The notes below the pieces were generated by a model. That model saw nothing but the letters and a program-made list of their open reading frames with translations. It made no database searches and was not told where the DNA came from. Positions 1-64,000 of a stretch of 64,000 bases of DNA are shown here, one piece after another (the stretch's first letter is position 1; each line of letters opens with the position of its first letter). Source of the DNA: Phytoamicus setariae (GTDB lineage: Bacteria > Pseudomonadota > Alphaproteobacteria > Rhizobiales > Rhizobiaceae); NCBI RefSeq assembly GCF_016722925.1, contig NZ_JAEQNC010000018.1, positions 1 through 64,000 of the forward strand, in the 5' to 3' direction. Made by a program: the position numbers and the translations under genes.

Positions 1-11
1 TCGTCCATAGA

Positions 12-107
12 ACCTCCGTTCTGTGTCGCGCATAAAATAGCGGTCCAAGCACGGAGGTCTCTCAACTACGATGTAGAACACGTCCAGTCCTCCACCGTAG
101 GTGGAGG
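12..107. other. Structured DNA at the left edge (inverted repeats)
   Basis: An 8-bp inverted repeat (12-19 with 51-58, ACCTCCGT/ACGGAGGT) is followed by a perfect hairpin at 89-107 (stem CCTCCACC/GGTGGAGG, loop GTA) and a weak T-rich stretch. It could be the 3' end of a transcript or small RNA entering from the left of the window, or a weak rho-independent terminator. No coding frame covers it. Nothing upstream is visible, so the function is open. Confidence 0.35.
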
Positions 108-123
108 TTTACTTACTTCATAA

Positions 124-153
124 TGAAAAACCGCCGGGTTCGCCGGCGGTTTG
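124..153 (-). terminator. Rho-independent terminator of the small gene at 178-366
   Basis: A GC-rich stem (AACCGCCG at 129-136 with CGGCGGTT at 144-151) is followed, in the minus-strand reading, by five T residues. It lies 25 bases downstream of the stop codon at 178. Confidence 0.75.
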
Positions 154-177
154 AAAGCTCTTTGGAGGCGGTGCTGC

Positions 178-366
178 TTACGCTACTCGCAATTCCCTGT
201 TTTTGAGCAGTGAATGGATTGAGCGCTTTACATCTGTGACGGAGCCGAAGCGTCGGTCGTCCAGATCCATAACGTGATACTTCACCGCAATAAACTTCAG
301 GCCGCCATCTTCAGGTACGGCAATTCCTACCGGCTCACCGGCATACTCGATAACTTGTTTGTTCAT
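178..366 (-). CDS. Small conserved-looking hypothetical protein (62 aa)
   Basis: The product is a soluble 62-residue protein beginning MNKQVIEYAGEPVG and ending KNREL plus a short tail. It has no signal peptide or membrane segment, and I recognise no domain. The start at 366 is chosen over an upstream ATG in the same frame because GAGGG sits seven bases before it. A strong terminator follows the stop, and codon use is unremarkable, so it is probably a real gene transcribed alone. Its neighbour on the far side is a gene-free stretch, so context gives no hint of function. Confidence 0.65.
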   Translation of the reverse strand: MNKQVIEYAGEPVGIAVPEDGGLKFIAVKYHVMDLDDRRFGSVTDVKRSIHSLLKNRELRVA

Positions 367-405
367 GACAAAACCCTCTGGTCCTTGAATCAAGGACACA
401 GCCAA

Positions 406-1215
406 ATCTTCAATTTGCTGGTTTAACGTTTGAGCGTCGAACTACATTCGCTCGAAAACACATCGGCAGGGGATCTGGCCGCAATACGCAATACGTCGGC
501 CAAACAGTTTATGGGAAATCATGCGTTCATGACGCCGCATTCCACATTCTCCTTTCACTGGTTGATCGTCCATGGATGCATCGGATCAATTCCGATGTGC
601 AGCATATGGTCCGAAAAGTTGGGCAATTCAATGACAACGGGTAAAACAAATTCAACTCCCGCTGCCAAGGCATTGTAATACTTCATTATTTTAAAATGCA
701 CCCGCCACGCACCGCCAAAAAACTCGGCACCAAAAATTTTTGCCTCAATGTTGCGCAAATTCAAGTTATCACGTAATTGTGAGCCAGAACCTCAGGCCGT
801 TTTCCTACCCGTGCATCCCTGCCGCCTGCAGCGGGTTCACAGGGGACGTTTTGGTTTGGAGATTTCGTGCGTCACGGGACGGAAGGCACAGTCGTTTTCC
901 GGTCCGAACCCCGAAAAAAATCGGAAGGATTCATACACGGCCTAATTTTGGGCCAGTTTTCGATGAATACGAAACCCTGACAGGGGTGTCGAAGAAGTGT
1001 GTGAAATGTCGCATGAAATCTTGCTTGAAACAGACGGCCTCATGTCTTTCTTGCCGGCTATGTCTCCCATAGATCCGGTGCAACTGGAACCATACCGCGT
1101 ACTGGTGCATTAATGCTCGCAAAGTCAAAACGCCTTACCGAAATATGGGCGTCCGTTCCTCGCCGTCGTCCCTCAATGCTGATTTCGTGCGCCGCATAAT
1201 ACAGGTTCTAGAGAA
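406..1215. other. Gene-free stretch before the exopolysaccharide locus
   Basis: About 810 bases hold only short overlapping frames (for example 430-678 plus and 555-764 minus) that lack ribosome-binding sites, recognisable domains or rhizobial codon bias. It must contain the promoter of the glycosyltransferase gene at 1216. It may also be decayed DNA or encode an untranslated RNA, but I see no clear terminator or structure to support that. Confidence 0.5.
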
Positions 1216-2496
1216 ATGACCATGACCGCCTCCCCCTCTCAGGCTGAAACCAACGTGTCTTCCGCAGACTTGCGTGACATTGCTGGCAAACACGTGATCC
1301 TTTACGGAATGAACTTCTCGCCGGAAATCGCGGGCGTCGGAAAGTACACCGGCGAGATCGCAGAATATCTGACGGGTCAGAAAGCCAAGGTCACAGTCGT
1401 GACGACGCCGCCGCACTATCCCGGCTGGGCAGTCCGCGACGGCTACAAGAATGCCTATTCGAGCGAAACCAAAGACGGCATGCGGATACACCGTGTTCCT
1501 CTGTTCCTGCGCGAAAAAATGGGCGGCATCTGGAGGCTGATCGCGCCGATGAGCTTTGCGGCTACCTCGGCGCCTGTCGTGCTCTGGCAGATCCTGCGCA
1601 AGCGCCCTGAAATCGTCATCTGCGTCGAGCCGACCTTGTTCGCCGCGCCGCTGGCAATTCTCGCCGCCAAAGCGGTCGGCGCCCGTACAGTCCTGCATGT
1701 GCAGGACCTGGAAGTCGACGCCGCCTTCGCTGTCGGCCATATAAAGTCGGTGAATTTCCTCAAGAAGGCAGCCTTCCTGTTCGAGAAGGTGACGCTCAAG
1801 GGCTTTGACCGCATCATCACCATTTCCGAGCGCATGTCGGCGAAGCTGACCGAAAAGACCGGCAATCCGGGCCAGGTCGCTATCGTTCGCAACTGGGTCG
1901 ATCTCGAACACATTTACCCGCTCGGCCGCACATCCGCCTACCGGCAGGAACTCGGTTATGCCGATGACGATTTCATCGTGCTCTATTCGGGCAACATGGG
2001 TGCCAAGCAAGGCCTCGATACCCTGCTTGAAGCCGCAGCCCGTCTTGAAGACAGCCAGAAGAAGATCAAGTTCGTGATCGCCGGCGAAGGCCCGGCGAAA
2101 AAGGCGCTGATAGCAAAATATGCCCGCCTGTCGAACGTTTCCTTCCTGCCGTTCCAGCCCTATGAGAAGTTCAACGAGTTCATGAATCTGGCCAGCCTGC
2201 ATGCGCTGCCGCAGGAACGGGGCGCGGCCGACCTGGTGCTGCCGTCCAAGCTTGGCGGCATGCTTGCGTCCGGCGTTCCCGTCGTCGTGACGGCCGATCT
2301 CGGCACCGAACTTGCCAACTTCCTCGGCGACAGCGCGCTGATCACGCCGCCAGGCGATATCGAAGCGCTGGCCAAGGCGATCCAGAACGCCTCCAAGGGC
2401 GACCGCGAGGATTTCAAAGATCGGCGCGCCGACCTTTCCCGGAAGCTTTCCAAGCAGGACGGCTGCATCATGTTCATCAATGCCGTCACAGGCTGA
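1216..2496 (+). CDS. WcaI-like glycosyltransferase (GT4 family)
   Basis: A 426-residue GT-B fold glycosyltransferase resembling the colanic-acid enzyme WcaI. After a roughly 25-residue N-terminal extension, the first Rossmann-like half starts with HVILYGMNFSPEIAG and carries PPHYPGW near residue 66. HVQDLEVDAAF lies around residue 160, and the C-terminal donor-binding half has LPSKLGGMLASGVPVVV near residue 340. It should transfer a sugar from a nucleotide donor to a lipid-linked intermediate at the inner face of the cytoplasmic membrane. It is the first gene of a tightly packed polysaccharide operon and overlaps the next gene by 17 bases. Donor and acceptor cannot be read from the sequence. 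Confidence 0.88.
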   Translation: MTMTASPSQAETNVSSADLRDIAGKHVILYGMNFSPEIAGVGKYTGEIAEYLTGQKAKVTVVTTPPHYPGWAVRDGYKNAYSSETKDGMRIHRVPLFLREKMGGIWRLIAPMSFAATSAPVVLWQILRKRPEIVICVEPTLFAAPLAILAAKAVGARTVLHVQDLEVDAAFAVGHIKSVNFLKKAAFLFEKVTLKGFDRIITISERMSAKLTEKTGNPGQVAIVRNWVDLEHIYPLGRTSAYRQELGYADDDFIVLYSGNMGAKQGLDTLLEAAARLEDSQKKIKFVIAGEGPAKKALIAKYARLSNVSFLPFQPYEKFNEFMNLASLHALPQERGAADLVLPSKLGGMLASGVPVVVTADLGTELANFLGDSALITPPGDIEALAKAIQNASKGDREDFKDRRADLSRKLSKQDGCIMFINAVTG

Positions 2497-3787
2497 AGAC
2501 ATGGCCCAGCCGGGACCTCGTGAACAAGGCGCCTTACGGCGCCTTGTCAATTTGGGGCTGCTGATCGGGGGCTTCGGCATCGGCCAGGGATCCATCTTCC
2601 TCGCCCAGACCTGGCTCGTCGCCACTGGCCGGACCGATCTTCTGGCGCAGTTCGGCACGCACTTCTCCTTTGGCATGCTCGGCATCATCGCTGTGGAATC
2701 CGGCTCGCTGACGATATTGTCGGCGCAGATCGCGCGCCTGCTGGCAAGCGACGGCGAGAAGGCGAAACTCTGGCAGAGCTACTGGGAAACCACGACCTAT
2801 CGCTTAACGATTGCAGCGGTGCTGGTCGCCGGGCTTCTGATCTTCCGTGATACTGTCGACATCGCGGCTTATTCCGATGGCTATTTGCTCGCCGCCCTGC
2901 CCGCGCTTTTCATCTGGGCGTTCAACGGCGCGGGCTTTCTCGATGGACTACAGAAGAGCGGTATTAGCGGAATTACCGGGTCCATCGCCTATGTTGCTTC
3001 GGCAATTGCCCTGATCGCGTCTGTTGACAGGGACCCAATGAGCGCCGGCCTGCTGACGGGCGGCGCGTTGAGCATCGGTTATGCGCTGACGGTTGCCGCC
3101 CAGTTCGGGGCGCTGTCGGCATTTGGCTGGACGCCTCGATTTGCCCGGCCAACAAAGACAGGCGTCAGAACCGCGTTCATCGAGGAAACCTCGATGCTGG
3201 TCGGCCTGATGCCGGGCCAGCTCTATTTCCGCATACAGTTGACCATCGCTTCGGTGTTTCTGGGGCCGACGGCTACGGCGATGCTCGTCTATGCCAAGCA
3301 GATCATCAGCGCGGCCAGCCAGATCTCGGGATTTGCACGGCGGATCGAATTTCCCCGCATGGTGCAGGCGGTGACGGCCAACCCTGCCATCGGCACGAAA
3401 CCGCTCGTCTCCATCCAGAAGATCAGTTTTGCGATTGCCGGGGCCATGGCGGTGGCAATCATCGCCGCAAGCCTGGTGGTCGTATCCATATTCGATGGAT
3501 TTGTCCGTGACACATGGGCTTTTCTCGCCGTCTTCGCCGTAACGATCCTGACGGAAGCCGTAGGGCAGTCGTTGGTGCAGACGCTGTTTGCCCGCCATCG
3601 CTATCACCCTGCGGCCGTTGCGCGTATTCTTGCCGTCATAGCGGCGATTGCTTTCGCATGGATCTTTGTTCATATGGCCGGGACGTATGTCTTCATCCTG
3701 TCCGACATCGTCTCGCATGCGATTGTGATTTCGCTTTCGCTCTTGTGGCTGAAAAGGAACTTGCCTGCCGATGGCCGTTCTCCCTGA
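2480..3787 (+). CDS. Polysaccharide flippase-like membrane protein (Wzx/MATE-type)
   Basis: A 435-residue, very hydrophobic protein with about a dozen candidate transmembrane segments, starting around residue 20 (LVNLGLLIGGFGIGQGS). Topology, size and operon position fit an oligosaccharide-lipid translocase that moves the completed repeat unit across the inner membrane; the sequence itself is divergent and the call rests largely on context. The start at 2480 overlaps the upstream gene by 17 bases. An in-frame ATG at 2501 would leave a 4-base gap; neither has a strong ribosome-binding site. It overlaps the next gene by 17 bases, so translation is probably coupled. Confidence 0.7.
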   Translation: MPSQAEDMAQPGPREQGALRRLVNLGLLIGGFGIGQGSIFLAQTWLVATGRTDLLAQFGTHFSFGMLGIIAVESGSLTILSAQIARLLASDGEKAKLWQSYWETTTYRLTIAAVLVAGLLIFRDTVDIAAYSDGYLLAALPALFIWAFNGAGFLDGLQKSGISGITGSIAYVASAIALIASVDRDPMSAGLLTGGALSIGYALTVAAQFGALSAFGWTPRFARPTKTGVRTAFIEETSMLVGLMPGQLYFRIQLTIASVFLGPTATAMLVYAKQIISAASQISGFARRIEFPRMVQAVTANPAIGTKPLVSIQKISFAIAGAMAVAIIAASLVVVSIFDGFVRDTWAFLAVFAVTILTEAVGQSLVQTLFARHRYHPAAVARILAVIAAIAFAWIFVHMAGTYVFILSDIVSHAIVISLSLLWLKRNLPADGRSP

Positions 3788-5093
3788 TGAGACACCCGTT
3801 CCGGGGCTTATGACACGCCTTTCGCGCATGGACCGGTTCGGGCTTTTCCTGGCCGGCTTCATCCTCGCCTATGCCGCTGCGTCGTTTGCGCTCGAGCATG
3901 TGCTCGGCGTCATCGGGTTTGCAAAGGCGCCTTACCTTAACGCCATCACCTATCTCTATGCGCTGGGCTTCATCGTGCTGGGGATCGCCTTCAACAAGGT
4001 CGATCTCGGCTTTGCCATGCCGCATCCGCTCGGGGCCCTGATGCTCGCCGTTCTCTTCATCTCGGCGGTCATCGGCATTTCCAACGGCAATGCCAGCCAG
4101 TACATCGTCGGCTGGAGCCTTTACATCGTCACCGGCGTGTTGGCCTTCCAGTTCTTCCGCCATCCCAAAGGCATAGAGGTCACCGCGTCAGGGACAGTCG
4201 CGACGCTGTTTTCGCCCGCCTTTCTGCTGCTCGTGCTGCTGTTTGCGTTCCTGTCGATCTTCAACAAGGACAACCACTATCAATATGTGCTGTTCGAGGT
4301 GATCGCGATTTATGCCGTCCTGCTCCGGCCACGCATCATTGAGAAGGCTCTCGGCGCAGCTATCTATCTCTGCATCCATCTCGGCTCAAACGACGGTTTC
4401 GTACAGGTCGAGATCAATCGTGCCTCCATCCTCGCCGTTGGGGCAATCGGCTTCCTGTGGCTGCTCTATCGCCGCCATCTGGTCGTGCTGTTCTTCGTGA
4501 TCTTCGCCGCTATCGGCGGCCTGCTCTACGCGCTTTCGCTCGACGACCAGGTGGTGGAAGACCTGCCACGCAACATCAAGGAAGCGATTCTGCTGATGAA
4601 GGGCGACGATATCTACAATCACATTTCCTCCTATCAGCGGGTCTATGAGGGACAGAAGGTGATGGAGGACTTTCAGGCGGCCTCAGATACCGAATGGCTG
4701 TTCGGCAAGGGACTTGGCCGGACCGTCGACATGACAGGGGCTGCCGACAAGACACCTGGCCAACATGCCCTTCTCGGCGCCACCGAGGTTCACAACGTCC
4801 ACTTCCTGCATTTTGCCGTGTTCCACAAGTTTGGCCTCGCCGGTCTTGGCCTCCTAGTCGTGTTCGGCGCCGGCCTGATCTGGATGTTTGCCGTCGACCT
4901 CGCCGGCGGACGAATGAGCGATGCGACGCTGTTCTTCTATTTCTACCTCTTCTACAATTTCGTCTTTGCCTTTCCCGCGTCGAACTTCCTGATCGCAAAC
5001 CCGCTCTGGCCTGCTTTCCTCGGCCTGCTCTGCAAGATCAGGTCCGCGCCCGCAACTTCGCCAGCATTAACCGAGTTCGCTCGCCCGCTTTGA
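3771..5093 (+). CDS. O-antigen/exopolysaccharide polymerase-like membrane protein
   Basis: A 440-residue integral membrane protein with roughly ten to twelve hydrophobic segments. A long polar stretch near residues 255-330 (containing VVEDLPRNIK and HISSYQRVYEG) would form the large periplasmic loop typical of Wzy/O-antigen ligase proteins. The GKGLGRT and HNVHFLH segments near residues 312-346 resemble the end of that loop. In this setting it probably polymerises repeat units in the periplasm, but Wzy proteins diverge so far that this is a topology-and-context call. It overlaps the flippase-like gene by 17 bases and is followed by a 111-base gap. Confidence 0.65.
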   Translation: MAVLPDETPVPGLMTRLSRMDRFGLFLAGFILAYAAASFALEHVLGVIGFAKAPYLNAITYLYALGFIVLGIAFNKVDLGFAMPHPLGALMLAVLFISAVIGISNGNASQYIVGWSLYIVTGVLAFQFFRHPKGIEVTASGTVATLFSPAFLLLVLLFAFLSIFNKDNHYQYVLFEVIAIYAVLLRPRIIEKALGAAIYLCIHLGSNDGFVQVEINRASILAVGAIGFLWLLYRRHLVVLFFVIFAAIGGLLYALSLDDQVVEDLPRNIKEAILLMKGDDIYNHISSYQRVYEGQKVMEDFQAASDTEWLFGKGLGRTVDMTGAADKTPGQHALLGATEVHNVHFLHFAVFHKFGLAGLGLLVVFGAGLIWMFAVDLAGGRMSDATLFFYFYLFYNFVFAFPASNFLIANPLWPAFLGLLCKIRSAPATSPALTEFARPL

Positions 5094-5204
5094 CTTGGGA
5101 CAAGGTGTCTGGCAGGAGAGGAAGGCGCATCTGCACCTTATTTCCCGCACAATTTCCGGGTTTCAACGTCCGGTATTACGCAATCAGCCTGGAGACACGA
5201 CCCG

Positions 5205-6446
5205 ATGAAATTCATGATCGTCAACGCGTTCGGACGTTCGAACCGCGGGGACTCCGTGTTGCTTGACGAGTGCATCCATGAAATCCGCGCAAAGTTTCCC
5301 AATGCCCAGATTGCCGGCGCGGTGTTCGAGGGAATCGGCGACGCCGAAGCTGTACATCCGGGCGTCCAGTGGTCGGAGCGCATCGGGAATACCGGTGGCG
5401 GCGGTGCAGCCAACCGGATCAGGTCGCTGGTCTATCTCATTGCCGCCTGGCTGAGCGCCTATCTGCCGTGGTGCGGCCTGGGCCGTTTGTTGCCTGCAAA
5501 ACAACGCGCAACCCTGGAGGCGATCCGAACAAGCGACGTGGTGATTTCCGCGCCCGGCGGCTATATTCACGACACCAACTTCGCCTATTTCATTGCGCTG
5601 CTGCACGTTCATCTCGGAACGATCATGGGCAAGACCGTGATCTTGGCGCCGCAGAGCGTCGGCCCCATCGAGCGGCCGATCTCGCGCGCCGTCGCCCGCC
5701 ATGTGCTCGGCAAGGTGCCGTTCCTGTGCGCACGGGAAAGCTACAGCTGGGATTTTCTCGCCCATGAACTGAAGCTGCCGGAGAAGAACGTCTATCGCAC
5801 CGGCGACAGCGCGTTCTGGAACGACCGGGTCGAAGACAACAGGCAGATGGTGGACGCCATCTATCAGAGCCTTGGCGTCCCTGCAGAAAAGCCGGTGCTT
5901 GGCATGACGGTTGTTGGATGGTCTTTTCCGAAGTCGAAGGACCCTGCATCCGCATACCAGCGCTACACCGATGCGGTGGCTCGCGCCGCCGACCATATGA
6001 GCCAGACCTACGGCCTGACCCCGGTCATCTTCAACCAGGTGTCCGAAGACCTGCCCACCGCCTACGAAGTGCAGAAAAAGGCGCGGCACCCCGTCATCAT
6101 CGACGCCACCAGCCGCGAGCCCGACGTACTGCGGGCCCTGATCACGCGGGCCAAGATTTTTCTCGGCACCCGCTTTCATTCCTGCATCTTCGCGATGATG
6201 GCCGGCCGCCCGACCTTTGCCATCGCCTATCTGCCTAAGACCGAATACATCATGAACGATCTCAAGCTCGCCCATCGTCACACTCCGATCGACACCATCG
6301 ACTTCGATTACATGATCCGCCAGCTCTCTTCCGACTACGAGAACCTTGCGGGCGCAGAAGCGGAGATCCAGAACGCCGTCAAGGTCTACCAGCATGAGTT
6401 CACCCGCCTGCAGGACATTCTCGGCCTGATCGGGAGCAAAAAATGA
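5205..6446 (+). CDS. Polysaccharide pyruvyl transferase family protein
   Basis: A 413-residue member of the family that includes WcaK and CsaB. These enzymes add a ketal-linked pyruvate from phosphoenolpyruvate to a sugar of the growing repeat, giving the polymer negative charge. Family hallmarks are the N-terminal MIVNAFGRSNRGDSVLL, a glycine-rich SAPGGYIHD near residue 115 and GTRFHSCIFAMMAGRP near residues 321-336. The ATG at 5205 is preceded by GGAG. It overlaps the next gene by four bases (ATGA) and lies in the same transcription unit as the glycosyltransferases. Confidence 0.87.
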   Translation: MKFMIVNAFGRSNRGDSVLLDECIHEIRAKFPNAQIAGAVFEGIGDAEAVHPGVQWSERIGNTGGGGAANRIRSLVYLIAAWLSAYLPWCGLGRLLPAKQRATLEAIRTSDVVISAPGGYIHDTNFAYFIALLHVHLGTIMGKTVILAPQSVGPIERPISRAVARHVLGKVPFLCARESYSWDFLAHELKLPEKNVYRTGDSAFWNDRVEDNRQMVDAIYQSLGVPAEKPVLGMTVVGWSFPKSKDPASAYQRYTDAVARAADHMSQTYGLTPVIFNQVSEDLPTAYEVQKKARHPVIIDATSREPDVLRALITRAKIFLGTRFHSCIFAMMAGRPTFAIAYLPKTEYIMNDLKLAHRHTPIDTIDFDYMIRQLSSDYENLAGAEAEIQNAVKVYQHEFTRLQDILGLIGSKK

Positions 6447-7603
6447 ACAAGCGCCTTGCTTTGGTCATGCCGACCCTGTCGCCGCTCGGTGGCGGCGTCT
6501 CGGAAGCGGCGCGGCTGCATTTGAGCGCACTCGCGCCCGCCGGTTTCGAGCAGATCTCGGTTCACACGCTCGACGACTCGATGGAGAAGGTCGATCCAGC
6601 GCAGTGGGAAGCGGCAAAGCTTCACCTTCATCGCTTCTACGGTCCCAAGAGCTACAGCTTTGCACCGGGCATGTTCTTCTCGCTGATGGCGGCCAAGCCC
6701 GATCTCGTGCATGTCCATGGCGTCTGGCAATTCCAGTGCGCCGCCGTCCATCTCTGGTCGATGCTCACCGGCAAACCCTACATTGTCAGCCCCCATGGAA
6801 TGCTCGAACCCTGGATCCGGGCCCGTTCGGCAAAGCTCAAAGGGGCGGTATCGGCGCTCTACCAGAACCGATTCCTCCGGAACACCGCCGGCTTTCATTT
6901 GCTCACCGACAAGGAAAGCACCGATGTCTCGGAATTCCTGACCAGTCAGCCGTCGCGCATCGTTCGAAATTTCGCTCAGCCCTTTGCCAGCGACGGGATG
7001 AAGCCCGGCTGGTGGAAATCGGAATACGAAGGCCGCAAGGTCTATCTGTTCCTCGGCCGCATCCACGAGAAGAAGGGCTGCATGGAACTCATGGAGGCCT
7101 GGGAGAGGCTGTCCAGAGAAGACCAGAGCTTCCACGATGGCTCCGTTCTCGTGTTTTGCGGCTGGAACGACGGCATCTCCGGTTTCGAGGACCGCGCCGA
7201 AGCACTCGGCCGGCAATTCGGCAACGTGCTGTTTGCTGGCCCGCAATATGGCGCAGAAAAGCACCGCTCCATGGCCACGGCACGCTACTTCATGCTGCCC
7301 TCCAAGAGCGAAGGATTGCCGATGGCGGTGCTGGAGGCCTGGGCCGCCGGCGTGCCTGCGATCCTGACACCCGAATGCAATCTCGCAATCGGCTTCGAGC
7401 GCGGTGCGGCCTTCCACTCCGGGTTTACCCCCGATACCATCTACCCTGCCCTCAAGGCCGCTCATATGCTGGCGCCCGAAGCGTGGCAGGCAGCGTCCGA
7501 TCGGGCCAGGGTGCTGGTGGCCGAGGAGTTCTCGGAAGAGAGCGTGCGCAACGGACTGCTGGCCCTCTACCAGGCAGCGACCGAATGGAAGGCAATAAAA
7601 TGA
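6443..7603 (+). CDS. Glycosyltransferase family 4 protein
   Basis: A 386-residue GT-B glycosyltransferase. The N-terminal half shows the family-4 pattern LVHVHGVWQFQ near residue 89 and YIVSPHGMLEPW around 113. The donor-binding half has LFLGRIHEKKG near residue 197 and the PSKSEGLPMAVLEAWAAG segment near 287, which contains the E-x7-E motif. It should add one sugar to the lipid-linked repeat in the cytoplasm. The start overlaps the pyruvyl transferase stop by four bases, and its own stop overlaps the acetyltransferase start (ATGA at 7600), so the three genes are translationally coupled. Confidence 0.9.
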   Translation: MNKRLALVMPTLSPLGGGVSEAARLHLSALAPAGFEQISVHTLDDSMEKVDPAQWEAAKLHLHRFYGPKSYSFAPGMFFSLMAAKPDLVHVHGVWQFQCAAVHLWSMLTGKPYIVSPHGMLEPWIRARSAKLKGAVSALYQNRFLRNTAGFHLLTDKESTDVSEFLTSQPSRIVRNFAQPFASDGMKPGWWKSEYEGRKVYLFLGRIHEKKGCMELMEAWERLSREDQSFHDGSVLVFCGWNDGISGFEDRAEALGRQFGNVLFAGPQYGAEKHRSMATARYFMLPSKSEGLPMAVLEAWAAGVPAILTPECNLAIGFERGAAFHSGFTPDTIYPALKAAHMLAPEAWQAASDRARVLVAEEFSEESVRNGLLALYQAATEWKAIK

Positions 7604-8160
7604 GCGTTCTCGACGCTGGAAAATCCAACCCCCGCGAGGGCGGTCCGAGCTTTTCGCTGAAGCACCGGATATTTCGCGCCGCATGGGGTCTGACATGGAG
7701 CCTGCTGGGCAACTGGACGCCGGTGCCGCTGTATGGCTGGAGACGGTTTCTGTTAAACTGCTTCGGGGCAAAACTCTCGCCCAAGGCGCGCATCTATCCG
7801 AAGACGACGATCTGGTATCCGCCCAATCTCGAAATGGGCGATCATGCCGTTATCGGGCCCGGCGTCATCGTCTACAACATGGGCCGGATTACCATCGGCG
7901 ACTATGCGATCATCTCTCAGCGCGCCCATCTCTGCGGTGGCACCCACGATCCGGACGATCCGCATTTCCAGTTGCTGCCCAAGCCGATTGCCATCGGGGT
8001 CAAGGCATGGATTGCGGCGGAGGCGTTCGTCGGACCGGGCGTGACTGTCGGAGAAGGCGCGGTGCTGGGCGCCCGCGCTGTCGCGGCCAAAAATCTGGAG
8101 CCCTGGTCGATCTATGTCGGCAATCCGGCCAAGCGCCTGCGCGACCGCAAGCGATTCTGA
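7600..8160 (+). CDS. WcaF-like hexapeptide-repeat acetyltransferase
   Basis: A 186-residue trimeric left-handed beta-helix acyltransferase that probably O-acetylates a sugar of the exopolysaccharide from acetyl-CoA. Hexapeptide repeats run from about residue 60 (KARIYPKTTIWYPPNLEMG) to 175. The loop LCGGTHDPDDPHFQ carries the likely catalytic His and is characteristic of the WcaF/NodL-type group, and the C-terminal YVGNPAKRLRDR closes the fold. The ATG at 7600 overlaps the upstream stop. It is the last gene of the plus-strand operon; a RIME-like palindrome separates it from the convergent chain-length gene. Confidence 0.9.
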   Translation: MSVLDAGKSNPREGGPSFSLKHRIFRAAWGLTWSLLGNWTPVPLYGWRRFLLNCFGAKLSPKARIYPKTTIWYPPNLEMGDHAVIGPGVIVYNMGRITIGDYAIISQRAHLCGGTHDPDDPHFQLLPKPIAIGVKAWIAAEAFVGPGVTVGEGAVLGARAVAAKNLEPWSIYVGNPAKRLRDRKRF

Positions 8161-8180
8161 CACGCGGGCAACGCCGCTCC

Positions 8181-8262
8181 TTCGTCATGGTCGGGCTTGA
8201 CCCCACCATCTACACCCTACCGAAATTATGGATCCTCGGCTCAAGGCCGAGGATGACGCCGA
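8181..8262. repeat. RIME-like intergenic palindromic element
   Basis: Two imperfect-to-perfect inverted repeats stand side by side. One is centred on TGGTCGGGCTTGACCCCACCA near 8188-8208, the other is ATCCTCGGC-TCAAG-GCCGAGGAT near 8231-8253. This arrangement, and the pseudo-peptide read-through it encodes, match Rhizobium-specific intergenic mosaic elements as I know them. It sits between two convergent genes, where such elements are common, and may also help terminate transcription. Confidence 0.6.
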
Positions 8263-8286
8263 ATATGTTGCCAGGTTCTGTCCTGC

Positions 8287-9963
8287 TCAGCCTATCCGGT
8301 ACTGAAACGCACCGCGAGAGCGCGAATCCACATATTTTCCGAGCCTGCGGAGATTCGTCTTTGTGATGATGACACCGGCAAGCTTGGACAGAATTGTCGG
8401 CTCGCCCTTCAAGACCGTCTCGATCAACTCCTGCGGCGCACCGCCCCACTCCGACACCAGGATGTAGCGGTCGATCAACGGCTCGATGGCGGACGCATCG
8501 GATGCGGATGCCAGCGACGGCAGGTCGATCAGGATAACGTCCTGCACCCCTCTCTCCGTCTCGACCAACTTTGCCATCTGCGATCCCGTAAAGACCGACG
8601 CCGGTTCGACGGTCCGTCCGTTAGTGGCAGCTGGCAGAAAGGAAACGTTGTTGCGTTGGTCAAACAGCGTCGTATCGTTTGCCGGCTTGTCATGCAAAAC
8701 CCTGTCGACAAGACCCGATGCAGGCTTGCCGGCCAGCCAGCCGGTCAGATCCGGATCACGGAAATGACCATCGATCAGCAGCACCTTGCGGCCCTGATTT
8801 GCCAATTGGCTGGCGAGGTTGCCCGCGATCAGCGTCTTGCCCTCGCCCGGCAGCACGGAAATGATCGCCACGACCTGCCCCCGGCCCTCTTCGATTCCCT
8901 TGCTGACCGCTACTGCGGCACTACGGATCGTCTCCGAGAAACGGGAAAACGGATTGCTGATCGGCCAGCGGGCCTCCTCCGGCATAGCGAAGGATGTCCC
9001 ATCGGAGCTGCCCACACCTTTGCGGTATCCTGAGATTTCCGGTCCATAGCCGAAGAACCTCGTACCGAGCCGAGCTGCAAGGCGATCACCATCGCGCACA
9101 CCACGATCGCGCAGTTCCAGCCAGCCGGTCAGCAGGCAGCCGAATGCTGCCCCGAGGATGGCGCCGACCGCCAGCAAGAAACCCTTGCGCGGCGCAATCG
9201 GCGCAACGGGCTTCTTCGCATCGGAAATGATCACTGCATCCATGCCCGGGAGCGCGCGGGCGATGACTGTTTCATGATACTTCTGCTCGAGGGCTGACTT
9301 TGCCTCGCCTGTCGCGCGAGAAATTTCACCTTCGATCGTCGCCCGAACACGGGAATTGGCCAGATCGCTTGCCTCGGACAGCTTCTGGCGGAATGCTTCA
9401 GCATAGGCCTGCGCTACCACCTGGGCAATTTCAGGGTTAGAATGAGTAAACGAAATTGCCGCAACATAGGTGCGACCGGCACGAAGCGCTTTCACACCGG
9501 CTTGCAGGCGGGCAACCACCGCGTCCCGTTCAACTGCCGTCTGGTTCGCCTGCGATTTGTTGCCATCCGTGAAACCAAGCCTCTGCTCGAGGCGCGATAC
9601 GAGCCGAGCGACGCCGGAAACGGCCGGCTTGTTGAATGCGGCGTCTTCTTCGAGATTCAGTTTGGCGGCGACAAGTGCGGCGACAGAGGCCGACTTGACG
9701 AGTTCGAGCTGGCTGAGGAACTGGCCCTCCTCTTCTGGCGTCGTCGTCTGGATGCCCTGCCGCATGGGATCGGCAGCGAAGCCGGAACGCACAAGCACTG
9801 TTGCCGAAGCGGCATATTGCGGCACTTGCGATTGCGCGTAGAGGTAGCCGAGCACCAGTCCCGCAAGAATACACGCCAGAATGGCTTTCCATCGCCGACG
9901 GAACACCCCCATCAACTGTTCGAGAACATGGATGTCGGGATTGGTCGCGGCCAAATTGCTCAA
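8287..9963 (-). CDS. Wzz/BY-kinase polysaccharide chain-length protein (ExoP/Wzc-like)
   Basis: A 558-residue inner-membrane protein regulating polymer chain length and export. A Wzz domain lies at residues about 10-300, with TM1 near 27-43 (ILACILAGLVLGY) and TM2 GFLLAVGAILGAAFG. It is followed by a cytoplasmic ATPase domain with Walker A LPGEGKT, Walker A-prime LLIDGHFRDPD and Walker B VILIDLP. The C-terminus lacks the cluster of tyrosines normally autophosphorylated in BY-kinases, so regulation may differ. I favour the TTG start at 9963, preceded by AGGG; a longer frame to 10071 would run into the neighbouring transporter gene. It is convergent with the exopolysaccharide operon and surely works with it. 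Confidence 0.85.
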   Translation of the reverse strand: MSNLAATNPDIHVLEQLMGVFRRRWKAILACILAGLVLGYLYAQSQVPQYAASATVLVRSGFAADPMRQGIQTTTPEEEGQFLSQLELVKSASVAALVAAKLNLEEDAAFNKPAVSGVARLVSRLEQRLGFTDGNKSQANQTAVERDAVVARLQAGVKALRAGRTYVAAISFTHSNPEIAQVVAQAYAEAFRQKLSEASDLANSRVRATIEGEISRATGEAKSALEQKYHETVIARALPGMDAVIISDAKKPVAPIAPRKGFLLAVGAILGAAFGCLLTGWLELRDRGVRDGDRLAARLGTRFFGYGPEISGYRKGVGSSDGTSFAMPEEARWPISNPFSRFSETIRSAAVAVSKGIEEGRGQVVAIISVLPGEGKTLIAGNLASQLANQGRKVLLIDGHFRDPDLTGWLAGKPASGLVDRVLHDKPANDTTLFDQRNNVSFLPAATNGRTVEPASVFTGSQMAKLVETERGVQDVILIDLPSLASASDASAIEPLIDRYILVSEWGGAPQELIETVLKGEPTILSKLAGVIITKTNLRRLGKYVDSRSRGAFQYRIG

Positions 9964-10030
9964 GGAAATACCCTGTCTTCTCGTGAAAATGACGAAGTTG
10001 AACAGGGTATAGAGTGAGCTTTGGGCGCAA

Positions 10031-10966
10031 TCAAGGAGATTGCAGCGATGCTCCCGGCATGCCTCGCGCACCCGCCCGGACCCGCCGTTGCTCGATTGAG
10101 ATATTGTACATCGAGGCTGCGAGTATCATGGCGGCTCCCAACCACAGATAGCCGGCGGGCGCATAGCCGAAGACTACCCAGCCAGCCAGTACATTGAGCG
10201 GCAGCTTGAGATCGTCGAACGGCTGGACATAGGTGGCATCCGCGACCTCATAGGCGCGCGCCAGGAAATACTGTGACAATGCCATGATCAGGCCTGAAGC
10301 CAGCAGCCACAGGAACGCTAGTTGGTCCGGAATCTGGAAACCTGCCGTAATTGCAAAGCCAGCATTCACTGGCGAGAGCAGCAAGAGCAGCCACACTGTC
10401 ACCGTCGAGGACGGTTCGTCCTTCAACAGGCTTTTCATCATCAGCGACGAAGCACCCCAGAGGGCGGCGGCAGCGACCGGCAACAACGCATAGGCCGAAA
10501 ATCCATCCGACCATGGCGACAGGATAACCATTGCGCCCGCAAACCCGAGCGAGATCGCCAGCCAGCGCTCCGGGCCGACACGTTCGCCCAAGAACAATGC
10601 CGCACCAACGGTCACGAAGAAGGGCGAGGTCATCACCAGCGCAATTGCCTGCCAGATCGGCACGCCATTGGCGAGCCCGAACACCCAGGCCTGGACGCCC
10701 AGAACGGCGAGCCCGACACGGATCAGATGCGCCACCGGTCGCTGCGTCTTCATCGCCCGCCAGCCGCCTTTCAGCAGCATCGGCAACGAGAAAAGCAGCG
10801 CAAGGAAATATTGCCAGAACGCGTCAGAAGTCGAAGACAGGCCAAGCCCCATCGTCACATGCTGCGTGATGACATTGATTGCAGTGAAGCCTATTCCGGC
10901 CAGCACCATATAGAACGCGCCTTGATACGCGCGCGAGTGAATGAGCGTCTTCCGGCTCTGATCCAT
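10031..10966 (-). CDS. ribN: EamA/DMT transporter, probable riboflavin importer RibN
   Basis: A 311-residue drug/metabolite-transporter-superfamily protein with ten expected membrane segments in two EamA repeats. The start at 10966 is set by a strong site (AAGGAG, 7 bases upstream). The functional call comes from the leader: a complete FMN riboswitch lies about 90 bases upstream. DMT proteins under FMN control in rhizobia are the RibN riboflavin importers. It would bring in riboflavin when intracellular FMN is low. It is transcribed alone, away from hupB. A different flavin-related substrate cannot be excluded from sequence alone. Confidence 0.8.
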   Translation of the reverse strand: MDQSRKTLIHSRAYQGAFYMVLAGIGFTAINVITQHVTMGLGLSSTSDAFWQYFLALLFSLPMLLKGGWRAMKTQRPVAHLIRVGLAVLGVQAWVFGLANGVPIWQAIALVMTSPFFVTVGAALFLGERVGPERWLAISLGFAGAMVILSPWSDGFSAYALLPVAAAALWGASSLMMKSLLKDEPSSTVTVWLLLLLSPVNAGFAITAGFQIPDQLAFLWLLASGLIMALSQYFLARAYEVADATYVQPFDDLKLPLNVLAGWVVFGYAPAGYLWLGAAMILAASMYNISIEQRRVRAGARGMPGASLQSP

Positions 10967-11056
10967 GTCTTGCTCCTTCTGGGGCCAACACAAATCAGGG
11001 CGCACGAGCCATGCGCAATGCGGGACGCAAGCGCGCCGTCCGCGATTGTTCACACC

Positions 11057-11197
11057 CGCCCTCTTCCATCCGGACTATACCGTCGGCTCCGGAATCTCAC
11101 CGGATCTGCTGACATCCATGCCTGGACACGGACCGCTCGCGGGCTTGGAGTTTCCCCATCACCGCCGGTGGGGACTTGCACCCCGCCCTGAGAACGA
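11057..11197 (-). promoter_or_regulatory. FMN riboswitch (RFN element)
   Basis: Read on the minus strand, the block holds the conserved RFN pieces in order: CAGGGCGGGGTG, CCCCACCGGCGGTGAT, AGCCCGCGAGCG, GATCCGGTGAGATTCCGG, AGCCGACGGTATAGTCCGG and ATGGAAGAGGG. These build the six-helix junction that binds flavin mononucleotide. It lies in the leader of the EamA transporter, and no independent terminator is obvious, so control is probably at translation initiation. Confidence 0.95.
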
Positions 11198-11303
11198 CGC
11201 CGGACTATTCCGGCAAAGAAAATCTATTTGATTGGTGGGGAAATGCAAGCATTGTATCGCAGAGATCAACAACAACACTGTGTCAACAGATGCAGGTCAC
11301 GTC

Positions 11304-11342
11304 CTAAAAAGCGAAAAGCCCGGCCGCTTTCGCGCCGGGCCT
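11304..11342 (-). terminator. Rho-independent terminator of hupB
   Basis: The stem GCCCGGC (11318-11324) / GCCGGGC (11334-11340) is followed on the minus strand by TTTTCGCTTTTT. It lies about 25 bases past the hupB stop codon. Confidence 0.8.
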
Positions 11343-11366
11343 TGCTGCCAGGAAATGGCGGCAGGA

Positions 11367-11642
11367 TCAGCTGTTGACAGCGTCCTTCAGGCCCTTACCG
11401 GCTGTGAACTTCGGCACATTGCGAGCCGGGATGTTGACCTTTTCGCCGGTCGAAACATTGCGGCCGACAGAAGCCTCGCGACGGCTGACGGAGAAGTTGC
11501 CGAAACCGACGAGACGGACATCGCCGCCCTTCTTGAGCTCGTCCTGAACGGAATCAAACAACGCATCCACTGCAGAAGCCGCATCAGTCTTGGTGAGACC
11601 GGACTTTTCGGCGACTGCCGCCACGAGTTCGCTTTTGTTCAT
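11367..11642 (-). CDS. hupB: DNA-binding protein HU-beta
   Basis: A 91-residue nucleoid protein that bends DNA as a homodimer or heterodimer. Family length and motifs are complete: MNKSELVAAVAEKSGLTK at the N-terminus, GFGNFSV near residue 46 and the DNA-contacting beta-arm with GRNVSTGEKVNIPA and the PKF signature near 77. AAGGGG lies eight bases before the ATG. It follows lon in the same direction after a 196-base gap that contains a terminator, so it is likely transcribed from its own promoter. It ends in a strong terminator. Confidence 0.97.
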   Translation of the reverse strand: MNKSELVAAVAEKSGLTKTDAASAVDALFDSVQDELKKGGDVRLVGFGNFSVSRREASVGRNVSTGEKVNIPARNVPKFTAGKGLKDAVNS

Positions 11643-11773
11643 GTTTCCACCCCTTTCTTAGTTGGTTTGAAACGAATCATATAATTCTTGGGCAGAATAG
11701 AGATCGGCTGCCCGACCGCAATCCTGATATAGCAAAACCCCGGCAAATCCAGCCTGTTTCGGCGCTTTTCCAT

Positions 11774-11806
11774 AAAGAAATAGCCGGTCTTTCGACCGGC
11801 TATTCG
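11774..11806 (-). terminator. Bidirectional hairpin terminator after lon
   Basis: The perfect stem AATAGCCGGTC (11779-11789) / GACCGGCTATT (11794-11804) has a TTTC loop. On the minus strand it is followed by a TTCTTT-like tail and on the plus strand by CGCTTTTTT. It lies 33 bases beyond the lon stop and separates lon from hupB. Confidence 0.8.
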
Positions 11807-11838
11807 CTTTTTTCGGCTTGTTTGGCACGAAAATCACA

Positions 11839-14256
11839 TCAATGGGCGACGGACACTGTCGAATCTTCCGGAGCAGCAGCTTTGGCGCTCGCCGTGTCGT
11901 AGGATTCGTCCCAGGCAATCGCCACCGGTTGACGAACGAGGGCATGTTCGAGAACTTCGCCCATTCGCGAAACCGGGATGATTTCCATGTTGTTCTTCAC
12001 GTTATCAGGAATGTCCGCCAGATCCTTGGCGTTGTCTTCCGGAATCAGCACCTTCTTGATGCCGCCCCGAAGCGCCGCGAGCAGTTTCTCCTTCAGGCCG
12101 CCGATCGGCGATACCCTGCCACGCAGCGTGATTTCACCGGTCATGGCAACGTCGTGCCGGACTGGAATGCCGGTCATGACAGAGACGATAGCGGTGACCA
12201 TGCCGACACCGGCGGACGGACCGTCCTTGGGTGTTGCACCATCGGGCACGTGCACGTGAATGTCACGCTTCTCGAACAGCGGAGGCTCGATGCCGAAGTC
12301 GATCGCCCGCGAACGGACGTAGGACGCCGCGGCGGAAATCGATTCCTTCATCACGTCCTTCAGGTTGCCGGTTACGGTCATCCGACCCTTGCCCGGCATC
12401 ATCAGGCCTTCGATCATCAACAGTTCACCGCCGACTTCGGTCCAGGCAAGGCCATTGACGACGCCAACCTGGTCTTCCTTGTCAGCCTCGTCATGCCGGA
12501 AGCGCGGCACACCGAGGTAATCGGACAGATTCTCCTTGGTGACATCGACCGCCAGCACCTTGTTGCGCAGGATCTCGGTCACCGCCTTGCGGGCGAGCTT
12601 GGACAGCTCACGCTCAAGACTACGGACACCGGCTTCGCGGGTGTATGTACGGACGATTTCCATCATCGCTTCATCGGTGACAGAGAATTCCTTCGGCTGA
12701 AGCGCATGGTCGCGCATGGCCTTGGACAGCAGGTGGCGCTTGGCGATTTCCAGCTTCTCGTCTTCAGTGTAGCCGGCAATCCGGATGATTTCCATGCGGT
12801 CCATCAGGGGCGCAGGGATATTCAGCGTATTGGCCGTGGTGATGAACATGACGTTCGACAGGTCGTATTCCACTTCGAGATAGTGGTCCATGAACGTGTT
12901 GTTCTGTTCCGGATCGAGAACCTCGAGCAGAGCCGACGACGGGTCTCCGCGGAAATCCTGGCCCATCTTGTCGATTTCATCGAGCAAGAAGAGCGGATTG
13001 GCCTTCTTCGCCTTCTTCATCGACTGAATGACCTTGCCGGGCATCGAGCCGATGTAGGTGCGGCGGTGACCGCGGATTTCAGCTTCGTCGCGCACGCCGC
13101 CCAGCGCCATGCGTACATATTCGCGGCCGGTTGCCTTGGCGATCGAGCGCGCGAGCGACGTCTTGCCGACGCCCGGAGGGCCAACGAGGCACAGGATCGG
13201 CCCCTTGATCTTGGTCGAACGGGCCTGCACGGCGAGATACTCGACGATGCGCTCCTTGACCTTTTCGAGACCGAAATGATCGTCGTCAAGAATCTTCTCG
13301 GCATTGGCAAGGTCGGTCTTGACGCGAGACAACTTGCCCCAGGGCAAGCCCAGCAGCCAATCGAGATAGTTGCGCACGACAGTCGACTCGGCCGACATCG
13401 GGCTCATCTGCTTGAGCTTGCGGAACTCGGCATCGGCCTTTTCACGGGCTTCCTTGGAGAGCTTGGTCTTGGCGATCCGGGCTTCCATTTCGGCCATTTC
13501 GTCACGGCCTTCCTCGTCGCCGAGTTCCTTCTGGATGGCCTTCATCTGCTCGTTCAGATAGTACTCGCGCTGGGTCTTCTCCATCTGGCGCTTGACGCGC
13601 GAACGGATACGCTTTTCTACCTGAAGAACAGAAATCTCGCCTTCCATGAACCCGAGGGCGCGCTCAAGGCGTCCCTTGACGGAAACGGTTTCCAGCATTT
13701 CCTGCTTGTCGGTCAGCTTGATCGACAGATGCGAAGCAACAGTGTCGGCGAGCTTGGAATAGTCCTCGATCTGGCCGGCGGCACTGACGACTTCCGGAGA
13801 AATCTTCTTGTTGAGCTTCACATAGTTCTCGAACTCGGAAACCACCGAGCGAGACATCGCTTCAATTTCGACAGCATCTTCTTCCGGCTCAACGAGCTGG
13901 CTCGCCGAAGCTTCATAGAACTCCTCGCGGTCGGTGTACTGGTCAATACGGGCGCGGCTGCGACCTTCGACCAGAACCTTGACGGTACCATCGGGAAGCT
14001 TGAGCAATTGCAGGACATTGGCTGCAGTACCAACTTCGAAAATCGCCGAAGGCTGCGGATCATCGTCCGTCGCGTTTTTCTGTGTGACGAGCAGGATCTG
14101 GCGATCGGTGCCGATCACCTCTTCAAGGGCGCGGATAGACTTTTCGCGACCGACAAAGAGCGGCACGATCATATGCGGAAACACAACGATATCGCGAAGT
14201 GGCAGGACCGGGTAGTTCTGCTCGCTTCCTTCCGTCGGGAATGTTTTTTTGGTCAT
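11839..14256 (-). CDS. lon: ATP-dependent Lon protease
   Basis: An 805-residue cytoplasmic AAA+ serine protease that degrades misfolded and regulatory proteins. The N-terminal substrate-binding LON domain ([15 protein letters not shown]) is followed by an AAA+ module with Walker A GPPGVGKT near residue 358 and by the protease domain with catalytic Ser near 680 (DGPSAGVG) and Lys near 722 (GGLKEKLL). The length equals that of other rhizobial Lon proteins. I chose the ATG at 14256, preceded by AGGGA, rather than an ATG five codons upstream. It stands between clpX and hupB, the usual rhizobial order, and ends in a hairpin terminator. Confidence 0.98.
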
Positions 14257-14610
14257 TTCTTTCCCTTTCATTCCAGGCCCTGTTGGACCCGCCGGCTATT
14301 TTTGGCGGCGAGACCGACCTGTTCGAGGATACAGGTGGATATCTCAGCCATGCAATTCAAGCCTGTCGGCGACCGGAGATATGACGACTTGTCAAACACC
14401 TGTCGCAATCCTTTGAAACCTTAGGCAATCGAGATGTCGCGAAGCTTGCGCTTCTGGCGAACGTCAGGCGCGGAACACCCGGATTCGTTGGCATTTTTGC
14501 GCCTGATGCCGGGTAGGCGCAATCTAATTCCGCAAGCAATTGGAAATATTTGCTCTCTATCAACGAAAAAGGCCCGGTTTCCCGGGCCCCATATTGCGTT
14601 TTGCCCAAGA
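14257..14610. other. lon leader and clpX-lon intergenic region
   Basis: About 350 bases carry the clpX terminator (14565-14591) and the presumed lon promoter region. On the minus strand TTGACA (about 14393-14398) and CTTGAA (about 14355-14360) are possible -35 elements, but neither has a convincing -10. Short frames here have no support. Confidence 0.5.
14565..14591 (-). terminator. Rho-independent terminator of clpX
   Basis: Read on the minus strand, GGCCCGG-GAAA-CCGGGCC is followed directly by TTTTTCG, about 20 bases after the clpX stop at 14611. Confidence 0.85.
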
Positions 14611-15888
14611 TCAGGCCGAAGCTGGCGCCTTTTCTTCGTGGCGATCGGAGTAGATGTAGAGCGGACGGGAACTACCCTTCGCCACTTCTTCCGATATCAC
14701 CACTTCCTGAACGCCATCGAGCTCCGGAAGTTCGAACATGGTGTCGAGCAGGATCTTTTCCATGATCGAGCGCAGGCCGCGGGCACCGGTCTTGCGAATA
14801 ATCGCCTTACGAGCGATTTCGCGTAGCGCCGCTTCATGGAAAGTCAGTTCCACGTCTTCCATCTCGAACAGCCGCTGGTACTGCTTGACGAGCGCGTTCT
14901 TCGGTTCGCTGAGGATCTGGATCAGAGCATCCTCGTCGAGATCCTCAAGCGTCGCGATCACCGGCAGACGGCCGATGAACTCCGGGATGAGGCCGAACTT
15001 CACCAGATCTTCCGGTTCCAGATCGCGCAGCACGTGGCCGACGCGGCGTTCGTCAGGAGCGGCAACCTTGGCGCCGAAACCGATCGATGTCTTTTCCGAA
15101 CGTGCCGAAATGACTTTCTCGAGGCCGGCGAACGCGCCACCGCAGATGAACAGGATGTTGGTCGTATCAACCTGCAGGAATTCCTGTTGCGGATGCTTGC
15201 GGCCGCCTTGCGGCGGAACCGAGGCAACTGTGCCTTCCATAATCTTCAGCAATGCCTGCTGCACGCCTTCGCCGGACACGTCGCGGGTTATCGACGGGTT
15301 GTCGGACTTACGGCTGATCTTGTCGACTTCATCGATGTAGACGATGCCGCGCTGGGCGCGCTCGACATTGTAGTCCGCTGCCTGCAGGAGCTTCAGGATG
15401 ATGTTTTCGACGTCTTCACCGACATAGCCGGCTTCGGTCAGTGTCGTCGCATCCGCCATGGTGAACGGAACGTCGATGATGCGGGCCAGCGTCTGGGCAA
15501 GATAGGTCTTGCCGCAGCCGGTCGGGCCGACCAGCAGGATGTTGGACTTGGCAAGTTCCAGATCCTGGCTCTTCGTGGCATGCGCAAGGCGCTTATAGTG
15601 ATTGTGCACAGCGACGGCGAGGATGCGCTTGGCCTGCTTCTGGCCGATGACGTATTCGTCCAGCACCTTCATGATGTCCTGCGGCGTCGGCACGCCTTCG
15701 CGGGATTTCACCATCGAGGATTTGTTTTCCTCGCGGATGATGTCCATGCAGAGTTCGACGCATTCGTCGCAGATGAAAACCGTTGGCCCGGCAATCAGCT
15801 TGCGCACCTCATGCTGGCTCTTGCCGCAGAACGAACAATAAAGCGTGTTCTTCGAGTCGCCGCTATTGCTTCCGCTGACTTTGCTCAT
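14611..15888 (-). CDS. clpX: ATP-dependent Clp protease ATP-binding subunit ClpX
   Basis: A 425-residue hexameric AAA+ unfoldase that feeds substrates to ClpP. The N-terminal zinc-binding domain has Cys18, Cys21, Cys40 and Cys43. Walker A GPTGCGKT lies near residue 118, Walker B is VYIDEVDK, and the ClpP-docking IGF tripeptide is in SIGFGAK near residue 265. The start at 15888 is preceded by AAGGA at a good distance; an ATG two codons upstream sits too close to that site. It follows clpP in the same direction after a roughly 290-base gap, so it may have its own promoter. In Rhizobiales ClpXP also turns over cell-cycle regulators such as CtrA. Confidence 0.98.
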
Positions 15889-16179
15889 TTCCATTTCCTT
15901 CCAGCACGCCGCGACCGGGGTGGGAACGCGGGGTCAAATTCTGACAGCCCGGCATGAAGCGGTCGTTCCGCTGTTACACGAGGCCTCGGGGAGAGCTTCC
16001 ACCGCGGCAACGATGCATGTGCTCGCCACAGTGTTGATCTTCCCTTGCTCAGGGGAGCCTATGTCAAAAAACTTCAACATAGGCTTAATCGTTATCTTTA
16101 GCGCTCAAGCCCTCACCCGCAAAGCCCCTATCCTTTACAATTTTGTCAAGAACAGGGGCAATACGCGGGTTTTGTGCAA

Positions 16180-16812
16180 TTACGCCTCGTCGCCGCCTTC
16201 GGTTTCGACGCGCGAAGAAATGACGCTGTCGATCAGACCCCAGTCCCTTGCCTCATCGGCACTCATGAAGTTATCACGATCCAGCGATTGCTCCACTTCC
16301 TCATAGGTGCGGCCGCAATGCTTTACGTATATTTCGTTGAGTCGACGCTTCATCTTGAGGATATCGCGGGCGTGACGCTCGATGTCGGACGCCTGGCCCT
16401 GGAAGCCACCGGATGGCTGGTGAACCATGACGCGGGCGTTCGGCGTTGCAAATCGCATGTCCTTGTGGCCAGCGGCAAGCAACAGCGAGCCCATCGATGC
16501 GGCCTGGCCGACGCACAGCGTCGAGACAGCCGGACGAATGAATTGCATCGTATCGTAGATCGCCATGCCCGAAGTCACGAGGCCACCGGGGGAATTGATG
16601 TAGAGGGCGATTTCCTTCTTCGGATTTTCGGCTTCGAGGAACAGCAACTGAGCGCACACCAGCGTCGCCATCGTATCTTCGACTGGACCCGTTACGAAAA
16701 TAATCCGTTCCTTGAGCAGCCGGGAAAAGATGTCGTAGGCGCGTTCGCCCCTGTTGGTCTGTTCGACGACCATCGGCACGAGGGCCATTGCAGTTTCAAA
16801 CGGATTACTCAT
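16180..16812 (-). CDS. clpP: ATP-dependent Clp protease proteolytic subunit ClpP
   Basis: A 210-residue serine peptidase forming the tetradecameric chamber of ClpXP/ClpAP. The catalytic triad is visible: Ser106 in GQAASMGS, His131 in VMVHQPSGG and Asp180 in LDRDNFMS. The Asn-Ser-Pro-Gly-Gly of YINSPGG near residue 74 also matches. The start at 16812 is preceded by AAGGA five bases upstream; two in-frame ATGs further upstream lack such a site. It is the first gene of the clpP-clpX-lon-hupB block and has a candidate promoter at 16879-16908. Confidence 0.98.
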
Positions 16813-16878
16813 GTGCATCCTTCGCGTAGTGCCCGGACCCTGAGGATTTCCGGGAATCATCCCATTGTCTTTCCCCAT

Positions 16879-16908
16879 ACATAGAGTGTCATGTCCGTAG
16901 ACTTCAAG
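16879..16908 (-). promoter_or_regulatory. Candidate sigma-70/RpoH-type promoter of clpP
   Basis: On the minus strand CTTGAA (16903-16908) is separated by 18 bases from CTATGT (16879-16884), about 70 bases before the clpP start. CTTGAA with a C-Y-TATNT-like -10 resembles rhizobial heat-shock promoters, which would suit clpP. The rest of 16909-17200 shows no gene or clear structure. Confidence 0.4.
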
Positions 16909-17200
16909 TCATGCCGGGAAATTGGGGGCCATCACTCTACGATTCGGCTTTAATCGTGGATTACTTCCGGTCAGCCTTGCACCGAAATTAGGTCGCAAGG
17001 TGAAGGAAGAGTGAAGAGCCATCACAAAGACACGGCCCGCGCCCAAAACAATCGCATGGTCAGCATAAGCCACATTGTCACACACATCTACATATTTTCA
17101 ATCACTTGAGCCAGACCGGTCGAGCTTCGGCGCTTGACCATCGCACCGTTTCCAATAGTCTCGACCTGCATTTTGAAAACAAGCCACCAGAGGATTTTTG

Positions 17201-18100
17201 ATGTTTGGAATGACGAACACCGGAAAAATTGGAATTGCCTGCTTTTTTACTCTGACGTCATGCAGCCTCGCCTTGGCCGCCGAGACGAACATCAGTTTTA
17301 ACGTCGATGGACAAAAAGTCGTCGGCACCCTTTCAACCATCGATGGCAACCCCAAGGCGCCTGTCGTCGTGATGTTCCACGGTTTTTCGGGAAGCCGCGA
17401 CGAACTGGCGATAAACGGCACCAAGGAAGGCGTCTTCTCCCGCAGTGCGCGCCTGCTCGCCGAGAACGGCTATGCGAGCCTCCGAATCGATTTCCGCGGT
17501 TCGGGCGAGAGTGAGGGAAAATGGCCCGACACGACGTTCTCCGGTCAAATCAAGGACGGTATCGCAGCCGTAGACTGGTTGAAGGCCAGCGACCAAGTCG
17601 ACGGCTCGAAAATATCGATCCTCGGCTGGAGCCAGGGCGGGCTGGTCGGCGCACATGTGGCAAGCGCCCGGTCGGAGGTCAGGTCGGTGACGCTCTGGGC
17701 ACCGGTCGTGACCCCGCTCTACACCTATGGCGGCCTGCTTGGGGCTGACAACCTGGCGAAAGGGCTGTCCAGCCCAGCAGAGACCGAAATCACCGCAAAA
17801 CTTCCGTGGGGCGCAGATACTGTGCTTAAGGCGGCGTTCTATCAGGAAATGCCAACGACCAGCCCGATTGCGGCGGCCGCACATTATGCCGGCCCCTTGC
17901 AGGTGATCGTCGGCTCCAAGGATACGACGGTCGCTCCCCAGCCGGCGTCCGGTCAGGTCCTTCTGAACTACCACGAAGGCGAGGAGCGTCTCGACGTGTT
18001 CGACACCGATCACGTCTTCAGCGCGTTCACCGGCCCCGAAGTGATCGATGCACACATGGTGCCGGCCACCGTGGAATGGTTGAAGAAATTCAATCCGTAA
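17201..18100 (+). CDS. Secreted alpha/beta hydrolase
   Basis: A 299-residue protein with a signal peptide (hydrophobic segment about 8-24, likely cleavage after SLALAA near residue 27) and an alpha/beta-hydrolase domain. The oxyanion region is FHGFSGSRDEL, the nucleophile Ser is in GWSQGG near residue 145, a candidate Asp is in VGSKDTTV and the His is in DTDHVFS near the C-terminus. Family knowledge suggests a periplasmic esterase or peptidase; the substrate is unknown. AGGA lies six bases before the ATG at 17201. It is a single gene between clpP (divergent) and the P450 gene 146 bases downstream. Confidence 0.85.
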   Translation: MFGMTNTGKIGIACFFTLTSCSLALAAETNISFNVDGQKVVGTLSTIDGNPKAPVVVMFHGFSGSRDELAINGTKEGVFSRSARLLAENGYASLRIDFRGSGESEGKWPDTTFSGQIKDGIAAVDWLKASDQVDGSKISILGWSQGGLVGAHVASARSEVRSVTLWAPVVTPLYTYGGLLGADNLAKGLSSPAETEITAKLPWGADTVLKAAFYQEMPTTSPIAAAAHYAGPLQVIVGSKDTTVAPQPASGQVLLNYHEGEERLDVFDTDHVFSAFTGPEVIDAHMVPATVEWLKKFNP

Positions 18101-18246
18101 CATGCCCTGATGGAGGCGGCAGGGCGACAATTTGATGATCGCCCCTGCCGCCCAACAGGTGCCTCGGTCCGTCCGGCCAAAATGGGATTGCTAAGCGCTC
18201 GGGGCAGCCGCTATGCTCTGAGCATCCTTTCCAAGCAGTACAGAGC

Positions 18247-19488
18247 ATGACCCCTTCCTATTTCAAATTCGATCCTGCCACCCGCCGCCTCTCCCTCGAC
18301 GCCCGCGATCCGGCCTTTTACAGAAATCCAAACGCCGGCTATGCCGCCATGCATGCCGGCTCCCCGACCTTCTGGTGGGAAGAGCAGAACCAATGGTATT
18401 TTGCCGGCTATGATAATGTGAACGCCCTGCTCCGCGATCGCCGCTTCGGCCGTCAGATCACCCATGTCATGAGCCGCGAAGAACTCGGATGGCAGCCGCC
18501 CCAGCCTCATCTTGCCGATTTTGACCGCGCCGAATCCAAGTCGCTGCTGTCGCTGGAGCCGCCGGAACACACAAGACTGCGGACGCTTGTGAACCGCGCC
18601 TTCGTTTCCCGCCACATCGAGCGGCTGCGGCCGGAAATCACCGCACTCTGTCACAAACTGATCGACGGATTCGAAAAGGACGGCGGGACAGACCTGCTCG
18701 ACACCTTCGCCGAAGTGATCCCCGTGACCATTATCGCCAGCATGATCGGCGTGCCGCTCGACATGAGCCAGCAGCTGCTCGACTGGAGCCATGACTATGT
18801 GCGGATGTACATGTTCGGCAAGACCGAGGAAGACGAGCACAGGGCCAACAAGGCAGCCAGGGAATTCGCCGACTATGTGATCGGTCTGGCCGCTGAGCGC
18901 CGGGCCGAGCCCCGGGACGACCTTCTGTCGCTGATGTTGCAACCCGCCCGCGACGGGCAATACCTGACCGAGGAAGAACTCGTCTCGACCACGATCGTGC
19001 TGCTGAACGCCGGACACGAAGCAACGGTCCACCAGATCGGCAACGCGGTCAATCTCATCTTGAATTCGGGCCTCGATCCCAAGTCCCTGTTCGCCGATAG
19101 TGCGGCGACCGAGCGGACCATCGAAGAGTGCTTCCGCATCTCCGCGCCGGTCCACATTTTCAAGCGCTGGGCGCTCGAAGATCTTGAATTCGATGGTATT
19201 TCGCTGAAGAAAGGCGACGAGGTCGGCATGATCCTGGCCGCCGCCAATCTCGACCCCCGAAAGTTTCCGGATCCGCTGGAATTCAAGCCGAGCCGCGACG
19301 AAGGCGCCAACCTGTCGTTCGGTGCCGGCATCCACTTCTGCATCGGCGCGCCGCTGGCACGCCTTGAAATGCAGATCGCGCTGCCGATCCTTTTCGAGCG
19401 GCTTCCGACGATGCGGATCGCCAAGCCCGCCGTGGTCAAGGATGTCTATCACTTCCACGGGCTCGAGCGACTCGAGTTGGAGTGGTGA
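18247..19488 (+). CDS. Cytochrome P450
   Basis: A 413-residue soluble bacterial class I P450 monooxygenase. The heme-binding segment FGAGIHFCIG places the thiolate ligand at Cys365. The K-helix ExxR is ECFR, and the I-helix reads AGHEAT at residues 255-260. In it, the Thr that usually follows the acidic residue is Ala259, with Thr260 one place later, a variant seen in some alphaproteobacterial P450s. No ferredoxin or reductase gene adjoins it; the [2Fe-2S] ferredoxin at 29211 is a possible but unproven partner. The substrate is not predictable. It is transcribed convergently with the cupin-metY pair. Confidence 0.93.
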   Translation: MTPSYFKFDPATRRLSLDARDPAFYRNPNAGYAAMHAGSPTFWWEEQNQWYFAGYDNVNALLRDRRFGRQITHVMSREELGWQPPQPHLADFDRAESKSLLSLEPPEHTRLRTLVNRAFVSRHIERLRPEITALCHKLIDGFEKDGGTDLLDTFAEVIPVTIIASMIGVPLDMSQQLLDWSHDYVRMYMFGKTEEDEHRANKAAREFADYVIGLAAERRAEPRDDLLSLMLQPARDGQYLTEEELVSTTIVLLNAGHEATVHQIGNAVNLILNSGLDPKSLFADSAATERTIEECFRISAPVHIFKRWALEDLEFDGISLKKGDEVGMILAAANLDPRKFPDPLEFKPSRDEGANLSFGAGIHFCIGAPLARLEMQIALPILFERLPTMRIAKPAVVKDVYHFHGLERLELEW

Positions 19489-19502
19489 GCTATCAGCGTG
19501 GT

Positions 19503-19529
19503 CGTCTCACGTTGTATGAGTGTGAGACG
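19503..19529. terminator. Hairpin between the P450 and cupin genes
   Basis: The 8-bp stem CGTCTCAC (19503-19510) / GTGAGACG (19522-19529) with an 11-base loop lies just after the P450 stop in a convergent gap. There is no T-tract, so termination is only a possibility. Confidence 0.35.
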
Positions 19530-19557
19530 GCCTTACGCGAACAGTTTGGAGCCGGAC

Positions 19558-19902
19558 TCACGCCCGGATCACGTAGTCTTTCCGTGTTTTTTCAATGACT
19601 TCCCAGCTTCCCCTGAAACCCGGGCGAAGGATGTAGCTGTCGCCTGCTCTAAGGTGAACCGGCACGCCGCCATCTTCCGTCACCACAGAGTGACCTTCGA
19701 GAATGTGGAAATACTCCCACTCGTCATAGACGATCCGCCACTTGCCTGGCGTCGACTGCCAAATGCCGGCATAGAGGCCTCCTCCGGCCTCCTCGAGATT
19801 CCAGGTGGTGAAGACCGGACTGCCCTCAAGCAACCGGTCCGGCGCTGGTGCGCCGGTTTCCGGAGTGACCTTTGAAACATCGAAGGACAGGGCGTGGGTC
19901 AT
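19558..19902 (-). CDS. Cupin-domain protein (EutQ/DUF861-like)
   Basis: A 114-residue single-domain cupin. The first cupin motif region is EWEYFHILEGHSVVTEDGG near residues 61-79 and the second is LRAGDSYILRPGFRGSWEV near 84-102, ending in the aromatic-rich tail usual for this group. The usual metal-binding histidines are reduced to one, so metal use is uncertain. It overlaps the metY stop by four bases (ATGA) and is therefore co-translated with that gene. What it contributes to sulfur-amino-acid metabolism, if anything, is unknown. Confidence 0.8.
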   Translation of the reverse strand: MTHALSFDVSKVTPETGAPAPDRLLEGSPVFTTWNLEEAGGGLYAGIWQSTPGKWRIVYDEWEYFHILEGHSVVTEDGGVPVHLRAGDSYILRPGFRGSWEVIEKTRKDYVIRA

Positions 19903-21182
19903 GCCTTGGCCAAAGCCTGTTCGAGATCGGCGGTGATGTCAGAGACATCCTCGATACCGACCGAAAGACGAACGACATCCGGGCCTGCACCGGCTGCGAC
20001 CTGCTGTTCCGGGGTCAGCTGGCGATGGGTGGTGGAGGCCGGATGGATGACGAGCGAGCGGGTGTCGCCGATATTGGCAAGATGCGAGAAGAGCTTGAGG
20101 CTTTCCACGAAGTTCTTGCCCGATTCGTAGCCGCCCTTCAGGCCGAATGTGAATACCGCGCCAGCGCCCTTTGGCGAGTACTTCTGCTGCAGAGCGTGGT
20201 TCGGATCATCAGGAAGGCCGGCATAGTTGACCCACGACACCTTCGGATGCTTCTTCAGCCATTGGGCGACTGCCAGCGCGTTTTCGCAATGGCGCTGCAT
20301 GCGCAGCGGCAGCGTCTCGATGCCCGTTATCAGCAAAAACGCGTTCATCGGCGCTATTGTCGGGCCGAAGTCGCGCAGACCAAGCACGCGCGCGGCAATC
20401 GCAAACGCGATGTTGCCAAATGTCTGGTGCAGCACCACGCCGCCATATTCCGGACGCGGCTCGGACAGCATCGGATACTTGCCGGATTTCGACCAATCGA
20501 AGGTGCCGCCATCGACCAGCACGCCACCCATCGAATTGCCGTGGCCGCCCATGAATTTGGTCAGCGAATGCACGACGATATCGGCGCCGTGCTCCAGCGG
20601 ACGAACCAGGTAGGGCGACGCCATGGTGTTGTCGACGATCAACGGCAGGCCGTGCTTGTGGGCGATCTCTGCTATCGCGGCATTATCGACGAAGGTGCCG
20701 CCTGGATTGGCGAGGCTTTCGATGAACACTGCCTTGGTCTTGTCGTCGATCAGGGCTTCCATGGACGACGGATCTGATGTGTCCATCCAGCGAACGTTCC
20801 AGTCGAAGCTCTTGAAGGCGTGGCCGAACTGGTTGATCGAGCCGCCGTAAAGACGCTTTGCGGCGACGAAGTTGTCGCCCGGCTGCATGATGGTGTGGAA
20901 GATCAACAACTGCGCCGCATGGCCTGACGAAGTCGCCAGAGCGGCAGTGCCGCCTTCAAGCGCCGCGACACGTTCCTCGAGCACGGCCTGGGTCGGGTTC
21001 ATGATCCGGGTGTAGATGTTGCCGAACTGCTGCAGGCCGAAAAGGGCTGCGGCATGGTCGGCGTTGTCGAAGACAAAGCTGGTTGTTTGATAGATGGGCG
21101 TAATGCGCGCCTTGGTGGTCGGATCCGGCTGGGCGCCTGCATGGACGGCCAGTGTGGAAAATCCCGGATTGTCGTTGCTCAT
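19899..21182 (-). CDS. metY: O-acetylhomoserine sulfhydrylase / aminocarboxypropyltransferase
   Basis: A 427-residue PLP enzyme of the Cys/Met metabolism family. It makes homocysteine from O-acetyl- (or O-succinyl-) homoserine and sulfide in methionine biosynthesis. The N-terminal GFSTLAVHAGAQPDPTT, substrate loop IYTRIMNPT, and SLTKFMGGHG with the PLP lysine near residue 209 match MetY. The length fits MetY rather than the shorter MetZ/MetB group. A perfect AAGGAGG sits before the ATG. I looked for a SAM-II riboswitch, common before such genes in this group, and did not find one; a plain promoter lies at 21209-21237. Confidence 0.93.
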   Translation of the reverse strand: MSNDNPGFSTLAVHAGAQPDPTTKARITPIYQTTSFVFDNADHAAALFGLQQFGNIYTRIMNPTQAVLEERVAALEGGTAALATSSGHAAQLLIFHTIMQPGDNFVAAKRLYGGSINQFGHAFKSFDWNVRWMDTSDPSSMEALIDDKTKAVFIESLANPGGTFVDNAAIAEIAHKHGLPLIVDNTMASPYLVRPLEHGADIVVHSLTKFMGGHGNSMGGVLVDGGTFDWSKSGKYPMLSEPRPEYGGVVLHQTFGNIAFAIAARVLGLRDFGPTIAPMNAFLLITGIETLPLRMQRHCENALAVAQWLKKHPKVSWVNYAGLPDDPNHALQQKYSPKGAGAVFTFGLKGGYESGKNFVESLKLFSHLANIGDTRSLVIHPASTTHRQLTPEQQVAAGAGPDVVRLSVGIEDVSDITADLEQALAKA

Positions 21183-21208
21183 GAATTCCTCCTTATTATG
21201 TGTTTGGG

Positions 21209-21237
21209 ATCATAGCGATTTCGAAAACGATGTTAAG
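21209..21237 (-). promoter_or_regulatory. Candidate promoter of metY
   Basis: On the minus strand CTTAAC (21232-21237), 16 bases, then CTATGAT (21209-21215) lies about 27 bases before the metY start. This is close to the rhizobial housekeeping pattern CTTGAC-N17-CTATAT. The rest of 21238-21566 holds nothing I can assign. Confidence 0.45.
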
Positions 21238-21566
21238 TCTCCCCGCGTTCAGTGCGCGCTCGTGCCACGCTCGGAACCTTGCTGTCCACAGGGACAAGAC
21301 TATTGTAGGAAATTGTCGACTGATTGCGTGGGCAAATCCATGCGCAGGCAGATGGGGATTGCGAAAATAATTCCCCGTTCGGCCGGATTACCAGCACGTC
21401 CTTGTCGAAGTAAGAATATGGGAAACAACGAATGCGCGTGAAAATAAAGTCCTACAGCACACTCCGAGATGCACAACGGCAGCAACTCGATGCGCAAAAA
21501 AGCTGCATGCAGCCCTAAGCGGGTTGCATCACCTGTGCGAGCACCGGCGGCCGCTAGCCGTCGTCA

Positions 21567-21986
21567 TTACTCGTCGCGATAGACCTTCTCGCGACGCTCG
21601 TGACGCTCTTGCGCCTCGATCGACAGTGTCGCGATTGGTCGCGCATCCAGCCGCTTCAGGCTGATCGGCTCGCCAGTTTCCTCGCAGAAACCGTACGTGC
21701 CATCGTCTATCCGCTGAACAGCAGCATCGATTTTGGAAATCAGTTTGCGCTGACGATCGCGCGCCCTGAGTTCGATTGCCCTGTCAGTTTCTGACGATGC
21801 ACGGTCGGCCAGATCGGGATGGTTTGCGCTCTCTTCGGCAAGATGGCCCAGAGTTTCACGCGCCTCGCGTAGGATGTCATTCTTCCAGGCAATCAACTTA
21901 GTCCGGAAATAGGCACGCTGCTTCGAGTTCATGAACTCTTCATTTTCAGAGGGAACATAGTTCGCAAGATCGATATTCTCACTCAA
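21567..21986 (-). CDS. dksA: DksA-family RNA polymerase-binding regulator, single-cysteine type
   Basis: A 139-residue secondary-channel transcription factor that works with ppGpp in the stringent response. The coiled-coil tip has the expected acidic motif DLADRASSET near residues 58-67. The zinc-finger region keeps only Cys101; the other three cysteine positions read Thr104, Ser122 and Ala125, so classical zinc binding is lost. Single-cysteine forms are known in alphaproteobacteria and can still be active. The TTG at 21986 has AGGAG seven bases upstream and gives the length usual for rhizobia; there is no ATG at this position. Confidence 0.9.
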   Translation of the reverse strand: MSENIDLANYVPSENEEFMNSKQRAYFRTKLIAWKNDILREARETLGHLAEESANHPDLADRASSETDRAIELRARDRQRKLISKIDAAVQRIDDGTYGFCEETGEPISLKRLDARPIATLSIEAQERHERREKVYRDE

Positions 21987-22022
21987 CGCGATTCTCCTGA
22001 GGAACAACCCGTACAAGGCGGC

Positions 22023-22051
22023 TCTATAGCTCCAGAGGCCCTTCAATTCAA
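22023..22051 (-). promoter_or_regulatory. Candidate sigma-70 promoter of dksA
   Basis: On the minus strand TTGAAT (22046-22051), 17 bases, TATAGA (22023-22028) would start transcription about 30 bases before the TTG start codon. The divergent stretch 22052-22363 is AT-rich around 22060-22130 and should hold the promoter of the phosphatase gene. Confidence 0.5.
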
Positions 22052-22363
22052 GTTGAAATAGACAAAATATTCATTTTTAAGAGTGTCGTAATTTTATGCT
22101 AAGTGATTATTTTTTTGTCATATTTCCGAAACATGCGGCAGAACTTTCCCACAGATATCGGAATCCATGTCAGATTGACCCCAGTAACTTGCCGGCTCAT
22201 CCTGATACGCAGTTGTTCCTATTTGGTTGCTGTTTTCGTTTCAGCCTGCTCTGCCCAAAGGCGCAACGCATGCTTTCGCCCTCGATTGACCGGGGGCTAC
22301 CCATGGCTATAACGGCAGACGCATCGAGATAGTTCCAGCATCGGAAGGCACCGGCGAACCTGA

Positions 22364-22876
22364 ATGGCGACTGATACAGGAGATGTTTTCCGGCTCCATC
22401 TGATGCGGCATGCACATGCCGCATGGCCTGCAGCCGGCACCCGCGATTTTGACAGGCCGCTGGATCAACGCGGGCGCGCAGAAGCCCTTGATGTGGCCCG
22501 GCAGGCGCATGCGCTCGGTTTGCAGCCGCGTCATGTCGTGGCGTCCCCCGCACAAAGATGCCTCGAAACGGCGGCGATTTTTACCGAGGTCGCCGGCGGG
22601 CCGCAGCCCCATTTCGAAGGCGCACTCTACTCCGAAGGAGTGGAGGCCTATCTCGCACAAATCCGGCAGCACCGGCACGAGGGCAGCCTGCTGCTGGTTG
22701 GTCACAATCCGATGATCGAAGGGCTTGCAAGCATGTTGATGGCCAGCGGCCCTGCGGAAACCGCGCTTGCATTCGGTTATCCGACAGCCGGCTTGCTCAG
22801 TCTCGAATTCGCCAGTCCCCTGCCCGCCGACCTCCTGCACAAAGGCAAACCAATCGGCCTGCTGACGGCGAGTTGA
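22364..22876 (+). CDS. SixA-like phosphohistidine phosphatase
   Basis: A 170-residue histidine-phosphatase-superfamily protein. The catalytic RHG-type motif is LMRHAHA, with Arg15 and His16, and the second histidine lies in VGHNP near residue 117. The family member SixA removes phosphate from phosphohistidine in phosphotransfer proteins. Here the target could be a nitrogen-PTS protein or a histidine phosphotransferase, but nothing nearby says which. The gene lies 54 bases ahead of ycjX in the same direction, suggesting an operon sixA-ycjX-ycjF. Confidence 0.85.
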   Translation: MATDTGDVFRLHLMRHAHAAWPAAGTRDFDRPLDQRGRAEALDVARQAHALGLQPRHVVASPAQRCLETAAIFTEVAGGPQPHFEGALYSEGVEAYLAQIRQHRHEGSLLLVGHNPMIEGLASMLMASGPAETALAFGYPTAGLLSLEFASPLPADLLHKGKPIGLLTAS

Positions 22877-22930
22877 TCGCGACGCAGACGAACCTATATC
22901 TCGATCAGCACTTGCGAATGGGATCACGTC

Positions 22931-24394
22931 TTGCCACCATCACCGACCAACATCGCCGATGAAGCGATCATTGCCTTCGAAAACCTGGCCGACAAGGCAA
23001 GCGGCATTCTCAATCCCTCACTGAGACTGGGCGTGACCGGACTTTCCCGAGCGGGCAAGACGGTGTTCATTTCCGCACTGATCCACAATCTCATTAATGA
23101 CGGCCGCCTGCCCCTGTTCGAAGCAAAGCGCGCAGGACGGATAAAAGCAGTGCGGCTCGAGGAGCAACCCGACGATGCGGTGCCCCGCTTCCAGTACGAG
23201 GATCACATTCGTGCGTTGATCGGCAAGCGGCTATGGCCTGATTCGACAAAGGCGATTTCCGAACTACGGCTGACGATCGAATTCGAGAGCGCCAGCGCCT
23301 GGAGCCGGATGTTTTCGGCTGGCAAGCTGTCTATCGATATCGTCGACTACCCTGGCGAATGGCTGATGGACCTGCCGTTGCTGGAGCAGGATTACCGAAC
23401 TTTCTCGGAAAACGCTGTAAAGCTGGCTTCTACCGGCTCCCGCCGCCCGCTCGGGGCGAACTGGACGGCACTTGCCGCCGGAATCGATCCGGATGCTCCG
23501 GCCGATGAAATGAAGGCGCGCGATCTCGCGGTCGCATTCACGGCCTATCTCAAAGCCTGCAAGGATGACAAGCACTCGTTCTCGGCGCTGGCGCCGGGGC
23601 GCTTCCTGATGCCCGGCGACCTCGACGGCTCACCTGCACTGACCTTCGCGCCACTGCTGCAGTTTGCCGATGGCAGGCCCGCAAAAGGCAGTTTCCACGC
23701 CATGATGGAACGGCGCTACGAGGCCTACAAGACCCATGTGGTCAAACCCTTCTTCCGCGAGCACTTTGCCCGCCTCGACCGCCAGATTGTGCTTGTCGAC
23801 ACGCTTCAGGCAATCAATCGAGGGCCAGAGGCACTTGCAGATCTGGAAAGTGCGCTCGGAGACGTGCTGTCGTCGTTCCGGCCGGGCACCAACTCGTTCC
23901 TGTCGTCGTTCTTTACGCGGAAAATCGACCGCGTGCTGGTAGCGGCCACCAAGGCTGATCATCTGCATCACGAAAGCCATGACAGGTTGGAGGCGATTAC
24001 CAGACGGCTCGTCGATCGCGCGATTGCCAATATCGGGCGCTCCGGTGCCGGTATTGAAGTGCTGGCACTGGCCTCGGTGCGAGCAACGCGAGAGGCATCC
24101 GTTACTCGCGATGGCGAAAAGCTTCCCGTCATCGTCGGAACGCCGATCGAGAACGAGGAGATCGGCGGTGAAATTTTCGACGGCGAACGCAAGACAGCCA
24201 TTTTCCCCGGCGATCTGCCTGAGAATCCCGACATTTTCTTCGACAAGCGTGCTTCGGAGGACTTGCCGAGCATCAATGCGGTCAGATTCCGGCCACCGGA
24301 GCTCGAAGACACCGGTGGTGGCATCAAGCTGTCGCTGCCGCATATCCGCCTCGACCGCGCCTTACAATTCCTTATCGGAGACCGGCTGGCATGA
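22931..24394 (+). CDS. ycjX: YcjX-family P-loop GTPase-like protein
   Basis: A 487-residue DUF463/YcjX protein. The P-loop GLSRAGKT is at residues 37-44 and a DxxG-like switch region is at DIVDYPGEW near 136. Homologues in other proteobacteria accompany phage-shock or envelope-stress genes, but their biochemical role is poorly defined. The start codon is TTG with GGGA upstream; no ATG occurs in the first 80 codons of the conserved region. It overlaps ycjF by four bases (ATGA), so the two are translationally coupled. Confidence 0.9.
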   Translation: MPPSPTNIADEAIIAFENLADKASGILNPSLRLGVTGLSRAGKTVFISALIHNLINDGRLPLFEAKRAGRIKAVRLEEQPDDAVPRFQYEDHIRALIGKRLWPDSTKAISELRLTIEFESASAWSRMFSAGKLSIDIVDYPGEWLMDLPLLEQDYRTFSENAVKLASTGSRRPLGANWTALAAGIDPDAPADEMKARDLAVAFTAYLKACKDDKHSFSALAPGRFLMPGDLDGSPALTFAPLLQFADGRPAKGSFHAMMERRYEAYKTHVVKPFFREHFARLDRQIVLVDTLQAINRGPEALADLESALGDVLSSFRPGTNSFLSSFFTRKIDRVLVAATKADHLHHESHDRLEAITRRLVDRAIANIGRSGAGIEVLALASVRATREASVTRDGEKLPVIVGTPIENEEIGGEIFDGERKTAIFPGDLPENPDIFFDKRASEDLPSINAVRFRPPELEDTGGGIKLSLPHIRLDRALQFLIGDRLA

Positions 24395-25443
24395 CCGACG
24401 ACACCGGAAAAACACGCCGCAAGCCCCAGGCCTTCGCTTTCGAGCCGGAAGCCAAAGGGCTGGAAAAGAAACCCATTGCGAGAACGCCCACCTCGTTTGA
24501 TGCCAATGTCATCATGACGCCAGACGAGGAGGATCCGTTTCTCTCCGGCAGCGATGTGCCAGCGCTTGAGGTCGCGACGCCTTCGAAAAAGGGGTTCTCT
24601 TTCCTCAGCCTGTTCATGGCGGCTTTTGGCGTGCTGCTATCGGCTGCGTTGGGTCTCTGGATCGATGGGCTGATCCGCGACCTGTTCAGCCGGGCGGACT
24701 GGCTTGGCTATGCGGCGATAGCCGCCACTGCCCTGGCCGTGTTCGCGGTTCTGGCTATGGCCGCCCGCGAACTCGTGGGCCTTAGGCGCCTCACCTCCGT
24801 GCAGGCACTCAAGGCGGAAGCCGAAGTCGCCGCACTCGACCGGCAACCTGCCCACGCACGCGCCGTCGTCGACAGGCTTGTCCGGCTCTCGGTGACAAAC
24901 CCGGCGACAGCCAAAGGCCGGCAGCGTCTGGCCGCAACCGCCGATGACATCATCGATTCGAAGGGGCTGCTCGACCTTGCAGAACTGGAACTGCTGGAAC
25001 CGGCAGACCGGCGTGCGCGCCAGCTCGTACTGGCCGCATCCAAGCGCGTATCGATCGTGACAGCCGTCAGTCCACGCGCACTTGTCGATCTTGGCTACGT
25101 CCTGTTCGAAGCCACAAAGCTCATCCGCGCGGTCGCCGAAACCTATGGGACCCATCCCGGCAAACTCGGAATGCTGCGGCTGTTCCGCGATGTCATCGCC
25201 CATCTGGCAGTCACCGGCTCAATAGCAATTGGCGATGGAATTGTGCAGCAGTTACTCGGGCATGGACTCGCATCAAAGGTATCGGCTCGACTGGGAGAAG
25301 GTGTTGTCAATGGATTGATGACGGCGCGCATCGGTATCGCCGCGATGGATCTCTTGCGCCCACTGCCCTTCAAAGCTGTGAAGCGGCCGGGAATTTCCGA
25401 TTTTATCGGTGATTTGACCGGCACTTCAAGCAACAGCCAATGA
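24391..25443 (+). CDS. ycjF: YcjF-family membrane protein (DUF697)
   Basis: A 350-residue inner-membrane protein that always travels with YcjX. A polar N-terminal region of about 70 residues precedes two adjacent membrane segments (FLSLFMAAFGVLLSAALGLW near 71 and YAAIAATALAVFAVLAM near 108). The C-terminal conserved region, about residues 200-330, contains DLGYVLFEATKLIRAVAETYG. The YcjX-YcjF pair probably acts at the inner membrane under envelope stress, by analogy only. No psp genes are present here. Confidence 0.88.
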   Translation: MTDDTGKTRRKPQAFAFEPEAKGLEKKPIARTPTSFDANVIMTPDEEDPFLSGSDVPALEVATPSKKGFSFLSLFMAAFGVLLSAALGLWIDGLIRDLFSRADWLGYAAIAATALAVFAVLAMAARELVGLRRLTSVQALKAEAEVAALDRQPAHARAVVDRLVRLSVTNPATAKGRQRLAATADDIIDSKGLLDLAELELLEPADRRARQLVLAASKRVSIVTAVSPRALVDLGYVLFEATKLIRAVAETYGTHPGKLGMLRLFRDVIAHLAVTGSIAIGDGIVQQLLGHGLASKVSARLGEGVVNGLMTARIGIAAMDLLRPLPFKAVKRPGISDFIGDLTGTSSNSQ

Positions 25444-25639
25444 AAATGCCTGTTTTACACGGGTGGCATCAACACAACAGTCTGTAAAATTGCGCAGGCT
25501 CGCCATACCCTTTAGTAATGTTCTCAATCGACGCGCCATTGCCCAAAGCAGTTAATTGTGTTTAAGAGAAACCCTCCATTAACCATTATCGGCGAAGACT
25601 GCCGACAGGTATTGTTTAAGCTCACCGAAGGGAAGCTTC

Positions 25640-26185
25640 ATGTTTTCGCTGTTGAAACCGTCCAATCTCTTGGCAGCCGCATTCGGTGCAGCGCTGCTGG
25701 CGACGGCAATGCCGGCTACAGCTGGAAGCCGTGACAAGATCTTCTTCCAGGGCGTGGCCGGCGAATGGAACGGCCCCGGCGAAATCGTTGCCGGCAAGTA
25801 CAAAGGTACAAAGTTCAACTGCAAGCTGACCGGCGTTCCGGAAGAAAAGAACACCGGGATTACACTTGATGGTTACTGCCGCGTCGGCGTTTTCAAGCAG
25901 CCGATGAAGGCTGTCATCAAAGCCGCAGGCCGCAGCTATAAGGGCCAGTTCCTCGATGGCGCCGAAGGTAAGGGCCTCGACATCGTCTCCGGAAATGTTT
26001 CCGGCCAGAAGATGGTCGTCGGCATTTCCCGTCAGCGCCTCAACGGTGCGATGATTGCGCGGCTGCAGGGCGAAAATACGATGACCGTAACGATTTCGGT
26101 GAAGGTCGAGGATCAGATGATCCCGGTTATTGGCATGAACCTGAACCGCGAAACCGAAGAGATTGCGGTCGGCTCGATCAAGTAG
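25640..26185 (+). CDS. Secreted hypothetical protein (181 aa)
   Basis: A 181-residue protein with a clear signal peptide (LLAAAFGAALLATAMPATAG, cleavage near residue 28). The mature part is basic, beta-rich and soluble, with KIFFQGVAGEWNGPGEI, two cysteines near residues 59 and 77, and a repetitive glycine-rich middle (YKGQFLDGAEGKG). I recognise no family with a known function. It is a single gene with GGAAG just before the ATG, and a TTAACCAT motif near 25577 upstream that resembles a CtrA half-site. A strong terminator follows. Confidence 0.75.
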   Translation: MFSLLKPSNLLAAAFGAALLATAMPATAGSRDKIFFQGVAGEWNGPGEIVAGKYKGTKFNCKLTGVPEEKNTGITLDGYCRVGVFKQPMKAVIKAAGRSYKGQFLDGAEGKGLDIVSGNVSGQKMVVGISRQRLNGAMIARLQGENTMTVTISVKVEDQMIPVIGMNLNRETEEIAVGSIK

Positions 26186-26207
26186 TCGATACGCCAGAAA
26201 TTCTGAC

Positions 26208-26236
26208 AAAGCCGGGTGCTGAGCCCGGCTTTTTCG
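26208..26236 (+). terminator. Rho-independent terminator
   Basis: The stem AAGCCGGG (26209-26216) / CCCGGCTT, followed by TTTTT, lies about 25 bases after the stop of the secreted protein gene. It may also stop folK transcription coming from the other side. Confidence 0.85.
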
Positions 26237-26361
26237 TTTCCGGAAGCTGCCTCGTGCAGCATACCAGCAGCACAGCGGGCGTGGACTGCTCGCAGCACCG
26301 GAAGAAGATGGCTTAAATCTACGCTGGCCCTATTTCCGAGAACTCGGCTATCGCTGAAAAA

Positions 26362-26892
26362 TCAGAGCCCGTCGTGGGAAACTTTTGACCACCAGTCGCG
26401 CGCCTGATCGGCAACTTCGATTCCCGCCTTGTCGGCATCGTCTAGCCAGCCCGTTACGGACCTTCCGTCAATCACGAGATCCGGCGCTATATCGGCGAGA
26501 GGCATCAGCACGAAGCCGCGATCCTTCATGCGCGGATGCGGCAGGGTCAACCGTTCGTCGGCGAGAATTTCCCCTTCATAGGCAAGGACATCAATATCAA
26601 GGGTGCGGGGGCCCCAGCGTTCCTGGCGGACGCGCTTCATCGCCCGCTCGATATCGAGGCAGAGCTCCAGCAGATCAAACGGAGGGAGGTTTGTCTGCAC
26701 CGCGGCCGCCGCGTTGAAAAACCAGGCCTGATCGGTCTTGCCCCATGGAGGCGTACGATAGAGCCGCGAAACGGCCACAAGGCTGCAATCGGCAGCCTGG
26801 TCCAGCCGCCGCAACGCCTCGCTCATGGATGCGATGGGATCACCGACATTGCCACCAAGACCCAGCCAGGCAGTACGACTGTTGTCACTCAC
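26362..26892 (-). CDS. folK: 2-amino-4-hydroxy-6-hydroxymethyldihydropteridine diphosphokinase
   Basis: A 176-residue HPPK that pyrophosphorylates the pterin alcohol before dihydropteroate synthesis. The N-terminal AWLGLGGNVGDP, the central SRLYRTPPWG and the signature RWGPRTLDIDVL followed by LTLPHPRMKDRGFVLMPL are all present. I chose the GTG at 26892, which overlaps the folB stop by eight bases; an ATG 19 codons upstream would lie deep inside folB. It is the last gene of folP-folB-folK. The three consecutive pathway enzymes are encoded together and coupled by overlaps. Confidence 0.93.
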   Translation of the reverse strand: MSDNSRTAWLGLGGNVGDPIASMSEALRRLDQAADCSLVAVSRLYRTPPWGKTDQAWFFNAAAAVQTNLPPFDLLELCLDIERAMKRVRQERWGPRTLDIDVLAYEGEILADERLTLPHPRMKDRGFVLMPLADIAPDLVIDGRSVTGWLDDADKAGIEVADQARDWWSKVSHDGL

Positions 26893-27259
26893 CTGCACGA
26901 TGCTCGACGCTGACCTGCACATAGTCGAGCACGCCCGCGACCGGTGCATTCGGCTTTCTCAGGGTGATCTTGGCACGACAAATCTGCGGAAACTGTGCTT
27001 CCAGCGACTTGGCGATATCGATCGCAAGTGCTTCGATCAGGAAGTATCTCCGACCGGTGACGATCTTCTCGATAACCTTGAAAGCGACACCATAGTCGAC
27101 CGTGGAATCGAGCGCATCATTCTCAAGAGGGCCGGCCGGCCGCACTTCAAGCTCTGCATCGACGAAGAAGCGCTGGCCCAGTACCTCCTCTTCGTCCATC
27201 ACGCCGTGACGGGCGAAAAATGCACAGTTGGCAAGGGTAATCGTATAGGTGCCGCTCAT
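26885..27259 (-). CDS. folB: Dihydroneopterin aldolase
   Basis: A 124-residue enzyme that cleaves dihydroneopterin to the 6-hydroxymethyl pterin used by FolK. Typical features are the N-terminal ITLANCAFFARHGV with its HG motif, the central LDSTVDYGV, and the C-terminal TLRKPNAPV, which forms part of the tunnel of the octamer. The ATG overlaps the folP stop by four bases, placing it firmly in the folate operon. Confidence 0.95.
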   Translation of the reverse strand: MSGTYTITLANCAFFARHGVMDEEEVLGQRFFVDAELEVRPAGPLENDALDSTVDYGVAFKVIEKIVTGRRYFLIEALAIDIAKSLEAQFPQICRAKITLRKPNAPVAGVLDYVQVSVEHRAGE

Positions 27260-28143
27260 GGGTTCTGTTCCTTGCCATGTGTCGAATTTTGGTATTTCAA
27301 GCTGGCTTTCAGCATAGCATCCGCGACCAGAAGCGCATCCCTGTTGATTGCGACATCGTGGACACGGAAAACCGCCGCTCCGGCCATACGGGTGATCACG
27401 CTGGTCGCCGCGGTTGCAGTATCGCGATCTGGTGCATCGCGCCCGGTTACCGCGCCGAGGAAACGTTTGCGCGATGCCCCGATCAGCAATGGATGCGACA
27501 GCTCGAACAACTCGCCGATCCTTGCCATCAGGTCGAAATTGTCGTCGGCGGTTTCCTTGTTGAAGCCAAAGCCGGGATCAAGCAGGATCTGGCTGTCGCG
27601 GATCCCCGCAGCAGCGGCAATCGCCAGCGACTGGCGCAGGAACAGGAACTGGTCGGCAATCACATCAGCATGCTTTTCGCGGCCCCTGCCGGTATGCATG
27701 ACCACCACGCCTGCGCCGCTTTCCGCCACGACCAAAGCGATATCCGGCTCCCGCTGCAGCCCATGGACATCATTGACGATGTGGGCGCCGGCAGCAATCG
27801 CACGCCTTGCGGTCTCGGCCCGGTAGGTGTCGATGGAGATGAGCACATCGCTCTGTCGAGCAAGCGCCTCGATGACCGGCAGGACGCGATCCTGTTCTTC
27901 CGCAGCGCAGACTGCGGCGGCACCGGGGCGCGTCGATTCTCCACCTATATCAACGATATCCGCACCATCCGCGACCGCCTTCAGCGCGTTTTCAATTGCA
28001 AGCTCGGTGGTTGCGTTTGAACCGCCATCGGAAAATGAATCGGGAGTGACGTTCAGGATCGCCATCAGCCGCGCCTTCGGACCCAGGCACAGCGACCGCC
28101 CGTGGGCAAGCTGCCAGGAGAACGGGTCGAATGGCGATGGCAT
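27256..28143 (-). CDS. folP: Dihydropteroate synthase
   Basis: A 295-residue TIM-barrel enzyme joining the pterin pyrophosphate to p-aminobenzoate; it is the sulfonamide target. The first signature AILNVTPDSFSDGG is near residues 28-41 and the second is DIVDIGGESTRPGA near 61-74. The pterin-site residues appear in LDPGFGFNKET and GASRKRF. The ATG at 28143 is preceded by GGGGGAG and leaves the family's normal length; an ATG 14 codons upstream lacks a binding site. It is the first gene of the operon. Confidence 0.96.
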   Translation of the reverse strand: MPSPFDPFSWQLAHGRSLCLGPKARLMAILNVTPDSFSDGGSNATTELAIENALKAVADGADIVDIGGESTRPGAAAVCAAEEQDRVLPVIEALARQSDVLISIDTYRAETARRAIAAGAHIVNDVHGLQREPDIALVVAESGAGVVVMHTGRGREKHADVIADQFLFLRQSLAIAAAAGIRDSQILLDPGFGFNKETADDNFDLMARIGELFELSHPLLIGASRKRFLGAVTGRDAPDRDTATAATSVITRMAGAAVFRVHDVAINRDALLVADAMLKASLKYQNSTHGKEQNP

Positions 28144-28241
28144 GGCGAGTCTCCCCCTCTGTTTGGGTTTTTCTGCAGATTGCATATTGCGAAGCGCCAG
28201 ACAATGTCCCTAGTATATTTTGACGCTGAGCGGAGGATCAG

Positions 28242-28880
28242 ATGACACAATCAAACCTTTTCCGGCGTTCGGCGAAACTGTCGCTTCTGCTCTGCCTTGC
28301 CGCTTGCCTGTGCGTGCCGACAAACTCTTCCGCCGAGACGATCATCCGGAAAACAACGAGCTATTTTTCGATCGGAGGCCGGACAGCCGCCGATCTCGAT
28401 CGGGAAATGAGCCGCCGTGGCCCGCGGTCGAAGACGACAGGCCTCCACCATCCGGGTGTAACCGAAATACGCTTTGCCGGCGCGGCCACGTTCGTGACCA
28501 AAGGCCACTCGTGCCGTGTCGGCGGAGCAAAGGTGACATTATCCACCAAGCTGATGCTGCCACGCTGGAAGAACCGTCGCAAAGCCGACCCGACCCTTGC
28601 CCTCGCCTGGGATACTCTCTCCTCGGATATCAAGCGACATGAGGAGCGGCATGCCGAAATCGCCCGCAACCATGCGCGCAAGCTTGAGCGCGAAATTCTG
28701 GCGCTGGCGCCGGCGCGAGATTGCGCAACGCTGAAGGCGAAGGTCAACAAGATCTCGCAAAAGGTAATGGATGATCACGACAAGGATCAGCAGCGATTCG
28801 ACAGGATCGAAACCGCCAACTTCGAGAATCGCATGATGCGCCTGCTGAAATATCGCATCGCGAGCAATCCATCGGAATAG
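28242..28880 (+). CDS. DUF922-family putative secreted zinc protease
   Basis: A 212-residue exported protein. The signal segment is SLLLCLAACLCVP, with cleavage probably near residue 31. The core contains a zinc-protease-like HExxH at His133-His137 (KRHEERHAEI), and Cys91 and Cys161 could form a disulfide. The family is described as predicted Zn-dependent proteases, but activity has rarely been tested. It is encoded alone, divergent from folP with a 98-base gap. The sRNA-like element lies downstream. Confidence 0.82.
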   Translation: MTQSNLFRRSAKLSLLLCLAACLCVPTNSSAETIIRKTTSYFSIGGRTAADLDREMSRRGPRSKTTGLHHPGVTEIRFAGAATFVTKGHSCRVGGAKVTLSTKLMLPRWKNRRKADPTLALAWDTLSSDIKRHEERHAEIARNHARKLEREILALAPARDCATLKAKVNKISQKVMDDHDKDQQRFDRIETANFENRMMRLLKYRIASNPSE

Positions 28881-28994
28881 TTCCGCCGCCAACAGGGCAA
28901 TATTCACAACCTGAGAATGCGGATCGCGATGCGGATTCGCAACTTGCGCGAAGCTTGCGGCAAATCCTGTTAATTAACCGATGAGAACTGCGGA

Positions 28995-29023
28995 TTGCAC
29001 TTGCGCACTTCCTAAACTACTGT
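28995..29023 (+). promoter_or_regulatory. Candidate promoter of the sRNA-like element
   Basis: TTGCAC (28995-29000), 17 bases, TACTGT (29018-29023). Transcription from near 29030 would yield about 160 bases ending at the terminator at 29157-29192. The -10 is imperfect, so an alternative start nearer 29095 is possible. Confidence 0.35.
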
Positions 29024-29029
29024 CCATCA

Positions 29030-29192
29030 TAGCAATTACAGATGGCATAGACGTCATGGCTTAGACAGTCAGATGTAGTTGTTCGGTGGTTTCCCTAGGC
29101 GCATAAAGTAGCTGCAGGTGTCTCCTCCCTCGCCTGTATGGCAATGCGTCTATCTAGCCTCGCTCATCCTTCAAGAGAGCGAGGCTTTTTTT
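29030..29192 (+). ncRNA. Candidate trans-acting sRNA with anti-Shine-Dalgarno loop
   Basis: An untranslated stretch between convergent genes ends in a textbook terminator. A short stem (CAGG/CCTG near 29115 and 29133) would expose CTCCTCCCTC, complementary to ribosome-binding sites. The conserved-looking run TTTCCCTAGGCGCATAAAG lies just before it. Features and setting recall the alphaproteobacterial alpha-r8 (MmgR) group, but that family name is from memory and unverified. It is more than a simple terminator for the DUF922 gene, whose stop is 277 bases away. The 5' end is uncertain. Confidence 0.55.
29157..29192 (+). terminator. Strong rho-independent terminator of the sRNA-like element
   Basis: The perfect 9-bp stem GCCTCGCTC (29157-29165) / GAGCGAGGC (29177-29185) has an 11-base loop and seven T residues. 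Confidence 0.9.
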
Positions 29193-29210
29193 GTCCGCTT
29201 TTCAGGCTTG

Positions 29211-29531
29211 TCAGCCCTGTTTTTCCGGCACGTGAATAACCAGACCATCCAGGTCGCTGGTCATTCTGATTTGACATGAGAGCCGCGACGTCGGCCGGAC
29301 ATCGTAGGCGAAGTCCAGCATATCCTCTTCCATCGGATCCGGCTTGCCGGCGGTTTCGGCAAAAGCATCATCGACATACACATGACAGGTTGCACAGGCA
29401 CATGCACCGCCGCATTCCGCGACGATGCCGGCTATCGAATGACGGACAGCGTTTTCCATGACTGTAGAGCCGGCGCTCGCTTCCATCTCGTGGCGCGTGC
29501 CGTCGAATTCGACAATTGTAAGTTTGGGCAT
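29211..29531 (-). CDS. Adrenodoxin-type [2Fe-2S] ferredoxin
   Basis: A 106-residue electron carrier. The four cluster ligands are Cys40, Cys46, Cys49 and Cys86 in the C-x5-C-x2-C...C arrangement of vertebrate-type ferredoxins (AECGGACACATC, then LSCQIRMT). An acidic helix (DPMEEDMLDFA) near residue 65 provides the usual partner-docking surface. Such ferredoxins serve P450s or Fe-S assembly; the P450 gene at 18247 is a candidate client by coincidence of genome only. It is a single gene, divergent from the cobalamin riboswitch. Confidence 0.93.
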   Translation of the reverse strand: MPKLTIVEFDGTRHEMEASAGSTVMENAVRHSIAGIVAECGGACACATCHVYVDDAFAETAGKPDPMEEDMLDFAYDVRPTSRLSCQIRMTSDLDGLVIHVPEKQG

Positions 29532-29707
29532 TTACTGAAAGTTCCACTGAATTAGACTGGGAAGCGTTTTCCACGAATTTGCCGGGCCCGTCAACTCGAC
29601 GAAGCGACGCGGTCTCGCCTGAACACGTTATTGCTACTGTTGTGAAAATCTTGGCGCGTCGCTGGCTGCCCCTTGCCTTGGGCACGGAAGCATGACAGCC
29701 TAATGGG

Positions 29708-29894
29708 CGATGGTGCTGTTGCCAAGAAGACGGGCAGCGGCTGAAAAGGGAATACGGTAGGGACTACCCATCAGGGACCCGATCCGTGGCTGCCCCCGCA
29801 ACTGTAAGCGGATAGCCTGTTTGCGATATACCACTGGCGTGAGCCGGGAAGGTGCAGACAGGCAAAGACCCGCGAGCCAGGAGACCTGCCATCG
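29708..29894 (+). promoter_or_regulatory. Cobalamin (B12) riboswitch
   Basis: The closing stem is explicit: CGATGG (29708-29713) pairs with CCATCG (29889-29894). Inside are the conserved pieces GAAAAGGGAATACGGT, CTGCCCCCGCAACTGTAAGC, CCACTGGCGTGAGCCGGGAA and CCGCGAGCCAGGAGACCTGCC (interrupted by spacers). It should sense adenosylcobalamin or a related cobamide and shut off the genes that follow. The 123-base gap before the first start codon contains GCGCAC-CT-GTGCGC (29951-29964), a possible part of the expression platform. Confidence 0.96.
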
Positions 29895-30017
29895 AAACCG
29901 AAACCGCAACGGACGGGGTGTTCCGATGGAAAATTCATGGCTTGTCGAGGCGCGCACCTGTGCGCAATCGCTATTCATGCACATTTTGCCTCCGGCTATC
30001 GCCCCTGGAGGCCAATC

Positions 30018-30365
30018 ATGGAAGAATCCCGCCCACGCAGCCATGCGGTAGTCCTGCATGCAAGCTGCAGCTATCACGGCAAGCCCTGCCTCCCCGGCAT
30101 AAGGTTGATCGACTCCATGATGGAGGCGACCGCTTCACTCGGTACCGTGCTGCCTGAGGATTTTGGCCTTCAGGCATCGGTCGACATCGAGGGATGCCCA
30201 CGCCGCTGCCAGCTCGTGGTCTCAGCCGAAGGGCGTTCTGCGTCGGTCTTTTGTGGCAGCGAGATGCTCGCCGAAGCCAGCAGCAGCCGTGCGATTCGTT
30301 ACGCTACCGCCCTTCCGGACCCGAGCGACGTTGCCCGCAGTCCGCTGGTGCGCCACGGCCGATGA
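30018..30365 (+). CDS. Small cysteine-rich protein, DUF1636-like, under B12 control
   Basis: A 115-residue soluble protein with five cysteines. Two pairs, Cys17/Cys24 (ASCSYHGKPC) and Cys60/Cys64 (EGCPRRC), sit in a layout like thioredoxin-fold [2Fe-2S] or metal-binding proteins of the DUF1636 type; Cys79 is extra. I assign that family only tentatively. The ATG at 30018 has GGAGG six bases upstream; a longer reading back to 29937 lacks support. It is the first gene after the riboswitch and lies nine bases before the transporter ATPase gene, so its job should concern cobamide or cobalt handling. Confidence 0.65.
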   Translation: MEESRPRSHAVVLHASCSYHGKPCLPGIRLIDSMMEATASLGTVLPEDFGLQASVDIEGCPRRCQLVVSAEGRSASVFCGSEMLAEASSSRAIRYATALPDPSDVARSPLVRHGR

Positions 30366-30374
30366 GGTTCTGAC

Positions 30375-31178
30375 ATGTCCTGCACGACAACGGGTATCGG
30401 CATCGACGCAAGAGGCATCGGCTGGGCGGCGAAAGGCAATCGGTGGCTGATCGAGGATATCAGCTTTTCGCTGCGGCCGGGCGAAAGGCTGGCGATCGTC
30501 GGTCCGAATGGCGCTGGCAAAACCACGCTGTTGCGCTGCCTCTACAGGGGGCTCAAACCGCGCCTCGGGACCGTGGCGCTCGACGGAGCAGACATCTGGC
30601 AGATGAGCGCTACCGAAGTCGCACGCTGCGTTGCAGTCGTACTGCAGGAATCGCCGGCCGCGTTTCCTTTCAGCGTCCGCGATATCGTTTTCATGGGGCG
30701 TATTCCCTGGCGTCGCGGCAAGGCGCACTGGTCCCAGATCGACCGCGAACAGACCGAACATGCGCTCGAGCACCTCGGCCTGACCTCACTTGCACAACGC
30801 CGGTTCGCAACGCTTTCGGGTGGTGAACAGCAACGCGTTCTCGTCGCGCGGGCCTTGGCTCAGGAGCCGCGGCTGCTGATCCTCGATGAACCCTCCAACC
30901 ACCTCGATATCCGCCACCAGCTGGAAATCCTCGATCTGCTGAAGGGGCTCGGCATCACCATCATCACCACGTTGCACGACCTCAACCTCGCTGCCGATTT
31001 CGCGACTTCGGTGCTGATCATGCACGATGGACGGATGCTGGCCAGCGGCCGGCCGGAAGCGGTGTTGACCTCCGAAATGGTCTCCAATGCCTTCGGCGTC
31101 ACTGCCCAGTTGTCTCAGCCAGGCAGCGAGGCTGCCAGTCGCTTCACATTTTCCCTCAATTCCCATTCAGGAGATTAA
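30375..31178 (+). CDS. btuD: ABC transporter ATP-binding protein (BtuD/FecE type)
   Basis: A 267-residue ATPase of the vitamin B12/iron-siderophore importer class. Walker A GPNGAGKT is at residues 43-50, the Q-loop is VVLQESPAAFPFSV, the signature LSGGEQQR is near 147 and Walker B LLILDEPSNHLD near 167, with the switch histidine in TTLHDLN. It powers uptake through the permease at 32224. The cobalamin riboswitch upstream is what argues for a cobamide or precursor substrate rather than a siderophore. It is separated from the binding-protein gene by only four bases. Confidence 0.85.
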   Translation: MSCTTTGIGIDARGIGWAAKGNRWLIEDISFSLRPGERLAIVGPNGAGKTTLLRCLYRGLKPRLGTVALDGADIWQMSATEVARCVAVVLQESPAAFPFSVRDIVFMGRIPWRRGKAHWSQIDREQTEHALEHLGLTSLAQRRFATLSGGEQQRVLVARALAQEPRLLILDEPSNHLDIRHQLEILDLLKGLGITIITTLHDLNLAADFATSVLIMHDGRMLASGRPEAVLTSEMVSNAFGVTAQLSQPGSEAASRFTFSLNSHSGD

Positions 31179-31182
31179 TTAC

Positions 31183-32136
31183 ATGAGACTTTTCATCACG
31201 AGCACCACAGCCGCCATGATTTTGGCGCTTGCCGGCACCGCCTCCGCTGCCCCCGTCACCGTGACGAGTTGCAACCGGCAAGTCGAGTTCGATTCCATCC
31301 CGCAGCGCGCAGTCTCCAACGACGTCAACCTGACCGAAATGATGCTGGCTCTGAAGCTGCAGGACCACATGGTGGGCTACACCGGCGTCTCCGGCTGGAA
31401 GACGCTGGATGAGAAGCTGCGCGCTGGCGTCAAGCAATTGCCGGAACTCTCGGCCAAATATCCCAGCAAGGAAGTGTTGCTGAACGCCGATGCCGACTTC
31501 TTCTTTGCCGGCTGGAATTACGGCATGAAGGTCGGTGGCGAAGTCACGCCGGAAACCCTCGAACCGCTCGGCGTCAAGGTGTACGAACTGACGGAATCCT
31601 GCATTCACATCATGGGCCGCGACAAGCCGTCGATGGACGACATGTATGTGGACCTGCTCAATCTCGGCAAGATCTTTCGGGTGGAGGAGCGCGCCAAAGC
31701 GCTCGTCGACGGCTACAAGAGCCAACTCGCGAGCATTCAAGCCAGCGCAAACGGAAGTGCAAGCCCCGTCCGTGTGTTCGTCTACGATTCGGGCGAGGAA
31801 AAGCCGTTCACCTCCGGCCGGTTCGGTATTCCGACAGCGATGATCGAGGCCGCCGGCGGAACCAACATTGTCGACGACGTCGCCAAGAGCTGGACGGAAG
31901 TATCATGGGAACCGGTGATCGAGCGCAACCCTGAAGTGATCGTCATCGTCAACTACGGCGAGGTGACGGCCGAACAGAAGATCGCCTTCATGAAGAACAA
32001 CCCGGCATTTGCAAACATCGACGCCGTGAAGAACGACCGATTCGTCGTGCTTGAATATATCGAGGCGACACCAGGCCCTCGCAACATCGATGCGATCGGG
32101 CGGCTCGCCAAGGCCTTTCACGCCAGGGCCATGTAG
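31183..32136 (+). CDS. btuF: Periplasmic binding protein of a B12-type ABC importer
   Basis: A 317-residue class III solute-binding protein. The signal peptide covers about residues 1-22 (MILALAGTASAA). The two lobes carry the usual PBP2-like pattern, with SNDVNLTEMMLALKL near residue 48 and NADADFFFAGWNYG near 106. The ATG at 31183 is preceded by AGGAG at a normal distance and follows the ATPase stop by four bases. It should capture the substrate after outer-membrane passage; no TonB-dependent receptor gene is in this window. Substrate identity is inferred from the riboswitch. Confidence 0.83.
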   Translation: MRLFITSTTAAMILALAGTASAAPVTVTSCNRQVEFDSIPQRAVSNDVNLTEMMLALKLQDHMVGYTGVSGWKTLDEKLRAGVKQLPELSAKYPSKEVLLNADADFFFAGWNYGMKVGGEVTPETLEPLGVKVYELTESCIHIMGRDKPSMDDMYVDLLNLGKIFRVEERAKALVDGYKSQLASIQASANGSASPVRVFVYDSGEEKPFTSGRFGIPTAMIEAAGGTNIVDDVAKSWTEVSWEPVIERNPEVIVIVNYGEVTAEQKIAFMKNNPAFANIDAVKNDRFVVLEYIEATPGPRNIDAIGRLAKAFHARAM

Positions 32137-32163
32137 GTTGCCGCCTCCAACTGGCACCATTGT

Positions 32164-32186
32164 GCGGGGCGCGCCTGATGCCCCGC
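32164..32186 (+). other. Intercistronic hairpin between binding protein and permease genes
   Basis: GCGGGGC (32164-32170) pairs with GCCCCGC (32180-32186) across a nine-base loop, without a T-tract. Such hairpins often stabilise the upstream mRNA and lower expression of the downstream gene, which would raise binding protein over permease. Confidence 0.45.
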
Positions 32187-32223
32187 CTGTCCGGCACCTC
32201 AGCCATTCCTACGAAAGCCTTCC

Positions 32224-33294
32224 ATGGAACGAATCATCCGCAGCATTGCATACCTCCAAAATCCATCGCGGATCGATTCGGGCACCAGCATCCGTGGCAT
32301 GCTGCTGGCCACAGCATTGCTCGTCAGCTTCCTTCTGTCCGTAACGGCCGGGGTGTCGTTTGGCGCGGTGTCGATCCCCTTTCAGACTGTGTGGCAGATC
32401 GTCATCAACAAACTGGTGCCGGCCACATTTGACCCTGTGTGGTCTGCCGGTCGCGAGAGCATCGTCTGGGACGTGCGGTTGCCACGCGTGATTCTCGCCG
32501 CATGCGTGGGCGGCGGGCTGGCCGTCACCGGGGCTGTACTTCAAGCGCTGACACGCAATCCGCTGGCCGATCCGCATCTGCTGGGTATTTCTTCGGGCGC
32601 CGCTTTCGGAGCGATTCTCGCTCTGCTGCATACGGGCCTGTTTCTCGGGTTGATAACCGTGCCGCTGTTTGCCTTCGGCGGCGCATTGGTGGCAACCGCA
32701 ATCGTACCGCTGGTGGTGTATGCCACGCGCTCGACCGAGGCGGACCGGCTCGTTCTCGCCGGCGTCGCCGTCGCGTTCATCTTCACGGCGCTGAGCAATC
32801 TGCTGGTGTTCCTCGGCGACCCACGCGCGGCCAATAGCGTGGTGTTCTGGATGCTGGGCGGGCTCGGCCTTGCCCAATGGCAACACCTGGCCTATCCGGC
32901 GGCGGCACTGTTTGTCTCGCTGCTGGTCATCCTGCCCAATGCCCGCCCGCTTAATGCCCTGGCGATGGGTGACGAGACGGCAGCAACGCTCGGCATAGCC
33001 GTCGGACGCCTGCGCGTGCTGCTGTTTATCGTGACTGCACTGCTGACCGGCGTGATGGTGGCGTTTTCAGGGGCGATCGGCTTCATCGGACTGATGGTGC
33101 CGCACATTGTCAGAATGTTTGCAGGAAGCGACAACGCAACTGTCCTGCCGTTGTCGGCCTATCTCGGCGCCATCGTACTGATCTGGGCCGATCTTACGGC
33201 ACGGCTGATCGCGGCACCGGAAGACCTGCCGATCGGCATCGTGACGGGCCTTGCCGGAGGCCTGACCTTCATACTGGTGATGCGGAAATCATAG
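32224..33294 (+). CDS. btuC: FecCD-family permease (BtuC type)
   Basis: A 356-residue inner-membrane permease with about ten helices. Typical FecCD/BtuC segments are LPRVILAACVGGGLAVTGAVLQ near residue 85 (split by helices), NPLADPHLLGISSGAAFG near 112-129 and the C-terminal GAIGFIGLMVPHIVR near 282, which includes the ATPase-coupling loop. The start at 32224 has only a weak binding site; an ATG at 32299 is an alternative that would drop 25 polar residues. It is the last gene of the riboswitch-controlled unit. Confidence 0.87.
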   Translation: MERIIRSIAYLQNPSRIDSGTSIRGMLLATALLVSFLLSVTAGVSFGAVSIPFQTVWQIVINKLVPATFDPVWSAGRESIVWDVRLPRVILAACVGGGLAVTGAVLQALTRNPLADPHLLGISSGAAFGAILALLHTGLFLGLITVPLFAFGGALVATAIVPLVVYATRSTEADRLVLAGVAVAFIFTALSNLLVFLGDPRAANSVVFWMLGGLGLAQWQHLAYPAAALFVSLLVILPNARPLNALAMGDETAATLGIAVGRLRVLLFIVTALLTGVMVAFSGAIGFIGLMVPHIVRMFAGSDNATVLPLSAYLGAIVLIWADLTARLIAAPEDLPIGIVTGLAGGLTFILVMRKS

Positions 33295-33483
33295 CCGGAC
33301 AGCAAATGAGAAATTTTAGCCGTGCTCTGGTCAGATTGGGCGCCCAGACAGCATGCAATGCGTCGATGGGAAGGCGAAGGCGCATCAACAAGCAGGAGGC
33401 AAATGCGTCCGCATACGCTTACTAAGCAAACAACTGGAAAGCTGAGGGGAAACAGAAAGTCTCAATGACTTCAATCAGTTCAA

Positions 33484-33560
<77 letters not shown>

Positions 33561-33576
33561 TCCAACTGATTGGCGC

Positions 33577-33605
33577 TGGATACACGCTTCGTTATGCCAC
33601 CGCAA
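33577..33605 (-). promoter_or_regulatory. Promoter of tRNA-Pro
   Basis: On the minus strand TTGCGG (33600-33605), 17 bases, TATCCA (33577-33582), 16 bases before the mature tRNA. The -35 hexamer is the same as that before the first tRNA-Glu gene. Confidence 0.5.
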
Positions 33606-33643
33606 CAGTTAAATGTGACATTCCGTGGATATGCATAGCATTT

Positions 33644-34132
33644 CTATTGCGGCGGCGCTGCGCGCGAAATTGTGGCGCTTTTGACCATATCCCCTGCCCT
33701 GATACCCTGCTCGGCTGCCGCTCCGCCATTGAGCTCAAGCACGAATCGCACCGGTTGCCGCGAATCGATGATGTTTTCAGAAAGAGGCTGCCGGTCTGGC
33801 TGGATGAGCTCAATGCGGCCACTCTCAGAAATGAACAGCATGTCGAGCGGCAGATAGGTGTTCTTCATCCACATATAGACGAGGCGGCTCTCGCCGAAGT
33901 CGAACAACATGCCGCGGTCACTGGCCATCTCCTTGCGGTTCATCAGACCGAGGCTGCGCTCCGCTTCGGTTGTCGCCAGTTCGACCGTAAATTGCTGCAC
34001 TTTGCCCGCGGCGGTGCGAATCTCCAGCGATTCGGTGCGAAACTCGCCGGCATGGGACATGGTGGCTGGGGCCAGAATGCAAAAGAGCGCCACAAAGGCG
34101 CCCTTCATCAACTCGAACCGATGCTTCCGCAT
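33644..34132 (-). CDS. DUF192-family exported protein
   Basis: A 162-residue protein with an N-terminal signal segment (GAFVALFCILAPATMSHAG, cleavage near residue 28). The DUF192 core begins around EFRTESLEI and includes TEAERSLGLMNRKEM and the conserved VYMWMKNTYLPLDMLFI near residues 85-101. The molecular function of the family is unknown. The ATG at 34132 overlaps the stop of the cold-shock gene by one base (TGATG), so the two are coupled. Confidence 0.88.
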   Translation of the reverse strand: MRKHRFELMKGAFVALFCILAPATMSHAGEFRTESLEIRTAAGKVQQFTVELATTEAERSLGLMNRKEMASDRGMLFDFGESRLVYMWMKNTYLPLDMLFISESGRIELIQPDRQPLSENIIDSRQPVRFVLELNGGAAAEQGIRAGDMVKSATISRAAPPQ

Positions 34133-34710
34133 CAATGCGCCCGATTGACCGGGTTGACGATATCTGGGTGGATCTCCGCCGCCATTAGCCCCTTGTCACC
34201 GTCGCCGAACCGAATGAGGACGCTTTGGCCGGGACGCAGTTCGGTAATCCCGTAACGCCGCAGTGTCTCCATGTGAACGAAGATGTCTTCGGTCCCCTCA
34301 CCGCGCGTCAGGAAGCCAAACCCCTTCGTGCGGTTGAACCATTTGACGAGAACGCGCTCAAGCCCGCTCGACGGCGTCACCTGGACGTGGGTGCGTACTG
34401 GCGGCATCTGCGATGGATGCACAGCCGTGGACGTGTCCATGGAGAGGATGCGAAAAGCCTGAAAACCGCGATCTCGGCGCTGGATCAGCGCCACGACCCG
34501 CGTACCTTCGAGAACCGTCTGATAGCCGTCCCTGCGCAAGCAGGTCACGTGCAGAAGAACGTCGGCCGTACCGTTGTCAGGAATGATGAAGCCGAAGCCT
34601 TTCGCTACATCGAACCATTTGATTACACCGGTGATCTCGACCAAATCGACCGGCTCAACGGGCATCTCCTCAAAGAGGGAAAATTCTTTAGAAGAAATCC
34701 TGTCCGCCAT
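34132..34710 (-). CDS. Tandem cold-shock-domain protein
   Basis: A 192-residue cytoplasmic protein with two cold-shock domains. The first is near residues 28-90, with IKWFDVAKGFGFI as RNP1 and VLLHVTCL as RNP2. The second is near 120-185, with VKWFNRTKGFGFL and IFVHMETL. The domains are joined by a proline-containing linker. Rhizobia commonly carry this double form, and single-stranded RNA/DNA binding is expected. The ATG at 34710 follows GGGGC; an ATG nine codons upstream is possible but lacks a site. It is co-translated with the DUF192 gene. Confidence 0.92.
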   Translation of the reverse strand: MADRISSKEFSLFEEMPVEPVDLVEITGVIKWFDVAKGFGFIIPDNGTADVLLHVTCLRRDGYQTVLEGTRVVALIQRRDRGFQAFRILSMDTSTAVHPSQMPPVRTHVQVTPSSGLERVLVKWFNRTKGFGFLTRGEGTEDIFVHMETLRRYGITELRPGQSVLIRFGDGDKGLMAAEIHPDIVNPVNRAH

Positions 34711-34902
34711 ACTGTCTTGCCCCTTTACGCACCACAAACCTGGTTAACTGATTCTTCATTTGCGAGATTAACATCCCGAAATGAAACATATGCAAGTCCT
34801 AGCTGTTATAATCCTGTGCGGAAATTGCTGACACAAATGGCTTGCCTCAAGCTGGCTTTGTGTCCAGATATGAGGCAGTTCACATCAATATGAGGAATTA
34901 CA

Positions 34903-35343
34903 ATGCGTTATCTTCACACGATGGTTCGCGTCAAAAACGTCGATGACGCGCTCGATTTCTATTGCAACAAATTTGGCATGCAGGAGGTCCGTCGAATCGA
35001 GAATCAGGCCGGACGTTTCACCCTGATCTTCCTCGCCGCGCCCGATGACATGGAAGCCGCCAAGGCCGGATCGGCGCCGACTCTGGAGCTCACCTACAAC
35101 TGGGATACGGAAGACTATACGGGCGGCCGCAACTTCGGCCACCTCGCCTACGAGGTCGACGACATCTATGCGCTTTGCGCCAGCCTGCAGAACAAGGGCG
35201 TCATCATCAATCGCCCGCCACGTGACGGCCGCATGGCGTTCATCCGTTCACCTGATGGAATCTCCATAGAGATCCTGCAAAAGGGCGAAGCCCTTGCGCC
35301 AGCCGAGCCCTGGGCTTCGATGGCCAACACCGGCGCCTGGTAA
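34903..35343 (+). CDS. gloA: Lactoylglutathione lyase (glyoxalase I)
   Basis: A 146-residue metalloenzyme that converts the methylglyoxal-glutathione hemithioacetal to lactoylglutathione. Metal ligands are visible at His6 region (MRYLHTMVRV), Glu in LELTYNWD, His in FGHLAYEVDD near residue 72 and Glu in SIEILQKGE near 122. One domain per chain gives the usual dimer. Sequence and size are standard. It is transcribed divergently from the cold-shock gene. Confidence 0.95.
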   Translation: MRYLHTMVRVKNVDDALDFYCNKFGMQEVRRIENQAGRFTLIFLAAPDDMEAAKAGSAPTLELTYNWDTEDYTGGRNFGHLAYEVDDIYALCASLQNKGVIINRPPRDGRMAFIRSPDGISIEILQKGEALAPAEPWASMANTGAW

Positions 35344-35580
35344 GCCGGCAAACACATTTCCGACATCAAAAAGTACGATTTATTGCGGCGATTCATGCTT
35401 TCGCCGCAATTTGTTTTCACACAAGCTCCGGGGACTATCCAGCATTCTGACGCCGATTCGACCCGGTCCACCACACCAGTGCCATCACGGAAATCTGACG
35501 GCTGTTTACATTTCGCGAGCGCTTCAGTAAAAATGCCGCGCCGGAACACCTTAAAAGACAACAATTGCGGGGAACAGTAG

Positions 35581-36945
35581 TTGCGAGTTGACCGGATACC
35601 ATCATCCAATCTGAAAGTGTGTCTGCGCGCTTCATTGCTTGCCGCGACCATCTTCGGGCTCCATGGATGCATGTCTTCGCCGGCTGACCAACTCGCCTCT
35701 GTCAAAGCAACGCCCACCAATCAGCTTGCAACCGCACAAGACAATCTCGCCCAGCAGCAATCAACGGCGACGTTCTCGGGTCAATCGGATATCGCAAGCC
35801 AAGCCGCCGCAGATGCCAATTCGCTGAATTCAGCCGCAGTCGACGATTTCGGCAACGCGGACACGGGCCAGCAGCTTGCGGCACAGAAAAACATAGCAGC
35901 AACGAAAAGCAGCATATTTTCCACCGCCGATGGCGCTGTCGTGCTCCAGCCGACGAACCAGCTGCCTGTCGCGGTCAACGCACTGCAGGGCGACCAGGGC
36001 GCATCCCAGACGCTAAACGCGTCACAGAACAGCATCTATGCTGGCGGCGTGCCCGTTGTTGCTCGTGATATGGCGGCCATCCCGCTGCCCAACGCCTCGG
36101 CCGTGGCGGAGGTTCAGGACCTTGCACTTGCCGGCATGCCGATTCCTGCCGAAATGCAGGTTGCCTCGGCAGATGTCTTCGCTCCGATCGGCCAAGGAAA
36201 TCCCGTCGTCACCAATGCGGCGATAGATCAGACGCCGCAGACGGCAAACAGAACCGACGAAGCAGCCGTGCAAGCATCTGGAGTCCAGCCGACCGAGAAG
36301 GTCGTAAAGAAGTCCCGGACGCTTGCCGATTTCTTCCGCAAGAAGACCGAGACGGCGTCCTTCGACAATGATCGATTCGGCCAGAAGCGGACGCGCGAAA
36401 TCAATACGGCCGCAATTCCAAACATGCGCACGGCGGCACTCGCTGACGACTCATTGCCAGGTGTTAACACCAACGCGATGCTGTCGGTCGGGAACATAGC
36501 CAACGACGAAGGGCATGAGGACGATGACGACGCTCCCGGCCTTATGAAGCTTGCTTCGCTTTCGGGCATGACCCGAGTCGCCCCGAACGGCATATGGACG
36601 CAGACCGACCAGGTCGAAGTCCGATGCCTTCGTCCCCAGCTCGTCAGCATGCTGCAACAGGTCGAAAAACATTACCGCCGTCCGGTCGTGGTGACTTCAG
36701 GCTTCCGTGACGTGGGTCACAATCGCCGCGCTGGTGGCGTGCGTCATTCGCTGCATACACTGTGCGCCGCTGCCGACATCCAGATCGAGGGCGTCTCGAA
36801 GTGGGAACTCGCCGACTATCTACGCTCCATTCCCGGTCGCGGCGGCGTCGGCACCTATTGCCACACCGATTCCGTTCACATCGATATTGGCGGCGAGCGC
36901 GACTGGAACTGGCGCTGCCGGCGCAAGAAGTTCCGCCGGGGCTGA
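35581..36945 (+). CDS. DUF882 / M15A-like peptidase with long low-complexity N-terminus
   Basis: A 454-residue envelope protein. The N-terminus has a hydrophobic stretch ending in a lipobox-like LHGC near residue 30. About 300 residues rich in Ala, Gln, Asn and Ser follow. The C-terminal 125 residues form a DUF882 domain related to D-Ala-D-Ala carboxypeptidases, with zinc-site candidates in SLHTLCAAAD (H-x6-D) and DSVHIDIG. Rhizobial homologues are thought to act on peptidoglycan. The start is TTG at 35581 with GGGGA upstream; no ATG is placed correctly. Confidence 0.78.
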   Translation: MRVDRIPSSNLKVCLRASLLAATIFGLHGCMSSPADQLASVKATPTNQLATAQDNLAQQQSTATFSGQSDIASQAAADANSLNSAAVDDFGNADTGQQLAAQKNIAATKSSIFSTADGAVVLQPTNQLPVAVNALQGDQGASQTLNASQNSIYAGGVPVVARDMAAIPLPNASAVAEVQDLALAGMPIPAEMQVASADVFAPIGQGNPVVTNAAIDQTPQTANRTDEAAVQASGVQPTEKVVKKSRTLADFFRKKTETASFDNDRFGQKRTREINTAAIPNMRTAALADDSLPGVNTNAMLSVGNIANDEGHEDDDDAPGLMKLASLSGMTRVAPNGIWTQTDQVEVRCLRPQLVSMLQQVEKHYRRPVVVTSGFRDVGHNRRAGGVRHSLHTLCAAADIQIEGVSKWELADYLRSIPGRGGVGTYCHTDSVHIDIGGERDWNWRCRRKKFRRG

Positions 36946-37172
36946 CCGCTATTCCCGACGCGCTATAGGCGTACCCCGCGTTGCACCGCGCAGGGCTGGA
37001 CGATTGCGGTTGACCTGCAGCGAGATCGTTTCATTTTCAGATATTGCGACAGCAGCAATGTTTGTGCTCGCGTCCACTCCCCTCTTAACGGCATGATTCT
37101 ATTAGATTCTCCCCCTGCGGCAGGCTTTTCCACATGCTTGTCATTTTTTTGAAACATCGAGCAATTTTGGGC

Positions 37173-37201
37173 TTGCGGAGCCAAATCAAGCTGTCTATAT
37201 A
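37173..37201 (+). promoter_or_regulatory. Promoter of the first tRNA-Glu gene
   Basis: TTGCGG (37173-37178), 17 bases, TATATA (37196-37201), 19 bases before the tRNA. The rest of 36946-37172 shows no gene. Confidence 0.6.
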
Positions 37202-37220
37202 GCCCTCAACGAAGCGACAC

Positions 37221-37295
37221 GCGCCCTTCGTCTATCGGTTAGGACACCAGATTTTCATTCTGGGAAGAGGGGTTCGACTCCCCTAGGGCGTGCCA
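37221..37295 (+). tRNA. tRNA-Glu (anticodon TTC), copy 1
   Basis: A 75-base gene with encoded CCA. The acceptor arm is GCGCCCT/AGGGCGT, the anticodon loop TTTTCAT gives TTC, and the T-arm loop is GGTTCGACTC. It is identical to the copy at 37474. Confidence 0.97.
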
Positions 37296-37324
37296 CCTCC
37301 TCACAATTTTCAGTCATAGATTCA

Positions 37325-37381
37325 CAAGCCCTCACAAGGGCTTGCAGGCGTTTGCTCTTGCACCGCTTAAAATCGGTGGGC
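37325..37381. other. Spacer between the two tRNA-Glu genes with tRNA-like fragment
   Basis: CAAGCCCT-CACA-AGGGCTTG (37325-37344) is a perfect hairpin. At 37360-37381, GCACCG-CTTAAAA-TCGGTGGGC resembles the anticodon arm of a tRNA-Leu(TAA) with one base missing, and no complete tRNA can be folded around it. Confidence 0.4.
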
Positions 37382-37426
37382 CTCCAAAAAAAATCGAATT
37401 TTGTGCAAAAAAGTGCAATTCGCCGC

Positions 37427-37455
37427 TTGCTAGAATCTAAAGCGCTGACTATAAG
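37427..37455 (+). promoter_or_regulatory. Promoter of the second tRNA-Glu gene
   Basis: TTGCTA (37427-37432), 17 bases, TATAAG (37450-37455), 18 bases before the tRNA. Each copy thus has its own promoter. Confidence 0.6.
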
Positions 37456-37473
37456 GCAGCCACCACGAAGGAA

Positions 37474-37548
37474 GCGCCCTTCGTCTATCGGTTAGGACAC
37501 CAGATTTTCATTCTGGGAAGAGGGGTTCGACTCCCCTAGGGCGTGCCA
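37474..37548 (+). tRNA. tRNA-Glu (anticodon TTC), copy 2
   Basis: This copy is base-for-base identical to the one at 37221-37295 over all 75 bases including CCA. The flanking sequences differ, so only the gene itself is conserved or kept alike by gene conversion. Confidence 0.97.
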
Positions 37549-37857
37549 CTTCCACTTGCTTTTACCTTCTATTGGTCAGACGTATTTGCGAGCGCGACAA
37601 GGTCGACGCTTGATGGTGTTTAAGCTGCGCAGGACCAATACAAACTTCTCCACCTTCCGAACAACCGCCGCCCCACGCACCGATACTCCCCTCGCTGCAC
37701 GCACAGCCAGGTGCCGGGCGCCGCAACCCGTCGGCACCAACACCGACCAGTTCAAATGCGGAATTTGGCTATCCATCCAAGTTGTTCCCCGAGCAACGCC
37801 TCAACGCCGATGGCCTTTACCTTGGTTTTGCTTCCTCAAAAACAACAACACGTTCCG

Positions 37858-37918
37858 TTAACCATCCTATAGTACGGTATCGTTCATACGATATCGTACG
37901 TACGATATCGCTCATATT
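37858..37918 (+). promoter_or_regulatory. Composite operator: TTAACCA plus three 14-bp repeats
   Basis: TTAACCA (37858-37864), eight bases, then three direct 14-bp units at 37873, 37887 and 37901 of the form TACGNTATCGNNCN, then CATATT. The last two units contain a perfect 22-bp palindrome (37889-37910). It lies 115 bases before the chemoreceptor gene. The same composite stands before the PAS-GGDEF-EAL gene. The remainder of 37549-38029 has no gene. Confidence 0.75.
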
Positions 37919-38029
37919 TCAGCTTACTCAGTGCAGTTTGCCTCTTCTATCGGAGTACCGGTCGCTCATGCGCCCGCCACATCTGCAGTCGATATTTTTC
38001 ATAACACCAAACAGAATATGGGAACGCAA

Positions 38030-39550
38030 ATGACACCGCATTTTGCAGGAACGAGAGAGCTTGAGGATCGGCTCGCCTTCATGGAGATCCACCAGCAGGA
38101 AAAAGAGATTTTGAGGGATATCGCACCGACCGTGATGGGCGCGATCGGCCCCGCACTTGACGTGTTCTACCGGAAGATTCGCGAAACTGCGCAGACGGCA
38201 CATTTCTTCAGGGATGACGGGCACGTGGCCCAGGCCGGCGGACGCCAAAGAGATCATTGGGCAATGATCGTCGAAGGCGCCTATCCGCAAGCCTATGAGG
38301 ATGCGGTCAAGACGATTGGCTCGGTGCATGCCCGCATCGGACTTGAGCCGCGCTGGTATATCGGCGGCTACTCCCTCGTGCTTGAACAGCTGCTGCATGC
38401 GCTGATCCGCCAACGATCGCCGCGCCCGCAGAAATCCTACATCTGGCGCAAGGCGCCGCCGGTTTCCAGCGACAAGCTCGCGCACGAGGTATCAACACTC
38501 GTCAAGGCCGCCCTGCTCGACATCGAACTGGCAATTTCGGTCTACCTGGCAAATCTCGATGACGCCCGCCAAAAAGCCGAAGCGCAACAAGTACAGTCTC
38601 TCGACATGATTGCCGAAGCACTCAAGCGGCTTGCCGATGGCGACCTGAGCGTCACGGTCGACGATTCCCTCTCGTCGAAATCGGAAAAGCTGGTGCGGAA
38701 TTTCAATGCCGCGGTGCAGAACCTGCAGACGGTCATCACCTCGGTCGGCTCGGCCTCGGGCAACGTCTTGAGCGGCGCCACCGAGATCGCTCGCTCAACT
38801 GAAGAATCGAGCCTGCAAGCCGAACGGCGTGCAGCAGCACTGGAAGAGACTGCCGTTGCCGTCGAGGAACTTGCGGGAGCAATCAAGAGTACGGCAGCAG
38901 GGGCTCAGCTCGCTACACGCACTGTCGGCGACATCAAGCAGCATGCCGACGAAAGCGCCAACGTCGTGCGCAAGACGGTTGCCGCCATCAGCGCCATAGA
39001 GACCACATCGAAGCAGATCGCGCAGATCATCACGGTCATTGACGAAATCGCATTCCAGACCAACCTGCTCGCACTCAATGCCGGGGTGGAGGCAGCCCGC
39101 GCAGGCGACGCAGGACGCGGCTTTGCCGTCGTGGCCAGCGAAGTGCGGGCGCTCGCCCAGCGCTCCGCCAGCGCAGCGAAGGAAATCAATGGCCTGATTT
39201 CCGCAAGCACTGACCAGGTGCGCGAAGGCGTACGCCTGGTTGGCGAGACAGAGAACTGGTTGACGGCGGTCGCCGAAGCTTTCCAATCGATCAGCGGCAT
39301 CGTCAACGATGTCACACGCTCAGTCCAGACGCAGGCGGGCGGGATTAGCGAGATCTCTGCCGCTATCAATCAGATCGACCAGGCCTCACAACGCAACACC
39401 GCCATGACGGAGGAAAACGCCGCCGCAAGCCAGCTTCTGGCGCAGGAAGCCCGTTCGCTGGCCGCACTCGTCGCAAAGTTCCAGATCGGCTCTTCCGACC
39501 GTCCAGTCGTCGAGCTGCAGGCCAGATCCCCGAGGACCGCGGCTGGGTGA
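38030..39550 (+). CDS. Globin-coupled methyl-accepting chemotaxis protein (HemAT-like aerotaxis receptor)
   Basis: A 506-residue soluble receptor without membrane segments. Residues about 10-160 form a sensor globin, with the proximal heme ligand probably His100 in GSVHARIGLEPRWYIGGY. A HAMP-like stretch is near 195-240 (ALKRLADGDLSVTV). The signalling domain carries the hairpin tip DEIAFQTNLLALNAGVEAAR and ASEVRALAQRS. It should bind oxygen (or NO/CO) and steer the CheA kinase. The ATG at 38030 follows GGGAA at a good distance; an ATG four codons earlier lacks a site. No che genes are nearby. The shared operator upstream suggests co-regulation with the cyclic-di-GMP gene at 40592. Confidence 0.92.
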   Translation: MTPHFAGTRELEDRLAFMEIHQQEKEILRDIAPTVMGAIGPALDVFYRKIRETAQTAHFFRDDGHVAQAGGRQRDHWAMIVEGAYPQAYEDAVKTIGSVHARIGLEPRWYIGGYSLVLEQLLHALIRQRSPRPQKSYIWRKAPPVSSDKLAHEVSTLVKAALLDIELAISVYLANLDDARQKAEAQQVQSLDMIAEALKRLADGDLSVTVDDSLSSKSEKLVRNFNAAVQNLQTVITSVGSASGNVLSGATEIARSTEESSLQAERRAAALEETAVAVEELAGAIKSTAAGAQLATRTVGDIKQHADESANVVRKTVAAISAIETTSKQIAQIITVIDEIAFQTNLLALNAGVEAARAGDAGRGFAVVASEVRALAQRSASAAKEINGLISASTDQVREGVRLVGETENWLTAVAEAFQSISGIVNDVTRSVQTQAGGISEISAAINQIDQASQRNTAMTEENAAASQLLAQEARSLAALVAKFQIGSSDRPVVELQARSPRTAAG

Positions 39551-39572
39551 CGACGCCGGGCGCGCCATAACG

Positions 39573-39604
39573 AAGAAAGCCACGATCCTGATCGTGGCTT
39601 TCTT
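39573..39604. terminator. Bidirectional terminator between chemoreceptor and crp/fnr genes
   Basis: The perfect 14-bp stem AAGAAAGCCACGAT / ATCGTGGCTTTCTT with a CCTG loop has T-rich sequence on both strands. It separates two convergent genes. Confidence 0.88.
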
Positions 39605-39613
39605 TTGTCGTTG

Positions 39614-40336
39614 CTAAACCTCGGTCGCCTCGTAAAGAGAAGCGCGCCTGACCCGGTCGTAACACTCGCAGACGTAGGATTTCAGGACATTGCGATCGAC
39701 CACGGTCAGCGATCCCCGGTGATAGGCAATTGCCCGGGCATTCATCAGGTCGGTGGAGATGGCGTTGACTGTTGCCCGGCGCAGCGCAAGCAGGTTGGCG
39801 AGCACTTCCTGGGTGATGTAGAACGTGTCGCCGTTGACACGATCGTGCGCATGCAGCAGCCATCGAACGACACGTTGCTCGGCCGTATGCAGGCTGTTGC
39901 AGGCGGCGGTTTCCATCAATTGGATCGTATGAGACTTGGCGTAGCGAAGCATGATCTCCCGCACGCATTCGAATCGCTCGAGCGCCACATCAAGATCCTC
40001 GATCGATACCCAGGAGGCTTTTCCTGGCACCTGGACGACGCAACGACCCAGCGCATTGCCGCCCCCCAGAATTAGCGTCAATCCGACAAAACCTTCGTTT
40101 CCAATAGAAGATTTTTCTACAGTTCTCCCGTCAGCCATCTCGGCTATGAAAGAAAGAACTCCTTCATGCGGAAATATCGCATGCGTGACCGGGTCACCGT
40201 CTTCAAATATCACATCACCGGTCTTCAGCTCGCGGGTGACCGCCTTCTGATCAAAGAAGGAATAGGCACGCGGCTGTATTGCAGAAAGTACACTGTTCTT
40301 TGCCCAATCGTATGGAAGTTTATTTTCGGAGCTCAT
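39614..40336 (-). CDS. Crp/Fnr-family transcriptional regulator
   Basis: A 240-residue regulator with an N-terminal cyclic-nucleotide-binding-like beta-roll (TRELKTGDVIFEDGDPVTHAIF near 35-56, split here across strands) and a C-terminal winged helix-turn-helix. The helix-turn-helix lies at ITQEVLANLLALRRATVNAI, residues about 175-194. FNR-type N-terminal cysteines are absent, so it is not an iron-sulfur oxygen sensor; the ligand is unknown. It sits between the globin-coupled receptor and the GGDEF-EAL gene and is divergent from the latter. The shared 14-bp operators do not look like a Crp/Fnr half-site pair, so it is not the obvious reader of them. Confidence 0.9.
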   Translation of the reverse strand: MSSENKLPYDWAKNSVLSAIQPRAYSFFDQKAVTRELKTGDVIFEDGDPVTHAIFPHEGVLSFIAEMADGRTVEKSSIGNEGFVGLTLILGGGNALGRCVVQVPGKASWVSIEDLDVALERFECVREIMLRYAKSHTIQLMETAACNSLHTAEQRVVRWLLHAHDRVNGDTFYITQEVLANLLALRRATVNAISTDLMNARAIAYHRGSLTVVDRNVLKSYVCECYDRVRRASLYEATEV

Positions 40337-40383
40337 CTAGACCTCAAGGCGACTTACTATCAGTGAAGATTAGCACGCCATCG

Positions 40384-40440
40384 TTAATCTCTACTTAACC
40401 ACCTATTCGTACGATATCGTACGTACGTTATCGTACATAT
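40384..40440 (+). promoter_or_regulatory. CtrA-type box plus TTAACCA and two 14-bp repeats
   Basis: TTAA (40384-40387), seven bases, TTAAC (40395-40399) is a perfect CtrA consensus box. Its second half begins TTAACCA (40395-40401), which is followed after eight bases by two 14-bp units at 40410 and 40424 (TACGATATCGTACG, TACGTTATCGTACA) and then TATAT. It lies between the divergent crp/fnr gene (start 40336) and the PAS-GGDEF-EAL gene (start 40592) and could serve both. Confidence 0.75.
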
Positions 40441-40591
40441 ATTAGAGGATTTGAGGCAGCATGGCATCGCACTCGACATTGGGTGAAAGTCCCCTCCACC
40501 ATATTTTCTACTATGTTTCTACACACCAGTTCAATTGTTCGGTTTCGTGCGTTCGTCCGATGTTGAAAAGCCGATCCGCCGGAGGCTGCCT

Positions 40592-42880
40592 ATGAGCGAG
40601 GCGGTTCTCAAACTTTTCCGTCTCGCCGACCTGCCCGAGGACGGAGCGTCGGCGGAAACCGGCGCTCCACCCGATGGAAGTGAGCCGCCCATTCTCCGTG
40701 TGCTACGCCAACCGGACCAATTGCAGGATTACCGGCCAATCGATAGCCTGGATGATGCAAAGGCCGAACTCTCCCAATTGCAGGGCGTGCTGAAGGCTTA
40801 TCGCGCCGCGCTTGACCAGCATGCGATCGTTGCGATTACCAACCGTGCTGGAAAGATCGTCCATGTCAACGATATGTTTTGCTCGGTCAGCGGCTACGAA
40901 CGAGAAGAACTCATCGGACAGCCCCACCGCATCGTCAATTCCGGCCATCACCCGCGGGAGTTCTTCTCCCACATGTGGCATACGATCGCTCGCGGCGACC
41001 TTTGGCACAGCGAGATCTGTAACCGGGCGAAAGACGGGTCGCTCTATTGGGTGGACACCACCATCGTGCCCCTTGCCGGGCAGGATGGCCGGGTGGAGGG
41101 CTATGTCTCGGTACGGTACGACATTACCAAGCGCAAGGCGGCAGAAGCCGTCCTCAAGCAGGAAGTCGAACTCCGCCGCAACGCCGAGGAACTGCTTGTC
41201 GATGTGATCGAAACCGTGCCCGACGGGATTGCCGCATTCGACACGGACGACAGGCTGATCCTCTTCAACAAATCCTATCGAGACTGTCTTTCGAGATCGC
41301 AGGATGTCATTGAAATCGGTTCGACGTTCGAATCCATCCTGCGGCATGGGCTCGAGCACGGGCAATACAGCCATATCAGGAACACGCCGGAAGCCCGCGA
41401 AGCATGGGTCCGGGCGCGGCTGAAGGAACATCGGAACCCCAGTAAGACCCTTGTACAGAGCCTTTCCGACGGCAGGTGGCTGCAGATCAGGGAGCGACGT
41501 TCGGCTTCCGGCCATGTGGTGGGCACCCGTACCGACATCACCGAAATCAAACGCTCGGAAGCGGCCATCAAGTTCCATGCCGAACACGACCCGCTGACCG
41601 GCCTGCTCAACCGGTCGGTGCTTGCCGATCGGTTGGGTGAAGCGCTGGCGGGAAGCGAACGCACCGGCCAGGCTGGCGCACTGATGGTGCTCGACCTCGA
41701 TGGCTTCAAGGCGATCAACGATACGATGGGCCATAGTGCTGGCGACATGCTGCTGGTCGCCGTTGCCCGGCGTCTGGCCGAGGCGGTTCGCAAGTCTGAT
41801 ACGGTCGTACGACTTGGCGGCGACGAGTTCGCAATCATATTGCCGAACGCAGGCAGCAAGCTCGCTGCCGGAAAGGCCGCCATGAAGCTGCTCAGCGCCG
41901 TGCGCCAACCAATGACGATACAGCGCCGTATCGTTACGCCGCAGATCAGCATCGGCATCTCGATCTTTCCGCAGCATGGCCGTAACGTGGAAACCCTTCT
42001 CAAGAATGCAGACATCTCGCTCTACCAGTCCAAGGCCGCCGGGCGCGGCACCTACAAGATCTATTCGCGAGAGATGCGTGCCGGCATAGATCAACGTCGA
42101 AGGCTTTCTCATGCGCTTGATGCGGCGGTTGCGACAAACACCATAGATATAGCGCTCCAGCCGCAGTTCGCGCTCGACGGCGGCGCCCATGTCGGCTTCG
42201 AAGTGCTGGCTCGCTGGAAGCACAATGGCACACAGATCAGCCCGGCTGATTTCATTCCGATTGCCGAGGAAACCGGGCTGATCACGGAACTCGGACACCA
42301 GGTACTGCGCAAGGCAATGGATCACGCGCGCCAGATCAAGCGCAAATCGGCGTTTACCGGCACCGTCGCCGTCAACGTTGCCAGTGCCCAGCTGCGCCAA
42401 CCGGATTTTCCGCTCAAGCTCGAGCGCATGGTCGCACAATATGGCCTGTCGCCGCGCGACATCGAGATCGAGTTGACCGAGAACATCCTGCTCGACGATC
42501 GGGGCAGCCAGATCGACCTCTGCCTGCAGCGGCTCAATGCGATGGGGTTTCCGATTGCTCTCGACGATTTCGGCACGGGCTATGCCTCGCTTGCCCATCT
42601 CAGTCGCCTGCCGGTTAGCCGGCTGAAAATCGATCGCACATTCATCCTCAACATGTGCGAGGACGACAATGCCGCGACGATCGTGCAGGCGACGGTCGGG
42701 CTTGCGCACAGTCTTGGCATGCGTGTCGTCGCGGAGGGTATCGAGACCGAGGCGCAACTGTCGCGGCTTCAGGCTTGCAATTGCGATTTCGGCCAGGGTT
42801 ATCTGCTGTCACGTCCGCTCGAACCGGCAGCCGTGTCCACCTTCATGCAGGAGCGAAAAGGAACGCGCGGCACACCTTGA
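40592..42880 (+). CDS. PAS-PAS-GGDEF-EAL cyclic-di-GMP protein
   Basis: A 762-residue cytoplasmic sensor enzyme. PAS1 is at about residues 75-185, of the type with GYEREELIGQPHRIVNSGHHP, followed by a second PAS at about 205-320. GGDEF is at residues 409-413, with an inhibitory I-site RKSD at 400-403. The EAL domain from about 510 has its signature as EVL (537-539), together with ELTEN and LDDFGTGYASL. Both activities look possible, so it may be bifunctional. The ATG at 40592 follows GGAGG by seven bases; a TTG 19 codons upstream is unlikely. There are no membrane segments. Confidence 0.92.
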   Translation: MSEAVLKLFRLADLPEDGASAETGAPPDGSEPPILRVLRQPDQLQDYRPIDSLDDAKAELSQLQGVLKAYRAALDQHAIVAITNRAGKIVHVNDMFCSVSGYEREELIGQPHRIVNSGHHPREFFSHMWHTIARGDLWHSEICNRAKDGSLYWVDTTIVPLAGQDGRVEGYVSVRYDITKRKAAEAVLKQEVELRRNAEELLVDVIETVPDGIAAFDTDDRLILFNKSYRDCLSRSQDVIEIGSTFESILRHGLEHGQYSHIRNTPEAREAWVRARLKEHRNPSKTLVQSLSDGRWLQIRERRSASGHVVGTRTDITEIKRSEAAIKFHAEHDPLTGLLNRSVLADRLGEALAGSERTGQAGALMVLDLDGFKAINDTMGHSAGDMLLVAVARRLAEAVRKSDTVVRLGGDEFAIILPNAGSKLAAGKAAMKLLSAVRQPMTIQRRIVTPQISIGISIFPQHGRNVETLLKNADISLYQSKAAGRGTYKIYSREMRAGIDQRRRLSHALDAAVATNTIDIALQPQFALDGGAHVGFEVLARWKHNGTQISPADFIPIAEETGLITELGHQVLRKAMDHARQIKRKSAFTGTVAVNVASAQLRQPDFPLKLERMVAQYGLSPRDIEIELTENILLDDRGSQIDLCLQRLNAMGFPIALDDFGTGYASLAHLSRLPVSRLKIDRTFILNMCEDDNAATIVQATVGLAHSLGMRVVAEGIETEAQLSRLQACNCDFGQGYLLSRPLEPAAVSTFMQERKGTRGTP

Positions 42881-42891
42881 CGTCTTCGCTT

Positions 42892-42919
42892 GCAAAAAGC
42901 CGATTTACTGGGCTTTTGC
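42892..42919. terminator. Hairpin terminator between the GGDEF-EAL gene and recJ
   Basis: GCAAAAAGCC / GGCTTTTGC forms a near-perfect stem with T-rich tails on both strands. It overlaps the last codons and stop of recJ, so it serves two convergent genes. Confidence 0.65.
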
Positions 42920-44710
42920 CGCATCGAGTATGCGCAGCTGCATGCGGCGCGTCCCCTGCCAGGTGTCGGCAGAAATCGTGCCCGCCACATGCACCAGATC
43001 GCCACGGGCCGATTGCAGAAATTTGCCAAGGTCGGTATCGGCGACGCGAAACGCCATGGCTTCCAGCCGGGTTCCGTCCATGCCCTCCAAGGTCACCCTC
43101 AGGTGACTTGTGCCGACGAAGCGGCTGTCGCGAATCCGGTGCGCAGGCAGTGCAAATATCGGCTGCGAATGGCCGGAGCCATAGGGGCCGGCTGCTTCCA
43201 GCTGGTCGGCCAAATCGAAGGTAGCCGCAGAAGCCCCCAGCGCGCCATCAATCTTGAGCGTTCGGCTGGCGGTGAGATTGCCGACGGTGTCGCGAGCGGT
43301 ATCCTCGAAAAAGGCCCGCACCTTGCCGAGGTTGGGTCGCTCCACCGTCAGGCCTGCGGCCATCGCATGGCCGCCGCCCTTGACGAGAAGACCAGCTTCC
43401 ACTGCTGCACGGACCATGCGGCCCATGTCAAACCCGTTGATCGACCTGCCCGAGCCCGTGCCTTTGCCTGAAGCATCGAAGGCAATGGCAAAGGCGGGCC
43501 GGTTGAACCGTTCCTTCAGGCGCGCCGCGATCAGGCCGACAATGCCGGGATGCCATTTGTCGCGCGCAGTGACGATGACCGCCGCGCCCTCGCCGTTACC
43601 GTATTCGGCAAGCGCCTCGGCCTCCGCTTCCGCCAGCATTGCCGCTTCCATCGCCTGACGCTCGCGGTTGAGCTCGTCCAGCCTCGCTGCGATCTCGGCG
43701 GCTTTGCCCGGATCGTCGATGGTCAGCAGCCGCGAACCGAGCGCGGCATCGCTGATCCGCCCACCGGCGTTGATGCGCGGCCCGACCAGGAAACCCAGAT
43801 GATAGGGCGTGACCGGTCCGCCTATGCCAGCCTTGGCAAATAGCGCAGCAAGCCCGGGATTTTGCATGTGCCGGGCGGCCACCAGCCCCTTGACCACATA
43901 GGCGCGGTTCAGCCCCTTGAGCGGCACCACGTCGCAAACCGTGGCCAACGCCACCAGATCGAGCAACGACAGCAGATCGAAGCCGGCAACGCGCGGATCG
44001 CGGCGCTCCCGCAACAGACGCTGGACTGCGACCAGCACCAGAAACACCACGCCCGCCGCACAAAGATGGCCCTGCCCCGAAAGATCGTCTTCGCGGTTCG
44101 GATTGACCAGCGCATGGCACACCGGCAGCTCATGTGTCACCTGGTGGTGATCGATAACCACGACATCGATGTTGCGCACCGCTGCCGCAGCCAGCGCCTC
44201 ATGACTGGTCGAACCGCAGTCAACGGTGACGATCAATTGCGCGCCGTCATCGATGAGCTGGTTTATAGCAGCCGGATTGGGGCCATAGCCTTCGAACACC
44301 CGGTCGGGAATATAGATCGTCGCATCGATGCCGAAATTGTGGAGAAAGCGATGCAGCAAGGCGGCAGACGATGCGCCATCGACATCGTAGTCGCCGAATA
44401 TCGCGACATGCTCGTTGCGCTCGATTGCGCGGGCAATGCGTTTGGCGAGCTTTTCGCAATCGGTCAGCGCATAAGGATCCGGCATCAGGCTGCGCAGCGT
44501 CGGGTCCAGAAAAGCCTCGGCATCATCGACCGCCACGCCCCTGCCCGCCAGAACACGGGCAATCAGTTCGGGCATGCCGTGATGCTGGGACATGGCAAGC
44601 GCTCGGTTGAGCCCCGCCTGATCAAGCCGCGAGACCCAGCGCTGGCCGGTGACCGAGCGCTCCACGCCCAGGAAAGCCCTGTCTACCGGGTCCGCGGGTT
44701 GGTCGATCAT
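42905..44710 (-). CDS. recJ: Single-stranded-DNA-specific exonuclease RecJ
   Basis: A 601-residue 5'-3' exonuclease of recombination and mismatch repair. DHH-family metal motifs are present: GDYDVDGASSA near residue 103, VTVDCGS near 152 and VVIDHHQVTHELP near 174. The DHHA1 domain follows with GGHAMAAGLTV near 455, and a C-terminal OB-like region ends at the stop. The length is typical. It lies 61 bases after hom on the same strand, part of the alaC-hom-recJ series. Confidence 0.95.
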   Translation of the reverse strand: MIDQPADPVDRAFLGVERSVTGQRWVSRLDQAGLNRALAMSQHHGMPELIARVLAGRGVAVDDAEAFLDPTLRSLMPDPYALTDCEKLAKRIARAIERNEHVAIFGDYDVDGASSAALLHRFLHNFGIDATIYIPDRVFEGYGPNPAAINQLIDDGAQLIVTVDCGSTSHEALAAAAVRNIDVVVIDHHQVTHELPVCHALVNPNREDDLSGQGHLCAAGVVFLVLVAVQRLLRERRDPRVAGFDLLSLLDLVALATVCDVVPLKGLNRAYVVKGLVAARHMQNPGLAALFAKAGIGGPVTPYHLGFLVGPRINAGGRISDAALGSRLLTIDDPGKAAEIAARLDELNRERQAMEAAMLAEAEAEALAEYGNGEGAAVIVTARDKWHPGIVGLIAARLKERFNRPAFAIAFDASGKGTGSGRSINGFDMGRMVRAAVEAGLLVKGGGHAMAAGLTVERPNLGKVRAFFEDTARDTVGNLTASRTLKIDGALGASAATFDLADQLEAAGPYGSGHSQPIFALPAHRIRDSRFVGTSHLRVTLEGMDGTRLEAMAFRVADTDLGKFLQSARGDLVHVAGTISADTWQGTRRMQLRILDAAKAQ

Positions 44711-44771
44711 CTGACTACTTCTCCATTTCGATCAGAGAAGTATAGATTGTTCCGGCCAAATCAAGCCATCC

Positions 44772-46094
44772 TCAGTTCGCCACCGGCCGTTCGATACGGA
44801 TGACCTGCGGCTTGCCGATCAGGTAACCTTCGGTTTCGATCGCGGCCACCGCCTGACGCACCGAATGTTCCGTCGTGGCGTGGGTAACGAGGATCACTGT
44901 CTGCCGCTCGGCCTTGTCGTTGTGGCTCTTTGGACGCTGCATGATCGATTCCAGCGAGATCTGGTTCTCGGCCATGCGGGTGGCGATGCTGGCAAAGACA
45001 CCGGTCTTGTCCTGCACCGTCAGCCGGATGAAGTAGCCACCCTCGTGGCTCTGGATCTCGCCGCGCTTGTAGACGTCGAGCTGGCGTGCCGGCCGGCCAA
45101 GGCTTGGAACCAGTTGCGCACCGGGACGGCTCTTGGCGATATCGGCAATGTCGCCCAGGACGGCAGACGCGGTGGCGTTGCCACCGGCACCCGGACCGAC
45201 CATCAGCAGTTCGCCCAGGATATCGGATTCGATCGCCACGGCATTGGTGACGCCATCAACCTGCGCAATCACCGAATCCTGCGGAACCATGGTCGGGTGC
45301 ACGCGCTGCTCGATGCCGGACGCGGTCTTCTGCGCCACGCCGAGCAACTTGATGCGGTAGCCAAGGTCGGCCGCCGCTTCGATGTCTTCGAGCGAAATGT
45401 TGGTAATCCCCTCGAGATAGATGTCATCGGCGGCGATCTGCGTGCCAAAGGCCAGCGTCGTCAGGATCGACAACTTGTGGGCGGTGTCGTTGCCCTCGAT
45501 GTCGAAGGCCGGATCGGCTTCGGCATAGCCAAGACGCTGGGCTTCCTTGAGGCAAGTCTCGAAGCTCAGCTTTTCCTTCTCCATCCGGGTCAGGATGTAG
45601 TTGCAGGTGCCGTTCATGATGCCGTAGACGCGCGACACGGTGTTGCCGGTCAGCGATTCACGCAGCGCCTTGATGACGGGAATGCCGCCGGCGACAGCGG
45701 CTTCGAAATTCAGGATAACACCCTTCTCTTCGGCCAGTACCGCCAGTTCGACGCCGCTTTTGGCCAGCAGCGCCTTGTTGGCTGTCACCACATGGAGACC
45801 GCGTGAGAGCGCTGCCTTTACTGACGAATAGGCCGGGTCGCCCGAACCACCCATCAACTCGACGAACAGTTCGATATCGGCATGCCGGGCCATCTCGACC
45901 GCATCGTCGAACCACTGCGCACCGGAAACATCGATACCGCGGTCACGCGAGCGATCACGAGCGGAAACAGCAGTCGCGACGATCGGACGGCCGCAGGCGA
46001 CGGCCAGCATGTCGGCGCGCGTCTGCAATACGCGCACCAGCGATGCGCCAACGGTTCCCAAACCTGCAATGCCGATTTTAAGGGCATCAGCCAT
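44772..46094 (-). CDS. hom: Homoserine dehydrogenase
   Basis: A 440-residue NAD(P)-dependent enzyme making homoserine from aspartate semialdehyde for threonine and methionine. The N-terminal Rossmann motif is IGIAGLGTVGASL. The catalytic region is YGIMNGTCNYILTRM near residue 165, followed by the dimer/substrate segment AEADPAFDIEGNDTAHKL. A C-terminal ACT domain (about 355-430) should give feedback inhibition by threonine. It follows the aminotransferase gene after 25 bases. Confidence 0.97.
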   Translation of the reverse strand: MADALKIGIAGLGTVGASLVRVLQTRADMLAVACGRPIVATAVSARDRSRDRGIDVSGAQWFDDAVEMARHADIELFVELMGGSGDPAYSSVKAALSRGLHVVTANKALLAKSGVELAVLAEEKGVILNFEAAVAGGIPVIKALRESLTGNTVSRVYGIMNGTCNYILTRMEKEKLSFETCLKEAQRLGYAEADPAFDIEGNDTAHKLSILTTLAFGTQIAADDIYLEGITNISLEDIEAAADLGYRIKLLGVAQKTASGIEQRVHPTMVPQDSVIAQVDGVTNAVAIESDILGELLMVGPGAGGNATASAVLGDIADIAKSRPGAQLVPSLGRPARQLDVYKRGEIQSHEGGYFIRLTVQDKTGVFASIATRMAENQISLESIMQRPKSHNDKAERQTVILVTHATTEHSVRQAVAAIETEGYLIGKPQVIRIERPVAN

Positions 46095-46119
46095 GTCAAA
46101 TTCCTGTCTTTTTCTAGAT

Positions 46120-47337
46120 TTAGCCAGCGGATTTCAGCGTCACCACGTTGTGCAACGTGTCATCCGCCGTGGAGAGAAATTTCTTGATGCTTCGGGCCGC
46201 CTGACGGATACGATGCTCGTTTTCCACCAGCGCCAGGCGAACATATTCATCGCCGTACTCGCCGAAGCCGATGCCGGGCGCGACGGCGACATCCGCCTTT
46301 TCGACCAGCAGCTTGGAGAATTCCAGCGAACCGAGATGGCGGAATTTTTCGGGGATCGGCGCCCAGGCAAACATCGTCGCCGCCGGCGGCGGCACGTCGA
46401 AGCCGGCCTTGCCGAAAGCATCGACCATGATGTCGCGGCGCTTCTTGTAGATGTCACGCACCTCGGCGATATCGGAACCGTCGCCATTCAGCGCGGTTGC
46501 GGCGGCCACCTGGATCGGCGTGAACGCACCGTAATCGAGATAAGACTTCACCCGCGTCAGGGCGCTGATCAGGCGTTCGTTGCCGACGGCAAAGCCCATG
46601 CGCCAGCCAGGCATCGAGAACGTCTTGGACATCGATGTGAACTCGACTGTCACGTCGATCGCGCCCGGCACTTCGAGCACGGATGGCGGCGGCACATCGT
46701 CGAAATAGATCTCGGCATAGGCAAGATCCGACAGGATGATGATCTCGTGCTTCTTGGCGAACGCCACCACGTCCTTGTAGAAATCCAGCGTCGCCACATG
46801 CGCCGTCGGGTTGGACGGATAGTTGACGATCAGCGCCAGCGGCTTGGGGATCGAGTGGCGCACCGCGCGCTCGAGCGGCGCAAAAAATGCGTCGTTCGGC
46901 TCGACAGGAATCGAACGGATGACACCGCCTGCCATCAGGAATCCGAAGGCATGGATCGGATAGGTCGGGTTGGGGCAGAGGATCACATCGCCGGGAGCGG
47001 TAATCGCCTGCGCCATGTTGGCGAAGCCTTCCTTGGAGCCCAGCGTCGCGACGATCTGGGTATCGGGATTGAGCTTCACGCCGAAACGGCGGGCGTAGTA
47101 ATTGGCCTGCGCCTTGCGCAAGCCCGGGATGCCCTTGGAGGACGAATAGCGGTGGGTGCGCGGGTCCTGAACCACTTCGCACAGCTTGTCGACGATGGAT
47201 TTCGGCGTCGGCAGATCGGGATTGCCCATGCCAAGGTCGATGATGTCGGCCCCGCCCGCTCGCGCCGCTGCCTTCAAACGATTGACCTGTTCGAATACAT
47301 ATGGCGGAAGGCGCCGAACCTTGTGAAACTCTTCCAT
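46120..47337 (-). CDS. alaC: AlaC-like class I aminotransferase
   Basis: A 405-residue PLP-dependent fold-type I aminotransferase. The N-terminal RRLPPYVFEQVNRLK and the MGNPDLPTP, GSKEGFANM and YPIHAFGF segments closely follow the alanine-forming enzyme AlaC. The PLP-lysine region is SMSKTFSMPGWRMGF near residues 235-249. Automatic annotation often names such rhizobial proteins LL-diaminopimelate aminotransferase, which I consider less likely. The start at 47337 has GAGG six bases upstream. Its pairing with hom suggests a link to aspartate-family amino-acid synthesis. Confidence 0.82.
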   Translation of the reverse strand: MEEFHKVRRLPPYVFEQVNRLKAAARAGGADIIDLGMGNPDLPTPKSIVDKLCEVVQDPRTHRYSSSKGIPGLRKAQANYYARRFGVKLNPDTQIVATLGSKEGFANMAQAITAPGDVILCPNPTYPIHAFGFLMAGGVIRSIPVEPNDAFFAPLERAVRHSIPKPLALIVNYPSNPTAHVATLDFYKDVVAFAKKHEIIILSDLAYAEIYFDDVPPPSVLEVPGAIDVTVEFTSMSKTFSMPGWRMGFAVGNERLISALTRVKSYLDYGAFTPIQVAAATALNGDGSDIAEVRDIYKKRRDIMVDAFGKAGFDVPPPAATMFAWAPIPEKFRHLGSLEFSKLLVEKADVAVAPGIGFGEYGDEYVRLALVENEHRIRQAARSIKKFLSTADDTLHNVVTLKSAG

Positions 47338-47456
47338 CGCAGACCTCAAATGATTGTTTGCGGCCTCTTCTTGCCGCAAATCACGCTTTGCGACCAAACG
47401 GCAAGAAAGGCAAGTGCAAAAAGGCGTGGGAGCGCTGCCCGACGAAGGAAGTCGCC

Positions 47457-48089
47457 TCAGCGCTGCGCTTCCGCCGCCATACGCACGGCGAGCCCGGCAA
47501 GGACCGTACCCATGAGCCAGCGCTGGACGACAAGCCAGCCGGGTCTGCCAGACAGAAACAGCGCGATGGAACCGGCGACGAACACGATCAGCGCGTTGAC
47601 AGTGACCGAGGTGACGATCTGCATCAGGCCAAGCACCAACGACTGCATCAGCACACTGCCCTCTGCCGGCGAGATGAATTGCGGCAACAGCGACAGATAC
47701 ATCACCGCGATCTTGGGATTAAGGATACTCGTCACCAGCCCCATGGTGAACAGTTTCCGCGGGCTGTCTGCCGGTAGGTCGCGGACTTGAAAAGGCGAGC
47801 GTCCGCCGGGCCTCACCGCTTGCCAAGCCAGCCACAACAGATAGAGCGCCCCGCCGATCCGCAACATGTCATAGGCGTATGGCACCGCGAGCAGCAGCGA
47901 TGTGATGCCGAAGGCAGCGCAGCTCATATAGAAGAGGAAACCGACCGCCACCCCGCACAGCGAAATCAGCCCGGCCACCCGCCCCTGGCAGATGGAACGG
48001 GAGACCAGATAGACCATGTTGGGGCCAGGCGTGAGCACCATCCCGAGGCAGACCAGTGCAAACAGCAACAGATTGGCAGTCGTGGGCAT
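47457..48089 (-). CDS. LysE/RhtB-family amino-acid exporter
   Basis: A 210-residue inner-membrane protein with six expected helices. The family N-terminus reads LVCLGMVLTPGPNMVYLVSRS, followed by GVAVGFLFYMSCAAFG and, mid-protein, GLVTSILNPKIAVMYLSLLPQF. Such proteins export amino acids or homoserine lactone-like metabolites by proton antiport. The nearby alaC-hom genes make homoserine or threonine export attractive but unproven. Confidence 0.88.
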   Translation of the reverse strand: MPTTANLLLFALVCLGMVLTPGPNMVYLVSRSICQGRVAGLISLCGVAVGFLFYMSCAAFGITSLLLAVPYAYDMLRIGGALYLLWLAWQAVRPGGRSPFQVRDLPADSPRKLFTMGLVTSILNPKIAVMYLSLLPQFISPAEGSVLMQSLVLGLMQIVTSVTVNALIVFVAGSIALFLSGRPGWLVVQRWLMGTVLAGLAVRMAAEAQR

Positions 48090-48116
48090 GCACGTCCCCT
48101 TCGAGTAGGGTGATGA

Positions 48117-48461
48117 TTACTGCGCCTTGGTCTCTTCGCCCAGCTTGCGAAGCTCCGCCACGCGCTTGTTGTATTCAGCCTCCGAGATCGCTCCGGATTG
48201 TTTCTTTGCCGAGAGTGCCGCAAGCTGCCCGGCTTGCTTCTTCGCCTCTTCGTCGCTGAGCTGCGGCATTGCAGAATCGAGCGGCTTGGAAAAATCCGGA
48301 TACGGATCGCTCATGTTCACCGGCTCGTCGCCTGGCTGCAGCGGCGCATCTGCGTGCGTGGATTGCGAACACGACGCCAACGAAACGCCAAGCGCGAGCA
48401 ATCCACCGACCATCACCAGGCGGCAGTTGGACAGGATTTTCTGCTTCGGCAACGACATCAT
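48117..48461 (-). CDS. Small lipoprotein with short C-terminal helical motif
   Basis: A 114-residue protein. The signal peptide ends in a lipobox near residue 31 (LGVSLASC), so it should be an outer- or inner-membrane lipoprotein. The mature part is acidic, then has a charged C-terminal helix pair (GAISEAEYNKRVAELRKLGEE) resembling a SHOCT-type oligomerisation motif. Function is unknown. The start at 48461 is one of two adjacent ATGs after GAGCGG. It is divergent from phaC across a 62-base gap. Confidence 0.7.
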   Translation of the reverse strand: MMSLPKQKILSNCRLVMVGGLLALGVSLASCSQSTHADAPLQPGDEPVNMSDPYPDFSKPLDSAMPQLSDEEAKKQAGQLAALSAKKQSGAISEAEYNKRVAELRKLGEETKAQ

Positions 48462-48523
48462 CCGCTCGCTTCCCGGACCAATATGAATTTGACGACTTGT
48501 GACCCTAAACAGTGGAATTTGCA

Positions 48524-50428
48524 ATGCGTTTCATGCACAGTGGCATTCAACCAACAAGAGACTGCTGGGGAGCAAATTCGGCAATGGCGGAAAACGGCAC
48601 CTTCAAAGGCCAATCAGGCAACAAGCTGCCAGGATTCGATCCCGCTGCACTCGACCCTTTCATTATCAAGGATCCCGAGGCGTTGACGGTCAACATCGCC
48701 CGCACGCTCGAGAATCTCGGCAAGGCGGCATCGGAATGGCTGGGTCCGCGCGAAACCGGCGCAAAGGCCGATTACGCCAGCGAGCCTGCGACCGATATCG
48801 TGCGCACACTGTCCAAGGTCGTCGAATATTGGCTGGCCGATCCCACCCGGACGCTGGAAGCGCAGACGCTGCTGTTTTCCACCTATTTCAGGATCTGGAT
48901 GCAGTCGCTGCAGAACGTCGCTTCCGGGGTGGAATCCGGCGAGGCCATTGTCCGCGACGACAAGCGATTTTCGGACCCCGACTGGAAGGCCAATCCGTTC
49001 TTCAACTTTCTCCGGCAGGTCTATACAGTCACTGCCGATTGGGCTGACAAGCTGGTCACCAATGCCGAAGGGCTGGATGACCATACGCGCCACAAGGCCG
49101 CATTCTATGTCCGCCAGATCACGGCGGCCTTGTCTCCGACCAATTTCGTCGTCACCAATCCTGTCCTCTTCAAGGAGACCGTGGCCCAAAACGGCGCCAA
49201 TCTCGTCGAGGGCATGAAGAAGCTCGCCGAGGACATCAAATCTGGACAGGGCGACCTGCGTATCCGCCAGACCGACATGACCAAGTTCAAGGTCGGGGAA
49301 AACATGGCGGTGACGCCGGGCAAGGTCGTGGCCGAAAACGACCTTTGCCAGATCATCCAGTATGAGGCGGCGACCGACGAGGTGTTAAAGCGCCCTCTCC
49401 TCATCTGCCCGCCCTGGATCAACAAGTTCTATGTGCTCGACCTCAACCCGCAAAAGTCCTTTATCAAATGGTGCGTCGATCAGGGCCACACCGTCTTCGT
49501 GATCTCCTGGGTTAACCCCGACGAGCGGCATGCGGGCAAGGACTGGAGCGACTATGCCCGTGACGGAATCGATTTCGCGCTGGACTCGATCACCAAGGCC
49601 ACCGGCGAAAAAGAGGTCAATGCCATCGGCTACTGCGTCGGCGGCACGCTGCTGGCCGCGACACTGGCGTTGCATGCCGAGCGCGGCGACAAACGCATCA
49701 AGACAGCCACGCTTTTCACCACGCAGGTCGACTTCACCCATGCCGGCGATCTCAAGGTGTTCGTCGACGAGCCGCAGATCCTGACGCTGGAAAAAAGCAT
49801 GGCGGCAGATGGTTATCTCGAAGGCTCGAAGATGGCGCTTGCTTTCAACATGCTGCGCGCCTCAGAACTGATCTGGCCCTACTTCGTCAACAATTACCTC
49901 AAGGGTCAGGAGCCGATGGCGTTCGACCTGCTGTTCTGGAACGCCGATTCGACGCGCATGGCGGCTGCCAACCACTCGTTCTACCTGCGCAACTGCTATC
50001 TCGACAACACGCTGGCCCAGGGCAAGATGGTGCTCGACGACAAGACCCTCAATCTCGCCAAGGTCAAGATCCCCATCTACAATCTCGCTGCCCGCGAAGA
50101 TCATATCGCCCCGGCCAAATCGGTATTCACCGGCTCCAAATTGTTCGGCGGCGAGGTCAAACTGGTGGTTTCGGGCTCTGGCCACATCGCCGGCGTCGTC
50201 AATCATCCGGAAAAGAACAAATACCAGTATTGGACCAATGGCGAAGTCGCCGGCGACTATGAAGACTGGATCGCCAGTGCAGAGGAGACTGCCGGCTCTT
50301 GGTGGCCGAACTGGCATGAATGGATCATCGCGCACAACGACAAGAAAGCCAAACCGCGCCGCCCGGGAGGAGACCAGCTCAATCCGATCGAGGAAGCGCC
50401 GGGCTCATACGTGCGCGTCCGGGTGTAA
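48524..50428 (+). CDS. phaC: Class I poly(3-hydroxyalkanoate) synthase
   Basis: A 634-residue enzyme polymerising (R)-3-hydroxyacyl-CoA, chiefly 3-hydroxybutyryl-CoA, into carbon-storage granules. The lipase-like box is GYCVGG with catalytic Cys371; the Asp is in AREDHIAPAKS and the His in SGSGHIAGVVN. Length and the N-terminal PFIIKDPEALTVNIAR fit the rhizobial class I type. The start is uncertain between 48524 (GGA upstream), a GTG at 48512 and an ATG at 48584. No phaA, phaB or phasin gene is adjacent. Confidence 0.93.
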   Translation: MRFMHSGIQPTRDCWGANSAMAENGTFKGQSGNKLPGFDPAALDPFIIKDPEALTVNIARTLENLGKAASEWLGPRETGAKADYASEPATDIVRTLSKVVEYWLADPTRTLEAQTLLFSTYFRIWMQSLQNVASGVESGEAIVRDDKRFSDPDWKANPFFNFLRQVYTVTADWADKLVTNAEGLDDHTRHKAAFYVRQITAALSPTNFVVTNPVLFKETVAQNGANLVEGMKKLAEDIKSGQGDLRIRQTDMTKFKVGENMAVTPGKVVAENDLCQIIQYEAATDEVLKRPLLICPPWINKFYVLDLNPQKSFIKWCVDQGHTVFVISWVNPDERHAGKDWSDYARDGIDFALDSITKATGEKEVNAIGYCVGGTLLAATLALHAERGDKRIKTATLFTTQVDFTHAGDLKVFVDEPQILTLEKSMAADGYLEGSKMALAFNMLRASELIWPYFVNNYLKGQEPMAFDLLFWNADSTRMAAANHSFYLRNCYLDNTLAQGKMVLDDKTLNLAKVKIPIYNLAAREDHIAPAKSVFTGSKLFGGEVKLVVSGSGHIAGVVNHPEKNKYQYWTNGEVAGDYEDWIASAEETAGSWWPNWHEWIIAHNDKKAKPRRPGGDQLNPIEEAPGSYVRVRV

Positions 50429-50542
50429 TTTTTTCGCAAGCAACGCCCGCGCGCAATGTCTATTGCGCGGAAATGCTTGATTGCCGTGTCCGAACCCGGC
50501 ATAGAGAAAGAAATTGGAATACGAACTCGGAAAGCACTGCGC

Positions 50543-51370
50543 ATGGTTACCTATATCGAAGCTTTTTCCGCGCCGATGAAAAATACCGGCGTGATCCGTC
50601 TCTACGGGACGGAAGCTTTCGAGGGCATGCGCAAGGCCTGCCAACTGACCGCGCGTTGCCTCGACGAACTCGCCGCTCTGGTCAAGCCGGGGATCACCAC
50701 CAATGAGATCGACCGCTTCGTCTTCGAATTCGGCGTCGCCAATGGCGCGCTGCCAGCGACGCTGAACTATCGTGGCTATCGCAAGTCATGCTGCACCTCG
50801 ATCAATCACGTCGTCTGCCACGGCATACCGGACGACAAGCCACTGCGCGAAGGCGATATCGTCAATATCGACGTGACCTTTGTTGTCGATGGCTGGCACG
50901 GCGATTCAAGCCGGATGTATCCGGTCGGCGAAATCAAACGCGCCGCCGAACGGCTGATGGAAGTGACCTATGAATCGCTGATGCTCGGGATTGCGGCGGT
51001 TCGTCCCGGCGCCCGTACAGGCGCCATCGGCGAAGCGATCCAGATCTTTGCCGAGCGTGAACGCTGCGCGGTCGTCCGCGATTTCTGCGGTCACGGTGTT
51101 GGCCGACTGTTCCATGACGCACCCAACATCCTTCACTACGGCCAGGCCAACGAAGGCCCCGAGCTGAAGGAAGGCATGATCTTCACCATCGAGCCGATGA
51201 TCAATCTCGGCCGCCCACATGTGAAGGTTCTCTCCGATGGCTGGACAGCTGTGACGCGCGACCGGTCGCTGTCGGCACAATACGAGCACACCGTCGGGGT
51301 TACCGCCGATGGCTGCGAAATCTTCACCCTGTCACCCGGCAATCTCTTCACTCCCGGCCTGAAAGTCTGA
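50543..51370 (+). CDS. map: Methionine aminopeptidase, type I
   Basis: A 275-residue metalloprotease removing the initiator methionine. Metal ligands are recognisable in [18 protein letters not shown] (two Asp), [14 protein letters not shown] (His), [10 protein letters not shown] (Glu) and QYEHTVGVT (Glu). The ATG at 50543 gives the normal length; an upstream in-frame ATG at 50456 would add 29 residues unlike the family. It lies eight bases before radC. Confidence 0.95.
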
Positions 51371-51378
51371 TCGAAACC

Positions 51379-52182
51379 ATGCCATCCCGTCCCGGCCTTC
51401 CAGAGAATGAGAATGCGCCGGATGGGGAACTTGGCGATGAGCGCCGCTTCTTCTCCGAAACGCTGCAACGACGCGTGCATGCGCCAAAAGCGGCGCCTGC
51501 GGAGATGGCCGAGAACCATTATCATGGCCACCGCGACCGGTTGCGGACCAAATTCCGCGAACACGGCGACACAGCGCTCGCAGACTACGAGCTGCTGGAG
51601 CTCATCCTGTTCCGGCTGATCCCCCGTCGCGACACCAAGCCGATTGCGAAAGCGCTGATTGACCGCTTCGGCACACTTGGTGGGGTGCTTGGCGCGCCGT
51701 ACCACCTGCTCCAGGAGGTGAAAGGCATTGGCGAAAGCGTGGCCACCGACCTGAAGCTCATTTCGACCGTTGCCCATCGTTCGCTGAAAAGCGAGATCAA
51801 GGGCAGAATGGTGCTGGCCTCCTGGTCTTCAGTTATCGACTACTGCCACCAGGCCATGGCCTATGAGACGACCGAACAGTTCAGGATCCTGTTTCTCGAC
51901 AAACGCAACCAGCTGATCGCCGACGAAGTCCAGGGGCGCGGTACCGTCGACCACACGCCGGTTTACCCGCGCGAAGTGGTCAAGCGGGCGCTCGAGCTGT
52001 CGGCGACCGCCATCATTCTCGTCCACAATCATCCGTCCGGCGACCCCACGCCATCGCGCGCTGACATCGACATGACCCACCTGATCATCAACACCGCCAA
52101 GCCGCTGGGTATCACCGTCCACGACCATATCATCATCGGCAAGGACGGGCATGCAAGCCTGAAGGGCCTGCGATTGATTTGA
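51379..52182 (+). CDS. radC: RadC-family JAB-domain protein
   Basis: A 267-residue protein. Helix-hairpin-helix-like N-terminal part ([16 protein letters not shown], then [13 protein letters not shown]) precedes a JAB1/MPN metalloprotease-like domain with [18 protein letters not shown] near residues 217-234. The historic link to DNA repair has been withdrawn, so the true role is unknown. It has a 55-residue polar N-terminal extension. It is in an operon with map. Confidence 0.92.
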
Positions 52183-52293
52183 GGCTTCCGCTCTAGACAT
52201 AGCCGACAAACTTCCTAGATAGGGCAAACCATGCGAACTCGATCCGAGGTCGAGTTCATCCATATCCAATGTTCAGCTGAAAGCGACGAGACG

Positions 52294-53439
52294 ATGCTCC
52301 AGCCCACCACCACACTTTTCACGCCCTACACCGCCCGCAGCCTGACGCTCAAGAACCGCCTCGTGGTCGCGCCGATGTGCCAGTACTCCGCCAGGGGCGG
52401 CGTCGCCAATGATTGGCATTTCGCTCATCTCTCCCGGTTTGCGATCGGCGGCTTCGGGCTAGTGATCGTCGAAGCGACGGCGGTATCGCCCGAAGGCCGC
52501 ATCACCTACGGCGACCTCGGCCTCTGGACCGACGAACAGGTCCAGCCTCTCGCCCGTATCGTCGATTTCCTGCATTCCCAGGGTGCTGCCGCCGGCATCC
52601 AGCTTGCCCACGCCGGCCGCAAAGCGTCCACCCCCGTTCCTTTCCGGCCGACAGTCGAAGACGCAGAGAAGGACGAAGTGGGATACGAGGATTGGCAGCC
52701 GATCGCCCCAAGTGCGATCATCCATTCCGAAAGGCTAATCGGTTTCAAGGAACCGCGCGCGATGACGCTTGAAGACATCCAGGCCTTCAAGGCGAACTTC
52801 GTCGCCGCTGTGGGACGCGCAGAAGAGGCCGGATTCGATATCGTCGAAATCCACGCCGCCCACGGCTACCTCCTCAACCAGTTCCTGTCGCCGCTTGCCA
52901 ACAAGCGCACCGACGAATACGGCGGCAGCCGCGACAATCGCATGCGCCTGCTGCTTGAACTGACCGAATCCGTCCGCGCAGCCTGGCCCGCCAACCGGCC
53001 GCTTTTCGTGCGCATCTCCGCGACCGACAACCATCCGGATGGCTGGACGATCGATGACAGCGTGGTGCTGGCCGAAAAGCTCAAGGCGCTGGGCGTCGAT
53101 CTCGTGGATTGCTCGTCGGGCGGCTTCGATGGCGCTGCATTCAAGCCAAGTGCGCTTTATCAGGTGCCGCTGGCAGCCGAACTGCGCGAAAAAGCCGGCG
53201 TGCCGACCATGGCAGTCGGACTGATCGCCGATCCCGAGGAAGCGGAGGCAATCGTCGAACACGGCGAAGCCGATCTCGTTGCGCTTGCCCGTCCGGCGCT
53301 CGACGATCCGCAATGGCCGCTGCATGCAAAACATGCACTGTTCCCTCAGGATGATAGCTATGCGGCGTGGCCGTCGCAGGCTGGTTATGCGATCCGCAAC
53401 ATGGATCGTTCGCTGAAGCAACGCGCATTCTCGGAATAG
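52294..53439 (+). CDS. Old-yellow-enzyme family NADH:flavin oxidoreductase (YqjM-like)
   Basis: A 381-residue FMN-dependent TIM-barrel ene-reductase. The beginning LTLKNRLVVAPMCQYSA, with the YqjM-class Cys and Tyr, is followed by IQLAHAGRKAS near residue 100 and the substrate-binding EIHAAHGYLLNQFLSPL near 185. The FMN phosphate site is near AVGLIADPEEA and LARPALDDP. It probably reduces electrophilic alkenes; physiological substrates are unknown. The start at 52294 fits the family; a frame open to 52231 adds 21 residues. Confidence 0.93.
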   Translation: MLQPTTTLFTPYTARSLTLKNRLVVAPMCQYSARGGVANDWHFAHLSRFAIGGFGLVIVEATAVSPEGRITYGDLGLWTDEQVQPLARIVDFLHSQGAAAGIQLAHAGRKASTPVPFRPTVEDAEKDEVGYEDWQPIAPSAIIHSERLIGFKEPRAMTLEDIQAFKANFVAAVGRAEEAGFDIVEIHAAHGYLLNQFLSPLANKRTDEYGGSRDNRMRLLLELTESVRAAWPANRPLFVRISATDNHPDGWTIDDSVVLAEKLKALGVDLVDCSSGGFDGAAFKPSALYQVPLAAELREKAGVPTMAVGLIADPEEAEAIVEHGEADLVALARPALDDPQWPLHAKHALFPQDDSYAAWPSQAGYAIRNMDRSLKQRAFSE

Positions 53440-53447
53440 TGCAGAAA

Positions 53448-53486
53448 CAAAGGGCCCCGGAAATCACAGGATTTCCGGGGCCTTTC
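53448..53486. terminator. Bidirectional terminator between the OYE gene and pyrG
   Basis: A long stem (GGCCCCGGAAAT / ATTTCCGGGGCC) with a CACAGG loop separates the two convergent genes. Short T-runs lie on both sides. Confidence 0.85.
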
Positions 53487-53508
53487 AATGAATTCCAGCC
53501 GGTGTCTG

Positions 53509-55149
<1,641 letters not shown>

Positions 55150-55229
55150 TTACTTCTTCCTGGTCGATTCCGCCAGTGTTAATTTCAATCAATGCATACT
55201 TTACGCGGAAAGCCATGCGGCTGCCCACG

Positions 55230-55258
55230 AAAAAACCGGCAGGAAAGCCCGCCGGTTT
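55230..55258 (-). terminator. Rho-independent terminator of secG
   Basis: On the minus strand ACCGGCGGGC-TTT-CCTGCCGGT is followed by TTTTT, 20 bases after the secG stop. pyrG therefore probably has its own promoter in 55138-55229. Confidence 0.8.
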
Positions 55259-55278
55259 GCACATTCTCTGTTAGTGGG

Positions 55279-55764
55279 TCACTGACCCTGTGCCGGTTTC
55301 TGCTCGCTGGCAGGCTGATCGGCGGGCTTGGCTTCCGTTGCCGAGGCATCAGCCGGCTTGACTTCCGTCTTGGAAGCATCGGCAGGCTTGGCCGCATTGG
55401 TGTTGTCGCCGCCCGTTGGGATGGCGTTCGGGTCAGCTGGCGTTTCCTCGGTCTTCTTGTCCGTTGCCGGTCCAAGCGTGTCGAGAAGGCTCTTGTCGCC
55501 GCTCGTCGTCGTCGGAAGCTTGTTCAGGATGTCCGTCGGACGGGCTTCATAACGTGCAAGCAGGCCAAGGCCGAGAGACGTTATGAAAAACAGCGTCGCC
55601 AGGATAGCAGTCGTCCGGGTCAGCGCGTTTGCCGCACCCCGGGCGCTCATGAAGCCGGACCCGCCGCCGATGCCCAAGCCACCGCCCTCGGAGCGTTGGA
55701 TAAGCACGACGCCGACAAGTGCCAGCACGATCATCAGATGGATCACGATCAATACGGTCTGCAT
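55279..55764 (-). CDS. secG: Preprotein translocase subunit SecG
   Basis: A 161-residue inner-membrane component of SecYEG. The two membrane helices are TVLIVIHLMIVLALVGVVLI and TTAILATLFFITSLGLGLLA, joined by the conserved SEGGGLGIGGG and MSARGAANALTR. A tail of about 80 residues rich in Ala, Pro, Lys, Glu and Asp (repeats of KPADAS and the like) extends beyond the core; such tails are usual in Rhizobiales and vary in length. The ATG at 55764 is preferred over a TTG three codons before. Confidence 0.94.
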   Translation of the reverse strand: MQTVLIVIHLMIVLALVGVVLIQRSEGGGLGIGGGSGFMSARGAANALTRTTAILATLFFITSLGLGLLARYEARPTDILNKLPTTTSGDKSLLDTLGPATDKKTEETPADPNAIPTGGDNTNAAKPADASKTEVKPADASATEAKPADQPASEQKPAQGQ

Positions 55765-55881
55765 AAAGTCCAATCCCGTCCGGTCGACCCGGACAAATCT
55801 TACAATTGGCGCGCTCTTACACGAGGCGCGTGCGATTTAAAAGCCCCTTCGGCCGTATTTACCGGCATCCCCGCCCTGTTC

Positions 55882-56649
55882 TTAGGCGCTGATTTCTGCG
55901 TAGACCTGAGAAATGGCGAGGAAGTCGGCGGATTTCAAGCTGGCGCCGCCGATAAGTGCACCGTCGACATTGACGACGCTCATTAACTCTTTGGCGTTCG
56001 ACGGCTTGACCGAACCGCCGTAAAGCAGACGCATCTTCGCACCCTTGCTACCGAAGCGGCTGACAAGTTCGCCCCGCATGAATGCATGTGCCTCGCGAAC
56101 GTCCTCTACGGTCGGCGTCAAGCCGGTGCCGATTGCCCAGACCGGCTCATAGGCGATCACGGTGTTCTCGGCTGTTGCGCCATCCGGCACGGAACCGGCG
56201 AGCTGGCGGTTCAGCACATCGAGCGTGGTTCCGCCCTTGCGCTCCGCTTCGGTTTCTCCGATGCAGACGATTGCGGTGAGATCTGCCTCATGGGCGGCTA
56301 TTGCCTTGGCTCGCACCAGCCCATCGCCTTCTCCATGCAGCGTGCGCCGCTCGGAATGGCCGACGATGGCAAAGGTACCGAAGCAGTCGGCAATCATTTC
56401 CGCAGAGATGTCGCCGGTAAACGCCCCCGATTTCGCAGTATGGCAATCCTGCGCACCAATTTTCAGCGGGCTATCGGTCACCAGCGCCGTCGCAACATAA
56501 AGAAGCGTGGCGGGAGGGCAAATCAGCAGGTCGATCTTCTCGGAAAGCGCCCCGATACCTGCCGCAATCGCCTTCAATTCGTTGAGCGATTCGCGCGTTC
56601 CGTTCATCTTCCAGTTCCCCGCAACCAATGGACGGATTTCCGGTGTCAT
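55882..56649 (-). CDS. tpiA: Triosephosphate isomerase
   Basis: A 255-residue TIM-barrel enzyme interconverting dihydroxyacetone phosphate and glyceraldehyde-3-phosphate. AGNWKMNG near residue 9 gives the catalytic Lys, GHSERR near 97 the His, and [11 protein letters not shown] near 170 the Glu. The ATG at 56649 follows GGGGGAAAG; an open frame to 56736 adds residues foreign to the family. It is the first gene of the tpiA-secG-pyrG series. Confidence 0.97.
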
Positions 56650-56861
56650 CGCTTTCCCCCGCGTGTGTAAAACAAGATGACGACGCTCTATCAGACGGTG
56701 TAAAATCCCCGCAAGCGAAAGTTCCAATATGCGCAAGTTTAATCAGCAAATGGAAATCGCTGGAATGTGGAATAAGTTTACAGGGTGAGCCGTTACACAT
56801 ACGCGGAAATCAATCCGCCCGGTCGAGGCGTTATGCGCCGGCACCGAGGGACATAGACATC

Positions 56862-58385
56862 ATGTCAGCTCTTTTCGATAGCGCACGCATGGCGATCCGC
56901 CTTCTGGCAGTCCTACTGGTGGCGTTGTGTGCCTTGCCGGCATTGGCATCAAGCCGGGTGGCATTGGTAATCGGCATGTCCAAATACCAGACCATTCCGA
57001 CGCTGGCCAACACGCTCAGCGATGCCACCGACATCGCCACAACGTTACGGAAGCTCGGCTTTCAGGTCGAGACTTCGATCGACCAGCCTTTGGTCGGCCT
57101 CGTCAAGACTCTCAACGACTTCTCGTTCAAGGCCGAAACGGCTGAAATCGCCATGGTCTACTACGCCGGACATGGTGTCGAACTCAATGGCGACAACTTT
57201 CTCATCCCCGTCGATATCCGGATCACCAAGCCGGAACAGATTGCTTCGCAAGCCATCACCCTGAAGAACCTGCTGAATTCGGTGGCCAACGCGCGCAGGC
57301 TGCGCATCGTCATTCTCGACTCCTGCCGCAACAACCCGTTTACGGACTGGCCCTCGCAGGAGTTGGCCAAGGCAAGCTCGCCGGATTACCAGACAGGTGA
57401 AGTCACCAAAATACGCACAGGCGGGCTTGCCGCGCCTTCTGCCGACAAGGGGATGCTCGTTGTCTACGCTGCCAAGGATGGCGAAGTGGCGCTGGATGGC
57501 GAAAGCGGTCACAGCCCCTTTGCGCGCGCACTGCTTTCGGAGCTTCCGGCCCGGAACATCGAAATCGGCATGATGTTTCGACGGGTGCGTGACAAAGTAA
57601 TGCAGGAAACACGGAACAAGCAGGAACCGCATTTCTACGGTTCTCTCTCGGGCATACCCTACTTCCTCGCCGGTGCCGACATGAACGTGGCTGCCCTGAC
57701 CGACCCCAAAAAGGCCTGGGGTTCGCTGGCGCCGGACCAGGAACTGCAACTCGCCTCGCTGGTGGAAGACGGCAATGTCCGCGCGATGATTGGCCTCGGT
57801 TACATGTCACTCAGCCCTGACAAGTCCCGCTTCAAGCCACAAAAGGCATTCGAACTCTTTTCGCGCGCCTCCACCGAGGGCGATCCGGAAGCGATGTTCG
57901 AACTCGCCAAGCTCTACGAAAAAGGCATCGGGGTGAACCAGGATTTCACCAAGGCCGTGGAACTTTACCAAAAATCCGCAGATCTCGGCTTTGCGGACGC
58001 CATCAACGACCTCGGTTTTCTCTACTATCAGGGAGCCAGCGGCTTGGCCCGCGACCGACAAAAGGCGATCGAGCTCTTTCTCAAGGCGGCGGACCTGCGC
58101 CATCCGCAAGCGATGTACAATGTCGCAGCATTGATCGACGACGGCACGATCAAGGGCAAGACACCAGATGATGCCGCGCGCTACCTTTATGCAGCATTGC
58201 GCTCTGGCGTGAAGGACGTGCTGGCGCAACTGTCCGACCGCCCCAATCAGTTCAAACCGGCAACGCGCAAGGCGCTGCAGGCTGAACTGGCAAAAAACCG
58301 CTTCTATTCCGGCAAGATAGACGGCAGTATCGGTCAGGGTACCCAGAGAAGCATGCGCATCGCTTTCGGCGAAACGGCTGAATAG
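56862..58385 (+). CDS. Caspase-like (peptidase C14) protein with Sel1 repeats
   Basis: A 507-residue exported protein. The signal segment is AIRLLAVLLVALCALPALA, with cleavage near residue 29. A caspase-fold domain at about 31-270 keeps the catalytic dyad His104 (YYAGHGVE) and Cys155 (ILDSCRNNPF). Sel1-type tetratricopeptide repeats occupy about 340-450 (AMFELAKLYEKGIGV and two more). The last 45 residues resemble a degenerate peptidoglycan-binding motif (GKIDGSIGQGTQRSM). It should be periplasmic; the substrate is unknown. GAGGG precedes the ATG. It is nine bases from the next gene, so the two form a unit. Confidence 0.85.
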   Translation: MSALFDSARMAIRLLAVLLVALCALPALASSRVALVIGMSKYQTIPTLANTLSDATDIATTLRKLGFQVETSIDQPLVGLVKTLNDFSFKAETAEIAMVYYAGHGVELNGDNFLIPVDIRITKPEQIASQAITLKNLLNSVANARRLRIVILDSCRNNPFTDWPSQELAKASSPDYQTGEVTKIRTGGLAAPSADKGMLVVYAAKDGEVALDGESGHSPFARALLSELPARNIEIGMMFRRVRDKVMQETRNKQEPHFYGSLSGIPYFLAGADMNVAALTDPKKAWGSLAPDQELQLASLVEDGNVRAMIGLGYMSLSPDKSRFKPQKAFELFSRASTEGDPEAMFELAKLYEKGIGVNQDFTKAVELYQKSADLGFADAINDLGFLYYQGASGLARDRQKAIELFLKAADLRHPQAMYNVAALIDDGTIKGKTPDDAARYLYAALRSGVKDVLAQLSDRPNQFKPATRKALQAELAKNRFYSGKIDGSIGQGTQRSMRIAFGETAE

Positions 58386-58394
58386 GAAGTGACG

Positions 58395-59015
58395 ATGTCC
58401 CTCAGGTTTTTCGATGTCACCTTTCGCGCCGTTCTCGTAGGCTCGATGCTGATCTGTGCGCCGGTCGAGGTCGGCGCGCAAAGTGTGGATCGCCCGGACA
58501 AGCCAAATCGCGAGAAAACCCGCGTGGTCAGCCGCCCCCAGGACAAGGATCGGCTACCGCTCAGCCAGCTGACGACGTCCAAAATCTCCCGGGACGTGGA
58601 TGCGATTCGTCGTGAATGCGTCCAGTATAACGATGTTTACCGCATCGACTGCCTGCGCCAAGGCATCGACATGATGCTGGCTACCCTTCCCGAAAACAGC
58701 GAATACGAGCAAGCCAAGAACATTCTTGGCAAAACGAGCGGCCAGCTCAATCATATTGTCAGCGTCTATCAGGACCGTAGCGCAACCAAGCTTGTCCCGG
58801 CACCGGGCGCCAATCCACGCTTCAAGAAGCAGCGGCAATACAGCGCCATCAAACGCAACACCGTCGCGCTGGCCACGAAGCAGGCAACAGCTGCAGTGGA
58901 CGAAGCTGCGACATCGCTTCTTCGCTCAAGCGAAAACTCCGAACGCCGTTACGCCCACTACCAGGAGATTTCCATCGCGGTGGATTCGACCAAGACGCTG
59001 TTAAGGTCGTCCTGA
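58395..59015 (+). CDS. Secreted hypothetical protein paired with the caspase-like gene
   Basis: A 206-residue protein with a signal segment (FRAVLVGSMLICAPVEVGAQ, cleavage near residue 29). The mature part is basic and mostly helical, with two cysteines near residues 75 and 84 (RRECVQYNDVYRIDCLRQG) that could form a disulfide. I recognise no family. AGGAAG lies just before the ATG at 58395, only nine bases after the caspase-like stop. Co-transcription suggests it is a substrate, inhibitor or partner of that peptidase, which is inference. Confidence 0.7.
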   Translation: MSLRFFDVTFRAVLVGSMLICAPVEVGAQSVDRPDKPNREKTRVVSRPQDKDRLPLSQLTTSKISRDVDAIRRECVQYNDVYRIDCLRQGIDMMLATLPENSEYEQAKNILGKTSGQLNHIVSVYQDRSATKLVPAPGANPRFKKQRQYSAIKRNTVALATKQATAAVDEAATSLLRSSENSERRYAHYQEISIAVDSTKTLLRSS

Positions 59016-59018
59016 GCC

Positions 59019-59894
59019 CTATCTGAGAATCCAGTTCAAACTGTCACGCCAGTCGGTCATGCGAACCGGCGTGCCATGCGATCCCGTCTCGAACAGGACG
59101 AACCGGGTCGGATAGCGTTCTGCGAACAAGGATTTGTAAAGTTTCACCTGGTCGGCGGCGGCATAGACACTGTCGCGCGATCCGTGGCTGAAGAACATCG
59201 GCAACCGGGCCTTGTGGGCAACGCTTGAGCCAAAGTTCGGGTCCGTCGCGCCCCCCATGATCATCATGCCCGCAAGCTTGCCGACCGCCTGCGCATCCTT
59301 GCTGATGCCCCAGCAGACGAAACTGCCCATCGACGCACAGGACAGGACCACTCTTGTATTTGGCGAAACTCGGGCAATGTGGCTGATGAGCGCCGATATA
59401 TCAGCCACGCCTTCAGCGTCGAAACTCCTTACGCTCGCGGCGTAATAGACCCCCTGGTTATCGACGGCGAGGTTCTTGAGGCGGTTGAAATTGCCGCCGA
59501 AACTGAAATCGTTGGCGCCGAGCTTGCGATCGCCGCCACGCCCGTGAATGAAAATGACCGCAAACCGCGCGTTCTTCACCTCACCCACCCGCAGCACGTC
59601 GATCGACCGGCCATCCGCCTCAACGGTTTCGAACGCCTGCTGGCGCTTCACGCCGAGCGAAACATACCTGCTCTTCGCACGCCGTTCGGGGATTTCATCG
59701 CGACCGTTGATATCGCGTATCTCCTGATAATCGACCGTGACAAAGCCGCCGCCATCTTCCTGGCTAAGGATTGCCGGATAGGCGAAGAGCGAGTCCTTGT
59801 ACGCCTTGAGTTCAAGCGCGCCAACGGGTAAAGACATCAGGATGAAGGCCGATGCAGCGGCAACCCAGCGCTTCGTCAATTGAACTGTGGACAT
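59019..59894 (-). CDS. Secreted alpha/beta-hydrolase-fold protein
   Basis: A 291-residue exported protein (signal segment WVAAASAFILMSLPVGALE). The hydrolase core has FIHGRGGDRK as oxyanion region and a nucleophile Ser in LSCASMGSF, where the usual first glycine of G-x-S-x-G is Cys. A candidate Asp lies in SHGSRDSVY and the His in ETGSHGTPV near the C-terminus. AAGGGA sits before the ATG at 59894. It converges on the caspase-like pair with a three-base gap and diverges from parE. Substrate unknown. Confidence 0.83.
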   Translation of the reverse strand: MSTVQLTKRWVAAASAFILMSLPVGALELKAYKDSLFAYPAILSQEDGGGFVTVDYQEIRDINGRDEIPERRAKSRYVSLGVKRQQAFETVEADGRSIDVLRVGEVKNARFAVIFIHGRGGDRKLGANDFSFGGNFNRLKNLAVDNQGVYYAASVRSFDAEGVADISALISHIARVSPNTRVVLSCASMGSFVCWGISKDAQAVGKLAGMMIMGGATDPNFGSSVAHKARLPMFFSHGSRDSVYAAADQVKLYKSLFAERYPTRFVLFETGSHGTPVRMTDWRDSLNWILR

Positions 59895-60033
59895 CAGCGT
59901 CCCTTTCCCCGGGCCAGCCGGCCGGCGCTTGCTATCCGGATCTTTGAGCGTAAATCTTGCGATAATCGCGATCTGTCGAGCTTTCTGGCAGAATCCGCTG
60001 ATTCGCGAAACCAACAGGTTTGAAAAGACAGAC

Positions 60034-62103
60034 ATGAGCCACGCTTTCGATCTCTTCTCCGGCATGCCTGCAAGCCCGAAATCCGAGAAGACCGAACCTG
60101 CTCCTCCAAAGCCGGTACCGGACCAGGCTGCGCCGACGAATGCGGCAGCGCCCCTCCCGCCGATGCCAGCCACCGGCGAGGACTATGGCGCGTCTGCCAT
60201 CCGGGTGCTCGAAGGCTTGGAACCCGTACGCATGCGACCGGGCATGTATATCGGCGGTACGGATGAAAAGGCACTTCACCACCTGTTCGCCGAAGTCATC
60301 GACAACTCGATGGACGAAGCCGTTGCCGGACATGCAAATTTCATCGACGTCAATCTGGATGCAGAAGGCTTTCTGACGGTCACCGACAACGGCCGCGGCA
60401 TTCCGGTGGAAAACCATCCGCAGGTTCCCGGCAAGTCGACGCTGGAAGTCATCATGACCAAGCTGCATGCCGGCGGCAAGTTCGACGGCAAGGCTTATGA
60501 GACTTCGGGCGGTCTGCACGGCGTCGGCATTTCGGTCGTCAACGCATTGTCGGATCTCGTCGAGGTCGAAGTCGCCCGCAACAAGCGGCTTTATCGCCAG
60601 CGCTTTTCGCGCGGGATACCGCAAGGCGCGCTGGAGGAACTCGGCGAAATCCACAACCGGCGCGGCACGCGTGTTCGCTTCCATCCGGATGCGCAGATTT
60701 TCGGCGCGCATGCGAAATTCGATCCCGGCCGACTGTTCCGCATGGCTCGCTCCAAGGCCTACCTGTTCGGTGGCGTCGAAATCCGATGGAGTTGCGATGC
60801 CTCGCTCGTCGAAAACAGTGACGTTCCCGATAAGGCCGTTTTCCACTTCCCCGGCGGTCTCAAGGACTATCTGGCCGCGCAGATCGGCAAGGAATTCACC
60901 GTCACCCGCGAAATCTTCGCCGGCAAGACGGAGCGCTCCGGCGGACATGGCTCGGTCGAGTGGGCTGTCACGTGGTATGGCGGCGACGCCATGCTTCATT
61001 CCTACTGCAACACGATCCCGACGACCGAGGGCGGTACGCACGAAGCAGGTTTCCGCATCGCGCTGACCAAGGGTCTCAAGACCTATGCCGAACTGACCAA
61101 CAACAAGCGCGCGGCCAACATCACCACCGACGACGTCATGATTTCGGCTGCGGGAATGATGTCCGTATTCATCCGCGAACCGGAATTCGTCGGCCAGACA
61201 AAGGACAGGCTCGCCACCGTCGAAGCCCAGAGGATCGTCGAAAACGTCATCCGCGACCCCTTCGACCACTATCTGGCTGATAATCCGTCCGAAGCCGACA
61301 AACTGCTGGAATGGGTCATCGAACGATCCGAAGAGCGGATGCGCCGGCGCAAGGAGAAGGAAGTCAACCGCAAATCGGCGGTTCGCAAGCTTCGCCTGCC
61401 CGGCAAGCTGGCCGATTGCTCGCAGAACTCGGCCGAAGGTGCGGAACTGTTCATCGTCGAAGGTGACTCGGCTGGCGGCTCCGCCAAGCAGGCGCGAAAC
61501 CGCGCCAACCAGGCCATCCTGCCGCTCAGGGGCAAGATCCTCAATGTTGCAAGTTCCGGTCGCGAAAAACTCAGTGCGAACCAGCAGATCGCCGATCTGA
61601 TCCAGGCACTTGGCTGCGGTTCGCGCAGCAAGTATCGCGAGGAAGATCTACGCTATGAGCGCGTCGTCATCATGACGGACGCCGACGTCGATGGTGCACA
61701 CATCGCATCCTTGCTGATCACCTTCTTTTATCAGGAAATGACCGACCTCGTCCGCAAGGGCCATCTGTTTCTCGCCGTGCCTCCGCTCTATCGCATGACC
61801 CAGGGCAGCAAGACGCTCTATGCACGAGACGACGCACACAGGGCAGAACTGATGGAGACCGAGTTCAAGGGGCGTGGCAAGGTGGAGATCGGGCGCTTCA
61901 AGGGTCTTGGCGAGATGTCGCCGGGCCAATTGAAGGAAACGACGATGGATCCGGCCACGCGCACTCTCCTGCGCGTCGACATTGATGAAGTGGATTTCGA
62001 AGGCACGCGCGGGGCTGTGGACAGCCTGATGGGCACCAAACCGGAACTGCGCTTCCGCTTCATTCAGGAGCGTGCGGTGTTCGCCGAGAACCTGGACATC
62101 TGA
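60034..62103 (+). CDS. parE: DNA topoisomerase IV subunit B
   Basis: A 689-residue type IIA topoisomerase ATPase subunit for decatenating chromosomes. A Pro/Ala-rich N-terminal extension of about 45 residues precedes the GHKL ATPase, with VIDNSMDEAVAG, VTDNGRGIPVENHP and TSGGLHGVGISVVNALS. The Toprim domain carries VEGDSAGGSAKQARN and the metal-binding DADVDGAHI. Length and the lack of a GyrB-type insert favour ParE over GyrB. The ATG at 60034 fits other rhizobial ParE proteins. Confidence 0.95.
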   Translation: MSHAFDLFSGMPASPKSEKTEPAPPKPVPDQAAPTNAAAPLPPMPATGEDYGASAIRVLEGLEPVRMRPGMYIGGTDEKALHHLFAEVIDNSMDEAVAGHANFIDVNLDAEGFLTVTDNGRGIPVENHPQVPGKSTLEVIMTKLHAGGKFDGKAYETSGGLHGVGISVVNALSDLVEVEVARNKRLYRQRFSRGIPQGALEELGEIHNRRGTRVRFHPDAQIFGAHAKFDPGRLFRMARSKAYLFGGVEIRWSCDASLVENSDVPDKAVFHFPGGLKDYLAAQIGKEFTVTREIFAGKTERSGGHGSVEWAVTWYGGDAMLHSYCNTIPTTEGGTHEAGFRIALTKGLKTYAELTNNKRAANITTDDVMISAAGMMSVFIREPEFVGQTKDRLATVEAQRIVENVIRDPFDHYLADNPSEADKLLEWVIERSEERMRRRKEKEVNRKSAVRKLRLPGKLADCSQNSAEGAELFIVEGDSAGGSAKQARNRANQAILPLRGKILNVASSGREKLSANQQIADLIQALGCGSRSKYREEDLRYERVVIMTDADVDGAHIASLLITFFYQEMTDLVRKGHLFLAVPPLYRMTQGSKTLYARDDAHRAELMETEFKGRGKVEIGRFKGLGEMSPGQLKETTMDPATRTLLRVDIDEVDFEGTRGAVDSLMGTKPELRFRFIQERAVFAENLDI

Positions 62104-62217
62104 TTATAAAGGGAAGGCATCGTCTTCCTGTTCGATTCACGGGGAACCGGGTCAAAAACGTTTTCTTAACGTCAATCGGCCTATTGTTACCATTGAATGA
62201 TTTTCGGACAGACAACC

Positions 62218-62826
62218 ATGCATGCACACCAGACCGCAAATGCCATAGCTGCCAACACATCTGTGGACGCACGCGCATTCCAGCGCGTCGTGGTCAACCT
62301 GCAAGGCCGCCTGATGCTTGCCGATCTCTCTGAGTTCGATTGCAAGGCACTCGATATGTCTCCGGGGGATGTCCGTTTTCAGTGCACCGCTTTTCCGAAA
62401 GTCGGTGAACGCGTCATCGCCTACATCGACCATATCGGCCGGCTGGAAGGCAACGTTGCAAAGCTGGTGGACCATGGTTTCGTCGTGGCCCTGCAGGCCA
62501 CGGAACGCAAGCGGGATAAACTTGCAGCCCAACTCGCCTGGCTCGCCAACAAGAGCGATCTTGGCCTGCCGGAGGACCGGAGACACGAGCGCATCGCCCC
62601 AAGGTCGACCCACTCAGAACTGGGCCTTGACGACGGCCGCAGCTACGCCTGCCGGATCATCGACCTTTCCGTTTCCGGTGCCGCCGTTGAAATCGACGTG
62701 CGCCCTGCCCTCGGAACGCCTGTCCGGCTTGGCAACATGCGCGGACGCGTGGTGCGCCACTTCCAGGAAGGCGTCGCCATTGAATTCTCAAACGTGCTGA
62801 GCCGCGAGGGTCTCGAAACCTTCTGA
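62218..62826 (+). CDS. PilZ-domain protein, probable cyclic-di-GMP receptor
   Basis: A 202-residue protein with two PilZ-like halves. The second is canonical, with RRHER at residues 120-124 and DLSVSG at 148-153, the two cyclic-di-GMP contact motifs. The first half (about 20-95) keeps a DMSPGD segment but lacks a clear RxxxR, so it may be structural. There is no membrane segment. It probably links the cyclic-di-GMP level to motility or surface behaviour. The ATG at 62218 has GGA upstream; an ATG seven codons earlier has no site. A terminator follows. Confidence 0.85.
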   Translation: MHAHQTANAIAANTSVDARAFQRVVVNLQGRLMLADLSEFDCKALDMSPGDVRFQCTAFPKVGERVIAYIDHIGRLEGNVAKLVDHGFVVALQATERKRDKLAAQLAWLANKSDLGLPEDRRHERIAPRSTHSELGLDDGRSYACRIIDLSVSGAAVEIDVRPALGTPVRLGNMRGRVVRHFQEGVAIEFSNVLSREGLETF

Positions 62827-62872
62827 TAGCGACCGCCTAGCCGGGCAAAACACTCCAGACGCAGCTAACTTC

Positions 62873-62899
62873 GAAACCGGCAGCACGCCGGTTTTTTTG
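62873..62899 (+). terminator. Rho-independent terminator of the PilZ gene
   Basis: AACCGGC-AGCAC-GCCGGTT followed by seven T residues, about 50 bases after the stop. Confidence 0.85.
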
Positions 62900-63159
62900 T
62901 GCCCGAGCATTGGCGCATGATGGAGCCCATCCTATCGGACACACCATTCGACGGCGCCAAAAGCCACATTTCGGCAGCCGCCGAAAAAATATTTTCATTA
63001 TTCTGCTGTCGCGTTTTGGCTGATGGAGCGCGACCGGACAGATACGTCATCATGCGCCTCCCGCCCGCAACTTGTATCGTTTCGATCCAACTACATTCCC
63101 AAAATGGTACACTCCGACAGCGTCGTCAGAGCGAGCGTACAGCGCACAAATTTTGTCTT

Positions 63160-63330
63160 TCATATTCAATCGCTTATGGCGTTTTTCATAAATTTTTATT
63201 CAAATTCAATTCTCATTCTCCTAAAAACAATACAAAATTCGATTCAAATACACTTCAAATACCATTCAACTTTTATTCTTGTTTTTGTAAAAACAAACTC
63301 AAGAACATCTAAAGTCTATACTTAATCTTA
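63160..63330. other. AT-rich tract with phased TTCAA repeats
   Basis: About 170 bases of markedly low GC in an otherwise GC-rich window. TTCAA occurs at 63199, 63205, 63243, 63254 and 63265, the last three exactly 11 bases apart, with a further TTC at 63276. It suggests intrinsically bent DNA or a site for an AT-binding nucleoid or zinc-finger (MucR/Ros-type) regulator upstream of the peptidase gene. The preceding 62900-63159 shows no supportable gene. Confidence 0.55.
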
Positions 63331-63397
63331 CTGTCGTTCTTCGCGAGAGGTAAAAACACCTGTGCCAATATCTTCCCATCAACGGGGAGATAAGGGA

Positions 63398-64000
63398 ATG
63401 AAAGCCAAGACTGTCGCAAAAGCAATTATCGCGGGCCTGATGTTCTGGTCTGCCGCCAATGCAGCATTCGCATTCTCGGCCAACATGACGACAGTGGGGC
63501 GCACCAATCCACCAATCGGCCATTATGAATACTGCCAGCGCTTTGCCAGCCAGTGCCGCGCCAGCGCTGCGGATAGCGGTCCGATGGAGTTGACGCAGGG
63601 AAGGTGGAAAACCCTCCTCCAGGTGAACTACAAGGTCAACAGCACCATCGAGCCGCTGACGGACCAGCAGATTTATGGGGTGGAAGAACGCTGGACGCTT
63701 CCGGATACCGCAGGCGATTGCGAAGACTACGTCCTTCTCAAGCGTAAGCTGCTGATTGAAAGAGGCTTTTCTGAATCAAACCTGCTGATAACCGTTGTTT
63801 TGCAGCCTAATGGCGAAGGCCATGCGGTTCTGACCGTCCGCACTGATCGCGGCGACTTCGTGCTGGACAACATGCGCAACAAGGTTCTGCTCTGGTCTGA
63901 CACCGAATACACCTACCTGAAGCGCCAATCGACACGCAATTCGGCTCAGTGGGTAAAGATCAACGACGACCATTCGCCTGCAGTTGGTAGCTTGGACTGA
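63398..64000 (+). CDS. Transglutaminase-like cysteine peptidase (BTLCP family)
   Basis: A 200-residue exported protein (signal segment IAGLMFWSAANAAFAF, cleavage near residue 26). The papain-like triad is Cys108 (TAGDCEDYVLLK), His142 (EGHAVLTV) and Asp157 (VLDNMR). Family relatives include LapG-type periplasmic proteases that respond to cyclic-di-GMP and cleave adhesins, although BTLCP members also exist without a Lap system. AAGGGA lies immediately before, and GGGGAG further upstream of, the ATG at 63398. The stop codon coincides with the end of the window. The AT-rich tract upstream probably regulates it. Confidence 0.88.
   Translation: MKAKTVAKAIIAGLMFWSAANAAFAFSANMTTVGRTNPPIGHYEYCQRFASQCRASAADSGPMELTQGRWKTLLQVNYKVNSTIEPLTDQQIYGVEERWTLPDTAGDCEDYVLLKRKLLIERGFSESNLLITVVLQPNGEGHAVLTVRTDRGDFVLDNMRNKVLLWSDTEYTYLKRQSTRNSAQWVKINDDHSPAVGSLD

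Follow-up and report, generated by a model that had tools for sequence, protein, structure and literature searches.

Genome comparison gives good support to a genetic coupling between a caspase-like Sel1 protein and a C-terminal domain, here termed the LLRS domain, that is carried by the protein encoded beside it. Both genes lie on the forward strand of the window, by which we mean the whole 64,000-nucleotide stretch of Phytoamicus setariae DNA analyzed: the caspase-like protein (P0001, 507 aa) at 56862 to 58385 and its partner (P0002, 206 aa) at 58395 to 59015, nine bases beyond the caspase stop. We consider the odds slightly better than even (about 0.5) that P0001 is an Arg-specific periplasmic peptidase with clients that carry a C-terminal recognition domain. 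To our knowledge, bacteria commonly encode caspase homologues, few of which have a known natural substrate. The comparison nominates a small set of clients, which have in common a recognition domain and a candidate scissile Arg, so that the role of secreted bacterial caspase-like proteins becomes directly testable, and the pair suggests envelope-protein processing rather than cell death.

P0001 is probably exported. Its probable signal peptide (56862 to 56951, forward strand, as are all features below unless stated), recognized by eye, is hydrophobic and ends ALA|SS, and a hydrophobic leader ahead of the caspase domain is also present in the other caspase orthologue rows compared. The caspase (Peptidase_C14) domain spans residues 32-261 (56955 to 57644) and matched the Pfam model with E 3.3e-34 (119 bits, against a cut-off of 21.4). 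The initial annotation had reported an intact His-Cys dyad, and sequence and orthologue alignment place it at His104 (CAT, 57171 to 57173) and Cys155 (TGC, 57324 to 57326); both residues are kept in 9/9 orthologues and in 32/32 caspase domains among the 40 loci described below. Its assignment of Sel1 repeats and a caspase-like identity was likewise borne out. The Sel1 match reached E 2e-24 (85.6 bits, cut-off 30.7) and recurs in 9/9 orthologues, the best repeat occupies residues 342-376 (57885 to 57989, Pfam) inside the Sel1 array, and residues about 293-450 are matched by solved Sel1 proteins in the PDB. Toward the C-terminus, residues 469-496 (58266 to 58349) form a weak PG_binding_1-like stretch that falls below the cut-off (E 0.0033); 6/9 caspase orthologues have such a C-terminus at E<=0.01, the best at 7.6e-5.

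Three Peptidase_C14 genes were found in the window's genome, and P0001 is the one match to this subfamily at E<=1e-90. The other two lie on contig 12 (L001), where the open frame is 1316 aa long and includes Sel1-like stretches, and on contig 8 (L003). The models compared gave little backing to a defence reading, their matches being weak or below cut-off: the PADLOC 'caspase' model matched with E 1.7e-4 over part of the model only, and the cut-off of NF047832 in NCBIfam (EACC1-associated caspase) was not reached (50.9 against 140 bits). The earlier judgement that this is not a classic defence system is compatible with that weak PADLOC match and with neighbours of the pair in the window that look housekeeping (by eye; the hydrolase alone was scanned against Pfam).

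In the partner, a leader and a polar linker precede a C-terminal domain bearing Cys75 (58617 to 58619) and Cys86 (58650 to 58652), each conserved in 72/72 rows of alignment A5. These are the two cysteines of the mature protein; a third, Cys21, is inside the apparent signal peptide (58395 to 58478, by eye). The secreted-looking two-cysteine partner described in the initial annotation was thus recovered with its coordinates, frame, and gap, and its status as an unrecognised protein held in wider searches: P0002 had no Pfam or NCBIfam family at curated cut-off and no PDB sequence match up to E 10. The 72 members of A5 gave one stray match in Pfam (DUF4265, E 8.9e-4) and one in NCBIfam (E 6.9e-4), and the LLRS domain represents a protein domain family missing from the Pfam and NCBIfam copies searched. 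As delimited by alignments A4/A5 and AlphaFold2, it covers residues 55-206 (58557 to 59012), a helical bundle of about 150 aa with two conserved cysteines and a chain end of the form STKxLLRS plus 0-1 residue. In P0002 the terminal signature occupies residues 202-205 (58998 to 59009) and is followed by one residue; a second, internal Leu-Leu-Arg-Ser stands at residues 175-178. AlphaFold2 modelled the partner alone with block means of 90-98 from residue 51 on and 86 in the last block, and it made the tail part of a short ordered helix, so the tail may be structural. Foldseek comparison of this model with the PDB returned 537 matches to E 10, none at E<=0.001 (best E 0.19). The best hit of a profile search with the partner domain was sc-apCC-4 (E 0.00097), which we take to be a designed coiled coil, and the others were weaker.

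The pair is flanked upstream by a divergent tpiA and downstream by a convergent alpha/beta hydrolase gene (59019-60011, reverse strand), and therefore looks like a bounded two-gene unit (tpiA, secG, pyrG, and parE were named by eye, the hydrolase by Pfam). The partner was detected in 10 of 61 genomes, a set made up of the window's own and those of 60 relatives. Close relatives of the caspase (52-74% identical along most of the protein) occurred in eight other genomes, in one of them (G011) in two pieces, and all eight have the partner beside it. The tenth partner match, in G009, is to a broken copy. Within the limits of the contigs, the gene order tpiA - caspase - partner - hydrolase - parE is common to the Rhizobiaceae loci; in L051 the hydrolase is some 6 kb off, and in G059 the partner is upstream of the caspase in another gene context. 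A close tpiA match was found in three of the four congeners that lack the pair, and there the hydrolase and parE come immediately after tpiA, with caspase and partner both missing, which indicates that the two genes occur together or not at all. The initial annotation had named two outcomes that would count against its reading, a partner gene that is not co-conserved and orthologues without the dyad residues; the partner proved co-conserved with the caspase, and neither outcome occurred.

In G009 (L056 / L099), the broken LLRS gene has in its vicinity a diverged caspase gene that lacks the usual Sel1 match, possibly a decay of the module after a change of the caspase. In Rhizobiaceae the alpha/beta hydrolase is a conserved neighbour of the pair. 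We weighed it as a candidate third module member and rejected it because loci lacking the pair retain it (split into two frames in L280) and because it is about 6 kb away in L065, L068, and L070. Other alpha/beta hydrolases adjoin an LLRS gene in L091 and a caspase gene in L055.

A single-sequence scan of the genome contig collection with P0002 gave no match, and a scan with the partner alignment gave 40 loci, in Rhizobium, Shinella, Pararhizobium, Stappia/Roseibium/Labrenzia, and Rhodobacterales. A full caspase-Sel1 gene was present within 29/40 of these loci, and L064 has the Sel1 end of a caspase at its contig edge. Another caspase accompanies the domain in three (L079, where the neighbour is non-Sel1, L098, and L099). 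The remaining 7/40 have no caspase in the locus, and all seven genomes hold caspase-Sel1 elsewhere. Caspase-Sel1 was found in 9/10 genomes searched for it; the exception, the genome of L098 (G810), carries a tailed, edge-cut copy of the domain beside another caspase and no full-length caspase-Sel1 (best E 5.5e-74). Neighbouring caspase-domain pairs numbered 49, with 41 on the same strand and 8 on opposite strands. Over these 49 pairs, the distances of caspase and partner correlated with r 0.41 (0/2000 permutations as high), a value that we did not weigh because shared ancestry alone can yield it. In a sample of the class (385 genomes) the domain occurred in 2 only, the window's genome and G440.

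The domain was also seen in nine plasmid records (Leisingera, Parasedimentitalea, Phaeobacter). In three of them (L245, L246, L247), where the annotation names the two products 'caspase family protein' and 'hypothetical protein', the pair has chemotaxis genes on one side and type VI secretion genes (TssM, TagF) on the other, and an OmpA gene, a kinase/phosphatase pair, and an M15 peptidase are close by; the gene setting of L097 appears similar by eye.

Phylogenetic profiles were drawn with the caspase-Sel1 subfamily defined by alignment A2 at E<=1e-90, a limit of our own choice, and the LLRS domain by alignment A1 at E<=0.001. In 394 genomes of the window's family, caspase-Sel1 was detected in 21 and the domain in 24, namely the same 21 plus G009 (a pseudogene), G332 (tail replaced), and G085, which has a contig-edge domain fragment identical to that of L098 beside another caspase. 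In 295 genomes of the Rhodobacterales-type family, nearly one per genus, the counts were 26 and 33, the latter comprising the same 26 and seven genomes with tail-less or broken copies (G440, G839, G910, G944, G958, G1020, G1052). At first look 7 (394 sample) and 13 (295 sample) domain candidates and 3 and 5 caspase candidates, respectively, were scored per genome, only part of the total, so misses are possible; some genomes of the 40 loci recur in these samples. A tailed copy was present in 47/47 caspase-bearing genomes (21 + 26), and eight of the ten genomes that have the domain without this caspase have lost or broken the tail. The Fisher values for caspase and domain (7.6e-38 and 6.0e-34) describe association only, as the genomes are related and not independent. 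With the richer model A5, searched in 49 chosen genomes, 26/26 caspase-bearing sample genomes matched and 0/20 caspase-lacking controls did; the other three matches were G807 (the caspase-bearing genome of L096, three times) and, weakly, G440 and G1052. These profiles suggest that the LLRS end domain is a tag retained almost exclusively in genomes with the protease.

Linkage does not fully explain this co-occurrence, since 10/26 Rhodobacterales-type genomes have no fetched copy within about 6 kb of the caspase (G873, G874, G887, G899, G902, G916, G918, G1049, G1055, G1103; the assembly of G1055 is highly fragmented, and the fetched copies leave out its second one). Each of the 47 genomes has one match to the caspase subfamily. 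The 26 caspase-bearing genomes carry one (10 genomes), two (8), or three (8) copies of the domain, with one copy of G1049 being tail-less and one of G1055 a fragment. The tail-less copy, the only one of its kind recorded for caspase-bearing G1049, belongs to L228, where two LLRS-domain genes stand in tandem, one with the signature and one without.

The end of the domain is strongly conserved. In 98/120 distinct domain entries, fragments included and with one listed row having an internal 'motif', the chain ends [LIVMF][LIM]R[STA] plus 0-1 residue; 11 entries have 9-55 residues beyond the signature, nine have no signature, and two are cut at contig edges. Arg204 is invariant in 72/72 rows of A5, partly by choice, as A5 was built without tail-less rows. 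G918 and G1055 have Thr or Ala in place of the signature Ser. Codons for Leu203, Arg204, and Ser205 are mixed (for Arg, CGN in 92/97 and AGR in 5/97), which indicates that the protein sequence is what is kept. A divergent LLRS subfamily (L221, L223-L226, L228-L231) has 9-55 often hydrophobic residues beyond the signature; within the 295-genome sample it was found only in caspase-bearing genomes.

Two carriers of the domain are of adhesin type. The first, in L096, is a 1579-aa protein that has the LLRS domain at its end, together with a TPS secretion domain and four YDG repeats, and is encoded just downstream of a ShlB/POTRA_2 gene and an IalB-like gene; the same genome has two more domain copies, and its caspase-Sel1 gene is on a different contig. 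The second, in L195, is a YDG/MBG_2 protein that likewise terminates in the domain and is cut by the contig edge. The initial annotation had proposed a dedicated protease with its substrate or inhibitor. Co-conservation, joint absence, and the profiles uphold a dedicated pair; a private one is contradicted, the partner being one carrier of a domain that is found elsewhere, including at the ends of adhesin-type proteins. A tag on several exported proteins appears, from these sequences, to fit the facts better than a private inhibitor.

The active site points to the likely specificity. The best structural match of the caspase domain was MALT1 paracaspase (3uo8_B), an animal signalling protein, with Z 26.5 and rmsd 2.5 over 216 aligned residues. 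In this structure alignment, Asp54 of P0001 (57021 to 57023; invariant in 9/9 caspase orthologues) falls on MALT1 Asp365, and Asp153 (57318 to 57320; two residues before the catalytic Cys and kept in 32/32 caspase domains among the 40 loci) falls on Asp462. According to the portion of PMC4626109 available, these two MALT1 residues anchor the P1 Arg in the S1 pocket. No counterpart of a third MALT1 anchor, Glu500, could be placed in the P0001 alignment. An Arg-type S1 site in the enzyme and a near-invariant Arg near the end of the partner make cleavage at, or occupation by, LLR|S the most economical idea.

We therefore envisage, from sequence and models, that the 'protease module' of the initial annotation could be a periplasmic, Arg-specific caspase-like peptidase encoded with one of its dedicated clients. 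Both proteins would be exported, and the Sel1 array of the enzyme would dock the helical bundle of the client, whose C-terminal LLRS domain would act as recognition module. The terminal Leu-Leu-Arg-Ser, or the internal one at 175-178, would then enter the S1 site lined by Asp54 and Asp153, and the client would be cut after Arg, leading to maturation or release of surface proteins. Because the same domain is present on other exported proteins, including a two-partner-secretion adhesin, the enzyme would serve to process a few envelope proteins that bear the tag and would not be a cell-death effector. The tail itself could serve as site, inhibitor, or anchor. An AlphaFold2 model of the pair as a read-through chain (pLDDT 85, pTM 0.64) was not counted as docking evidence.

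Other readings of the same facts have to be weighed against client processing. Mere hitch-hiking, two unrelated genes inherited together at one locus, would explain the common tpiA-parE site in Rhizobiaceae; it is very improbable given the unlinked co-occurrence and the other orientations in Rhodobacterales-type genomes and the joint absence of the pair. That the LLRS protein is a dedicated inhibitor is unlikely. On that reading its terminal Leu-Leu-Arg-Ser would lie in S1 as a pseudosubstrate and keep the co-exported enzyme silent until a signal removes it. The adjacent and often co-directional genes, the fixed Arg near the chain end, and the S1 Asp residues of the enzyme would all suit such a role, whereas the presence of as many as three copies of the domain, many of them unlinked, in genomes with one caspase gene of this kind would not, and a domain that ends adhesin-type proteins is better suited to a tag. 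Quite unlikely, too, is an LLRS protein that acts as activator, chaperone, or structural subunit, with a tail that belongs to the fold or interface and is never cut. The ordered terminal helix of the model agrees with this, and an interface would account equally well for a tail that depends on the caspase being present; the near-invariant Arg-Ser at the end and the Arg-type S1 site would then be coincidence, and the adhesin-type carriers also speak against it.

For a plain protease, cleavage at the terminal LLR|S is an odd outcome, as it removes only one or two residues, and this very short stretch after Arg204 keeps the idea of joining alive. In a sortase-like reaction, a thioester would form at Arg204, Ser205(+1) would be dropped, and the new C-terminus of the client would be joined to an envelope amine. 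Plant asparaginyl ligases are caspase-fold enzymes that join, but we know of no reported ligase activity in family C14, and we regard the scheme as a long shot. It draws on the chain stop 0-1 residue past the Ser that follows the candidate scissile bond (98/120 entries), adhesin-type proteins among the clients, the often hydrophobic extension of the divergent subfamily, and the weak peptidoglycan-binding-like C-terminus of the enzyme. PorU, itself of caspase fold, acts as a sortase according to the available parts of PMC4804311 and PMC4560394. In its full form, which we rate as doubtful, this would be a hitherto unrecognised caspase-fold transpeptidase sorting system of Alphaproteobacteria that reads LLRS-CTERM, cuts between Arg204 and Ser205, and couples clients, including two-partner-secretion adhesins, to the envelope; if true, the LLRS-CTERM system would be a caspase-family counterpart of sortase or PorU.

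Processing of LLRS-tagged clients, the reading we prefer, can be set beside several known systems. A literature search over titles and the beginnings of abstracts gave no description of a caspase-Sel1 and LLRS pair. P0001 resembles the bacterial metacaspases and orthocaspases in its caspase domain with a His-Cys dyad and in its Sel1 joining, Sel1 being one of the four domain types that, according to the accessible part of PMC3501461, are most frequently fused to bacterial metacaspases; orthocaspases cleave after positively charged residues, as stated in the accessible part of PMC6426788. What sets the present enzyme apart is a secreted C-terminal domain that is matched to it across genomes, none being named in the part of PMC3501461 at hand. 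MALT1 paracaspase has the nearest solved fold to P0001, and the two S1 acids that hold the P1 Arg are alike, but MALT1 is without a Sel1 array or export. The proposed processing of adhesins by this enzyme also resembles adhesin proteolysis of the LapG-LapA type: LapG is a periplasmic cysteine peptidase acting on an adhesin, but it belongs to another peptidase family, its site is N-terminal, and no tag domain is involved. In having one peptidase act on a conserved C-terminal domain of several secreted proteins, the proposal is like PorU and type IX secretion as far as the available accounts of that system go. The likeness has limits: P0001 did not reach the Pfam cut-off of Peptidase_C25, the PorU family (16.7 against 23 bits), and the type IX secretion C-terminal domain is, in the available part of PMC4804311, a beta-sandwich, whereas the LLRS domain is modelled as a helical bundle.
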